Shown: positions 1 through 64,000 of the stretch, one piece after another | Layout of the letters: each line of letters opens with the position of its first letter | Numbering within the stretch: the first letter of the stretch is position 1 | The notes under the pieces: generated by a model | Told to the model about the DNA's origin: nothing | Database searches by the model: none | Seen by the model: only the letters and a program-made list of their open reading frames with translations | Source of the DNA: Branchiostoma floridae | Lineage: Eukaryota > Chordata > Leptocardii > Amphioxiformes > Branchiostomatidae | NCBI RefSeq assembly: GCF_000003815.2 | Contig: NC_049983.1 | Location: 13,347,855 to 13,411,854 of the forward strand | DNA length: 64,000 bases | Direction: 5' to 3' | Position numbers and translations under genes: made by a program

Positions 1-1085
1 TGTTTGGGTCTGTGTACAAGATTACTCAAGAACGGCTGGATGGATTGGTTTCATACTTGTTGTGTTGGTGGGGTGTGATAAAAGCTCGGATCGATGAGAT
101 TTTGGGCGCCGTATCTGTCGTTATAATCAATGTAATAATATCAGAAATCACCCCTATATCTGCGATATATTGGAACAGGCATCGTGTTTTAAGCGTTTGT
201 TAATGAGCTTATCTCCAAGCAGATGGTGAGGTGATTTGTATGACAGCTGTTTGGGGACCCCGAGCTTTTTAAATATGTTAATTAGTTTTATTTATGTCTG
301 CTTAGGATATCTGTAACAGTTGACTCCTTAGAGCAGCTGTTTGTCCATTCCGGTCAATTTGAATATTTTCAGTTGTATTTGTATGTTTGTGTACAAGATA
401 ACTCAAGAACGGCTGGATGGATTGGTTTCATACTTAGTGTGAAAGCTGAAAGTGATTAGATGTTGTGTTGTGTTCTGCCGTGCATTACATTGAAGTTGTG
501 TTAGTATGTACTTGGTTATATTGTATATCTATTATCCGGATGTGTTTGGTAATTATCTGAACAGTTGATGTCCTGATGTTGATGGCAACTGTTTGAAATA
601 TTTGTAACAGTTGGTACCTTAGAGCAGGTGTTTGCCCATCCCGACATTTTAGAACATCTGTTTGGGGAAGCCGGACAATTTTGATTGTGATAATAAATTG
701 CATGTATGTACTTGTGCGTTTGGGGACACAGTGTGTTACATTTCGTTTGTGCTGTTAGATGTTATGTGGTGCGCCTTGCGTTACGCGGAAGTTTCGTTAG
801 TATGTAATCGGATTTATTACATATCTATCATGTGGATGTGTTAGGTTATCCCTTATCTTTACAGTTGATGCGTATAGCAACTGGTTAGGATAATGTAATA
901 GTTGACTCATTAGAGCAACTGTTTGCCGATGCTGGACAATTGAAATATGATAAATAACTTTGTATTTAGCCACTTGTGCCTTTGGGGACCTGATTTGTTA
1001 TACTTCGTTTGCGCTGTTAGATTTTGTGCTCCGCGTGGCGTTATGACTCTATGCGTGGCTATAATATATATCTGGCATCAACTTG
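1..1085. repeat. Degenerate tandem repeat, unit about 290 bp, with transposon-end fragments
   Basis: Three to four diverged units share the block AACAGTTGACTCCTTAGAGC and then TGTTTGCCCATCC (at about 310, 605 and 893), and the block TTTGGGGAC with CGCTGTTAGAT (at about 245, 718 and 970). Fragments near 14-60 and 391-440 (ACTCAAGAACGGCTGG...) also occur in the 1.1-kb element at 19.3 kb. No gene is seen. Confidence 0.6.
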
Positions 1086-2236
1086 TCCCCGTATCCTACA
1101 TGTAGGTATTGGTTGAAGGATATTTCAAGAACACCACGCTACCATAGGGCGTCGATCTATTAAACTCACATTACACTTTCAAGTGTCACATATTTATATT
1201 TCCTAATCAGATGGACATTGTTTTTGTCTTTAAATAAAAAACCAGTTCTCTCCCATAACAGTTATATTTAATCTTTGTAACTTAAATTTCAGTAAAAGTA
1301 TAATTATGTATGTTAGTGTTATGATTACCTGCTTTTCTTCTGTATATAATTATGCTTAACCATTCAGCATTTATAATTGCCTTGACTGCTATTCTATATA
1401 TGGTTATACTTAGTCGTTGAATTTTTTTTTTAATCTTCTGCTCAATTATTTTAGATCTTTCAAATTCTCGGCATATGACACCTGAAATATGGTCCGGTAT
1501 TTTGTAGGCCTCTCACCTCTCCCAATCACCATTTTGTTTATGTATAATTCCTTGTCGACCATTTTTTTCAAATATCAATATGTATTAATGTCAATGGACC
1601 CAAGGAAGAATAGTGTGGCACTATTGTAACACTAATTGAGATCATAATAGAAAATAGAAATAAAAAAGCACGGTGGTTCCGGACCTGTAAACAAAAAAAT
1701 ATTGTAAACAAATATGGTGTATGCATCCAAGTCAGTCCACTGTGTTGACATTTAAAGAAGAGACCAGTTGGCAGATGGTCAGAACATGGAACGATATTCA
1801 CGGGCAATTTCACCCTGTTGTAGCGATCATTTCAATCGCACGCCGACACACTGCAGGGAGAAAAGTGCTGTTGATCTTATCGGTTCATTAAGCGTATAGA
1901 CGACCCTGCGCACAGGCGATACAAGGTACCGATGGCCCACATTATGTGCAGCTAAACAAATAGGGACGAGTAAATGCACAATATCCAGTACATTAGAAGC
2001 CAGTTAATTGCACGTCGTTCAATTGCAAGGAGTCTCCAAATCCCAAACTGGCTCCCATTCACTCCATTGTTAGTGACTTCGCTTATCTACACAACGAAAA
2101 GTCATAAATGCCGGATCATTGCACGAAAATTTGTCACACAGCTTTGAGATCCGACCAATAGAACTGCACCATATCTGCACATGGCTTCACATTCCCAACC
2201 TGCAGGAGGATGTGCAGATCAGGGATCGGGCTACAG
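1086..2236. other. No gene recognised
   Basis: AT-rich intergenic sequence; reading frames are short and show no domain signature on either strand. Confidence 0.5.
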
Positions 2237-3690
2237 TCACATGAGCGCCTGCAGAGGGGGACAACCTTCCCACTGATCTTCGCACGCGAAGAAACAGCCA
2301 TAATTTAGCTCGGCCGAGTTGTTGGCGAGCTCCAAATGGACATTTTCGGCCGGAGTATGACCGGCGTTTTGGCGATTATGCGGGCCTCGACCGATTTTGA
2401 GCAGCTCGGCCGGCGTTTGCGGGGCACTTGCAGCTGCGCTTAATTCCAGCGAGGCCTCGGTGGCGAGCGTTGAGCTCAGAGAGCTCGTCAATGAGTTGCC
2501 TGTAGCTCGACCGGAGCTTGTCCGAGCAATGGCCAAGACTTGGCCAATACTCGGGCGGCAACCCGACGATTTTTGACTCTCTCTTTTTCGGTCGGAGTTT
2601 GCCCGAACTCTTCTGCCTCGCACCAGACTCGTTCGGGCTTCCTGCAATAACCGGACGATATTCCGTCCGACTTTTAACAAGTAAGGCGTGCTTTGGGCGA
2701 GCGTTGTGCTGGTGTCGCTGGGAGCTCGGGAGGGCTCCGGCAGAATTTTAACTGTCACCTAATCAATTTGACACCTGTGTTGAACACGTGCCTTTGTTTT
2801 GGGCTTTCATCTTTAGTAATACAGTTTTCCGAAAAATAAGATAGATAAAGACTACTGTATGAACTTTTCTAAGAATGCTGCGCACCTTTTATGATTTAAG
2901 GCAATTGGACACGAAGACAGTACTTCCTATTTATTTTTTTTGCTATAGGTTTGGATGTGTGAGATCATATACTGCAATTCACTTTGTCTTCTCGGTACCA
3001 AACTTTCACGGTCGGAGAAAATCTAGCTTGTTCTCGGAACTAAATGTTCACTGTGGTGGCAGGTGGGCATTGAAAAAGTCTCATGTATTATTTGTTATCG
3101 GTAATGATAAGTTCACGTTACAGTCGTCACAATGAAAACTGTGAACATAAAAGTACATTGAAAAAATCAGGAATTAGTATCAGTATTATTCATGTCTGAA
3201 GCTCGGACGGCCTGTGCCGGCCTTCGCTCGAGGTTCGCCCAAGGTTTGCCCGAGGTTCGCCCGATTTTAGCTTTGTCAAAATTATTGTATTATGTTGAAT
3301 AAGACTGGTCTGTTCACTTTGTGGCTCTTTTGGTAGTTTTCGGATTGGTGTATCACAACATTCCTGTTGATACTATTGTTTTCAGTGTGCCCGTCCACTC
3401 CACTCATGTCTTACATATATCCCGCAACTCAGAAATTAAATTTGACACAAATATTGGCTTTTTACAAGGTTAGTCAGTTCTGACTTCGTCCATGTTCAAG
3501 ACATAGTACAATCTCATTAACAAATCATAATCAGTTGTGTTGGACGGACGTCGTCCATTTGTAAAGGGGGCAGATTTTTTAGCAAAAAATACAGCCGATA
3601 CTCGGGCGATGTTGACATTCGGCGAGCTCTGACCGAGCTACAAATTCGGCCGGTGTCCGCATGAATTGTAAAGCCGGCTTTAGCATGCCT
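2237..3690. repeat. Two GC-rich repeat islands with CTCGGCCGG/TTCGCCCG motifs
   Basis: 2280-2760 and 3199-3680 are sharply GC-rich islands within AT-rich DNA. They are filled with variants of AGCTCGGCCGG, TCGGGCG and GAGGTTCGCCC; 3230-3275 is a short tandem of about 12 bp. The palindrome TAAAGCCGGCTTTA lies at about 3670. They may be the two ends of one old transposon with the AT-rich 2761-3198 between them. A 173-codon minus frame at 2237-2758 is a by-product of the base composition and has no recognisable domain. Confidence 0.45.
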
Positions 3691-6480
3691 GAGTAATTAA
3701 AATCAGTGATAGCAAACTTTGCTTCGCCTGTACCAGTCTGTCTTTACCTCATATCTATATACGATCGAAGATATGAATGGGCTTTTAATCAGTAAGAAAA
3801 CAACATCGGCATTTATGCATGTATGGTAAGATATTACTAGAAGAAGAAAAATAATCCTATTTCTCAGGTAACTTGACCCAGGAAGACAGATTGACTAAGG
3901 AGAGACAGAAGAAATATAAGTCCCTGCCAACAAAGTCGTTAGCAACTAAACGTTACTCACAGTCGACTGACTGCTGATGACGGTCTCCTGGCAGAGTCGT
4001 CTGCAGCGCTGCGAGTATGATGAGACAAAAATAGCCTGTGTCAGCAACCTCCTCCTGTGCCTCAGGTTTCACGTGAGACTCATCAAAGCCTCCTCGTAGA
4101 TCACTGTTCAAAGCCGTTGGACATGCGGTAGGATGTTACATCTCCACTCTAAACATGCCCTGTGAGACATCCCGCTACATCCAATGTCCTAGCGCCAAGC
4201 AGTATGTTTGAAATAACAACTAAGAAAGACACGCCTTTTCGTGATTGTTATTTCCTGTCTGCAAACCGTCTGCAAATAAATAGGAGGATTGTTGCACCTT
4301 GCCTAAAGCGTGTATCTCACAGATGTTGGAAAGGAACACTAAAGATGATACCATAAACTGGCAGCGATGTCATTATATGTTTTTCTTACATGTCAGAGAA
4401 AGTAATGATCTCCTTTAGACATTTCGTGGATAAATAATGGTGATATGTGCTCTTTACTTTAAAGGAAATAAAGACATCAGCCTAAGTGGTGAGTAAGATG
4501 AAAGCATGTACGTGCACTTACTAAGAAAATATTATGTTGTTTACTACGTTCCAATAACTATGTTCCCATTATCTGTGGGGTGTAGATTTGGTGTTCAAAT
4601 CCCCCTTGATGGCTGTAACGTCAAAAAGCATTAGACAAATTTCAAATCTAATAAACCTGTCACATTTCTGCGAAGACATATTGAGGGTAGCCCCAGGCCT
4701 TCTACACACGTGTATCCTTATATCCTCATGTATTTATTATCCTGCCACTTAAAAAGGGACTCCTGACAAATATAGACAGGCAGTTCTAACATCTTGGAGA
4801 ACATTAAGTGCCAGACTATATCTACAAGTACTTCGCCAAATCCTCACCCGCCCGTGCACAAGTATTCATTTCTGACAGCCCGCTGTTTAGTCGTACCGGA
4901 GCAGGAGTCACACAGAACTATTTGTCATGCAGCACATTCCGTGACTATTTTCCTTCTGAGAAGGCGATGTAACGAACTGTGAAGTACTGCCTGTGATAGA
5001 CGACAGGTCTGACATTGCGGTTTGTAAATCAACTGTAAAGAATAGTTCTCTGCACCGACCTCGGGCACAGTCTGGTATATCTTTATTATTGGGAGTCGGG
5101 GTTACGGTATTTCTTTGTCTTAATATGATGAAGCTTTAACTTTAATAGACGTTGCCTATAGCTTTTACAGAGGCTTTGACACTTTTAGACAACAGAATCT
5201 TACTTTTGTCTCACTCTCACCCAGCAACGTGCTAAAATGTATCAAAATATGTGCATGTATGTTCCAAAATACCTCTTAACAAGTACAAGCAGCTCTTTCT
5301 AACTTCCTCTTGGGGGTTTTCACTGTAATATACTGTCCGAGTAGCCCTTTTTTTGCCAGTGCTAGCCCTGATTGTGTGATGTGGCAAGACTTGGTACCGC
5401 CATATTTCAGCTTAACCAACGATGCCTGATAGCGCGGGAACACGCCTGTGTTTATCAGGCAACCATGAGTTGCAGCTCCGACAACACGGGGGATTCGTCA
5501 GTGACTTTTAGCTGCCAAGAATTGATCCATCCTCCCAAGACTGCAGGCTTGTATCTATGAAGATCAGGAGAGAGAAATGTCCAATCAGAGAGACGGTGGC
5601 TCTGTCAGAGAGACCGTGGTGGCTCTGCGATAATCCTACCAATCCTACTAATCTGTATTCTTATCAACACCTCTGCAGTACCTGTCCGAGCTAAACCCTG
5701 CAGGGATGATGGCGGGAAAAAAGTTCAGACGACCGGTGCAAGCCTGACGAATGACTGAAAGGGAGCAAATGGACTTTCTTACCGATAGGCACATAAAGAC
5801 AAATACAGAAGTTGAAGGACTCTCATTCGAACTCTGTCCATCAAGTTTACTTGGCTATAGTTGGAAACAGGAGATGGATGGAGGTACAAGTTTGCCTCTT
5901 CCCCCTCACTGATCTGAGGTTCTGTGTAAATGCATAATGGTCAGACCGTGTAGAGTACGTGTCTACCTAGAACAAGATTTTTTGTTGTTGGTTCGCTTGT
6001 CAATCACTTGTATTCACTACAGGTCAATCCAGAGTCAGTTTCGTTCAAGTAAATGATACTTTCCTGTCGTACAATAGGCGTGTGAGGTCATATATCAAAC
6101 ATTGGACGAGCAATAATGAAACAAACAATTCTCTGGAGGTACGGTATGAAAGCAATAACTCCTGGTAGGTTTACGGATGGGTTGGGCCATTAGGACACTG
6201 AGAATTAATCATGATAAAGTAAACCGAGATCATAGATGCCATGACTGTATATTTACATATTGAAAACTCTAAATTTACACGATAAAGTTAAATTCTCGAC
6301 AGCAATGTTGTTCTGTATCTAATGTTTATAGTTGACATTGCTTATCATGGACACGTAGTAAGATGAAAGTGTTATCCCATGATTCCCGCTTAAGCTCGTA
6401 CGCTCCTCAGATCTCCTACTTTAGTTGAGTAGCCAGTGTATCACTTTCTTTCATACGTACTGGAACACACCATAACGAAG
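3691..6480. other. No gene recognised (contains one half of a local duplication)
   Basis: No coding signature on either strand. The part at 4318-4463 is similar to 7883-8012 and is listed separately. Confidence 0.45.
4318..4463 (+). repeat. Diverged duplicate of 7883-8012
   Basis: Shares ACAGATG(T/C)TGGAAA, TATATGTTTTTCTTACATGTC with AGAGAAA(G/A)TAATGATC, and TAGACATTTC..GGATA.ATAATGG with 7883-8012. Both copies start with a splice-acceptor-like CACAG/TTACAG before ATG. Confidence 0.6.
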
Positions 6481-6921
6481 AAACAAAAAAAAACTACGGA
6501 AAGCAAACCATTGCCATTTGTTTATTTACCATATCGACGCTATGGTTCCCCACAGTGTCCTTAACATGCACGGGGACACACGTAATGACCACTCGATAAC
6601 TATCATGGCGCCCGTGGTCCACAATTATCGGCGCTCTTGTCACATTATCCCGGCACTCCTGACAACCTATATTCCATCCATCGTAGTCGTTCATTTATCC
6701 ATTACGACTAATGATAGGTCAGGGACTTCTCATCATGCGTCAGGCCAGGCGTGGCGGGAAGGAGATCCATCTTAGTGCCAACAGCTCCCCGACAACGCCT
6801 CGGGACGGAGAGAGTTTGTTACAGTTTGTCCTGAGGGTAGGGGACGGCGGGTCAGGGGGAGGGGCTTCAGACTTCAATCAGAGCGAGTTTAGCAGTGCCT
6901 CCAGCAGAGTCGATAGCAAAC

Positions 6922-7034
6922 CTATAAAAGGTTGCGCGCCTTCAGCAACGCATCAGGTGTGTTTTCTTATTTTGCACGACCTGGAAAAAAGGACGGAAGT
7001 CCAGGAGGAGCAACATGTTTGAAAAATCACAGCA
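6922..7034 (+). promoter_or_regulatory. TATA-like promoter with possible short first exon
   Basis: CCTATAAAAGG at about 6921-6931 is a near-perfect TATA box, preceded by a GC-rich stretch (GGGGGAGGGGC at about 6858). About 90 bp downstream the first ATG (7015) opens MFEKSQQ, which runs into CAGT/GTAAGT, a strong splice donor at 7035. No certain second exon is found, so this may be chance or a relic. Confidence 0.25.
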
Positions 7035-7882
7035 GTGTAAGTATTTCCTGCAGAGTGTGGTGGAGTGCTCTCTAAACCTATGGAAGGTGAAGAGTTCACG
7101 AAGGTTGCTTCACAATATCACACTAGAAATGGCTTTTTCTGTTTGCCGACTTCAAATTCTCTGAGGAAAGTACAACTCATGCAAGTCGGATGGCAGAATG
7201 ATTTGTGGTGAATTTAGATCAAGAGTTTAATTCTGTGTGTGTCACAAAGCCTCTTTATTTTGGAGCAAGTTTTCAGAGCAAGTGTTATACAACGTTACGT
7301 GCAGCAAAGGCAAGAACAAGATTACCAATTCATCATGTCCTTCGCAGTCTTTCAATACGCTTGATCGTATCGCGTTCCCCACCAGCGGAAATCCATAACC
7401 CATTCTACCGAGCCTGTCGGCAGATGGCTTTGTGCTTGCCACGCCATGATGGAAAAAGTCTCGGCCTCCAAATGATAGTGAACTTGCGGTGCCAAACCGC
7501 ACTGTTGGGTATAAAACTGACGATCGTGATATTTTCACACCTAGAAATTCCCATCTTAGTCGATACGTTGGAAACCCTAGACGTTAACTAAACATTTATC
7601 GCACAATTCTATTTCAATAGTTAACCTTGATGTTGGACCATTAACAGCCTTGAAGGTCGCACCGCTTTCATGTTTCTTTATCGCCCCAAATGAAAAAGAT
7701 TGGCGAGATCAGACGGAGTCATTCCTGTGTAAATGTGAAGTCGCTCTGTGGAGTTTCCCATCTCCCAGTATTAAAGCACAGTGATTCAATGTGACCCCGA
7801 CAGAGAAACTATCCTTAAAATGTGTCGATGTGATCGTACACCCCTGCCACCGTGAATGTAGTACTGTGTCTGTCCTACTCTT

Positions 7883-8012
7883 ACAGATGCTGGAAATGAA
7901 CACATCCCTAAAGAAAATACGATATCCTTATATGTTTTTCTTACATGTCAGAGAAAATAATGATCTTCTAGACATTTCAGGGATACATAATGGCGGTAAG
8001 TGCTCTTCACTC
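7883..8012 (+). repeat. Diverged duplicate of 4318-4463, possible exon relic
   Basis: Preceded by a pyrimidine-rich CTGTCCTACTCTTACAG. If spliced from a donor at 7035 it would read YAGNEHIPKENTISLYVF and stop. The protein is not recognised, and the duplicate at 4.3 kb has a stop after six codons. Confidence 0.35.
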
Positions 8013-8889
8013 CTACTCTCTTTTCTCCTACTCTCGTACATTCCAAGATATTAGAAAGAGATGTTTGAACTTCTTTTACATCTGCGGGCGGCATTTCTAC
8101 GTTTCTCAGTTGCCAGTGTCGGGTTGGTCCTGCGATCTCCCCCCACACGAGCAACAGTACCCTGTCCATCGGCTGTCCATTCAGCCGGACAGCTAATCGA
8201 ACAAACTCATTGTCTGGCTAATTAATCTGGTGCAAAATAGCGGCATCGGTAGGATATGGGCGTATCGACCCGCGCTGAGCCCAGATCGTCATCCGATTTA
8301 CCCCCTGGAAACGTATTAGGTACCTGCCATACCTGGCTCAGGGGCGTCAGTATTGATGGTCAACGTCGAGCTAAAATCTGATAAGGACCAGACGAACTTT
8401 AAACCATTGAAAACTGAAAACTTTGAGAATTGTTACGGGGCAACTCAGAGTGCGCCAACTTGCAAGTTTCTTAGAACATCTTCGAGCTAGAGTTCTGGAC
8501 TATTTTCTAGCTGCCCGTTACAAATTGATGGCGTCAAAGGAGATATGCATAAACGTACCATGGCTAGAGTCTGTAGCAACTACCTTCCATGTAGCGGTAA
8601 CATCGATAGTATACTACACAACTGTTTATTTTCAGAAATCACGCTTAATCCGTTCAGAACGGCAATTCTCTCCAACACAAACACACCAGTACCCCTAGCG
8701 ACATGATACAAAACTGCCAACGCTACACCACCAAGACAAAGACGCCTATCACGAGTTTGTCATTACAGCCCCGCCCATTTCGACAGGCAATACGAGCTTG
8801 AAAACATTAGGTTGCAACATGAATGATATTTCTAACGGTAATATGATAATATTTCTAAAAAATATCGATAACAAACAACAAAAGGTTAG

Positions 8890-9250
8890 TGGGACCGTGT
8901 AGCGCAGTGGTATATTGTTCGCCTCGTGACCGAGAGGTTGCGGGATCGAATCCGCCTGCCGTGCTACCGGTCTTGTGCCCTTGGGAAAGGCACTTTACAC
9001 GACTTTCCTCACTTAACTCAAGTGAAAATGAGTCGTCCCTCGGATAGGACGTTAAATGGAGGTCCCGTGTCTGGGGAGAGCCACACCCCGGGCACGTAAA
9101 AGAACCCGCCACATGTGCGATGGTGCGATGTGAGCGGATCAAACCATTCCGGCCAAAATGGGGTAGGGAGTTATCCCGAGCAGCCTCGTAACCCCTGCTT
9201 CGCCTATTGAGTCAGTGAAGTCAAGCTTGCCTAAGCTTGATGTTTCTGAC
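8890..9250 (+). mobile_element. tRNA-derived SINE
   Basis: The 5' end is tRNA-like: A box TGTAGCGCAGTGG at about 8898-8910 and B box GGGATCGAATCC at 8942-8953, correctly spaced for RNA polymerase III. A body follows with the SINE-type sequence CTTGGGAAAGGCACTTTACA and GTAAAAGAACCCGCCA. It is not a functional tRNA gene, because the acceptor stem does not close. Confidence 0.8.
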
Positions 9251-12200
9251 TTAGGGAGAAGAAATGCTGCTACAGTTATCGCTATGGGCCACTCTTCATC
9301 TTCATGATGGTAACATTAAGCCCTACGAACCTGATTTAGAAAAAAAAAGCTATCTTTTGGAGTAGGCGACGTCACGGTGACATGAGGCGGTGCAGGATCC
9401 TACTCCTACAATGTGAGATTATCCTTATCCTGTACTACCGCGCTAGTGTTACCCCTCCTCGAGCAGAACGCAGTTTCAGCGGCTCCCATTTACCTATGGA
9501 AGTTGATTGTACTGAACCTTGAGAAGTGGAAATACTACAGCCGACGATTCGGCGATGAAGGCCAGCAAGGGGTCAACGAGAATTGGTGTCTGCTTGCAGA
9601 CAAAACCAATGAATTGTTAACACGGGCTCATTGGCAGCAGCGTGAATTGTGACTTCATGCATACTACCAGGAGGTTAGGCCATATATTACTGCTTCAGGC
9701 AGCAGTCAATGGAAACTTCCACGGACGGACGGATTGTTAGAAAAGCAAAGAGGCACATCGTGGGCTCTGCTATTTCTCTACTGCCTGGATAAAACAGTGC
9801 TTCTTGTATCGTTTTGCCAAAAAGCATTTAAAACAGAAAACGGCCAGTACTTACCTGTATATTGTTTCAGTGGTACGAGCACTATTTCAGCATCTATCCT
9901 TACAACTCGATTCGACAAAACCAAAGAGTGTCTCTGAATCACAGCTTGGCCTTTCCGCCGCTGCAAGATGTCTTCATGTAGTAATTTCCACTTTAGGCCG
10001 TCTCGCCTGCGCCGTTGTGGTTTAATACACGACACGCATCAATTACTGGAATGTGGACTAATCGTGGAGAAAATGGGCGAGCTGCACAACAATTAGATCC
10101 ATCACAAGGTTCCTTAAGGGACTAATTGGCGGCAGGCGGGAGAATACCGATGTGTTGTGACTGCTGGGCTCATCACATAGATCAAACTTGGTTTTTCAAA
10201 AATTACGCAAATAGACCAATATCTGTAGCTACCTCTTACATTAATGGCACACAACGGGATGATCTGCAGGGGTTTTGCACAATGCCGTCGTTGTCTGTTG
10301 CGTCGTATTTCCCATTAGGTTTCGTTATGCATTATTGTCCAGTGGTTCGTGACAAAATACTTTGGCAAGATTTCAGGCACACCAGGGTGTTGTGCTTCAA
10401 ACAAACTCAGTAGGGGCAGACGTAGACCGGTGTTCTTCCATTCCAAACATACATCTTAGGGAACTGGCAATGTGCAATTTACCCAGAGCTACGCACAAGA
10501 AACACAAAATACAATAGCACACACCCATGCTAGAAACTCTTTAGACACGCCTACGGCAGGGACTTAAAACAATGTATCTGATACTCGTGACGCCAAGAGA
10601 CTCTGCGGTAATTGTCTCTCAGTTAAGATAAGCAGCAGCACATGACCCAGCATGCTCGCTGAGTGTGTGTGTTTGGTAGGTTGGTTAGGTACCACCGTGC
10701 CGTAACGTAGCCAAAATTACGGCAAGGGTTCTCCTTGGTACTGAAACTTGTGTTGCTGATTCCGATCTCGTCTACTCTCTCAGTTGGGTTACTAACACTG
10801 CCGAAGCCTGTACATGTGAAAACACTTCTAACAGTAAGTGGCATCAAGATCTAATACAAACCAAAATTACCAAAGGTTGTCACTAGAGGATAGCAAAATT
10901 ACACAGGGTCTTGAACTACTTTCTACTCTCGCACCTGGGACGTTTTAGTTTGTCGACCTTGATTCTGCAGAATGGATGGTTTGTTCAACAGCGCACAGAA
11001 TTTCTAAGGTGACTTTCTGCGGTTTAGGTCACTGATATGAGACAAGCTGCCAGGGTCACATCTGATCAATCGTTCGTGGGAAGTAACAAGACAAACTGCA
11101 GGTAAGGGCCTACGACATACGGAATTATATTGCGCGTATCTTAGTACATAAAACGTTACATCAGTCGAAAAAACTTTAAAAGATAGCCTTCATCTTAAAT
11201 GATGGATGCTGAATGACCAGATTTCACTTTATAGTAAAAGTCAGGAAAAGTACGACGAATAGTACGCCGCTCTGGGGTCTCGAATAGCCGACACGGATGG
11301 CTTCAGCACCGTGGACAGACACCGCGGGTCACCGGCCGGACTAATCCCGGACTAGCACGCGGCGTCCCGAGGCACACAGCCTGCGGTGTTAGGGAGCCGT
11401 GATAAATGGCCGGGTACGGAGTTTGCTAGACAGATCTGCAGATATGGATGCTGATGTGATCCTGTTGGACGTCTGGTCACCGCGGCTGTCCACGGGTCAG
11501 GACGCGGGAGAATCCGCCCAGCGAGAACCCGACCAGAGGTCACAACAAAGAGCAGGTTTCCATGCATAGAAAGGATCTATCAGGCAAAGCTCTACACACA
11601 TACCTCTGCATACAATTTCGATAAATCGTTTGAAATGAGTCTCCGCACACGTTCCTCGCTATCTCATGAATGAAGTTTAGAACGATCTTATCTTGTTCAT
11701 CTATATGGTAAATGACACAACTGAATAGACAAAAAACAAGGAAAAGCAATCTAACGACGATCGACCTTTGTATCAACAATCTCTTGCAACGAACTAGTAG
11801 ACTAGACTAGACCCCCCTAGGTTATAACAATCAAGATCTACCAGTCCTAACCGATTCCGACCCAATATATACCGCCTACACATTCTACGACAATTTAGTC
11901 TGATATTTCTACTCTACCTTGTCAGAACGCTTGACGCACATGGTTAACGTGCTAAGATAGGGAAGACCTGGGAGACTGTACACGTTAAACGTGGTTCAAT
12001 TAGGTACCGGTGATATCTAACTTTCTTATAAAACAGTACATTACTAACGACAGCCGTAGAACATATCCTAACCTCGAATTTCCCACCACAAAAGCGATTG
12101 AAGAGGTATAGAATGATTCCCTTCCGATACTTCCCACAATGTCTTTATCCAGGAAAAGTAAGCCCTGTCTGCAATCTTAAAAACTTCTTAAAAGCACTCC

Positions 12201-13440
12201 GCAGGTAGTACCATTGGGAAATACAGACGCTAATGTTTAATTGCAGTGAAACTAAGCCTCTGCTTTAGGGTTTTGGGATCCCTGAATGTAAATATGAAAC
12301 GAAACCAGCTGTTGCCTCCACCATGTCACATAAATCTGCCAGTGTCCTTCCTGAATTGCCTGCATTAGTCTTCAAGTTGCTTACTGCATACCGCCTACTT
12401 TTACCATACTTCTGAGGAAACCATGACTAAGGTAGGGCGATGCACCGGTGCTCACCCGGAGGCAAAAGCAATTTGTTGGCCTAACATACAGGGACAGATA
12501 TCCCCGGGGATCAGAACACACCATGGACAAACTAAGATCAAACAACAAAGCCGTCTTCTCTCCTGCTGAGTGGGCCAAAATAAACTCTCTCCACACGGGG
12601 AGCTGATACACGTGATGTGGCCGGACAGTGGTGGGCTCTCCTCGCAGCACAGGCAATATAACGAGACGACAAGCAGTCAGCGATCCTCAATCACAGTAAA
12701 GTTTCTCTACCTCCTGGGGACAATCATGCGATGGCTACAACCTTTGCACCCGCAGGGGTCTCTTAAGGAAAGGAAACGAGTAGTTCTTCTATGCTTGAAC
12801 ATTAATGCAAATAACTAGAGATGAGGTCTGTGCAGACGGTTGTCGATAGGTCGTAACTGCCAAAGTCTTTGAGGGAAATACACGGTTGATGGCAGTTGAG
12901 AGCGAAGGGCCGTGCACGATGCGAAGATGGAATAACATCAGATGTTACAACATTGTTTAATATTCATTGTCATGAAAAGTAGACGATAGTGTATCCTCTG
13001 TAACTGGTTGTGTAAAAGAATTCTCCTATATCCGATGTCTCCAAAGGTATCATATTTTACTTTTACGATATATTTGTGACTTGATGAAGTCACAGAAGTT
13101 CAAGGCCAACATAAATAACCAGCATATGGTCTTACATGCGGGTACCAGACATTGCAGGGCGTGCTGATCGTGACAGAGGTGTCTGCTATCTTGATTTTTA
13201 GAACAGTTGTACGATGAATAACACATATTGTATTAGAGAACCATAATATTAATCATTAGCCATTGCCAACAATTCAATATTCGTTCCTGAACCGATATAA
13301 GAGGTTATCAAATTCTAGCAAGTACATGTCTTCGCTTTGATAGCCATGCCAAACTGATGTCATCACTACCTTATGTAAATACCTACAGACATCTACTTTC
13401 AACTGGTGCTTCAAAGAATATATTTCCTACAATAAGGTAT
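9251..13440. other. No gene recognised
   Basis: Several frames of 65-95 codons occur on both strands, but none carries a domain, a conserved motif or coherent splice partners. No repeat with clear ends was noticed. Confidence 0.4.
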
Positions 13441-13449
13441 CATTTATCT

Positions 13450-14121
13450 TCACCACATAACCCCTAAAACATTTGTTTTTCTGTATAATGGTGTCTGCCT
13501 GGCATAGACATTTGTTTGTGTATACATCGCCCGACAAAAATCTCTCACAGTATCCCTGCGCCAGACGAAGTTGATTTTCATGTGTAATGGTCCGTTCTCT
13601 AGCTTCCTAATGGTGTCTACCAACCCTTCACAACAGGTGCCAAATGTAAGGGGGTAATTCATTAACACTGAGAACTTAATCTTCTGAAAGCAAAATTTCC
13701 CTATGGACAGGATTAGTCCTGCCGCCACGGAGATGTGCTTTAAAGGTTTCTTACAAACCGGGTGACAGCAAGTCAGCTATTCTCCCGTCACCGAAACTTT
13801 GACATACGTGTTATGCATATTGAGTTAACCATGCAGGTACTTTGGGTGCATACATACAAAAAAGCATCATCATATATTTGTATCACAGTTCCATTCACAA
13901 CGTCTGTTTCGGTCAGAGAAACATTTTTACAAAGCAAATTTAAACGAGGCCCGAAGATGCAATACCTCAAAAGGATGGATCTAACAAACTCAGTATCTAC
14001 AACATACATTAAGCTCTTGATGACATTTCCTGGAAGGTTGACAAACTCTTACGTCCCTAGGATACATCGTAATCTTGACTTCCAATGCGGCGCAGAAGCC
14101 ACAGGCGAACAGGATATCTAA
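13450..14121. other. Unassigned opposing reading frames
   Basis: Two minus-strand frames (13450-13728, 92 codons with a Cys-bearing middle; 13788-14009, 73 codons, Cys-rich) face a 119-codon plus frame (13762-14121). The minus frame at 13788 extends upstream of its Met to about 14055. I recognise no family. They could be exons of an unknown minus-strand gene, a decayed transposon ORF, or chance. Confidence 0.2.
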
Positions 14122-15151
14122 TGTTAGTGGCAAAGACCCTGCCCACAATTTATCTCAGTCATAAATCGACCCGTGCTTCATGAAGATATTTTAGAGATCG
14201 CATTGATAAGATGATCTAGAATCATCCTGTAGTCAAGTTCATGAGAAGTACAATGGTCGATAAAAAGTTATCAGTATCTTCATATTTCTGTCCACCCATG
14301 TTATTACACTACAAATCGTGTCATCCAGTACAACCTGTCTGTGCCTGCTTATGATAATTGATAACCGTATCATCCAAATTCATAACATCTCCATACTAAA
14401 TCAAAGTCAGGGGTCGCTTCCACCCCGGAGAGCATTGATAGACCTTGATGCACTTAAAGTAAAGCGATTGTCTTTAAAGAACGTCCTCTTATCTATCTGA
14501 ATGGTTTGCGATGTGAACGACACTCTGCTTGGTAATATCATGGGTTAAACCGACCAATTCCCTACAGTTATATCGACTATTCAACCATAGCCCTACAGGA
14601 CATGTCATGTAGTAACATGTAACACTTCATTAAATGAGACAAAGAAATTCTGAAGGTCATGGTCAGAGGGACCAATTCATGGGCCTGACAACAGAGACGC
14701 CCATAACGTGGCCAGGAGTACCCTGTCGGTACGAAAGGTCGATATTCTGGTCAAGCGGGAAACCTTTTACCTTATCTATTCTACAGAGATTTCCCCGTGC
14801 TCTTTTCAAACGCAATAAGGGGTGGAGATAGGAATCTGAGGCGTGAGAACGTTATGGGGGAAAAGGCGCCATATCTGAGACCCCATCTAGGACCAGGAAC
14901 AAGCAAACAATGTCACGTGTAATGTCACAGCAGCGATAACATCAGGCAGAGCCTTCACTAGAGGTTAGACTCAGTCAAGAATATCTTCAAGGCAACTTAA
15001 GAAATTGAATAGCTGATGAGAATATCTTTCTTCGTGGATGTATACTAGGCCAAAACGTCTTCTTCAGCGTGGTTCATTACATATAAAGTAAACTAAAAGC
15101 CAGGAATGAATTGAAAGCATGGTGTATATCTAAGAGTACAATAAGTATAAT

Positions 15152-15153
15152 CG

Positions 15154-15207
<54 letters not shown>

Positions 15208-15213
15208 GGCACG

Positions 15214-15250
<37 letters not shown>

Positions 15251-15260
15251 ACAGGCACAC
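15152..15260. repeat. (CA)n microsatellite
   Basis: Nearly pure CA dinucleotides, interrupted by CATA and CACG. It makes a false Cys/Val-repeat reading frame on the minus strand. Confidence 0.95.
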
Positions 15261-16463
15261 CGCGGGTATTTTGGACCCGGCTGAGCCCTGGGTTGAATTT
15301 AAGTTGGACTTGAAATGAAACCGGGATCTCGTATGCTAATCGTGAACAAACCGATAGGTATCCTTGCGGCATCCGGCAGTCCACCGGGACCAATTGCAAC
15401 TGATGGCTTCGGGGCTAGGCCGGGGCTACATCCCTGACGGGTATCGGTGAAATTTGGACCGTAACCTAGAGCTGAAACCAAACATCACAGAATAGATGGT
15501 TGATACAGTATATTTGGCACCACCACAGCCGCCAGGGAGATTTTGCCACTGCAGGTGGAAATAAATTATGTACTATCGATACAGTAATATCCAAGTCTAA
15601 CATAACAAGAAGGTAACTTTGAGCGTGAAAGTAAAAAGTAAAATCTATGGAGAAACATACTACTGGGACAAAGGCTAAGGCAAAAGAAACTCCGTGATAG
15701 ATAAACATAGATACGCTCAACATGTTCGCCAGTCTTCAAAGGCAGATGGAGAAGAGAAAAGAAACGAAATAGAATTTCAAGTGGTTCGTGTTTATCTGAA
15801 GTAGCAAGACAATGGAAAGGGGTGTGCCTGTAAGTAAATCCTCCGTACAAGAACAGCTGTCCACGAGGATATGTTTAAAATGAATGGGAAAGTACCAACC
15901 GTTTGCGTGGAAATGTACACCTATCTTTGAAACAAGTTATCAAAGAGGAAGAGCTTTGAAAGGAAACGTGAACAAAATAGAATTCAATTGATGTTCATAG
16001 ATTATTGGGACTTGCATAAGGACTCTGGATATAATCTGTATATCTGTTATATTCTATCTGATCCTTGCCTGGCTCATGACCTCAACGAAAAGCGGCCTGC
16101 AGGCCGAATTGAGCTTCTTATGAATAAATAACGGTTTAGACATACAAATTATAAGATTAAAAAGCATGTGCAGCACACGAAGTCATTCAACAAAACTTAA
16201 GAGTAGATCGTCTCATGAACATATCACATTACACATACTAACAGTACTTGTAATATCCACTATGAAACCTGCATTGGAAAAGATCTTAAAAATTGGTTTG
16301 CCTATGCAAACAAGACGGTAAGTACCAGACCATGAAGATATTTTAAATGACTTTCATTGAAGATGATACCACATCACGATTAAAGTTACGTTTTTCAAAC
16401 AAGCAAAATATATCTCAAAACTCTGGGGAAACTAAAACCGCCTGGAATGGAAACTATGACCGT

Positions 16464-17065
16464 CTATGGCTAAGATCAGGGAATGGTGCACACGTCTTGA
16501 TGTACGCTATGGCTAAGATCAGGGAATGGTGCACACGTCTTGATGTACGCTGTGGCTAAGATCAGGGAATGGTGCACACGTCTTGATGTACGCTGTGGCT
16601 AAGATCAGGGAATGGTGCACACGTCTTGATGTACGCTGTGGCTAAGATCAGGGAATGGTGCACACGTCTTGATGTACGCTGTGGCTAAGATCAGGGAATG
16701 GTGCACACGTCTTGATGTACGCTGTGGCTAAGATCAGGGAATGGTGCACACGTCTTGATGTACGCTGTGGCTAAGATCAGGGAAAAGTGCACGTCTTGAT
16801 GTACGCTGTGGCTAAGATCAGGGAATGGTGCACACGTCTTGATGTACGCTGTGGCTAAGATCAGGGAATGGTGCACACGTCTTGATGTACGCTGTGGCTA
16901 AGATCAGGGAATGGTGCACACGTCTTGATGTACGCTGTGGCTAAGATCAGGGAAAAGTGCACGTCTTGATGTACGCTGTGGCTAAGATCAGGGAATGGTG
17001 CACACGTCTTGATGTACGCTGTGGCTAAGATCAGGGAATGGTGCACACGTCTTGATGTACGCTGT
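16464..17065 (+). repeat. 43-bp tandem repeat with a 170-bp higher-order period
   Basis: About 14 near-identical copies of a 43-bp unit (core GGCTAAGATCAGGGAATGG and CACACGTCTTGATGTACGCT). Two units are shortened to 41 bp by an identical change (GGGAAAAGTGCACG, at about 16780 and 16950), 170 bp apart (3 x 43 + 41), so a four-unit block was itself duplicated. Confidence 0.95.
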
Positions 17066-18240
17066 CACTGCCTGACGTACAGCTTCGTCCCGGGGGGCCT
17101 TCGCCTCTCTTTCACGAGGGGTGATGTTATCTGGGCCGGAGATACGCGGCGCGGGAGTCCGCCGTGTCTTGGGCAGGCCATTAGCTTCGCCCTCGTCGGA
17201 CGGTTAAATATTCATACAGCCTTTATCTATTTAGGTAAAAATGAGCGAGGAGTGCAGAAAAATAAGCGCCACTGTTTTGTTGTATTCGAGTTCATATAGT
17301 AAATATAGCAATATCGCAGTTGGGGTGAGAACAGTGTAACGGGTTTCCGTTGAATAAGATGGTTATACTTAAAACAGAGGTCAGCATTACGAAGCAAAAT
17401 GTAATTTACCAGCATCTCTCTAGTGTGATTCACGGAGATACTGTCAGGGTTAGTCAGTCAAGGGGCACTTTGGTGTCCCTATATAGTACATTTAACTACA
17501 GATATTAAGATTTACGAGCTAAAGAGAGCAATGCTCATGGTACAGGTAAAATATAGGCTTGTAGTTGTAAGCTGATGCTTAGACTATTTCGTCCGGTTGT
17601 ATTGGCTTTGAATACGACCATGACTAGGACCTTTCCGTTGTTTACATATGAACTGGTCATATATATAACTAAAACGAATGCACGCAGAGAAACTAGGAGT
17701 GCTGCCATGAACGCAGCGCCCGGTAAACATAAAAAATCTCAATCACAAATCAAACACTCCAACACAAAAACTCAACGACGGTCTCCTAATACTAGTGCTG
17801 TAGTAGAAACGCCCCGCTGCTGAGCATTCTATGGTATGATATATTCCACTGAGTTAGAAGCCTATTCTACCACATCAAATCACGTTACTAATAGTCCCGT
17901 CGACAAATGTGAAAAATGTACAACATACCTTACAGACAAGTTGTGGCCAGCCCTGTCCAATGACTATAGACAGATAGCTCGAACTTGGTACGTTCTCGAG
18001 TACTGCTGGGGCAGTGCACGGTCAAGAAACCGACTGAGATGCTGCCCGGTCTCTCAGGAACGAACCCAGTACTGAGCACGGACGACTGAGAGTGATCGAT
18101 AAGTTCGTGGGGAGGGATTGTCGTCTCGGATTCACGTCTAGATAAAGCGGAGATCCTCGCACATATTTCAGTCTCTGTCGGCCGCGGCCTACAATGGAGA
18201 ATACATGCCGAACCACTGCCACAATTTGTCAGAAAGGTGT
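17066..18240. other. No gene recognised
   Basis: 17066-17215 is GC-rich and CpG-bearing; the rest is AT-rich. An 82-codon Lys/Ser-rich plus frame (17575-17823) and a 120-codon minus frame (17930-18292) have no recognisable domain. Confidence 0.4.
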
Positions 18241-18244
18241 TCAA

Positions 18245-18600
18245 GTAAAATTCTTGAAAAGTGTCTTGGAATAGGCCAAACCTTGATATCATTGGAAAGG
18301 TCTCTTGGCAAGAAGTTGCTTGCTGAAAACCGCGTTCAGATCTGATGCTTTGTTGGCAAATTTAAGCCTCTTCAACTACGACTAAGCCCTAACCAAAATT
18401 GGGATTCTTGAAAAGTGTCTTGGAATAGGTTAACCTTGATAGCATTGAAAGGGTCTCTTGGCAGGAAGTTGTATGCTGAAAACTGCGTTCAGATCTGGTG
18501 CTTTGTTGGCGAGATATTGAATTTTTGAAAAATGTCTTAGAATAGGCTCAATTTCGTCTTTGATATATTTGTTAAGTTAGACGAAATCGAGCCTACTGTC
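18245..18600. repeat. Tandem repeat of about 155 bp ending in an inverted repeat
   Basis: TTCTTGAAAAGTGTCTTGGA recurs at about 18252 and 18406 and, diverged, at 18525, with GCGTTCAGATCTG(A/G)TGCTTTG between. The last unit runs into AGGCTCAATTTCGTCT ... AGACGAAATCGAGCCT, a 16-bp stem with one mismatch at about 18546-18596. Confidence 0.8.
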
Positions 18601-18672
18601 AAATTCATGTTTTGTTGAGAGAGCCAGCTCAATCAGTTTCCATGCACAGAGTCCTGGAGAAGTTCTCTTTCA

Positions 18673-18890
18673 NNNNNNNNNNNNNNNNNNNNNNNNNNNN
18701 NNNNNNNNNNNNNNNNNNNNNNNNNNNNNNNNNNNNNNNNNNNNNNNNNNNNNNNNNNNNNNNNNNNNNNNNNNNNNNNNNNNNNNNNNNNNNNNNNNNN
18801 NNNNNNNNNNNNNNNNNNNNNNNNNNNNNNNNNNNNNNNNNNNNNNNNNNNNNNNNNNNNNNNNNNNNNNNNNNNNNNNNNNNNNNNNNN
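18673..18890. other. Assembly gap (218 N)
   Basis: Run of N; content unknown. It begins just after the 155-bp tandem repeat, which may be why assembly failed. Confidence 1.
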
Positions 18891-19162
18891 GTCCACATAC
18901 CACAGCTGATATACCTCAGCAAAGCGCTTTATTTTAAGCTATTTAATCCATGCCTAGCCTAAACAACATGGGGAAATGGGTTGGTTCATTCATTGTAACA
19001 TATCGTACATCAACCTGCCGAATAGCCATATAAACATGGGGAAGTTCGTCTGTCAAAAGTGACAGAATGGGAAAAATTCTTATCCACCCTGAACTGCAAC
19101 ATTCCGCCAAAGGACGGAATGATGGATGCTGGCTAGATTATTGCAGTATAGACTAGTTATAT

Positions 19163-20307
19163 TTACCTCCATGAAATGTCATGGAGGTTATATTTTACCC
19201 CGCGTTTGTGTGTCTGTGTGTTTGTGTGTGTGTATTTACCTCCATGAAATGTCATGGAGGTTATATTTTACCCCGCGTTTGTGTGTCTGTGTGTTTGTGT
19301 GTGTGTGTGTGTGTGTGTAAACAAGATAACTCAAGAACGGCTGGGTGGATTGGTTTCATACTTGGTGTGTTGGTACTGTGTGACGAAAGCTGGAAATAAT
19401 TAGATTTTGGGCCCCCTAGCGACTCCCCTTGGTACTGCAGCGCAACTTCCGGTTTTGCTATCTCGGTGTTCTGAACATGCTATGGTCACGATTTTTAAGT
19501 GTTAGATAGCTCTTGTGCTCAGGAAGAAATGACATAAGTTTGGGCCCCCTAGCGTCTAGTTTGGGGATAGCAGGGGCATTTTTGTCAAAAACTTCTGACG
19601 AGGATAACTCAAGAAGGGAACAACAGATTTTCATGATTTTTGGTATGTAGGTACCTTAGACAATGTTGTACAAGATAAGATACTAATTATGCAAATCAGG
19701 AATACATTTGCATAATTAATGAGAATATTCTATCATAGCAGTTTTTTCAATGTATCTCTTGTCACTGACGTGATCTGGTCGTGACATTTGGGTGGTAGAT
19801 AGCTTTTAGCGTCATGAAAATGTGGGGCAAGTTTCAGTCCCCTGACATTTAATTGTGGAACTGCAGGGGCGTTTTTGTCAAGACACTCCAAAGCGGATAA
19901 CTGCAGAAAGGAACGGCGGATTGCCTGCATTTTAGGCATGCAGGTAGCTTAGGTAAAGATGTTCATAATGATATGCATGTTATGCAAATGAGGACTTAAT
20001 TTGCATAATTAATGAGGAAATTGTATAGTTCCATTGTTTTCAATAAAAATACACGTAACACATGTTAATTATGATAGGTGGAATATAAGCATATACCAAA
20101 TATGGTAATGAGGAACTTATTTGCATAATTTATGTAAAAATTCAAAACCGCTTTATGATCAATAATGGGAATTTTATAATTGTGAGATGCGTACGTTAGT
20201 CAATGATGAACAACACCATGCATGAATTATGTTAATGTGTTGGTCAATTGCCTGAAATTTACGAAAGCTCTAAATTTTCATGGAGGTATGAGGTCGCCGA
20301 ACTCTAG
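19163..20307 (+). mobile_element. 1.1-kb non-coding DNA element, copy 1
   Basis: Begins ACCTCCATGAAA (inside the palindrome CCTCCATGAAATGTCATGGAGG) and has TTTTCATGGAGGT at the far side, followed by CCGAACTCTAG. A second, inverted copy lies at 51637-52712. In this copy the first 70 bp is duplicated in tandem. The interior is AT-rich, with paired direct and inverted blocks and no transposase, so it is non-autonomous. Confidence 0.75.
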
Positions 20308-20639
20308 TTTGCATGTAAATTTTTCAAACTGCACGTAAAATTTTTGCCAATTTGCAATTTTGCACATCAAGCCATACCTTGTCTAGTTCTTCAGCCTTGA
20401 TCTTCAAAAGGTCAGCAAAGGTTACAGCATGTTCCTGTATGACAAGTAAAATGGTTCACATCAAGGTAAAAAATTAAGTTGAGCATTGAAACTTAAGGCT
20501 GGATTTTTCATTTCAATTCTTTTCTGTAAATATTTTTCTACATAAGATTCCCTGTTGAATTTTTTTTCTGAGTCATAATTGCATAGCTCTACGTTTATAA
20601 GTGTATCGGGATATGGGTTTCGGGCGAACTACATTTGCT

Positions 20640-21490
20640 CTAATCCCCGACGCTTGAAGTTGACGACAGGGACGGACCAACAACCGACATTTGCAGGTGT
20701 TTCACTTCAACTGGTATTTGTTAATTAGTGAGGCAGGGTTCACGGCTATTCTGCTCCATTGTTGTAAAGTAGTAGACGGTTATTTATTCATCGTGCCTGA
20801 CGGTTAATTACGCGCAATTTAAAGTTAACCCCGGAGACGGACCAACACCCGACATTTGCAGGTGTTTCACCGAGCTTTCAACTGGTATGTGTTGATTAAA
20901 CAAGAAGGGTTCATGGTTATTCAACTCCATTGTTGTGAAGTAGAGGGTAAACTATACATCATGTCTGCCGATTATTTGCTCCACAATTTAACGTCTCAGG
21001 CAGGTTAAGACATGTGACACCTGCTGTTTGGCCAGTCGAGCAGTTATATGTCCGTACCTTTTGCTGTAACTATCTGTTTAAAAAAAATGGCCAATAGTGA
21101 GTATTTCTGTACAATAATCAAAACAGGACCGTACCATGATGCGGCTTTAGCGAGGTGCCCTTTGTTAACCGCATCTACTTATGTCTATATTTGATAATTA
21201 GATCAATATCTGTAACGTTCAATATCTATAGGTCTTAATAAAAGTAGTTAGTACTGTATACTACTGTGTATAGTACTGTGTACTGTACCTTATACTGTAA
21301 GTTCCTGCTTTTTAAATGTAACGTTAGGTTTTGATATTTGACGGATCTAAAAACTTCACGTTTTCGCGGGGTCACCTGAGCTTGGCACCGGACGGGTATT
21401 TGTTGATTAAGAAAGCAGGATTCTACTCCATTGTTTGTAAAAGTAGTAGGCGTTTATTTATTCATCGTGCCTGACGGTAAATTTAAAGTT
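20640..21490. repeat. Diverged tandem repeat, unit about 170-180 bp
   Basis: GGGACGGACCAACAACCGAC/GAGACGGACCAACACCCGAC followed by ATTTGCAGGTGTTTCAC recurs at about 20667 and 20838. The block TATTTATTCATCGTGCCTGA occurs at about 20782 and 21450. The third unit is partial. Confidence 0.7.
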
Positions 21491-22539
21491 AATGGCTATT
21501 GGTATAGAACACGTCGAATCTGTCCATTTACAATCCTCACTTAGAGTCACATTTCCGCCGATCCACGTTTTGCATAGGCTGAAAACTCAGTTCGTCCAGA
21601 ACCGTGCACGTTTTGACAACACAGGAACAGACGGACTTCGTAAAAGTTCAGCAATTTTGCCGTAGCATGCTGCAGTTTGGCTGAAAGTCGCTATTGTCAC
21701 CCATGTATCAACAGTCAATGTACACGGTCATGTTCTATCCTACGCTTCAAAATTTGTTACATGGGCAACATTTATCTGAAAAAAAAAGCAATCGTTCCGA
21801 CAACAATTACCATTATTGATTTGCATTTGTTTGATACTTTGTTTTCTTCACTGACATGAAAACGTGGATTTATACACAAGAGCGATTTGTGCATGGATTC
21901 AAAGTTACTCAGTTTAATTCCGGGCGAAGAGTACTTGAGTAACATAAATGTCTGCTAACACAGGCTCCGCTGAGTCGGACGTCAGCGGAGCGTACTCCAA
22001 GTCGACTCCAAAAACGCGTGTGCAAACCCAACAATTGAACCGTTCAGAAGAATTGAACTTTGTGGATTTACATTCATACCGACCCCTGCGATAGTACATA
22101 TGAAACCCCGTGGGCTTCGTAACGTCTACATGTTGCCAAGTTTGTCCGGGGAAAGCTGTCTAACCAGTTACTGCACATGCACGTGCACCACTCAGAGGTG
22201 CGGCGACCGCATGCACGAGACCCGTTCAGCTCTCCCTCCACTACGACAAGAGTACCACAGACTCAGCCGTCAGCATTGTACCACGGGCGCACCTGTCAAT
22301 TAACAAGCGCCAGCAGTAAGTACTGATGTCTACCCTGTCAAGTTGAAATCTACAAAATAGGACCTTAACTTTCAGAAAGTCACCGAAGTCGCCGTAGGAA
22401 AACCTAATTGTTGCATCAAAACTTTGCATGTCTCTCGACATATATCGAGCAATGCTGTTGATTGACATGTTGATATGACGAGTTTATGTCCCAGCTTCGC
22501 AATGGAACTTCAGTTGGTTCGAGATTAACTGGTGTAGTA

Positions 22540-25500
22540 ATATACTTAGCGTGTTTCCTGAAGCCGTATCTGTCATGAAAGAGGGCGTGTACACTTTGGG
22601 TCTGCCACGTTGCTTTCCTGTCCGACCTAGTAGTACTTTTGTGTACACTTCATTGCACTTGGTGTCTGGTAGCTTGACAAACTGGGTCCCAGCCATTGTA
22701 CAGTACAGATATCCCCATTGTCTGGCTGGAAGAATGTGGCAATACAAACGGTTAAGTTCCACTCCAAAGCACCACAAAAGGGGGCGTGTACACTTTGGGT
22801 CTGCAAAGTTTGAGCTTTTTTGTCCCTACCTAACTTTTCTGTACCCTCTTCATTGCACATGGTGTCTAGCTTGGCAAACTGGGTCCCAACCATCGTACAC
22901 GATTTTATAACATATCGCAAAATGTCAATAATCACCTTTCTTCCAATATACCTCTGCAAAGTTGCCTTCAGTTGTTCTGCAATGTTTTTTTCACCCACTG
23001 TGGATCAGGCAGCCCACCACTTCTAGCATTGCACAGGCTAATAGAAGCGTGAAATCACAAACTGTAAGGTACAACTCGTTCAATAGTGAGTAGTGTTACC
23101 CGCATTTTATGATTTTGTGCCAGCGACAATGTCTGGCTTGAAGAATGTGGCAACACAAACGATTAATGAGGGTCTGCATCCCCTTTTCCGTTAAGCGTTA
23201 CGAGCAATTTTAACTTCATCGTTAACCGTTGCCGATCTGCTCTTAAGCTTATTCAACGTCGGTATATTATTCGTGAAGCGTTCTTGGTCGTTAAGTGTTA
23301 TTTGTTATCCCGAATTCACCGTTAAGCGTTACCAAGAAATTCTTCGTAACCCGTTATACCCACGAAGTCAAACGCTGGATAGAGCCCCTGAAAATGGAGG
23401 AAATTGCCTTTCAAAGGGTCCGGATTTCAAAATGTCTCTGAACCTCCTGGTTTTGGGCGCTGAACATAGTGAAAATTTATTGCGAAAGCGTTGCCCTCAA
23501 AAACCTTTTCACTCATACAGATTTTAGTGTCAAAGTTAACTTAGTTTTAGGCAAAATGTGCTCCTCGACGCTCACGACGACAGTGTGAAAATATATTGGG
23601 GGCGTAGGTCGCCGCCGATAAAATCTTTTTTGTTTACGTAATAGAGTGACATTTGATTTAGCCCTAAAAACGCAGGAAGGGTCCAGATTTTAAGATTTCC
23701 CCGGACCTAACTTGCAAAGAGTCGTGCCTTCCGTGGTCGAAATGGTCAAAATATGTCGTGCGGGGTCGGTCTTGCTCTCAGTAACTTGAGCTAGAATTAT
23801 GTGTGATTTTGATGGAAATGTAATCATTAAGCTTAGCCTGTCAGAAAAAGTTTGCCGAAATGCAGGAAATGGCATTTCAGAGTATCAAGATTTCAAAATT
23901 TTCCCGGGGAGCATACCTCCGAACCCACTAGGATTGTTGCGTCACTGGCGCGATGCGTCGCGCCTTCGGCCCTCAATGTGCTGAAATTTTGTCAGTAATA
24001 CTTCGCTCTTACACCCCCACCACCAAGAAATTTGCTACCGCAAAGAGTTGTTCTGTGGCGGGAATCAGGGAGACAAATTCATAGAGGCAGCGGACATTGT
24101 CCCTGACGTCGTTCCTCCGGCTTCTAGGCACCGTTTCCTTCTCACATTGTCATTAGTCAGCTATTCTCACCCGTTGAGGTACCCTAGCCTAGAGTTGCAC
24201 GAATATGAATGCGTGTCAATTTACCGTTAAGCGTTACCGGGCCTCCTGAATTTACCGTTGAGCGTTACTGCGCCTCCTGCATGTACCGTTAAGCGTTACC
24301 AATACCCCCATGCAGACCCTTGTTCATTTCCACAAAAGCACCAAAAAATACTGCAGAAGCATGCGGCCATGTTCGCATCATATTACAAATACCCTGTCGT
24401 TCTTAATGTCGTGGATTTTCTTTGGAGAGTTGGCGGTTGTCATTAGTGTCCTCATTGACATGATGGGTGCCTTGAATATGTGGTACACTGACGTATAGCC
24501 TATAGGTCAATATGAATATCACATCATAACTCTTTCATAAGCTCCGTTGATGTTGCTTGACATGTTAATATCATGAGTTTATGTCCCGGCGTCGCAGTTG
24601 GTTCGAGATTAACTGATGTGGTAATATATTTCAGCTTGTCTGTCATGAAAGGGAGCGTGTACACTTTGGGTCTACCACGTTGGAGCTTTTTGTCCCCACA
24701 AAACTTTTGTGTACCAACTTCACTGCACTTGTTGTTTGTTAGCTTGGCAAACTGGGTCTCTGACACTGTACAGATATCTCAATTTCACGATTCACATTTC
24801 GCAAAATGACAATGATCAATGCTCTTCGAATATACCTGTGCAAAGTTGATTTGAGTTGTTCTGCAATTTTTCTACAAATTTTTCACCCACTGTGGATCAG
24901 GCAGCCCATCCCTTTAGCACTGCACATGTTAGTAGAAGCGTGAAATCGCAAACTGTAAGGCACAACTCATTCAATACATGTGGTGAGTAGTGACACCTGC
25001 ATTTTATGATTGTGTACCAGGGACAATGTCTGGAAGAATGTGGCAACACAAACGGTTAATTTCCGCTCCAAAGCACCATGAAAGGGGCGTGTACACTTTA
25101 GTTCTGACTGACACATTGGAACTTTTTGTCCCTACCTAACTTTTGTGTATCCGCTTCATTGCATAAAATCACAAGCTGTAAGGTACAGCTCGTTCAATAG
25201 TGACACCCGCATTTTATGATTTTTGTCAAAGACAATGTCTGACTGGAAGAATGTGACAACACAAACGGTTAAGTTCCGCTCCAAAGCACCATGAAAGGGG
25301 CGTGTACACTTTAGGTCTGACTGACACATTGGAACTTTTTGTCCCTACCTAACTTTTGTGTATCCGCTTCATTGCATAAAATCACAAGCTGTAAGGTACA
25401 GCTCGTTCAATAGTGACACCCGCATTTTATGATTTTTGTCAAAGACAATGTCTGACTGGAAGAATGTGACAACACAAACGGTTAAGTTCCACTCCAAAGC

Positions 25501-26345
25501 ACCATGAAAGGGGCGTGTACACTTTTGGTCTGCTACGTTGAAGGTTTTTGTCTTCACCTAACTTAGTGTGCCCACTTCATTGCACTTGGTGTCTGGTAGC
25601 TTGGCAAACTGGGTCCGAGCCAGATATCCCCATTTCGCCAAATGTCAACCAATTATCAACGCTCTTTGGTATCCCTGCGCAAAGTGTCTTGTGTTGTTTT
25701 GTAGTGTTGGTTTTGTCCCCACACAATATGGATTAGACAGCACATTCTCTTAAGCATTACACAGGTTAATAGAAGCACAAACTGTATGGTACAGCTCGTT
25801 CAATAGTGACACCCGCATTTTATGATGTTGTGTCAGGGGCAATGTCCTGGGAGAACGTTGTAACACAAACGGTTAATCTCCACTCCAAAGCACCACAAAA
25901 TACAGCAGAAATACAACAGTGAGTAAGTTATGGCATACGACCATCACATCAGAACATAAATGTCCTGTCGTTCTTAATGTCGAGGATTTTATTTGGAGAG
26001 TTGGCGGTTGTCAGAAGTGTCCTCGTTGACACGGTGGGCACATTTAAGATGTGGTACCCTGGGCGCATTCTCTAAATGGTAGCACGAATATCACATCTTG
26101 ACTTTTTCACAATTTTCGCTGCTGTTGCCTGGCATGTGGATATCACGAGTTTATGTCCCGGCGACGCAATGGAACTTCAGTTGGTTCGACATTAACTGGT
26201 GTAGTAATATATTTCAGCGTATTGCCTGAAGCCATGTCTGCCATGAAAGGGGGCGTGTACAGTTCGGGTCTGCCGCGTTGGAGCTTTTTGTCTCCACCTA
26301 ACTTTTGTCTCCACTTGGTGTCTAGTAGCTTGACAATTGGCTCTA
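22540..26345. repeat. Satellite-like array with GGGCGTGTACACTTTGGGTCTG-type units
   Basis: The block ATGAAAGGGGGCGTGTACAC recurs at about 22580, 22780, 24645, 25081, 25294, 25507 and 26245. It is followed by CTTGGCAAACTGGGTCC, CACCCACTGTGGATCAGGC and GGTACAACTCGTTCAATAGT in varied order. 25081-25720 contains three units with an exact 213-bp period. Reading frames in the array (up to 123 codons) repeat with the DNA and show no gene-like conservation. Confidence 0.85.
23180..24310. repeat. Interspersed CCGTTAAGCGTTAC repeats and a second short satellite
   Basis: The motif CCGTTAAGCGTTAC occurs at about 23188, 23320, 24222, 24253 (one change) and 24285. The last three are in a 31-bp tandem (TTTACCGTTAAGCGTTAC plus C.GCCTCCTG). 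Between them lie about three diverged copies of a GGAAATGGCATTTCAGAG ... TTTCAAAATTTTCCC unit (about 23393, 23670, 23866). Confidence 0.65.
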
Positions 26346-26391
26346 GACTATTGTATAGATATCACCATTTAACGATTCACATTCCTTGTAG

Positions 26392-26443
26392 GTCACAGGA
26401 CGGAAGAGAAGAAGCCGACAGGCAGGCAGGCATCAGTGGCGAG
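26392..26443 (+). other. 5' UTR part of lipoxygenase exon 1 (or upstream coding)
   Basis: A pyrimidine-poor but usable acceptor (CCTTGTAG) ends at 26391. The stretch to the ATG is purine-rich and stays open in the same frame. The exon therefore has an unseen upstream exon, perhaps within or beyond the repeat array at 22.5-26.3 kb, so the promoter of this gene cannot be placed. Confidence 0.5.
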
Positions 26444-29400
26444 ATGGAGGCAGATAAAGGTATGGATCTCTGAAATGAGTGGTTCAGTTCTAATAGAATG
26501 CGTGTTAATCTTCTTCTTATTTATCTATTTATTCATTGCACACTAATTTCAAGGAAACAAACGTATGTACAACGTGTGAGAAGGTACAAAAATGTCTGTA
26601 GCTAGTTTTTACGACAAATATATGTTAGACATAGGGCTGGGTATCAGTACAGCGTACCGGTACAAAACCCGTTTTTCTTATTGGACTGGTCCAGAAAAAC
26701 CGGACCTGAAAAAATTAGGTGGACCGGATGTTGGACTGATTAGAAAATTGATAGATTATTTCATCAGGCATTTACACGTTTTGGCGCTTGCAGGTGGAAG
26801 AAAATAACAAAAGAGTGAAGTAGAGTAGAGTTTATAGTAATTTCTACCAAGTTTTACAGCCAATCGTACAGGTGCAGTTAGCGTTGTAGGATTTTAAAAA
26901 GCCAGAAAAAATACTCCACCAAAAAATGGTTCAAAAATACTTCACCAAACAGTTTTTTTTTGTAGTGAAATGGACCATTAGTATGAGTCATACTGAATCA
27001 GGTCCAGGTTCAGGTCCGGACCTGGACCTGATCCTCTGGACCTGAACCGGACCTGGACCTGAATTTTCTGTACCGGTACCCAGCCCTAGTTAGACATGTT
27101 AATAGGATGGGTAAAAAAATCTGACTATCCGGTTGTTGGTCCAGAAACTGACCTTCACAGGTATGTAGGCGTAACTTCATCCCAGTACTCGTATTCAATA
27201 ACTCTATGCCGTCATGGAACATTGTATTGCCACTTTACAGATGTGACAAGCGAGGTCGTCTACCGGCAAATAGTACCTATGTCGGCAGAAGCTTTCTGGA
27301 ATGCCACTTTCAAGGACAACAATGCGATGATGGCAAACATGGACATCTTTGAAGACATACGGATTACGAACGGTAAAGGTGCTAATTCATGTGAGATAAA
27401 GCTCGTTCTATGAGAAACTTAATACATGGGCTTAAAATTCATTATCTAATTGAAGATAATTTCAGCACATGTACAATGGCTCAAGCAGTAGTGACATGTC
27501 CCTTTTCTATCAATGTCTAGAATCGCCAATTCAAGAGAAATATGGCAAAACAGTCATCTTATTATGATCATGAAATGTGACATGTTGCAGTCCATGGGTG
27601 TACATCTAAATGGGACTGCTCCGGTGACCATCGCAAGTAAGCATGGACGACACATTTATTGCAATTGACCAACATTTCAGTGTCGCCTGGTGGACTTGGC
27701 GAGGATGTAGGAACCTCTGTCTCGTACTACCTCGATCTGGGAGGAGAAGAGAAAACCAAGATGGCGAAGGTTATAACTGGGAAGGACGATAGCCAGAGGA
27801 CGTTTACGCTTGAGCACGTACCAAACTTTGTCGTCAAAAACTTCCAGGCAGTCAATAAGGTTATACCTTCTATTCTCTCTTTAGCATTGGCATTGTCGAT
27901 TAAGGCTGTAAATGACCTCTAGGAAGACCTCAACCGTAAGACTTACGTGATTTTTCAAACAAAGCAGGAAGAATTGTGCATGAACGTTATATTCAATTTG
28001 ATCTCTTGTGTCTCTTGTGTAATTTAAGAGTACGTACATTGAAAATGTGGCAACCGCCTGACTAATTGTTTTAATAACCTATTCACCATGTAGATCATTG
28101 AATTGGACCAAGACCAAGCATTATGGGAGCTCAAGATAACACTATCCTTCTTCAACGAGGAGATCAAGGAGAGGATGGTACCCCTCATGAGCGGAAGAGC
28201 GGTGCCTGTCATAATGGACGAAATCATGGATGTCGCAGCAAGAAAGAACGGAGGACAACATCAGATGGAGTTCGACATCAACTGCGGAACTGAAACGTTT
28301 TGGAAGATTCTGAGTAACATCCATGACGTCTCCTGGCTCCCAAATACCACCTGTGAGTCCACATTTATTGCCTGAACGACAAATCATTTTGTTGGGCTAT
28401 CCTGCTTGCTCTTAATGCCAGTCGAGTTGTGAGCGGACTGGGAGTTCGTGAAAAGAAACTTCTTTCAAAATGCAATTGCATAGGCAACTAAAAGAGAATT
28501 CATAATTGTGCATACGAGTCATATAGAAGTAAGCATTTTAAGCAATATAGATGTGATATGCAAGTAAAGCTTGATGTAAAGATTTCTGGAGTTACTATTA
28601 ATATTGCTTGGCGAAGGTATGGGGTCATCGAATTCTTGTTAATTAGAATGTTTTACAAATAATTGAAAATGACAACTCATATCACAGACCATTCTTGGAG
28701 GTCCGTGTTATTGATACTTAGAAATGACCTCTTGTCACTAATCATGTAGAGTATTTCTTCCCTTTGACAAATCTTCTTGGTCTTAGAGAGTCATTCAAAT
28801 GTACACCATCTTGTCTTTAGTGGTAAAAGTGGACGAAAAAAGCCGGAAGAGGACGATAGAAGTGCAGGGTAACAAGCAAGGTGAGGAAGAGCTGGTGTTA
28901 GTGGACCATGGAGATAACACCTTCATCTCGGCCATCCAAGATGCCAACGTGACTGGAGTACAGTACTTAAGGACAAAGGTTTGTGCGTCCACATCCAATG
29001 GTGGTGGTGATGAGGTCAACATTATATGTAATTGTTATTTGAAGCATTTCCCTTGCAGCTTTTATAGTAATTAAGACTTCCCGAATGTTTCAGATTGTGC
29101 TTGAAGCCGTCAACCCTTACGTTACCCGTCTGAAGTACCAAAGCACCTTCCTACCGGAAACAGGCCAAGGGTCAGTCGAACGTCTCATGGATGTCAGAGC
29201 TACGTTCCTGAAGGGGAACTACTGCATTCATGAACCACAAGCAATCACCAGGGCTCCTACGTTTGACGAAGTCTGGAACAGGTGATTTCATGTGTACAAA
29301 TGACGGTCTGCCGGGATTTTCTGCGTCCCTTTTTGACACTAACACTTAAGGTCTATGTTAAAAAACACTAACCACGTCATGCCTCCATGTTTCTGCCCGA

Positions 29401-32400
29401 CAGACGAGGAAAGCACACGGTGACAGTCCGCGGGATAGTGCCGGAGCCTGTGGGGGAGGTCTGGGAGGCGTTCAGTCCTTTTGGTCCGGTGGGTACACGC
29501 AACGGTTTTCTATTCTGATTTCGAAATTCAAGTTTCATCAGGTATATACCGTGATAATGTTAAGAGTGACTGACAGTAATATCATCTCATCGACTGTGAT
29601 TATAAACCATGTTGTGTCTGGAGGCCCTACAAATCCGTACAAAGATGTCGTGATAGCATTGTTTGGGACCTGTACTTGCAAAACAAGTAGCTGCAAATAA
29701 GTAACAGGAAAAAGGCGTATTGTATAACGTCAACATGTGAACCGTAGGAAAATGTACGACAGTATCAACTACGTTGTCTTAAAAATGGATTTCTTACCTC
29801 TATTGGACGTTAACTATCAGGAGAGCTTGCAGTTCTGGCCACAGATCAAATCCCTGGTTCTGGAGGAGCCTGGTAAGGACGAGGTGGGGTGTGTCCGGAC
29901 GGTTCGCTACGACAACACCTCCAGGAAGGAACGGCTAGAGGAGCGGGATGACATCAAACACGTCATGGTCAGATGTGCTTTTGTTTCATTGTCGTTTGTT
30001 TACTTCAATGCTGGATTTCAGCATAACTTTGTTGGGAAAATTCATCTGAAGTACGCCACTTCATGTATCATTTATCTATTCCTACATGATAGGTCTACTC
30101 CTTGTTACCGGGCACAATGCATCCAAACATCTTCAAGACATACAGCGAGGTTACTTTGGTGACCATGGAAGAAGGTAAGACATTGCACACTTGTAGGTTT
30201 GATTGCAGCATTTAATGAAAAGTCACACATGATTAATGAAAATAAAGCACTTTGGTGTTTTGTACTTGTTTGACGGAGGCAGTAGTGGTGAGGGGGTACA
30301 GCCAGAGGGTCAAACAAACTGACTTGTGTAAGAGGGAACTGCAACATCATAAGTCTCTATTGAGAGGCGAGTCATATATTGTGGGATGGGTTAAGATTGA
30401 TGTATTATGCACAATAGTTTAGGACAAAACAAGTTGACACATGGTAAACAGCTTAACAGTTGGTTATGAGCTGTGACAAATGGCATGTGACATATGGGGA
30501 AATGGCTATAATTGGTGGATCATGTACAAGAATCTAAGATAGAATATTACTCAGCACAGTTTCATATGTCCAGTCTACCAATGTCAGCATTAAGTGGGCA
30601 TTGTACTTACTCGGGTTTCTCCTTCAGTTCTGAGCTCTGACGGGCACTATGCAACTGAAGTGAAGTTTGAGTGCTTCCTGGATGGCAAGCCCAGGTATCC
30701 CCTCAGCATAAAAAGGAGTCTCGTCTCGGAAACAGCCTTTAACAGGGCGTCATCAAGAACCTGAAGGGCCACATGGAGTTAGAGGTTGGAAAGCTGAAGG
30801 TGACTCTACAGAGGGCATTCAATCTGAAGGATGTTGGCACAGAAGGTATTACATAGCATAGTTTCTGTTGCTTTAACATTGAGAAAGTTGAGAAAAAAAT
30901 CACGTTTTTATGATCGAAAATTTGTCGACTAACTTTAGATGCATCAGTACAAAATGTATCTATCAGCCATCTGATGCATTTTGGCAGCAATCGTTACAAT
31001 AAAAACTAATGTGCACAAATGCTGTGTTTCATTTGTGCTTTGGATATAGCTTAAACTCTTTAAGACCACCATAGGACAACCTCATACTTACTTGATGTTT
31101 ATGGCTCTTTCAGATGATCCCTGTCCTGACCCATATGTTGTCATACTGGTCAACGATGCAGCAAAACCTGAAGTGTCCAACGTGTGCACCGATATGCAGA
31201 CACCCATCTGGAATCAACAGTTTGTCTTCCCTCTCCACCACACCAGCCAGACCTTGTACTTCACCATCATGTAAACACACTTTCTTACATGCAAGTTACT
31301 CTGCCTTGCTATGAAACCTAAACTTTCCACAAAAGATGATTGTGTAAGGTACAGAATTATGTAGTTAATCTCTTAGTTTGTTATTGAAATGACCATAATT
31401 ATCATTAGGGACAAGAACTACGATGGGACTCCAGATACAGTGATGGGGACTGCAGAAGTGGACATATCTACCCTGCAGTCAGGAGAGGAGACACAGCTGG
31501 ACCTACCTGTAGATGAAGGGGGGACACTGAAGGTCACCATGCTGTTGGCCATGTATAACCAGCCACTGTCGCCACAAGGACAAGTCATGAATTTCAAGAA
31601 GATGTGGAACAACCTGTTGGGGGAGCTGCAAGCCATTGCTGCTGAGCTGGGGCAAGTTCTGCAAAACTTTGCTCATGGTGGTGAGTAGCCAAATGCAAAT
31701 TTAATTTCTCTCAGTACATTCTTATCTTATGCTATGTTTTTGTATCAACTCCACTTCGTGTACATTTTCAGTTTTTCTTTTCTTCCGTGGAACTGCAAAT
31801 GTCAGTACCCTCTGATCTTATGCTGTTTTCTATTAAGTCCGGGCCACTTTGTGAATGTTTCAAGTTTTTTCCTTTCTTCCATGGAACAGCAAATGTAATG
31901 ACATTCTAGGAAAAAATGTTGACCTGCACCCCTGGACTTTCTTCTTTAACAAAGGCAACACATACAAGATGGTCACCCACAGGAATCTGAAGTCAAATCC
32001 TGGCCTCAACCTCAAAAGCCTGCCTGGCTTTGCAGAGGGCCTTCCAGTTGGGCAGTTCCCTCACGCAGACAAGGTCGCAAGAGCTGTTGGACGACTTATG
32101 ACGTTTGTTTCACAGCAGGTGATTTGAGTTTGATTAGAAATATTCCCCTGTCAGACGCTTAAGTTTAGGTGCTCATGAAATGTGCTGATACAGGTAATGA
32201 ATAATAATGTATCAGCACACATAATGGCTCACATCAAAACTATTAAAATGTAGTTGTTTCATTGGCATATCTGTGCTCTATGTACGAATATACTGTTGAC
32301 ATTACAACTTACAAATAGTATTGGTATTATATAGCACCAGAACATCACATAGGAATAGCCTTTCTCTTTATGACATCTTTCCCACTTCTCAGAAAGCGTG

Positions 32401-35400
32401 ATTACGTTTGTTAAAAAACTTGTTTTTTCCCATTAGGCTGGGATCGTACTTCGCTGGAAGGCTGAGCTCCAGGAAGGTAACCAGTGGGGCCTGTACGAGT
32501 CGTTCTTTGGAAACATCCTGCCGACTCCCACAAAGATCATTGCAAGTTGGAAGGATGACACAGAGTTTATCCGGCAGTATATACAAGGTTAGTTAATTGT
32601 GTATAATGCTCCATAGCAGCCTTTCATGGGTTTAATAGTGCCTCCAATGCAATTGTTAGAGATAGCTTGCCTGTCATTGTACCACAATAATGCATTGGAT
32701 ATACAAGTCATGTGATTACAGTGCTATCCAGCAGCACATTATCATTGATTATGTGAAATTTCTTGGGCCTTTGCTGATAGCTGCAATGAAAAAATATATC
32801 ACTTACTTAAAGTGGCCTTTACTTCCTACATGTCATGTTTGCATATGAAGAGATTGTAATGTTAAATGTCCTCCTTACTTATATATGCCCCCTTCCCTGT
32901 TACAGGACTGAACCCAGTGATGCTGAGAGTGTGCCAGTCAGTTCAGGAGATTCCCTTTGCTATGCTGTCACTGAAGGGGCAGGGCAAGACCGTCATAGAA
33001 CTGATCAGTGAGAGACGACTCTTCATTGTGGACTACAACATGCTGAGAAGTAAGCTGCCACTTTTCAGTTATACAACAAATACAATGTATACATTGAAGT
33101 TGATAGACTATGACTTTGTGACAGGCTAACGTTTCAAGAAACGAAATACTGTGCTGTCTTCAAGTGCTTCATCTGTGCACCAGAATAAAGTTTCTTTACA
33201 TGCTGCCTCTGAACATTTGAACTGGCTGTCACTGTGTTTGATCAAATGAATCCATGTTTCTGATTAGGCCATGTTGATTTGATTATATGGATGACATCCG
33301 CGCTCGCACCAATTTTCGGCCGTTTCCAAAAAAAAAAAAAAGTTTTCGACCACACAATACATTGTGCAAAGCAGCTGTGAAATGAGCAGAAATATTCTGT
33401 AGATTGAAAAAAAAGTATCAGAAAACAGATAACTTATGCCATAGAATGCCAAAATAAGTCAAAGAATAAGATGTGAAAGGACAAAGAAAAAATCTATTGT
33501 TGGTAGGGGAGGTACCAGTACAGAAAATTCAGGTCCAGAGGATCATTTCCAGATCCAGACCTGAACCTGATTGTCTGTGGAAACTTGGTGGAAGGTAATT
33601 GGTCAATTTTTCTACAAAGGAATCTGTTTGGTGGATTATTGGACTCCCACTGGCATTTTAAAATCCCAACTCCATGTAATAAAGGCTAACTGTCTCTGTA
33701 CCTTTGACTGTAGAAACTCGGTACAATTGACTATAAACTCAAATTGACTTCGCTCTTGTTGTCTTCTTGGCCCCCGGTAAGATCCCAAATGCCTGTCGAC
33801 ATAGTGTGTCCATTTTGTAATTGGCGAAACCTGTTCCTCTGATTTTTTTTTCAATTCTGTTTTTTTCGGATTGGTCCTAGATGAAAAAAATGTTTTGCAC
33901 CCGTATGATGTACTGGTCCCTACACCTCACTGTTGGTATACCATATGTGTGTTTAGTCCTATGATCAAACTTCCTGGCCACTTTGATTTCATACTGAAGA
34001 CAACTTTTTTGGGGGGCCAAACTTTTTTTTTATTCGCTCGCTCGCATCAGTTTTGGAGTTCCCAGAGGATGTCATCCATATAATCAAATCAACATGGCCT
34101 TAATTACTTTGATTAATCTTATTTGCAGAGATCCCCCTACAAAAAGGGAAATACTTCTATGCGCCCACCGTCCTGATGTACAGGGAGATACTCGAGGATG
34201 GGAAGTCTCGCCTCAGCATCATGGGAATCCAGCTGGATACCAGGAAAGGTAGGAAGGACGATATACAGTTACTGTAGTTACAACATAATACTACACAGAA
34301 GTGATGCACTTTTCCCTCAAATATATTGATATACTTCTAATGTGACTGTCTTGTTCGTATTTCAAAACATACGTGTTCTTTTAGCGAGAAACCAGGTATA
34401 CACCCCAGAATATGGAAAGTCACACCCCAACAAGTACCTGTTTGCCAAGATGCACGTGACCTGTGCCGACGCCCAGTACCACAACTTCCTGTCCCACCTA
34501 CTGCTGACCCATCTCGCCATGGAGCCGATCGTGGTCGCTGCCAACCACTGCCTGAGTGCCGACCACCCCATCCTCTGCCTGCTCAAGCCACACTTCAAGG
34601 ACACCATCGCCATCAACTTCCTGGCCCGTCACACCCTGATATCACGCATACTTCCCGTGACTGATCCCGAGTTCTCCGTGGGAACGGGTGGGGGGCTCAT
34701 GATGTGTGTGCTGAGATGGAAACAATACAACTTCATGAAGGAAAGGTAAACAGAAGGGCAATGTTTTTCTGTGTCTCGTTTCTCCCACAGAACAGGTATT
34801 AATTTAATATGACTATTGTAGGGATGTATTCCTGGACTTTCCAGACAGTATATTGCATTATTATAGTTTTTCTAAACTGAATACCATGATACTTTGCTGA
34901 ATATGACACTGTAACCTGTGTTACTTGGAATTCATTCATTTGTTGGGTTTATTTATCAAATATAACGTTATGTATGTAAAAATCTTACCAGTTTTCCCGA
35001 GCAACTGAAGAAGCGCGGGTTTGATGAAGATCGCTCGGACGGCCTGGAGGATTACTACTACAGGGACGATGGGATGGAGCTGTGGAACATTCTGAAGAAG
35101 TACGTCACCTCTGCAGTGGAGGAGTCCTACAAGACTGATCAGGAGGTTGACGGTGACAAGGGTATGGAAGTCTACTCATGTACACTTATATATGAAAGCA
35201 AACAACATGTATCTCTAAGTAACACTTTTGTTTAATATCTCTATGCAGCAGATCAAGGTCAACTTATCATATTGCTGCATGTTAATTTGTTGAGTAAAGC
35301 AACTAAATGAGCATATTCAACAAGGTGGAAATGCTCTAGTTTTCTTTACCCCCTGAAATAACACGTCAAAACATCAAAATCAATTTGTATGACAACCACT

Positions 35401-37008
35401 TTTTTGTTCATCAGAGCTTCAGGCGTTTTCAAAGATGACATGCATGGATGGACAGGTGCATGGCTTCCCTTACTACATTGACTCAAAGGGTTTGCTTCAA
35501 GTAAGTATGTCAAAATGTTACAGTATTGTAGCTTCGTCATATCATATTCCATCTTTTTGTTGTGTAATCAATAAAAGACGTTGCATTGTCAGAAGTACAT
35601 GTATAGTATGATATGATCATTCTATGATACATTGTACTAATGTGCCTCTTAAACCAATGTTGAGTTTTGAACTGATGAGGGCAGGGATAAGTCAACACAA
35701 ATGGATAAAAAAATTTACCTTGGCTGTGAATAGTTATACTTAGGCAGTCTTCACCTTTAGTTTCCATGTTCTATATTCCCTTATTTTCTTTAGTAGTAGA
35801 CATTGTAAAGAGAAGAATTGTTACAAATTGTGCTCTCTCCCTCATACCTCAGGAAGTACTCACCAACATCATCTTCAACATGAGTGCACAGCATGCTGCT
35901 GTCAACTTTCCCCAGTGGGACTATGGTGGATATCTCCCCAACAGGTGCTAAACTTTCATTCCTGTCGTTAATACACTATTAAATCACTGCAGTAGCAACT
36001 CTTTTGTGATTATGTGGAGCAAAGCTTTTGTTGATGGAGCCGTGATGTTTTGATAAGAACCAAGATTTTTTTTCAAACACTAATTTCAGGCATTTTTAAC
36101 AATTAACTTCATGAAAAGATTGTAAGTCAAACCTTTCACCAAAAAAGTTCCTTCGTAGTCAACAAGCTCGAAACAGAGATTCCCAACTTACTTAAACTGG
36201 GATACATTCAGTCCTGGTAAGTTTGACCACTACAATATAGAGGTGATGCTTCTTTGATTCTCGCTTATCCGATCTGGTCTGCCAACATTACAGTTTTCGG
36301 AAAATACAAAAAAAGGAATGTTTGCGATACATGTACAGTATTTGGTTATGTGGCCAAGGAAATGTGTGTAGAATAGCTAGGTTTTGGGTAGATGAGTAAG
36401 CTCAGTTTTGATATTCACTGCTTAAAAAATTAGAACACATCCCTAATACAACATACTGGGTTGTGTTTTCATGTACTGTCATGCTCCAGGCCTGAAATGC
36501 TGAAGAAGCCCATGCCAGACACCAAGGGAGACATGACAGAAAAAGACCTGGTTGACGCTCTGCCTGGACCATCCCTACAACTCTGCAAATCCTGCTGAAG
36601 TATGCCTTGACCATGCCGTCACTGACCACTCTTACAAAGGTAATCAACTTGTGTATCAATGTTTAAAATTTGTATAATTGTGCTCCTTTTTTCCCATATG
36701 CCAGATTCAACCAACAGTTTCATCAGGTTGGTAAATCATTGAATTACCTTAGGAATGTGACAGGCAGATTCAAGTTTGCAACTTTCAAACAGAAATGGAT
36801 TTTGATACATTTGTATATTTGATTTGCACTTTAGCTGACATCAGAACAAACTGGTCACAAGTTTGGGAAGGCCCATGCAGAGCTGCAGGATGACCTCAAG
36901 AAGCAGTCTGAGAACATCAAGGAGCGCAACAAACGCCTGGCAGAAGAGGACAAGTTCACCTACTCGTACCTGGATCCTGAGAATGTTCCTATGAGTATTG
37001 ACATCTAG
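26444..37008 (+). CDS. Multidomain lipoxygenase: SRPBCC x3 - C2 - lipoxygenase (22 exons)
   Basis: Predicted to insert O2 into polyunsaturated fatty acids, giving hydroperoxides; probably cytosolic with Ca2+-driven membrane binding. Coding exons: 26444-26459, 27241-27372, 27681-27859, 28094-28352, 28821-28978, 29094-29281, 29404-29488, 29821-29967, 30093-30174, 30628-30845, 31114-31270, 31409-31680, 31910-32118, 32437-32587, 32906-33049, 34129-34248, 34385-34745, 34992-35161, 35415-35500, 35853-35944, 36490-36639, 36835-37008. Every junction is GT-AG and phase-compatible, giving about 1183 residues once two 1-base frameshifts (near 30741 and 36562-36573) are allowed for. Domains: SRPBCC at about 8-158, 164-300 and 313-465; C2 at about 471-600; lipoxygenase about 640-1183. 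The first exon has an acceptor at 26391, so a 5' UTR exon lies upstream; its frame is open before the ATG at 26444, so the start is not certain. There is no signal peptide. The frameshifts could be assembly errors or real lesions. The lipoxygenase identity is very secure; the fusion is secure by splice phase. Confidence 0.9.
26632..27088 (+). mobile_element. hAT-type MITE in lipoxygenase intron 1
   Basis: Ends are TAGGGCTGGGTA / TACCCAGCCCTA, and both flanks carry the identical 8-bp target duplication GTTAGACA (26624-26631 and 27089-27096). An 8-bp duplication and a TAGGG-type end are hallmarks of hAT elements. The interior has GGTCC/GGACC-rich near-palindromes and no transposase. Confidence 0.9.
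27241..28300 (+). CDS. SRPBCC-like domain 1 of the lipoxygenase gene (exons 2-4)
   Basis: Residues about 8-158. The segment opens with VVYRQIVPMSAEAFWNATF, an alpha-helix-after-strand start typical of SRPBCC folds. It continues through GTSVSYYLDLGGEEKTK, RTFTLEHVPN and LWELKITLSF, which alternate like the antiparallel strands of the Bet v1 helix-grip, and ends in a long helix (PVIMDEIMDVAARK). Members of this superfamily bind hydrophobic ligands in an internal cavity (established for the superfamily). The ligand here is unknown. This copy is the most diverged of the three, so its assignment rests partly on domain 3 next to it. The intron between exons 1 and 2 holds a 457-bp hAT MITE. Confidence 0.6.
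28094..29281 (+). CDS. SRPBCC-like domain 2 of the lipoxygenase gene (exons 4-6)
   Basis: Residues about 164-300. It starts at HQMEFDINCGTETFWKILSN, where FW sits at the helix position that matches VWEAF in domain 3 and FWNATF in domain 1. Strands follow as KRTIEVQG, EEELVLVDHG, TFISAIQD and YVTRLKYQSTFLPE. The same start motif (aromatic-Trp helix after a first strand) recurs in all three domains, which points to internal duplication. No catalytic residues are expected in this fold. The C-terminal stretch (CIHEPQAITRAPTFDEVWNR) is probably a linker before domain 3. Confidence 0.6.
29404..30740 (+). CDS. SRPBCC (polyketide cyclase/Bet v1-like) domain 3 of the lipoxygenase gene (exons 7-10)
   Basis: Residues about 313-465, the clearest of the three. 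KHTVTVRGIVPEPVGEVWEAF is followed by SPFGPESLQFWPQIKSLVLE, then VGCVRTVRYD, ERLEERDDIKH, a turn (SLLPGTMHPN), YSEVTLVTMEE and HYATEVKFECFLD. This is the standard order of the polyketide-cyclase-type SRPBCC family: VW helix, W-x-P-x-I-x-S, VG-x-VRT, ERLEE-x-DD, a Y-x-G turn and a T-x-V/E-x-x-F last strand. A 1-base frameshift at about 30741 falls between this domain and the C2 domain, inside a single exon (30628-30845). As assembled, the frame ends at a TGA 12 codons later. Confidence 0.8.
30743..31563 (+). CDS. C2 domain of the lipoxygenase gene (exons 10-12)
   Basis: Residues about 471-600. GKLKVTLQRAFNLKDVG is a canonical C2 first strand and loop 1. Next come DPCPDPYVVILVND, TDMQTPIWNQQFVFPL (the N-P-x-W-N-x-x-F-x-F hallmark region) and FTIMDKNYDGTPD (loop 3), then MGTAEVDISTL and GGTLKVTMLL. 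Acidic residues in loop 1 (D484, D489, D494) and loop 3 (D542, N544, D550) sit where type C2 domains bind Ca2+. This implies Ca2+-triggered membrane docking, which PLAT performs in animal 5-lipoxygenase. It replaces, rather than adds to, a PLAT domain: none is visible between it and the catalytic region. Confidence 0.85.
31910..37008 (+). CDS. Lipoxygenase catalytic domain (exons 13-22)
   Basis: Residues about 640-1183. Family landmarks in order: LNPVMLRVC (exon 15), RRLFIVDYNML, the KYLFAKMHVTCADAQYHNF lead-in, then SHLLLTHLAMEP with iron ligands H877 and H882 spaced five apart. ADHPILCLLKPH, DTIAINFLARHTLI and SAQHAAVNFPQWDYGGYLPN (ligands H1059 and N1063) follow, and the protein ends in Ile1183 as the fifth ligand. 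Spacing between ligands (177 between the second and third, 120 from Asn to the end) is almost that of human 5-lipoxygenase (178 and 119). A920 is at the Coffa stereocontrol site, predicting S products. A second 1-base frameshift lies at 36562-36573 in exon 21; exon 22 is back in the expected frame, so the lesion looks recent or artefactual. Confidence 0.95.
33267..34099 (+). mobile_element. PIF/Harbinger-like MITE in lipoxygenase intron 15, with nested fragment
   Basis: A perfect 34-bp terminal inverted repeat (GGCCATGTTGATTTGATTAT, continuing to 33300) is mirrored at 34066-34099. The flanks are TTA on both sides (33264-33266, 34100-34102), the target duplication typical of PIF/Harbinger. There is no transposase. 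Inside, 33510-33565 is the reverse complement of the right end of the hAT MITE at 26632-27088, so one element inserted into the other. Confidence 0.85.
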
Positions 37009-37916
37009 TTTGATATCTAGATGCTATCAGACAAGTCATACCGTACATGCTGGATTGATACAACCTGTGGCTGTTAGTTATGAGAGGAGTCAAAAAGTAA
37101 TCATTATGTCACTGGCTGTATAACAAGGTAATTTTTTTCATTGACTGACTTGAAATTTGGCACAAATGTAAAGAAACATATCATTGACTTCAAAAGAGTG
37201 ACTGCTCATCTTGAAATCAACTCAGTCTCCCATAAAAATCTGAATGACCAATTGAGATATTTCAGTCTCAAGAAGATATACCATGTACATTGTATGTGCC
37301 TTAAGTTTACATCTGTGACAAGTTCATCTCCTTTTATGAAAAATGAGCATCACTTTTTGACACCCCCTTATATCTAGGGATTGGACAATTAATCATGGGC
37401 AATCACTCAATCCAGAATTAAACTGCAAATAAAATGAATTATGATTGAACAATTATTTCATGGAACATAAGCTAGAAAAATTAAACTCAGTAATGACATA
37501 TTTGTGACAAAAATTAGGACTTTTTGGTGGTTTTGTTGACGGAGAACCTTTTAACTTTCCTCAATCTTTGGACCACAATTGATTGACAGTCTCTAGACAG
37601 TACAGCATATTGTATCACCTGGTGCCACAGTACTTTTCCTAAATAGAGTGGATAGTTTCATGACAATCTTTTATAACCGATGGTGACAAGATGTTTTAAA
37701 GAAGATAGAATAATGGTCAGCAGAGTGAAGAAGGTGGGAAAGGGTGGTGATGTGTGGCTTGGATCAAAATATGATCACTTTTAATATGCACCATACAAGC
37801 ATTTATTTAGTAAAAATGGATATTATGGGATAATGTGTTGGAATATAAGCAAAATAACCAAGCAAGTTTATGAGTTGAGTGAAATCACCTGGTGTCAAAC
37901 ATTCAAATCTGGTTTG

Positions 37917-37922
37917 AATAAA
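37917..37922 (+). terminator. Likely poly(A) signal of the lipoxygenase gene
   Basis: AATAAA lies 909 bp past the stop codon and is followed after about 15 bp by the T/GT-rich stretch TGTTTTCTGTCTTG, the usual downstream element. Other AATAAA copies at about 37429, 38144 and 38568 are alternatives. The 37009-37916 interval would be 3' UTR; I see nothing else in it. Confidence 0.5.
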
Positions 37923-38154
37923 ATGGTAAAAAATGTCAACTGTTTTCTGTCTTGATTACAAGAACACCCACCTGCCTAAATTGACACATTCAATATCTAA
38001 AGGATAATATACACATCACAAAAAATTTTAAGAGTTTGCTACTTTTGGGGAGCTTTCATCAACATGACCATCAGTAATTGAAAGTTTGAACTGTATTGTA
38101 GCCTATGCTACAATGACCAACAAAACACTGAAATTCTTATACAATAAAAACAAA

Positions 38155-38905
38155 GATCATTGCAGCACAATATTCCTTTATTGGAAAAGATACACATCTT
38201 GCACAAATAAGACCATTGTTGGCTGTTATGGCTCTTTTTCTCTAATGAGTTTATTCTTTACTCTTCTTGTAATAAACAATCCATATTGTCTGCCAAGACA
38301 CAAAGGAGACAACGTCAAATAAGATGAAAGCGAAGAATCATCGCAGCTCATTAACAGAGGTCAACCCACTTGTAAGGGAAATCTAAATGTGCCCACTCAC
38401 AGTCACATAAATGAGCATTACTATATTTGGCAATATCTCACGTACCTGTACACGGTGTACATGTACATGTAACCCTTTTATGCTGTCACAGTTATGCCAT
38501 TGTGTTTCTTTTCCTTCTTACTTGTACCTTGCTAAATATGTCTGGTGACATTGTATAGAATTAGATAAATAAAACTACTCTGATTAAACACTCTGACAGA
38601 TGATCTGTTTCAAGTTCCTTAGTTCCAAAATAAAACAACCAGTTGATGAATAACTAAACTCTACAAATAACATTGACTACAACATTCAAAATACGCATGA
38701 GACAGTATACCAAGAAACACAATCAAAAATCACACCCGATAGTCGTACAAAACTGTTCAACACAGACAAGTACACATAACAGCTAGGTAAACAACAGTGC
38801 AGCCTTGGGACTTGCTCTGCAATGTCTGCCATCATCTCTTAGTGTAACCATGGTTACTTATCATACTACTTCCCCTGCCTTCCCAACATCTGATGTCTTC
38901 TGGGC
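38155..38905 (-). CDS. RELN: Proposed terminal reelin exon: short basic tail plus 3' UTR
   Basis: A strong acceptor (ATATCTGTTTCCTCCCAG) ends at 38906. Joining CT from exon 41070-41366 to G at 38905 continues the frame as [12 protein letters not shown] and a TAG at 38866-38868. Vertebrate reelin ends in a basic tail of about 32 residues; this tail is 12 residues long and also basic, but not alignable. A reverse-strand AATAAA at 38177-38182 would end a 3' UTR of about 700 bp. The exon is supported only by the acceptor, phase, charge and poly(A) signal, so another downstream exon is possible. Confidence 0.5.
38177..38182 (-). terminator. RELN: Likely poly(A) signal of reelin
   Basis: The reverse strand reads CCAATAAAGGAA here, about 685 bp past the proposed reelin stop codon. 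Cleavage would fall near 38155-38165, leaving about 200 bp to the lipoxygenase poly(A) site on the other strand. Confidence 0.45.
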
Positions 38906-41900
38906 CTGGGAGGAAACAGATATCATTAGAGGTTGGGCTGAACAGCATCTTGGCACGCCTAGATATAGCATATACATCACAATATGACCAGGAGACCAAG
39001 GGACTAAGGTAAAGTTAGGTAAGTATGATCTATATATGATGTCAAAATGTATACAAGGTACTGGACTACAATGATGCATGGTGGTGGCAAGATGGCAACA
39101 TCACAACCTATGACTAACTGACACCATTCCAACCACCTTTTTTCATGAATTCTGGCTTCAAATGTCCCTGATATATCAATGTGTTGCAGGTTTACAGATA
39201 TCTTCCTAAAATTATCAACTCAGTGAAAATGTTTGTGTTGTAACTTCAAAATGCTTGAAAACATTACTAGGATTAGCAATACATTAATCATACGTCATAA
39301 TTGTACTTACATAGATGGGAACTATCAATTTCAGTCTTGAGCAATTTTTATATTTCAGCCATACCATAGGTATGGTGATTATATTTCAGCCATACCATAG
39401 GTATGGTGAAATATATTGTATTCGTAATGTTTCTTTCTTTCTTTCTTTCTTTCTCCTGTCAAATCTTCAGAACACGGTATCTCCCTTGTTCCTCAACCGA
39501 ATGACTTGAAATTTGGCACAAGGGTAGAGTGGGCCAATACCCTCAGACGTTTTTTTCATTTTTTCCATATCTGTCTCTTAAATGATTTTATTAAGGTTTT
39601 TTGGTCATCTTAAGACCAAAACTGTATATTTGGGCCCCCTGTACCCTGGTATTATAACCGAATGAGCTGAAATTTGGTACAGATGTGCCTTGATAAGTCC
39701 CCCATATAGATTCAATATCAGTTTTGGTGTACAGTATAACAAAATACTTATTTTTGCGATTTTTTGGTCATTTTTTTTACCAAAAAAGGACACTTTTGGC
39801 TCCTGTACCTTGGTTTTAGAACCGGATGACCTGAAATTTAGTATAGGAGTGCCCTAGACATATGCACACATGGATTCAATAACACTTGAGGCATATGGTA
39901 CAATAAAATGCTCATTTTTGCGATTATTTGGCCATTTTATGACCAAAAAGTACACTTTTGGCTCTTGTGCTCTGGTTTTAAAACCAAATGACCTAAATTT
40001 TGGTAAAGGGGTGCACTAGATATTTATTCAAATGACACATGTATAATTTTTATCATAGACTACGTCAAAATGATATATTTGGGGATTTTTTTGTCATTTT
40101 CCAATAGCCAGAGGGGTCAATGACCTTAAGGTCGTTGACCCCCAGCTGCAGATTGCACCTACTGGCATATATGTCTATTTAATCTAATTAGATAGGTAAC
40201 CAATCACTTAGCCTGAATCTATATCCTAAAGAGGGGGGTGGCAGCCAATCAGCGAGCCCGGTGTTATCTGGAAGAGTCCATTCTTACACGGAGGGGTTCA
40301 TTTTTTTTTAAATTCATCATTGGACTGGTGAAGTCTTTCAGTGGATGCATTTTTGGACAGGTCTATTTTGCAATTTTACAGAATGTGTGCTGGAAGAGTC
40401 TATTCTCGCACGGAGGGGGGATTTTTCAAAATTCATATTTTGGACTTTGGTGACTTCTAGTTTGTCAAAGTCTTTCAGTAGGGTTATTTTTGGACTGGTC
40501 TAATTTGCAATTTTACATGGGTGTTCTGGAAGAGTCCATTCTTGCATAGAGGGGGCTTTTTTTAAAAATCCATTTTTTGGACTTCAGTGATTATGTCAAA
40601 GTCCTATTTTAGCGGATGTATTTTTGGACTGCTCTACTTTACATGGAAGAGTCCATTTTTTGCACACGGAAGGGGGATTTTTTCAAATTCAGTTTTGAAC
40701 GGGTGATGATTCAAAATTCAATTTTAGTGGAACTGGTCTATTATACCTTTTTATGCACTGGGACCTTTTTTGCTAAATTCAATTTTGGATTTGGTTTCTT
40801 ATTCAAAAGGCCAAGGTTTCAGTGGGAGTATTTCTTGACTGGTCTATTGTGCAAATTCACATAGGGTGCACTGGAGTCCATTCTTGAACTCATTTTTGGG
40901 TTAAACCGTCATTAGTAAAAGTGATTTTTCAAATGGGTGATTTTGAAATAGCCTATTGTTGCATGGGGAGGGAGATGGCTGAAATATGCTGTATTTGCTC
41001 TCAAGCAAATGTCGGCCTTTCTAGTTAGCTTTATGAAGTTATTGCAATAGACAAGAATGATATACTCACAGCACAAGTTCCACGTTGTCAATAGCCCACT
41101 GGTCATGCCCCTTCCCATCATGCTCTGGCTGCCACCAACGGAAAACCGTGGCACGCGTTCTGGCAGGCTGTGGTATGTTGTACGAGACTCGCTGTGGCCG
41201 CATGAACTCTGCCGGGTCATGTGACTTAATGAGGTACCAGTCTATACCGTTGTTAGTGCTGTATTGGAGAACTACTGCCTTGTTTGGTGCTTGGGCAGAG
41301 TTGAGGTTGATGTTACATGTAGAGGTCTGGGCTCGACTGCCAATTTGTAGTACAAACATGATCTTGCTGTGAACATGATAAAGAGTTTGTTACCATGATT
41401 AAAGCCTTTGTGTTAAAATTATTCTGAATGATGTCCTATGGCCATGCTTTTGCACACTATTAGTCAATGGATAAATAATTTGCCACAGGAGTTGGGTGGA
41501 GAAATGTAAATGTAACCATCACTGTAGGCTCACTCCTCTATTTTTGCCACTCTACTATTCAAAATCCCTATGGAAAGGCTGGTGGAGGCCTGGTCTTAAC
41601 AGGTTTGGTAATGAAATGAGGAAAGTTCAGATAAAGTAGAGCTTATTTGCAAGTTAAGACAAACGACTTAATACCTGGACTTTGTTGTGTCCAGTTCCAC
41701 CGATCGTACCTCCCTGACCCCACAGCCATCGAAGTACAAAGACTTTCCCTGTCCGAATGGGCGAAGAGAACCACAGCCCAGCCCGATGGCTCCACCACGG
41801 ACATGAGACCACTTGGTTATCGATGTCCCAGTCTCAAAACCTTCCTTCAAATAGTTAGACACTTTGTTTGCAGTTGGTTCACATCTCTCACCTGACATGA

Positions 41901-44900
41901 TAGGCAAGAACAGGGACAATTAGTTACATAAATTGTTCATCTTATTCAAGTTATTGTCACTACAATAAAGAGCAAAAAATAAAACATGTGAAATTTGTCA
42001 TTGATGGTCATATCAGACAATGCCAGTTGTAACTGATGCTGAATCAGATGAAGCCCTACCTTGGTACCCATCGTCACAAGCACACCTGCCCCCCTCCCCA
42101 CAGTGCCCATGGCCGCCACACAGGTTCTCATCACAAGCCTCGCCCACGTAGACATCATCAATGGCCCACTGTGGGGCCAGCTGGAGGTTAGAGGTCAACT
42201 GAGCCCAGCGGAATTGAGTCATACTGAAAAGGATGTAATCAGAATCATTTCACAAAAACATAAATGCACCTGTACATGTGAAAGAAAAGGCTGCCTTCCA
42301 AAAGTATTGGTATGAAAACATGTATGTATTCTTCAGCAAAGAACTGTTCTATTTCTTTGGGACAAAAGCAGCTATACAGTGTGACTGACCTTGATATGAC
42401 CTTGTCAGGAAGGCGGATGGTGACTCGTGTCCATGCCCCAAAGTCATCGGCAGAAAACTTGCTCTGTCCGTGGTAGTGATAGGGGATGCAGTCGATGGAG
42501 TTGTCATTGGCTGGGAGACACTCGCTGAGGACCGGCTCCCAGTGTCTGTACTGGGGATCTGTGGAGAACTCCAGCAGCACAGGGAGGCTGGAGGCACAGC
42601 TGTCTTCATCACTCATCCCACAGCCAACAACAATCTAGCAGGTTCAAGGAAAATGTCAACATCATCACCACTCCTACGTTAATGAAGGTTAGACATCCAG
42701 GTAAGCAATATTCAAATACAATTCAATCTCTACAACTGGATAAAAAACGGATATTGACTTCCGGACGTTTCGAGTGACATCCATCACTCTTCTTCAGCAA
42801 AAGCAGAATGAACTAGTCAGAACAATTCAATACCAGTACAGCTAACTAGAAAAACTGGTTTAACCACTAAATCGTTAGGATCATATGCAAAAGGTTACAC
42901 AAATGTAAATCATGTTAGACAGAAGTTGGTCCATCCAAAGGACCGTGTACAAAAAGGCACCAAGTCTGACGTCATCTACAGACTTAAGTGTGAAGGTCCA
43001 CAGTGCAACGACACCTACATTGGAGAAACCAGTCAACCACTGAAGGCAAGGTACAAACAACACTGCAGGGCTACAGCAAGTGGATACTCTTCTGCCATCT
43101 ACCACCACACTCAGCTACACCAAGGACATTCCTTCAGACTGGATACTACAGACATTCTTGACCGCGAACCACGGTGGTACGAACGGGGTGTCAAGGAGGC
43201 CATTTACGAGCGGATCTACAACCCCACCTTAAACCGGAAGGGAGGACTGCGCGTAGAACTTTCCAGTACATGGGACCCCGCCTTGCACCACAAAGGACAA
43301 TAGTTTTTTCCTATGGTATTGTCTGACCATAGGAACTTAATCCTAACATGATTTACATTTGTGTAACCTTTTGCATATGATCCTAACAATTTAGTGGTTA
43401 AACCAGTTTTTCTAGTTAGCTGTACTGGTATTGAATTGTTCTGACTAGTTCATTCTGCTTTTGCTGAAGAAGAGTGATGGATGTCATTCGAAACGTCCGG
43501 AAGTAAATATCCGTTTTTTATCCAGTTGTAGAGATTGAATTGTATTTGAACATCGCCACTCCTGTTTCATCACAACTCCTTCATGAAAAGAGTTAAAGGA
43601 GATATCAGCCCTTTGGTTATGACTGATAACAGTGCTTGCATCTTAGTCACGTGACTGCAAGATTTACAAAAATGTCAAAACACTCTACCCACAAAAATAA
43701 CAAGACATAGTGTCTAGCGATATTGCTGTTTAGATGGCAATATGAAATAAGGTTGACTACCTTAAACTGTAGCACATATCCCTCTGACACTATGAGAGGC
43801 ATCGTGGTGATGGTGTTGGATGTTCCATCTGACTGCTGATTGGTCCAAGTAATCAGCCCGCCAACATTTCCACACGTCTCATCTGAGACTGCTCCATTTG
43901 GCCAGAACTCCCATAATGCATCATTGGGATGGAATTCAAAAGTTTCCCAGATGCTGCTGGGATTGATGTCTGCTCCACCCACCATGATGTCATCAAGGGC
44001 CCACTCAGCCATAGGGTCATCTACATGTGTACATTTGAACAGAATGGGGCACAGTCAGCTATAAAATCATGACCTTCACACTCAGATAGCGACATCAGTG
44101 AGCCAAAGCCCTGATGGTTATCAAATGAACTTAACAGTTCCCAAAGCAGGGCTCAAAGTTTACTCCAAGGCCTGTGAAAGGGAGCAAAAGCTGTAATGGT
44201 CCTACTCCTACTCCTACTCACTCAATCAATCGTTGTGCAACAAGTCACTCAATCAATCGTTGTGCAACAAGTAGTTTCTGTCAAGGAATATTAGACCTGA
44301 AAAGCCTTAGAAAAAAATACTTAGAAAAAAAGGGATTCTAGTAATCAGATAGCCAAGGACATTTTTGTTTGATTTTGTCTAGTTCTAACAAAGACAGCAA
44401 TTTTTTTCAGATCTAAGAATGTACACAGTGTAAGTTCACCAGTCATCCTTACCTATGGACACATGCTGGTTCCTCCTGCCGACTGGCTGCCACCACCTGA
44501 GCCGGGTGCTGGCTGTCCTGGCTTCAGGCGGCAGAGTGATGTAGTCCTGCTGGGGGCTGGTGTAGTGTTCATGGTCAAGTTCATGTAACAGGATCCATGT
44601 TATTCCTGGACAACATCAAGAAATGGTGTTAGTAGTGATTACAATTTAGAGCTTTCAATTACACAAAGTTCAAAAGATTTGTACAGGACCATAGGTGGCT
44701 ACATGTTTCAGACAGTTTGAGAATCACAGATGCATTTTATTCAGAGAGGCAATAAGAGAAGAAACCACCATTATACATGTACATACCACCATCCAAAGAA
44801 TACTGTAAGAGCACACTTTCTTCCCTGGCTCTGGGTTTTCTGCACTCTGCTGTGTCATCTTCACTGCCAATTTGGGCATGATACTGAAGAAACCTGGAAG

Positions 44901-47900
44901 ATACAAGGCATAATTTCAGTGCAAAATCAAAATATGTCAGGAACTCATTCTGAGTTTTGCTAAAATGATGCCCTCAAAGATTCTGCCTCCTCAAGAAATC
45001 AGACAAAAAGTAGCAGTGGATTATTTCATATACAGTTTCACATAACAGCAGTACTCACGTTGACCCACGCAGGTCCATATCTCTGGTGACCGCCTGTCTC
45101 AGACCAGGTCCACTGAAGTACAGCCCATCTCCATCGGCCAGCACACCACAGCCCTGTCCTGGCTGACCACCCTCCACGAACAGCCACTGGTCACTCAGCA
45201 ACACTCCATGGTGGAAACTTTCTTTCATTGATGTCTGAGGGAAAGATTACATAAGCAACAAATTTAAACATCTACGAGATGATAGCCAGCTCTTCATAGG
45301 GCTTTACATAAATACAGAATGTAGATGCTGAACAAAGTGAATGATGACAACAACAACATTCACAAACAATTGAAAACTTAAAGATACAATCAAACCATTA
45401 CTGACCAGAGGAGGTGCTATTGGTTTGCACGAGTCTCCAGTGTAGCCTTCATCACAGATGCATGATGGGTAACGGCACTGCCCATGTCCGTGACACATGG
45501 CTGGACAGGATGGGCCGATGTACACATCATCCAAGGCCCAGAGGTTCATGGGATTGCTGTCCTCCCGTTCCTGGTACCAGCGCAGTCGGATCGACCTTGA
45601 AATGACAGATTATTAAAGATTACTAGTATTTACTAAATCTTATCATTTTTTAAAATTGAACCATTAATCAAGTATATCAATCAAGATCACACTGCACTTA
45701 TATACTATATATTGAATAACTATTCCAAGACATAAGCTTTTCCATGAGCCTTGTACAAACCATGATGTGGTGCTGATCACCATAATAAGCATCTATGAAA
45801 ATAACGATGCTTTCCACTGATGGAAATTTAGTATTAAGGCTACTTTAGATATGTTAACACTAAAACATAAAGTCCACTTACTTGGACAGCAGATAGTCAG
45901 GTATGGGGATGGTGATCCTCTGCCAGCCATCGGTACTGTAGTACACAGAGGGCTGGCTCACTCCCTCAGGGCATTGTGGGTTAGAGGGAAGGCACTGGGG
46001 AACAAGGTGAGCCCAGCTGACTCCGTAGTCTGTAGAGTACAGCAGGTGTACAGGGTGGACGGCATACTCCCAGCTTGCATTGCAGCCCAAAGAAATCTAT
46101 GATCATGAGGAAAAGAACGATGAATACCTAACATGCATTAAAAAAATATAAATGGTACATTCAGTTAATTTCAAAACATCAAAGTAATCAAGCAATAGTC
46201 AACTTGAAAAAACAACCAGATAGCGGGGGGGGGCCCATACTTCGACACCCGTTTTTAAGTGGATGCGCATGGCTTTTGTCAATGGACATTTACCAGTGAA
46301 CTCATCAACAACAAGTTAAGATCTTGTATACATCCATATAACTGTTATTGAAGCTGTACAGATATATATGTCAATTGAACAGCAGCGTTCCGCACTATAC
46401 TTTGACAGCGCACAAAACTTACGGCAGGTTTTCGGCTTGCGTCCTAGCAGAACGTTCCAACACAAAAAAGGGGTCCAAACTCCGACATAGTAACAACCAG
46501 ACCATCGCCGTGCATTTTTAAACAACTTATGCAAATAGAATAGGACTAAAAGTCTTCATTATAATTTTTTTGTACCAAATATGGGTCATATTTTGTATTA
46601 CGCGACTTATTCAAATACGGTGTGTTAAAACGTTTACCTCTCACGGTGAGACCAACTTGCAGCAAAACGGCAGCGCATTGTTACGTTAGACTGTGATGGC
46701 ATTTTCGCTTTTCGGCTTCCTTGATTGCCTTTTCATCCTGTCTTTTGGCAGCAGTAATGGCTACAGGATTTTTTAGTCGGTAGGGATCGATTTTTCTTGA
46801 ATGTTTGTCGCTCGACGGACGGGTTGACTGAGTTCAACGTGTTGAGCATCGCTCGCCCGCCTTCGTGCGTGATAGTAAAATGGCGGGGCCCCGACTGCGT
46901 GAACATTGTGGCATCATTTTAGCTCCGTTTATCCAACCCAGTTAAAGGCAGAACAGAACACAGGTATTATTTTTAGGAAGGCTAATAAACATCATTTCTA
47001 TGTGTGGTGGTATTTTTTCACATGTCGTATTTTGCGAAGAATAATTCAAGAGTTTCCCGGGCCATGGTCTCGATACGTTCGCTCGTCAACTTGCACGGAA
47101 GGCGTCAAACTTGAGCAAGTTTTTCAATCGTTATCTGTGGGACTTGCTAACTTCGACACATACCCCGTCTTTGTAGTTATTTACAACAAGGTTTAGTCTA
47201 CAGCTAGTGTACTTCTCATGTGCAGGCATCTATGCATTTCTCCGCAACAATGATTTTTAAAACCTGTCGAAATTTGGACCCCTGTCGAAGTATGGCCCCC
47301 TCCCGTTACTGATTAAATGGTTCACCTTGAATTGAACCATACTCCCCGGTTCAGGGATGATGTCATGAGTTGTCACAGAAACATTCTCTGATGGCATGTG
47401 GCCACAAATGAGCACATTGTTCCCTGATCCACAGAAGTCTCCAAGGTCGGTGTTGTCATAGAACAGCCAGTGGTGTTTCATGGAACCCTAGCACATGAAT
47501 AAACAGGGACATGATTTAACAACATAATGCTTAGCAAGGAACAATATCTGCAAAAAAAAGACTGCAAGAAGAAAAAGGCTTCAACAATATTAAAAGTGAT
47601 ACCCTGGGTGCCAGACAGGACCAGGTAGCCAGTCAGTTTATTTGGCAGACCAAGAAAGTCTGCCCACCAATTTAAAAGTATTGCTCCGGGGAGTTAAAGC
47701 CCAAAAGCTGACAAAACTCCCTTAGGCTCAATCTAACCGGAGCTCTAAATCAGATTGGTGGGCAGACTGCATTGAGCCGCTTAAGAAACCACCTGCCGCC
47801 CATGGGTATCGCCTGATTCCAGGGTACCAAAGTCATTGCACAAATATATTCTTCTCTTAACAACATTTTAATTTAAACCTACAAAAAATCACCTTGTTGA

Positions 47901-50900
47901 AATTGTCTTTAAGCTGGTTATGATAAGGCTCTGTTCCTGATATGAAGACATTGTCGATTGCCCAGTCATTCTGGCCGTATCCTCCATGCTGTAACTGTCG
48001 CCATCGCAGCCTGGTGGCGTTATACTGTGCACCAGGAGGCAGGCTCACTGAGATAAAACTGTGTGAAAAACTCCAAGTCAGAGGACTGCATCATGAACCA
48101 TGGTCATACAAAATTTGAACGCCTAAGCTTTTCAGTAAATTCAGTTCAGTTCATCCTCAAAGTACCACAAACGATGCTGTCAGTAAGTCATAACCTAAAA
48201 CAATATCCTTTTTATAATAGTGTTAACATAAAGAACAACACATGCAGACAGTGCCAGACAATATCAAAGAGGGATCATAAAGTACAGTAACTTCTTACAG
48301 AGCATTTTTTCTATGATCATGGTAGCCATCCACACAGACAGGCCTCTGATTGGAATATAAAGCTCTGGCATCTGACTGGTCATGTAACGTTATATACTTG
48401 TACTCATTATTCTAAAGTCCTCCCACCTTGGTGTCTTGTACTGATCAAAGAAGAGCTCAGACAGGATGTGCCAGGTGATGCCCCCGTTGGTGGAGAACTC
48501 CAGGAACACACTCTGGTTCCTGCTATGTGGGGGGCTCAGGCAGCCGTACAGGAAATGGAACTGGATGTACTGAGCAGAGGTCAGGTCAAGGTCAACCGTC
48601 TCCAACTGCCTGGTGCAGCTCTGAAAATCAAGAAAAAATTGGTGGTCATTGGTGGAGAATACGAACAACAAGTTGAGACTTCAAAATTAAACAACAAAAA
48701 TCATCATAAAGTACTGGCACACCTTTGCCAGAAAGTTCTGTTGAAAACTGTCTGACAAAAAATTTTGTTCAACAAATCAAAATGCAGAATTTCAAAAAGT
48801 TCCAACTTTTCTCCCCTCATGCAAAGTTTGACCCCTCATGCGCACCCGTCCTTTACAAAAAAAAAGAATATTTAAAGACATCCTTCCAATAAGAAAGTAT
48901 TGAAGATGGCAATGTAACACTGTTACGAAACAAAGCCCAACCTTGTAGAAGTGCAGGGCCTGTCCTGAGGCTACCACCCCACAGTGCTGACTGAGCTGAC
49001 CTCCGTTGACCCTGTGCCAGCGTGTGGGTAAGGGTGGTGTGGTGAAGGTGTCCTTCAGGTGACGTGGCAGAGTGTGCACACCTACATCACAGTGCTCCCC
49101 CCTCCATCCTGGGTCACAGCTACACACAACATCAATCAGAGGGTAGTGTTCAGAAAGCTTTGGATGCTTTATTAGTCCAAAGCAAGTTCATCCTTTTTGA
49201 CACATTAAGCTGCATTGTGTTGAAGGTTCAAATTCAAGTGAATAAAATTGTAACGGGGGCTGCCCTAAGACGGTCCCCGTCGTAAGACGGAACGGATTTT
49301 TTGCTGATCTTATTATCTATAAGTACACCGTGTTTGTTGCCACTGACTATGTTGATTACAATGGTAAATAAACCAAGTCCATGCACACAGCTTTAATTTG
49401 CATTCCAAGTATACTTTAACATATTTACTTCATGTTTTTTTTAAAAACAGAATTCTAACAGTAATGTTGACAGTGCTGAATCACTGCGGTCACCGGCCTC
49501 TGCGTATTGGCGGCTCGTGTCGCTAACTATACGAACTCTTTCAAGCAGTCACACAACTGCCATGATACACATAAATAAAGCTCCATAAAGCACTATGAAT
49601 ATGGGTCTTCAAATGTCTGTTGAGTAGAAAAGCAACCAAAAAGAAGCGACATAAACATTGCCACCATTGTACTCCCAAGGGAGTGTGGCCGTGAAGGTGA
49701 CAGACTAGAGTACGCTCCAAAGATTTATTTTACTGTAACAAATGATTCGTGCTGTCTATGAAAATAAGACTGAAGAGAGAGANNNNNNNNNNNNNNNNNN
49801 NNNNNNNNNNNNNNNNNNNNNNNNNNNNNNNNNNNNNNNNNNNNNNNNNNNNNNNNNNNNNNNNNNNNNNNNNNNNNNNNNNAGTCGGGCATTCACAATC
49901 AGTGCATTCAGCCCATGCCCCGTAAAAACATCAGCTGGATTGTTCTAGGTACAGCCTTCCTCATGTGAGACAAGAAGTACATACAGTCACGATTTTACTG
50001 TCAAGAGAAAGCTAAAATATCATGTTATTAATTATTTTCTGTGTACTTAAATTTACCACTAACTTCTGAAGAGAGCAAAATGTAAAAAAAAGCGTACCAA
50101 GTTAGGCACACTGTCCAGCGTAGCACAAGTTGGAAGGTTACATACACGAAAATGTCTCACAGTGTTTACCGCTTGTAACATGCAGCGCGAAAGGTTCATG
50201 AACCACATGAATGCATTTCTTATTCAGGTATGTTGTTCAAATCTATGTGTAAAAACTTCAGTCATCAAAATTTGACCACTCTCAGGCAACTAGCGATGGA
50301 GCGCCATGAGTTTGAGCGCAAGAAAAAGCGTACCGTGTTGGGGCACCTCCCGTTATCATGGCTTTTCTGAATCAAAATTTCAGAAAGGTTGTATACATTG
50401 TACACTTCCTTATGTGTTCTACAAGTTGATAAACATGAGCAGGTTGTTTCATCAAGAGGAAAAACAAAACTTTCCATGCTCCAAACTCATTATCTTCATA
50501 AAAGTATCATCTGGAACTCTGGTGGCTCCAAGAAGAGTGAGTGTAAGCAAAGTTGTTGTACTTACATGCAGATGCCCACATCACACCTTCCATGTCCGGA
50601 ACACATGCCCATACACTCGTCTCCGATGTAGATGTTAGTGATTGCCCAGCTCTGCTGGGGGTCAAACCCATCAGGCTGTCTCCAGCGGAACCTGGTGGAC
50701 CGGGATCTGAGGAGGGAAGAGAAAAAAGGAAAAGACTTTTCTTTGAATTTATAGGACTAATATATAGCAGGACATGGACCATGGGCAGCACTAGTATCTA
50801 TATCAGATCAGCACCATATGCACAGTACTAGTGACAGTAACAGCAAAAAAATAGCAGATCAGCACCATGGACAGTATTAGTAACGGTAACAGTACCAAAT

Positions 50901-53900
50901 AGAAGATCAGCACCATGGACAGCATCAGCAACTATGGCAGATAACGGATCAGCACCATAGACAGCACTTGTTACTGTATCAGATAGTAAACTGCAATAGT
51001 TACTGTATCTGCTAGTAAAAGTAACTGATAACAGATCATCTACTTTCTGTATTCATTTTTCTGGGACTCTTAAAAACACTTCAACAATTTGAAATAGTAT
51101 TTGAGACCTTGTGTGAGGCGGAAGTGGCAGTGTGATCCGGTTCCACCCATGGTAGACATCAGATGTGAACACACTCCTGAGGTAGTACTTGTTACAGTCC
51201 ACATCCAGTGGCAGGCAGTCCCTCAGCACAATGTCCCAGCTCTTCCCCATGTCCAAGGAATACTCCAGTTCAACTCCTATAGAAAATGAGAGTGAACAAC
51301 ATTATCTTAACCCTCCCTCTGCTTTCTAACCCTTTAACTAATACAAATTTGGTGCAAAAATGCTACTTCAGCTGAGAAAAGGTCAAATTGTTATGATCCA
51401 AGACCACAGAAACCAGAGAGATTACATCTGATTGCTCCTTCTTAGACCTCCATACACTTGCTTATCACTGAAGACAGAATGGCTTGCAAAACATTCCTGA
51501 ACCTACCGTAGCAGTCTGCCTGTTCCTTACACCCCATGGCCAGGTCAAACTGGATGAATGTGAACTCATTCACCACCACATCTGATGACACTGCATACCT
51601 CATCTTGTCATTGCCTGAAAAAGAAACACAGCAACAGACTAGAGTTCGGCAACCTCATACCTCCATGAAAATTTAGAGCTTTTGTAAATTTCATGCAATT
51701 GACTAATACATTAACATAATTTATGCATGGTGTTGTTCATCATTGACTAACTTACACATGCCACATGTATAAAATTCCAATCATTAGTCAAAGTGGCTTT
51801 GCAATTTTTACATAAATTATGCAAATAAGTTCCTCATTACCATATTTGGTATCTGCTTAAATTCCATCTATCATAATTAATAAGTGTTACAATTATTGAA
51901 GTCCAGTTATTGCTAATAATGGTATTATACAATTTCCTCATTAATTATGCAAATAAGCTCCTCATTTGCATAACATGTATATCATTATGAACACCTTTGC
52001 CTAAGCTACCTGCATCCCTAAAATGATGCCAATCCGTCAATCCTTTCTGCAGTTATCCTCTTTGGAATGTCTTGACAAAAACGCCCCTGCAGTTCCGAAA
52101 TTACATGTTAGGGGGCTGAAATCTGCCCCACTTTGTCATGACACTGCAAGCTATCTACCACCCAAATGTCCAGACGATATCATGTCCGGGACAAGAGATA
52201 CATTGAAAAAACTGCTATGATAGAATATTCTCATTAATTATGCAAATGTTCTCCTAATTTGCATAATTTGCATCTTATCTTGTACAACATTGTCTAGGGT
52301 ACCTACATACCAAAAATCATGAAAATCCATTGTTCCCTTCTTGAGTTATCCTCTTCAGAAGTTTTTGACAAAAATGCCCCTGCTATCCCAAACCTAGTCG
52401 GTAGGGGGCCAAAAATTATGTCACTTATTCCTGGGCACAAGAGCTATCTAACACTCAAAAATCGTGACCATAGCGTGTTCAGAACACGAGATAGCAAAAC
52501 CGGAAGTTGCGCTGCAGTACCAAGGGAAGCCGCTTGGGGGCCCAAAATCTAATCACTTCCAGCTTTCATCACACCCCACCAACACACCAAGTATGAAACT
52601 AATCCATCCAACCGTTCTTGAGTTATCTTGTTGACAGACAGACAGACAGACACAAACACACACACACAAACGCTGGGTAAAATATAACCTCCATGACATT
52701 TCATGGAGGTAATAACAGATCAGCACCATGGACAACACTAGTAACAACAAACTGATAACAGATCAGCACCATGGACTGCACTAGTTACTGTATCAGATCA
52801 GATCAGATCAGTGCTAGTAACAATAACAGATAACAGATCAGCACCATGGACAGCACTTGAAACAGTAATAGATTACAGATCAGCACCAAGGACACCATAA
52901 GTAAGTATAACATAACAGATCTACAATTCTAGTAACAGTAAGACTAGCACTTTACAGATCAGCACCAAGGACAGCACTAATAGCTGTAACAGATCAGCAC
53001 CACGGATAGCTCTACAGTAACATGGCTCCTTACCTGAGAAGTGCAGAGCTTTGCCCTTTGACCCACAGACAGGCTCCATGATGCTGCCAGGGTACAGCAT
53101 CCAGTTGGTCTCTCCTTCTCCAGCAAAGTCTGACTGGATAGCAGGGACCCCATTCACATCTCCAGCTATCACAATCTGCAAGAAAAAATCATTCTTTTAA
53201 GCGCAAAACATTGAGTCCATTATAGATATAGCACACTTGATGGTATAGTACAAGAATGAAAACAAGCAGGCTTTTAGCCAGGTATGTGTATGGGTGTACA
53301 ATGTACACCCTGTTAAAAAATTGTACACCCTTACACTGGGGAGCACATCCTCTGACAAGCATGAAATTCTGATTGACCAGGGATGCTGCAGGTCACATGT
53401 GGCCTGTCTTACAGTAAATTTGCTTCATTCCCCCAAATTTGCACCTAAAAATGTGGGAAATGATGTTTCAGAGAGTTATAAATTTAAAAATTTTCTGAGT
53501 AAGGATGTCCCCAGACCCCCTACAATACTCGCGCCTGCAGTGCTCGCCTAACAGCAAGAAATTTGGACACCCTATGAAAAAATCCTAGCTAAAAGCCTGA
53601 AAACAAGTCATCATAAAGGGAAAATGCACATAGTTGTACTTGGCTTGTTTGATTGATTCAACATTTCTTAGTGCACAGCTGTTAAACAATTTCACTCTCA
53701 CCCAATGGAAGGCTAGTGCACTTAACTAAATACAGTACAGTGCATGCTGAACTGGACAACATGTGAAAGGCAAAGTAAACTGGCACAAAGTTGTAAAAAA
53801 GATTTATGGTAATTTATATTACAAGCCAGTTCAAAACTCAAATGTATCACATTTTCATGTAAATCCCTGATAAGCTTTTTGCAAATGTTCTGACATTCAG

Positions 53901-56900
53901 CATACCTGTATGATCAAAGGACTTTTCAGTCTCTTGATTCATATAATTGTGCATTACCTGATCAATAGCCCAATCATCCAGGTACACTCCCCTCTCTGAC
54001 GGCTGCCACCACCGCAGTCTGGTGCTGTTGCTTCGGGCCAGCTGAGGGATTTCAATCACAATATACTGTGGAGCGTTGCTATGGTTACCAAAGGTCATCT
54101 CCTCCAAGACCCTCCAGGTCAGGCCCCCATTGGTGGAGTACTGCAGGAGGACAGGGTTGTTCCTGGGGGAGGGGGTGGAGAGGCTGCACCCCAGCCGGAT
54201 AAAGAACTGCAGGGAACTGTTGATGGATGCAATGGAAAATAGGATGTTACAAATACATGTGTGCTTAGTACTACTATATGAAATGTTGTAGTACAGTGTG
54301 ATAATAGCTGGTGGGGTCATGTGTTGTAAACCACGTAAGAATGCCATCTTCCATTTAGAATTAGGTACATGTGTCCGAATCGGATGATACTCTTTGCTCA
54401 TTCAAAGTAGGTACTTGACAAGACGTGTGTTCCTGATAATTCTAGTTGAAACTTTATGGTAACGAAATAACAGTACAGGTGATAGAAATTAAACTTCAGT
54501 TGCTATTTTCTAGAGGGCCAGTGTGTGCATATCCCAGACCTTGCCTGAGTGAGGTCCAAGTCCACAGTGACTAACATCCTGAGCCCAGAGCTGGTGAAGT
54601 GAAGACTGCTGCCTGTAATGAGGGTTCCACACTTCCTGGTGATCTCACCACCACTCCACTGCAGGAACTTGCTACCATCAATGTCACCTGTAACAACATT
54701 CATGAAACATATACAACTGGGCTTTTGAACATGAGGATAAAATAAAATCAATATTCCTCAATTGCATCTCAAAAGAATCAACTTTCTTACAGTTTAGCAC
54801 ACTGAAGTACCCATTTTGCTACCATTGGCAATGCTCGCACAGCCACCTCCACTGCTTCCTTCAAAAGAAAACTGTGGGAATGTCTAGGCAACCCTTACGC
54901 ATGGTAAATTAGTCATACACGTGTATATACAGACCCTGACCTCTCACTGCAAATATTGTTGTCGATGATATGATGTTAATATATACTCCATTTTAGATGA
55001 TATGTAAGTTGTCCTACACTATGTACATATAAATGTTCTTTTTTAATATGTATTGTTTATGTGTTTGTCAGCAGGGCTAGCCCTTTGTAATAGCCATAGG
55101 CTAGTTGGGCAGCCCTGGCTGTGTGTTCGTTGCAGCCAAACCAATAAATAAAAAAAACATATAAACCTTCTATAAAATTGTACCGCTACTCTGCTTTCCA
55201 AGCATCTCTGATTCCTATCATGATATATCGTAGAAATGGAGACTGCCCAAACATGTAGATGTAAGGTATTTTCCTCACCTTCAAAAGACTCCTTTAGGAA
55301 GGTGGGATTCTGCACGGCTGCATAACAGTTGGGTTCCTCATACCCATGCACACACTGGCAGTGTGCACCATTCACACATGTACCATGCCCGTTGCACATT
55401 CCCGGGCAGCCCGGGCCGATGTACACATCGTCTATAGCCCAGGAGGCAGGGCGGTCCCGGGCGAAGAACACACCCTGGTACCAGCGGAACCTAGCAGTCC
55501 TGGAAGTAGGAATGCCAGAAAGGTTATACACAATAACATTGAGAATCATTGAAGTACAATGTAGATGAATGAGAATATGCCATGAAAAATATCACGTTAT
55601 CCTTAAAATGCACTGCTACATGAATCTGAATATACAAACAAATCATTAGGAGTGGTACTAGTGCAGCAATGTTTCAAATAAAAAATGAAATTCAGTATAT
55701 AAAAATGTTACAGTGTAGTATGGTGTTCAGCAACAGCTATATGTTGCTAATACATGAACATCTACATCTATCTTATCTGACTTCTGCTAAGTCATGGATT
55801 TATAGGCTAGTCAGAAAAAATAGCCAACATCATCAAGGAATGGACATGAAAAAGCTTTGCAGCATCCCTCTCACTGATGCAGGACAGAATGGGATGGAGG
55901 AACCTGATTAACTGTACCACCATGCAGTGCCCCCATGACCCAGGAATACTGGCTTAATGGATCAAGGAACATTAGGTACCGTAACACCATGCAGTACCAC
56001 CATGACCCAGGAATACTGGGTTACGGGACCATGGTACATTAGGTACAAGGTACAGAACTCACCCACACAGATGTAGGTTAGCCAGAGGGATGACCACCTG
56101 CTGCCAGTTTGCAGTGGCTCCGCTGTAGTACACCGTGGCCTCCCGCAGCTGGTGGTGGCAGGCTGGGTCGACCATGGCGTGGCCGAAGCAGTGCGGCTGC
56201 AGCAGGTGCCAGGTCATGCCGTGGTCACGGGAGAACTCCAACCTCACTGGGTCTCGTTCTGATCCAGACGTGCTACAGCCAACATTTATCTGAGCAGTGC
56301 AACAAAATTCATATTATAAGTGATCCCAATTTGTTATCATTGGATAACACGAGATTTTTTATGTTCCTAATCATTACACAAAAACAAGGATACATGTACA
56401 TCCCAGCAGCAGTATAATAAAAAATGGATACCCCTACTACTACTACAAATAATACACGAAAATTGATACTCGACAATCAGTACAACTGACCTGAAACTGA
56501 AGCACAGTGTTGTCTGTGACCTCTATATCTCTGGAGACGATGGAGCGTTCCCCCTCCACAGTTCTGTTGGAGAAGACTAGTGCTGTCCGGGGCGTCTTTA
56601 GAGCACTCGCATCAAAATCACGGAAACCATAGTCTCCCCTAGGGAAAAACATGATGCTCAGTTCTCTTGTTCTTTACTAAATGTAAAATTGCCTGTATGA
56701 GAAATCAAGATCTACTGTTACAGTTACAAAGTTTAAAACAAAAGTGAATACATTGAAAATGTCCATAAAAGATTAAGGTTGTCACTCAGTTAAGAGAATA
56801 TCAGACATGTAGATTTCACCTGGGCGGGATGCCCCTGAAGGGGGCTTTGCCCTGTTATGTACAGAAATGTAGCTGCAGTACATTTTAATGAATATGTGAA

Positions 56901-59900
56901 AAATAGTGATATCACACTACCGACCTGGAGATGCTGTTACCAGGAGAATTAACCTTCCCATCATCCTTGTCTGTACAGAAGCTGCCCGGCTGACCTCCAG
57001 GGTAGAACAGCCAGAGGTCATCCTTGGGCTGGGGGTCAAAGTTCTCCTGCAGAACTGTGGGGTTTATGTTGTTTCCACCGATGAAGACATTGTCCATGGA
57101 CCACACATCTCTTCCAGCTCCTGTAGTGAAAAATATAGCCATATTATCATCTGAGCTCAAATACATGCCATGACCATTAAAAAGTATATCACCTATAAGT
57201 TAAATGGTGCCAGTTTTCAATATTTGTGTTTCTAGGACTTACATCTTCTCCTGCCTTGACAAGCTTTCAGACTCCCAATAATAAGACCTGGTTGCCTCTA
57301 AAATAAATCTCAATGCAAGCCTATTCTACATAATATCTGTGTTCACTAAATGGACTGCTGCCAAACTGACCATGACAGACCTTTTCTTTGTGTTGTGGTA
57401 TCAAAGGCTATACAAGAACACATCCATTGATGATTGGTTGATCCAGTACCTTTGATGCATCAACTTTACATTTCACATACATGTACATCAACAACTTAAG
57501 CCCTATCATCTCAAAACGTCTACCACATGATTGGTTACCTGAATGTTCTGGTTGCCAGAAGCGAAAGCGTGTGGCGTTAGTTTTGACTGCTGTTGGCAGG
57601 TTGATGCTGATGAAGTGAGCAGGTTGGTAACTGATGGAGTACATTTCCTGTAGGAGCTGCCATGTGATGCCACCATTGTTGGAATACTGAAGAACATATC
57701 AGATAAGAATGTAAAACATATGATTTTTATATTTTCACAGTGACAGGCATAAAGAGACCTTTAAAAGTTTACGATTGGAGTTTGCAAAGGTAATGCTAAG
57801 GTTCTTGTAGAAATGTGCTAGGACTAAACAGTATTTTAGTTGACATAAACACTAGAATTACCAAAGAAACAAGAAGCTAGACTAGACATCTCATGAACTA
57901 GTGAGGATAAAACTGTTTGATTATGACAGTCAGACTTGGAAATGGGCAACTTATACATCAAGTATAAAAATGTCAATTGAATGAGGTATGTATCCACAAA
58001 ATCCAACATAATACTAAAAAATCTATTAGACATTACCTGTAGAAGGATGCCCCTAGACCTTGGTAGGGCTGTCCGTGATTGGTCAGTGCAACCAAACTGG
58101 AATGTGAACTGGATGTCCTGACTCTGGGTACAGTCAAGGTCATGGGTCACCAGCATTCTTATGCCACCCTATAAGCAGCCAGGGAAGATGGGAAATATTT
58201 GTGACTGGAATCTTTTCTGTATAGGTCTATGTGCATGTATACAACATGTATGCTACATGTACACATTCTTTAAACTTGTGAAGAGAGCATTTTATATAAT
58301 TTCTATCGAAAGGCTGTTGCAAAATTGGGACATAAGTACGGTTTGCTGAGATCAGGTTTGACTGTATCGCTTCCTGACAAACTTACCTTCCTGAAGACTA
58401 GAGCTGCACCAGATGCCAGGATGCCACATGAGGACCCCCTGGTGGCTCCAAGTACCTGTAACCACTGCCTGCTGGAACTGTCACCATCAAATGTGTCCTT
58501 CAACTGCCTGGGTAAGGGCCTCTCTGGTACACAGAAGATTCCAACATAACCAGGGTCGCATCTGCAAATTAGCATACAGGAAATATTACTTGTGCATTCT
58601 TTGGGCAATACATTTTCAACAGAACTGGTAAGTATTAATACCTTTTGTTATAATGTCCATATTTCATGTTACTATGTACGGCAAATGTGAAGTACAAACA
58701 AGCATCAACAAGCTCTGGAATTACTTACAGGCACACCCCCTTGTCACAGCTGCCATGCCCAGAGCACATCCATGGACATCCGTCCCCCAGATAGATGTTA
58801 TCAATGGCCCACATATCCTTGGATGGGTTGAAGTGGGGTTGTGTCCAGCGGAACCGAGTGTTTGGTGAGCTATGATAAAACCATATCAATAATCTGTTAG
58901 ACAGTTGTCAATCTTGTCAATTGTTGGTTTTATCTTTAACAAACTGGAAAATACCAACAGTTCACGTGAGTACTTTCCATGGTGCTGAACTTTAGGTGAT
59001 GGTGGGATTTATAAGGAAAATAACTTGAACACGGGTCTTTAGAAAACTGGAATCTTTATTCACATGTTGGCAATAGGTCTGTCCTTGCTACTCAATTGTC
59101 TTAATACATGTATGCAATTGAAAATACAGTTTGGCCCAAAGCAGTCGGGCCATTTCTTTCAACAGAGTGTAGTAACACAGCACTCTGTTGAAACAAATGG
59201 GAAATGTGGTCCCAATACCTATTACAATGCAAAGATACTACAAATCTTAAAGCTCACCTGGCTGCAGGTGGCAGGTACACAGTGACACGGGTCCAGTTGT
59301 TGTACGCCTCGGACTTGTAGACTGAGCCCACCTGGTAGGAGTCACAGCCAATAGCAGGAGGGATACAGGCCTGCCAGACTAGTCGCCATGTCCGCCCCAT
59401 GTTGAGGGAGTACTGAAGCTCTACCTGAGAGGTTGGCGTGTACACGTCCCCACACCCCATCACCAGGTCAAACTGCAGGAAGGTGGAGGATGTCACGTGG
59501 AAGTCTATAGTCTCAGCATACCGGGGGGAATCTGTGGGAGGGGGGTAGTCAAAGATCTGTCATATGTCAATTAATGAGATCAAGTTGCTCAAAATAAAGT
59601 TGCTCAAACATTGAGGATTCAATTTGTTCACTAGTGCAAAAACATATTCTAAGGTTCATAAGTAATGATATAAATGTATGTAAAGGAGTGATGGCTAGAC
59701 AAATAGAAATCTTGCAGAGTAAATAAGTCAGCTTGGGAAACAAAATTTGTGTTTTTAGTAAGCCGTCACATGTAAGACATTCAAGAAGCAAGGTTAAACT
59801 GTAATTTCCAACACAAATATTTACCTGAACAGATTTTTGAGTAACTTCAGTCTTTGTGAAGGAATATTCCAATTTGAACACAAATGATCAGCCAAGCTAC

Positions 59901-62900
59901 CATGTAGAACTTTTTGTACCTACCTCTATCACTGGTAAACATCAGACCCACGGCTGACCCACAGGTCGCCTTGACAACTGCGTTCTGTACCATGTACCAG
60001 GAGTTGTGATGCATGGGGCTGAAGTTGTCATAGAAACCAAACATGGATGTGTCATTCATCCCAATCAGGACATTATCCAGTGCCCATTGGGTACGATCAG
60101 CATCTGTGGGGAGCAAACAGGACTAGTGACAAACTTTTACATCAAATTTACATCTTGGAAATGATACAGCAGTGTTTCAGTGGGTCTGTACTGAATAAGC
60201 AAATTTTCTCCAAAAACCATGATAATCATTGCGAGATTTGTGAAATCCAGACAATTTTGAATGATACTGTGATTGATTGAGAAGGTGTCGTGCTACAGAT
60301 AAACCAGGGCTCAAAATACAATTTTCAGTCAACTTGCACTGGTGTTTGCCCATATGTTTGTGCTCTGGGAAATCTGGCAAAGTCTTCAAAATCTGGAATT
60401 CATCCTATGTGGGCAATGCTGAAGATGTTTGTTGATCATTTTACTACTTAAAAATAAATCAGGAAATTTCAAAGTTTACCCCTTACCTCTCTCCAACAGT
60501 GGTTGCCACCATCTGAAAGATGTGGCTGGGGTCTTGGCAGCCAGAGGTAGTTCAATGTTGACAAACTGAGGTGCCTGACTGTAGGAGGCATAGTCCAGCT
60601 CCCTCAGTAACACCCAGGTCACACCATTGTCATTGGAGTACTGGATAATCACTCCTTCATTGCGAGACTTTGGAGGAAGGCAGCGACTAGCTTTCTCATT
60701 GGTGCTGCCAATTCTGATGAAGAACTGCAGAACTCTGCAAAAGATGTACATAATACTTAATATCTAAATAAAACTCATGGCTGAATATGTTATGAATATG
60801 CTTGCATTGCAAGTAGGAACTGCCTCTCAATGCAAATCAAGTGGAGTAAGGCCTATATCAGATTTCCTACCCAGGGCCCAGCCGGGCTGTTTGTTGTAAC
60901 AAAAAATTCAAGCTTATACCAATAAATATGCACAAGGCATGCTGATGAATCATTTTTGACCTGTTTTGTGTTCTTGTTGTCTTTTATATCATACTTTTCG
61001 GTCCCCAAAACTGCCCTGCTGGGCCCCTTTGTGGAAATCTTTTGGAAATGTGATGTTAGTCTAACACTGCAACACTGACTTGATACTTGTGGTGTCCAAC
61101 GACACTGTTCTGGCTTCTCTTGTTCCCTGGCCATCAAAGTAGAGCGAGTTTCCATCAGCGATAGCACCACACCCTGTCCCCAGGTGGCCACCGTGTACAA
61201 ACTCCCACCATGCACTGATGTAGTCCTCATCAAACCTGTCCCTGAAGCCAGCTGGGTGAGGGGTGTTTGGAGTGCAGGTGGGGCCTAAGGTAACAGAAAA
61301 CAGACATACATGTGTGAATGAGACAAAGAATACTTTATAAGTACAAGATTACTTTATTCTAGGCTTATTCTGCCCAATTGGGGAACCAGCCATACCCAAT
61401 AAGGTAAGGTTCTCATGTCACAACTAAGTTGCTTCGTACGCGGATAACTTAGAACATCATTATTTTTGTTATTTCCTGCAGGTAGTAATGAGCTCAATGG
61501 GATATTCTAGTTGCAGGCAAAAAGAGTTCTTACCACTGTACCCAGGTTGGCAGGTACACTGCTGACTGCTGCAGGTACCATGTCCACTGCACATATCCAG
61601 ACAGGCTGGCCCCACATACACATCATCAATGGCAAACACTGGAGCTGCTGCATTACTCTCTATCTGCTGCAGCCACCGGAACCTGCTGCGGCTGGAACAG
61701 ACACATTTTATATGATTAACAGCATTGCATGCAACAACACAGCTGCAGGTACAGGTTTGCTTAGACATGTACTTTATTTCTGATGGCTACAACATACGGT
61801 GAATCTTTTAAAGTTGTTGTATTTCATGGCAGGAAGAACAGGGGAATCTTCATGGTATTTCAACCATTCTGTTGTACAGTAGTCATACAAGAGAGACATA
61901 TTTGCAGTGTCAAAAATTCTCGGGAGTGGTCACAGCAAACGTTTTGCAATATAAAGTACTCTCAGGAAAGGGTTCTTCGTCAAATGTTTATGACGAATCA
62001 GTTTTGTTACAAAGACAAACTAATTTCTGCATCACACTAGTTATCCCCCTCCCCAATACGCGTACACAATAACAACACATGACACTTGTATGGGGGGAGA
62101 GCGCCGCCTGGTTACAAAGACAAACCAACTCACTGGGCAGCTAGCCTCTCAGACACCTGGATGACAACAGTTCTCCAGTCCTTGTAGTCACCCTGGTAGA
62201 AGGTGCTGCCTTCATGGAAGTCCCAGTTGCTGCCATCACACTCCTGCCCAGTGGAGGTTGCTGGGAAACAGGGTTGAGAGACTGGGGACCAGGTCACTCC
62301 AGCATCATGGGAGTACTCCAGCAGAATGGGGTAAGCAGAGGTGAAAGATCCAGTGCAGCCAATGTTCATCTTTGATAGAATAGAAAAAAATCAGACAAGT
62401 CCATCAATATCCATGTAATATTTTGACAAGGGTAGATCCTTTATTTCTTTTTCACAAGGGAAACTAATGAAGAAATTACAGGACACTATATATATGAGAA
62501 GAACCACCAAGCAAACATACTCTGAACTGCAGCACATCTCCGGGCCTTATGTCCAAGTCTTTGGTGATGGCAAATCGGTTCCCCTCGGCTGTGTTGAACA
62601 GCAGCACAGAGTCCTGCGACCCACAGTACTTGCCAGGAGCGCCGTTGTTGACCTCCATCCACACTTCAGACACAGGATCACTTAGATCCTTACAAAGGAA
62701 ACCACAAAGCATTTTACAATCCAGACCAGCAATAATTCTGCATGTATAAACTAACCTTTCCCAAAGAAAAAATAAGACCAGGTGAAGGGTGTTTTGATAT
62801 AATTTCACAGAACAGTGTTTACAGTACTTCTTGTCCATGCCATACTTACCCCAACCACATTCTCTGACACCTGACTGCCAGTGTTCCCTATGTATATGCC

Positions 62901-63969
62901 ATCCAGGGCCCACTGGTCGAAGCCATGCCCAGAATGCTGGGGCTGCCACCAGCGGAACCGAGTGATGGGGGTCATGGCTTCAGGTGGCAGCTGAACATAC
63001 ACAAATCTGAGAGAAACAAAAACAACACTTTTACATTGACAGCAAGCATTATGGCACCAAATTTTGCATGGTATCTAAGGACATTGTATTTGAGCATCCG
63101 TGTCCTGTGATCTTTGCTGCCAGTAGACAGTTTGCTGTCCATTTGTAAGTAAACGTTGAATACTTGTGTCCTTCTTCCTTACACATAACACACCTGACAG
63201 AGGAGTAGTCAGCATAGTAAAGTTCCCTCAGTAGCTCCCATGAGATGCCTCCATCGTTGCTGTACTGCAGCAGCACACCCTCCTCCCTTCTGTCTGGGCT
63301 GTTACACTCTTTGGGATCACCCCCTCCCAGCCGGATGTAAAACTGGATGAAGTTGACCTCTGTGGTGTCCATGTCCAGACTGACAAGTTGTCTGACACCA
63401 TCCTGAAGGAATTAGGATTGATATAAAGGATACGATGTGTTTTCTTTCTTTAGTAAGTAACAGTAAGACTCAGAGGTTTCTTTCTTCCGCAAGTAACAGT
63501 AAGACTCTGAAGACTGACATAAAATATGGCGTATCTGGGCTGTAGGGTTTATAAAGACAACAAAGAAGCGTTTTGCATGCAATAAAGATTGCAGAAGTTG
63601 ACCAAGTGAGAACTAATAGCTCATCTGAAATTGTAAAAGTCAAAGAAAAGAGGAAATTAACATAGTTGTTATTGTCAACAATTTTCAACAACAATAGTAC
63701 TTATGTCTAGTAGCATGCAGACATGAGCAGCAGTACAACTTTGTAGAGAGAAGACATTGCATTTCTGATGGGACCACCTTACCCCGGAGAAGTACAGAGA
63801 GGATCCTGACATGATGACACCACAACCCTCGTTGCTAGGGGTGATGGCCCCACCCTGCATGACCAGCCAATCTGCCTGCAGAAGGACCTCACTGTCAAAC
63901 CCTGACCGGATGTGGTTGGACAGCTTTGCGGTGGGAGTGCACGACGAACCACTGAAGCCTGGGTCACAT
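38866..63969 (-). CDS. RELN: Reelin, 3' part of the gene (39 exons; 5' end outside the window)
   Basis: A secreted extracellular-matrix signalling glycoprotein. The window encodes about 2380 residues, matching human residues from about 1055 to the C-terminus: the end of EGF 2, repeats 3-8 and a short tail. Exons are given under the repeat entries below. Each junction is GT-AG and phase-consistent, with no stop or frameshift, in contrast to the neighbouring lipoxygenase gene. Each repeat has two subrepeats, each with a BNR/Asp-box (for example [10 protein letters not shown]), around an EGF module. Recurrent signatures are TRFRWWQP and [10 protein letters not shown]. Some junctions use weaker donors (GTTGGG after 48942, GTCTGG after 54540, GTCGGT after 56925), chosen because phase and homology demand them. 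The last coding exon (38866-38905) is the least certain. Confidence 0.95.
39352..39456 (+). repeat. 28-bp direct duplication and (TTTC)n
   Basis: ATATTTCAGCCATACCATAG plus GTATGGTG is repeated after 3 bp; each copy contains the hairpin CATACC-ATAG-GTATG. TTTC repeats follow at about 39431-39454. This lies in the proposed last reelin intron. Confidence 0.85.
39468..40095. repeat. Tandem repeat, unit about 160 bp, about 4 copies
   Basis: Units share (A)ACCGAATGACTTGAAATTTGG, then TTTTTTGGTCAT and GTACCCTGGT/GTACCTTGG, at about 39497, 39655, 39817 and 39985. Confidence 0.8.
40246..40905. repeat. Tandem repeat, unit about 125 bp, about 5 copies
   Basis: CTGGAAGAGTCCATTCTTGC followed by an A/GGAGGGGG run, a T-rich stretch and TTTTTGGACTGGTCTATTTTGC recurs at about 40249, 40391, 40525, 40640 and 40870. 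It lies between the last two proposed reelin exons. Confidence 0.8.
41070..44020 (-). CDS. RELN: Reelin repeat 8 (with EGF 8)
   Basis: Exons 43761-44020, 42390-42634, 42060-42223, 41675-41891 and 41070-41366. Subrepeat 8A includes [17 protein letters not shown] and a degenerate Asp-box, [16 protein letters not shown] 8 is [20 protein letters not shown] and continues YQGERC. Subrepeat 8B includes [47 protein letters not shown] and [14 protein letters not shown]. The last exon ends in CT before a strong GTGAGT donor. Read-through would meet TGA at once, so splicing decides whether a C-terminal tail is added. A Penelope-like element fills most of intron 42635-43760. Confidence 0.94.
42663..43563 (+). 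mobile_element. Penelope-like retroelement remnant with inverted long repeats
   Basis: A GIY-YIG endonuclease reading frame (42926-43303) is flanked by about 208-bp arms in inverted orientation (42711-42918 and 43343-43552), nearly identical. Outside them is a 13-bp direct duplication with one mismatch (CATCACCACTCCT at 42663-42675, CATCGCCACTCCT at 43551-43563), the likely target duplication. Reverse transcriptase is missing, as in many truncated copies. The insertion lies in the reelin intron 42635-43760. Confidence 0.85.
42926..43303 (+). CDS. GIY-YIG endonuclease domain of the Penelope-like element
   Basis: This is the C-terminal nuclease module of a Penelope-type polyprotein, which nicks target DNA for reverse transcription. 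The GIY-YIG core reads VIYRLKC ... [18 protein letters not shown], with the tyrosines, Arg and His in the usual order. Two Cys (LKCEGPQC) lie between the Y motifs and a His cluster (HHTQLHQGH) follows, as in the CCHH form of these nucleases. [13 protein letters not shown] supplies the late Glu and Asn. The frame is intact for 125 codons and stays open upstream ([16 protein letters not shown]) into the left arm, so Met 42926 is not the true start. It is an orphan fragment without its reverse transcriptase, probably not expressed. Confidence 0.85.
   Translation: MVHPKDRVQKGTKSDVIYRLKCEGPQCNDTYIGETSQPLKARYKQHCRATASGYSSAIYHHTQLHQGHSFRLDTTDILDREPRWYERGVKEAIYERIYNPTLNRKGGLRVELSSTWDPALHHKGQ
44217..44272. 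repeat. 27-bp perfect tandem duplication
   Basis: CACTCAATCAATCGTTGTGC plus AACAAGT occurs twice in a row, in a reelin intron. Confidence 0.9.
44453..47487 (-). CDS. RELN: Reelin repeat 7 (with EGF 7)
   Basis: Exons 47326-47487, 45882-46096, 45406-45595, 45059-45234, 44787-44893 and 44453-44605. Subrepeat 7A includes [38 protein letters not shown] with the Asp-box YSTDYGVSW, and [21 protein letters not shown] 7 is [20 protein letters not shown]. Subrepeat 7B holds [37 protein letters not shown] across the 44787/44605 junction, and [17 protein letters not shown]. The intron 46097-47325 contains a 1.1-kb inverted-repeat element. Confidence 0.93.
46217..47311. mobile_element. 1.1-kb terminal-inverted-repeat element in a reelin intron
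   Basis: The left end GCGGGGGGGGGCCCATACTTCGACA is mirrored on the right (reverse complement ACGGGAGGGGGCCATACTTCGACA). A TA dinucleotide sits at each edge (46221-46222, 47306-47307). The interior is CpG-bearing, with no recognisable transposase. The right end lies 15 bp from exon 47326-47487. Confidence 0.7.
47603..47829. mobile_element. Small MITE-like element in a reelin intron
   Basis: TACCCTGG at the left and CCAGGGTA at the right edge, with an inner inverted pair (AGTCTGCCCACCAAT / ATTGGTGGGCAGACT). It is about 227 bp and possibly has TA target sites. Confidence 0.6.
47893..53175 (-). CDS. RELN: Reelin repeat 6 (with EGF 6)
   Basis: Exons 53034-53175, 51507-51614, 51108-51276, 50566-50706, 48942-49119, 48427-48620 and 47893-48058. 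Subrepeat 6A has [19 protein letters not shown] and [15 protein letters not shown] 6 ([23 protein letters not shown]) is split by the intron that holds an assembly gap (49783-49882); phases on both sides agree, so no exon is missing. Subrepeat 6B has [12 protein letters not shown] and [20 protein letters not shown]. The two lysines needed for VLDLR/ApoER2 binding in mouse are not at the matching positions here (see findings). Confidence 0.92.
49783..49882. other. Assembly gap (100 N)
   Basis: A round 100-base run of N inside the reelin intron 49120-50565; the true size is unknown. Reelin splice phase is continuous across it. Confidence 1.
50762..51010. repeat. Minisatellite, AGATCAGCACCATGGACAGC units
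   Basis: Irregular repeats of about 40-50 bp built from CAGATCAGCACCATGGACAG and CTAGTAACAGTAACAG, in a reelin intron. The same family reappears at 52712-53030. Confidence 0.85.
51637..52712 (-). mobile_element. 1.1-kb non-coding DNA element, copy 2 (inverted relative to copy 1)
   Basis: The reverse complement matches 19163-20307 over its whole length: CTAGAGTTCGG...CCTCATACCTCCATGAAA at the low end and CCTCCATGACATTTCATGG at the high end, with a (CA)/(GACA) tract inside. It sits in the reelin intron 51615-53033. Confidence 0.8.
52712..53030. repeat. Minisatellite, AGATCAGCACCATGGACAGC units (second block)
   Basis: Same unit as 50762-51010, but placed beyond two reelin exons and directly abutting the 1.1-kb element that ends at 52712. 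It stops within a few bases of exon 53034-53175. Confidence 0.85.
53267..53599 (+). mobile_element. hAT-type MITE in a reelin intron
   Basis: Ends CAGGCTTTTAGCCAGG and CCTAGCTAAAAGCCTG are inverted repeats with one mismatch. Both flanks carry the identical 8-bp target duplication AAAACAAG (53259-53266, 53600-53607). It is 333 bp and non-coding. Confidence 0.9.
53958..57120 (-). CDS. RELN: Reelin repeat 5 (with EGF 5)
   Basis: Exons 56925-57120, 56491-56638, 56063-56289, 55279-55499, 54540-54687 and 53958-54216. Subrepeat 5A includes [37 protein letters not shown] and [15 protein letters not shown]. The Cys in LHLCG corresponds to the cysteine that links vertebrate reelin dimers. EGF 5 is [19 protein letters not shown]. 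Subrepeat 5B carries [28 protein letters not shown] and [20 protein letters not shown]. Repeats 5 and 6 form the receptor-binding central fragment in vertebrates. Confidence 0.93.
54793..55155 (+). mobile_element. Possible 3' end of a LINE-type retroelement
   Basis: The segment ends in AATAAATAAAAAAAAC, after GGCTAGTTGGGCAGCCCTGG and a hairpin-like GGGCTAGCCC, in the style of CR1/L2 3' tails. No coding part is recognisable. Confidence 0.35.
55915..56050. repeat. Two-copy tandem repeat, about 67 bp
   Basis: ACCATGCAGT(G/A)CC followed by CATGACCCAGGAATACTGG and ACATTAGGTAC occurs twice in a row, next to reelin exon 56063-56289. Confidence 0.85.
57539..60103 (-). CDS. RELN: Reelin repeat 4 (with EGF 4)
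   Basis: Exons 59924-60103, 59258-59531, 58729-58869, 58387-58561, 58037-58168 and 57539-57686. Subrepeat 4A contains [19 protein letters not shown] and [15 protein letters not shown] 4 ([17 protein letters not shown] then [10 protein letters not shown]) is split by the 58729/58561 junction, as in repeat 6. Subrepeat 4B has [17 protein letters not shown], and its Asp-box ([12 protein letters not shown]) is cut by the 58037/57686 intron. It ends in [12 protein letters not shown]. Confidence 0.93.
60487..62688 (-). CDS. RELN: Reelin repeat 3 (with EGF 3)
   Basis: Exons 62521-62688, 62134-62369, 61534-61691, 61080-61284 and 60487-60734. Subrepeat 3A holds [20 protein letters not shown] and the Asp-box [15 protein letters not shown] 3 is [19 protein letters not shown] and continues across the exon junction at 61534/61284. 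Subrepeat 3B includes [28 protein letters not shown] and the Asp-box [12 protein letters not shown]. The repeat finishes in the first half of exon 59924-60103 ([13 protein letters not shown]). The donor after 61080 is GTCAGT. Confidence 0.93.
62850..63969 (-). CDS. RELN: Reelin: end of EGF 2 and subrepeat 2B
   Basis: Exons 63783-63969, 63194-63402 and 62850-63006. The first begins inside the EGF module ([10 protein letters not shown]) and continues into [15 protein letters not shown]. The second carries [20 protein letters not shown] and the Asp-box [12 protein letters not shown]. The third has [20 protein letters not shown], closing the jelly-roll, followed by the linker to repeat 3. The intron right of 63969 leads out of the window. 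Confidence 0.93.
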
Positions 63970-64000
63970 CTGCACAGAAATATAAACAAGACAAGATGTT

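Follow-up and report, generated by a model that had tools for sequence, protein, structure and literature searches.

Animal lipoxygenases are usually described as a single family in which a PLAT domain is joined to the lipoxygenase (LOX) domain, with the catalase fusion of corals as the exception.

Lipoxygenases in which SRPBCC replaces PLAT ahead of LOX are already known, namely PhLOX and PhLOX2 from the red alga Pyropia haitanensis and SvLOX from Shewanella violacea (PMC11507377, PMC4319731). According to the PhLOX paper (PMC11507377), in which the term “C2 domain” does not appear, the N-terminal part of this enzyme consists of two beta barrels linked to LOX by helices that are needed for basic peroxidation. 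Deletion of the whole SRPBCC part abolished hydroperoxide-lyase activity and volatile formation, while peroxidation was only partly lost; SRPBCC deletion also lowered or delayed peroxidation, and deletion of the first barrel raised the volatile products. The same source reports that PhLOX2 has SRPBCC and no hydroperoxide-lyase activity, and that Asn575 of PhLOX, which stands before the first His, is linked to allene oxide synthase activity.

Here, we analyze a LOX gene in a 64,000-nt stretch of the Branchiostoma floridae genome (the window; contig C5, 13347855-13411854) that, compared with these enzymes by published description, likewise has SRPBCC in the place of PLAT. A preliminary description had presented it as an animal lipoxygenase with added modules and had implied that SRPBCC-lipoxygenases are absent elsewhere, an implication contradicted by the published algal and bacterial enzymes (PMC11507377, PMC4319731). 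What is new is a five-module form, SRPBCC1-3, C2, and LOX, shared with cyanobacteria, an architecture of which we found no description, in animals or cyanobacteria, among the listings and abstract openings of the open-licence literature. The fusion is real and surprising, but it was misread as animal-made. We consider it probable that a nine-locus B. floridae family encodes a five-module oxylipin synthase shared with cyanobacteria through an old horizontal transfer.

The window gene and its paralogs

The splice model of the window gene comprises 22 exons on the + strand, from an ATG at 26444 to a TAG ending at 37008, with GT-AG at all 21 introns. These bounds agree with those first proposed and were reproduced by a spliced aligner run with the model-derived protein. 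Exons 1-3 (26444-26459, 27241-27372, and 27681-27859) hold the start codon and the bulk of SRPBCC module 1, exons 4-6 (28094-28352, 28821-28978, and 29094-29281) the end of module 1 and module 2, and exons 7-9 (29404-29488, 29821-29967, and 30093-30174) the bulk of module 3. By translation, exon 10 (30628-30845) spans the last part of SRPBCC3 and the first part of C2, which continues, with a linker, in exons 11-12 (31114-31270 and 31409-31680). The lipoxygenase domain occupies exons 13-16 (31910-32118, 32437-32587, 32906-33049, and 34129-34248) and exons 17-19 (34385-34745, 34992-35161, and 35415-35500), the first and second iron-ligand His lying in exon 17, while the third iron-ligand His and the Asn fall in exon 20 (35853-35944; SAQHAAVN). 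Exon 21 (36490-36639) is followed by exon 22 (36835-37008), which contains the TAG and the C-terminus with a final Ile, by analogy the fifth iron ligand. Reelin-type exons adjoin the gene on the minus strand, and no paralogous exon was found in the rest of the window.

When the exons are concatenated unedited, translation meets a TGA within exon 10, where a one-nucleotide frame break is located near 30742, in the stretch between SRPBCC3 and C2. A second one-nucleotide break, detected by translation, the splice model, and the spliced aligner, lies near 36575 in exon 21, which measures 150 nt in the window gene versus 151 nt in all eight paralogs described below. Setting both breaks to X gives a protein of 1,183 residues, and no further stop or break occurs across these 1,183 codons. 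The claim that splice-phase reconstruction yields one polypeptide thus fails for the window gene, and exon 10, which had been taken as guess-free proof of the fusion, is ruled out as such because the frame changes inside it.

Searching the B. floridae assembly (513 Mb, 431 contigs) with PF00305 and the N-terminal part revealed eight paralogous loci besides the window gene, six on C19 and one each on C12 and C17. Spliced alignment recovers SRPBCC1-3, C2, and LOX, identically ordered, in seven of them, so that eight loci, the window gene counted, show five modules; the ninth, C19d, gave no SRPBCC1-2 within the 14.5 kb examined, and the last exon of C19e was not found by spliced alignment. The exon spanning the SRPBCC3/C2 junction is open in all eight paralogs, with a length of 201 nt in seven models and 204 nt in the other (218 nt in the window gene), and none of the models compared has an intron at this junction. 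Five paralog models are break-free, among them C19c, for which an earlier model had a break in a linker, and three contain one-nucleotide breaks (within a linker in C19a, at the start of an exon in C19b and C12). Since the junction exon is open in every paralog and the modules form one ORF in three cyanobacterial genomes, the fusion is real despite the break in exon 10. At the level of the family, the proposed single chain, in which three SRPBCC modules in tandem precede C2 and a full lipoxygenase, is supported.

Identity between the window protein and the paralogs is 40-43%, against 63-92% among the paralogs themselves. A same-phase intron of a paralog lies no more than two alignment columns away from 16 of the 21 introns of the window gene, and two introns at such conserved positions fall inside C2. 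In five paralog pairs, dN/dS ranged from 0.10 to 0.45 for every module (dS exceeding 1 in parts of two pairs), which argues that the N-terminal half is selected as protein; by this measure, all five modules are under purifying selection in the paralogs.

In Pfam searches, the C2 and LOX domains of the window gene passed their cut-offs (PF00168, 2e-15, 57.3 vs 22 bits; PF00305, 1.5e-69, 235.7 vs 23.6 bits). SRPBCC3 matched PF10604 at 8e-5, under the cut-off (23.4 vs 27.4 bits); for SRPBCC1 and SRPBCC2, Pfam gave nothing even at E up to 10. All NCBIfam matches were far under the cut-offs of that collection, and the five segments of the window protein scanned gave no match to PLAT (E up to 10) or to a catalase-like domain. 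Among the nine B. floridae members, SRPBCC3 matched Polyketide_cyc2 in five (best 4e-7). For modules 1 and 2, no Pfam member scored above cut-off, and family profiles of the three modules (S1-S3) were therefore used. The S1 profile matched a cytokinin-specific binding protein (2.8e-6), lachrymatory-factor synthase (2.4e-4), and also kirola; the S2 profile matched 3f08 (2.2e-7), XoxI (2.3e-7), and 7tmu, a chain named SRPBCC family protein (8e-4); and the S3 profile matched the abscisic acid receptor PYR1 (2e-6). No other fold was matched below an E of about 0.3. We take 3f08 and XoxI to carry the SRPBCC/Bet v1 fold, like the other structures matched. By profile, all three N-terminal modules are assigned to this fold, so the SRPBCC identity given in the preliminary description stands at the level of the family, while the window copies of modules 1 and 2 match nothing in Pfam and that of module 3 stays under the cut-off.

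In alignment columns, the iron ligands His, His, His, and Asn are present in all nine B. floridae members. The C-terminal Ile is found in six, including the window gene; C12 has Val, and the residue was not found in C19d and C19e. Calcium-binding C2 domains have five Asp in loops 1 and 3. The Asp-Asp-Asp of loop 3 occurs in six of the nine members, the window gene, C19d, and C17 being the exceptions (the loop 1 column is poorly aligned). The second loop 3 position is Asn in the window gene and in the cyanobacterial relatives L052 and L053, and the typical calcium ligands are incomplete in these three.

Relatives in cyanobacteria

An initial contig scan with animal-only LOX queries found nothing, and a second scan, in which human, coral, and L050 LOX (L050 being another B. 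floridae lipoxygenase) were added to the queries, led to cyanobacterial genes. This second scan, which covered 84,980 bacterial and archaeal species and sees only genes with one of two peptide patterns, gave 350 LOX relatives, and 79 loci were kept. Only four of these, L051-L054, all cyanobacterial, exceed 34% identity to the window LOX. Five more members (G194, G406, G418, G457, and G613) were found later by a separate genome search, outside the pattern scan.

All five modules lie in one ORF in three cyanobacterial genomes (L053, G418, and G406). L053, from Tolypothrix sp. FACHB-123, is an ORF of 1,144 aa on a 214 kb contig, and its protein contains PF10604 Polyketide_cyc2 (two stretches), PF00168, and PF00305 above Pfam cut-offs, with S1 reaching 37.9 bits for PF10604 against a cut-off of 27.4. 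Residues 1-1183 of the window protein, with the breaks as X, align to Tolypothrix residues 13-1144 with 34% identity and 612 bits. The window SRPBCC1-2 region alone matches the Tolypothrix protein at 5e-16 (best of 50 shuffles, 0.03), and exons 1-9 alone, which involve no read-through of a break, match it at 4e-40. Over S1, identity to Tolypothrix is 21% for the window gene and 29-32% for the four paralogs compared. The full ORFs of G418 and G406 are 71% identical to Tolypothrix. These three proteins thus resemble the B. floridae family in their five modules, the order of the modules, end-to-end alignment, and membership of one LOX clade (100/100), but they differ in being intronless and, in L053 and G418, in having an adjoining aldo/keto reductase.

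Simpler states also occur. In G194, S1-S2 are encoded by a distinct ORF that precedes S3-C2-LOX by about 420 nt; by Pfam, L052 is S3-C2-LOX and L051 is S3-LOX with no C2 match. No C2 was seen in the alignment or ORF of L054, which is cut by the contig start, or of L145 (G613), and G457 matches from residue 345 onward. The His, His, His, and Asn ligands are kept in L051-L053, L054 having Met for the first His, and the C-terminal residue of L051 and L052 is Thr, not Ile. B. floridae itself has a stand-alone S1-S2 gene on C4 (L047), with a stop soon after S2. It is identical to Tolypothrix at 100 of 291 residues, scoring 401 versus at most 76 for 20 shuffles. Three of its intron positions recur in the fused genes, two of them at the exact site and the third no more than a residue away.

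At E 1e-60, matches were present in 2 of 386 genomes sampled across the cyanobacterial phylum and in 8 of 388 from one order, the two samples overlapping. Plasmids yielded eight LOX records, each below 33% identity. Other bacteria also gave matches, in seven genomes searched individually, 10 of the 394 from the order of G670, and 53 of the 195 from the phylum of G671; every match listed covers the LOX part only. The survey, which covered bacteria, archaea, and B. floridae, located the five-module architecture in cyanobacteria and B. floridae.

Among the nine cyanobacterial loci, several of which are contig-cut, an aldo/keto reductase lies downstream in three (L053, G194, and G418), a patatin-like phospholipase downstream in L052 and G457, and a fatty acid desaturase upstream in L052 only. 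A short-chain dehydrogenase-like ORF, judged by eye, is found nearby in G406.

Lipoxygenase phylogeny and probable transfer between kingdoms

The LOX tree was built from 44 domains and includes 21 of the 75 kept loci besides L051-L054. The nine B. floridae and nine cyanobacterial members form a clade with 100/100 support on a long branch, outside which lie human 5-LOX, coral LOX, and three other B. floridae LOX genes. Within it, the B. floridae group (83/54) and the cyanobacterial group (94/78) are sisters, not nested. In blastp comparisons, the window LOX shares 42-45% identity with seven cyanobacterial members and 36% with the other two, compared with 31% for human 5-LOX and 30% for coral LOX. 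Constraining the B. floridae members to join the classical animal LOX was rejected (p-AU 4e-70; 2e-56 without L050), which opposes the earlier view of an animal lipoxygenase with added modules, while placing the animal group beside the core cyanobacterial members, with L054 and L145 outside, was not (p-AU 0.24). The family resembles the classical animal PLAT-lipoxygenases (5-LOX and 12/15-LOX) in its iron ligands and, by homology, its catalytic domain, but has C2 (PF00168) instead of PLAT, three SRPBCC modules, and a different clade. The coral catalase-like allene oxide synthase-lipoxygenase likewise fuses an upstream lipid-handling module to LOX; however, the five scanned segments of the window protein have no catalase-like match, and coral LOX groups with human 5-LOX.

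L050, a partial model with a long branch, is 35% identical to the window LOX by blastp (38% in the alignment), and joining it with the animal-cyanobacterial clade was not rejected (p-AU 0.20). Because its placement is unsure, B. floridae may hold further relatives without the SRPBCC and C2 modules; the PF00305 search marks about 15 more LOX places in the genome beyond the modelled genes. In a tree of SRPBCC1-2, the branch of the window gene measures 2.68, versus at most 0.51 in the paralogs, and since long branches meet there, this tree was not used for the direction of transfer.

A collinear cyanobacterial protein and a single LOX clade apart from the classical animal LOX indicate that the architecture is shared across kingdoms. 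In this sense, the five-module enzyme looks passed between kingdoms rather than invented by animals, and horizontal transfer between cyanobacteria and the animal lineage, in either direction, is most likely as judged from the sequences. The stepwise cyanobacterial forms hint at cyanobacteria as the source, whereas their patchiness speaks against it, and similar variants in B. floridae (L047 and C19d) mean that the stepwise states do not settle the direction. Only tentatively do we propose that an intact synthase passed from a cyanobacterium to an ancestor of the chordate lineage, gained about twenty introns, and came to occupy nine loci, with SRPBCC performing a second step, the cleavage or cyclization of the hydroperoxide. 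More generally, the probable transfer would have been followed by intron gain and duplication in the animal.

Putative function and competing readings

From domain content and by analogy with PhLOX, the proteins are best read as a family of membrane-docked, multi-step oxylipin synthases. The C2 module would dock the enzyme on a membrane, and the lipoxygenase iron site would oxygenate a polyunsaturated fatty acid. The cavities of the SRPBCC modules may take up the substrate or hydroperoxide and direct it to cleavage or rearrangement. Binding or conversion of hydroperoxide by SRPBCC gains support, by analogy, from the deletion results for PhLOX (PMC11507377). The lipid and reductase neighbors in the cyanobacterial loci fit a route from fatty acid release through oxygenation to reduction of a carbonyl product. 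By ungapped counting from the His positions, the window gene appears to have Val at the position of PhLOX Asn575 and Gln at that of Gln777, after the third His; as Asn575 is seemingly not shared, the same products as those of PhLOX should not be assumed.

Several other readings bear on the gene and its ancestry. Two genes, an SRPBCC protein ending at the exon 10 TGA and a C2-lipoxygenase starting after it, would agree with the assembled frame, but the open junction exon of all eight paralogs and the single ORFs of three cyanobacterial genomes lead us to reject this reading as highly improbable. It is harder to dismiss, if still rather doubtful, that the window gene is a decaying pseudogene and that working enzyme comes only from the paralogs. 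Its two frame breaks, its SRPBCC1-2 branch of 2.68, the Asn at one typical C2 calcium ligand, and the lack of a second close copy of the locus among the best candidates in the assembly would all suit decay, but the remaining codons are free of stops and breaks, the introns are all GT-AG, and the His/His/His/Asn ligands and C-terminal Ile are intact; moreover, the single breaks in C19a, C19b, and C12 fit assembly or model error equally. The window gene is thus divergent and may be either mis-assembled or broken. That a classical animal LOX gained SRPBCC and C2 within the animal lineage is rejected by the AU tests and scarcely credible: the best solved-structure match is human 5-lipoxygenase, and L050, of unsure placement, shows 35% identity, but the core cyanobacterial members are well closer to the window LOX than coral and human LOX are, and the five modules occur in identical order in bacteria.

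C2 is mainly a eukaryotic domain, which, together with the cyanobacterial patchiness noted above and the position of the animal group as sister to the cyanobacterial group rather than inside it, would suit a reverse transfer or an unsampled common source, in which an old eukaryotic, or other bacterial, five-module LOX was taken up by a few cyanobacteria. We regard this as possible though not likely, given the simpler cyanobacterial states, which run from S3-LOX (in L051 on the basis of Pfam, in L054 and G613 only on that of alignment or ORF) through S3-C2-LOX (L052) and the split G194 to the fused L053, G418, and G406, and given that the tree with L054 and L145 outside was not rejected. A less favored but quite tenable reading concerns function: the SRPBCC modules may only hold the shape of LOX or bind partner proteins in place of PLAT, with no ligand or catalytic role. 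Three consecutive modules exceed the needs of channelling, and, in PhLOX, the interdomain helices are required for basic peroxidation, which SRPBCC deletion lowers or delays (PMC11507377); on the other hand, PhLOX without the whole SRPBCC part keeps some peroxidation and loses hydroperoxide-lyase activity, and the profile matches include the ligand-binding or catalytic PYR/PYL, cytokinin-binding protein, and lachrymatory-factor synthase.

Whichever direction the probable transfer took, B. floridae has, at nine loci and beside classical lipoxygenases, a different LOX branch in common with cyanobacteria. If the SRPBCC modules process hydroperoxide, the family would make volatile or cyclic oxylipins within one polypeptide chain. 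If both the intact transfer from cyanobacteria and the second step are true, one animal polypeptide would amount to a membrane-docked oxylipin pathway of bacterial type. Besides, cyanobacteria and B. floridae both contain split as well as fused forms, a ready series for testing the contribution of each module.

A stand-alone SRPBCC1-2 gene and lipoxygenase genes elsewhere in B. floridae

Elsewhere in the B. floridae genome, a stand-alone gene (L047; contig C4, 28243001-28250000) encodes SRPBCC1-2 only, and it is kin both to the fused SRPBCC-C2-lipoxygenase family and to the separate SRPBCC1-2 ORF of the cyanobacterial genome G194.

The animal also carries two lipoxygenase-like genes of the classical animal type, L048 on contig C11 and L049 on contig C12, whose gene models are without several iron-ligand residues, reading, for example, TTQRAAH where SAQHAAVN, the motif that holds the third iron-ligand His and the Asn, would be expected; these two are possibly pseudo-enzymes. 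An additional set of lipoxygenase genes, comprising L050 on contig C14 and similar places in the same genome, has the iron-ligand motifs present; the position of L050, a partial model and the sole one built for its set, is unsure in the tree of 44 lipoxygenase domains.

Bacterial lipoxygenases with a possibly PLAT-like N-terminus

Two bacterial loci, L155 and L160, from genomes in the phylum of G671, encode lipoxygenases of 695 aa, in which the N-terminal region looks PLAT-like when the sequence is inspected by eye.

Neighbouring gene and repeats in the window

The lipoxygenase gene of the window is adjoined, on the opposite strand, by a Reelin-like gene (exons at 41066-61786, minus strand) with Reelin_subrepeat-B matches up to 3e-28 and EGF-like repeats.

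An ORF at 42812-43303, with a weak GIY-YIG match (0.0027, below the cut-off), sits between inverted arms of 223 nt each, 96% alike (42705-42927 and 43334-43556), and runs into them, overlapping the arm at 42705-42927. Together, the ORF and its arms look like the remnant of a mobile element.

Other repeats include a tandem array at 16405-17132, with a period of ~43 nt and 14 overlapping register copies, and a dispersed pair at 19163-20311 and 51635-52717, inverted relative to each other and ~90% alike across several hundred bases.
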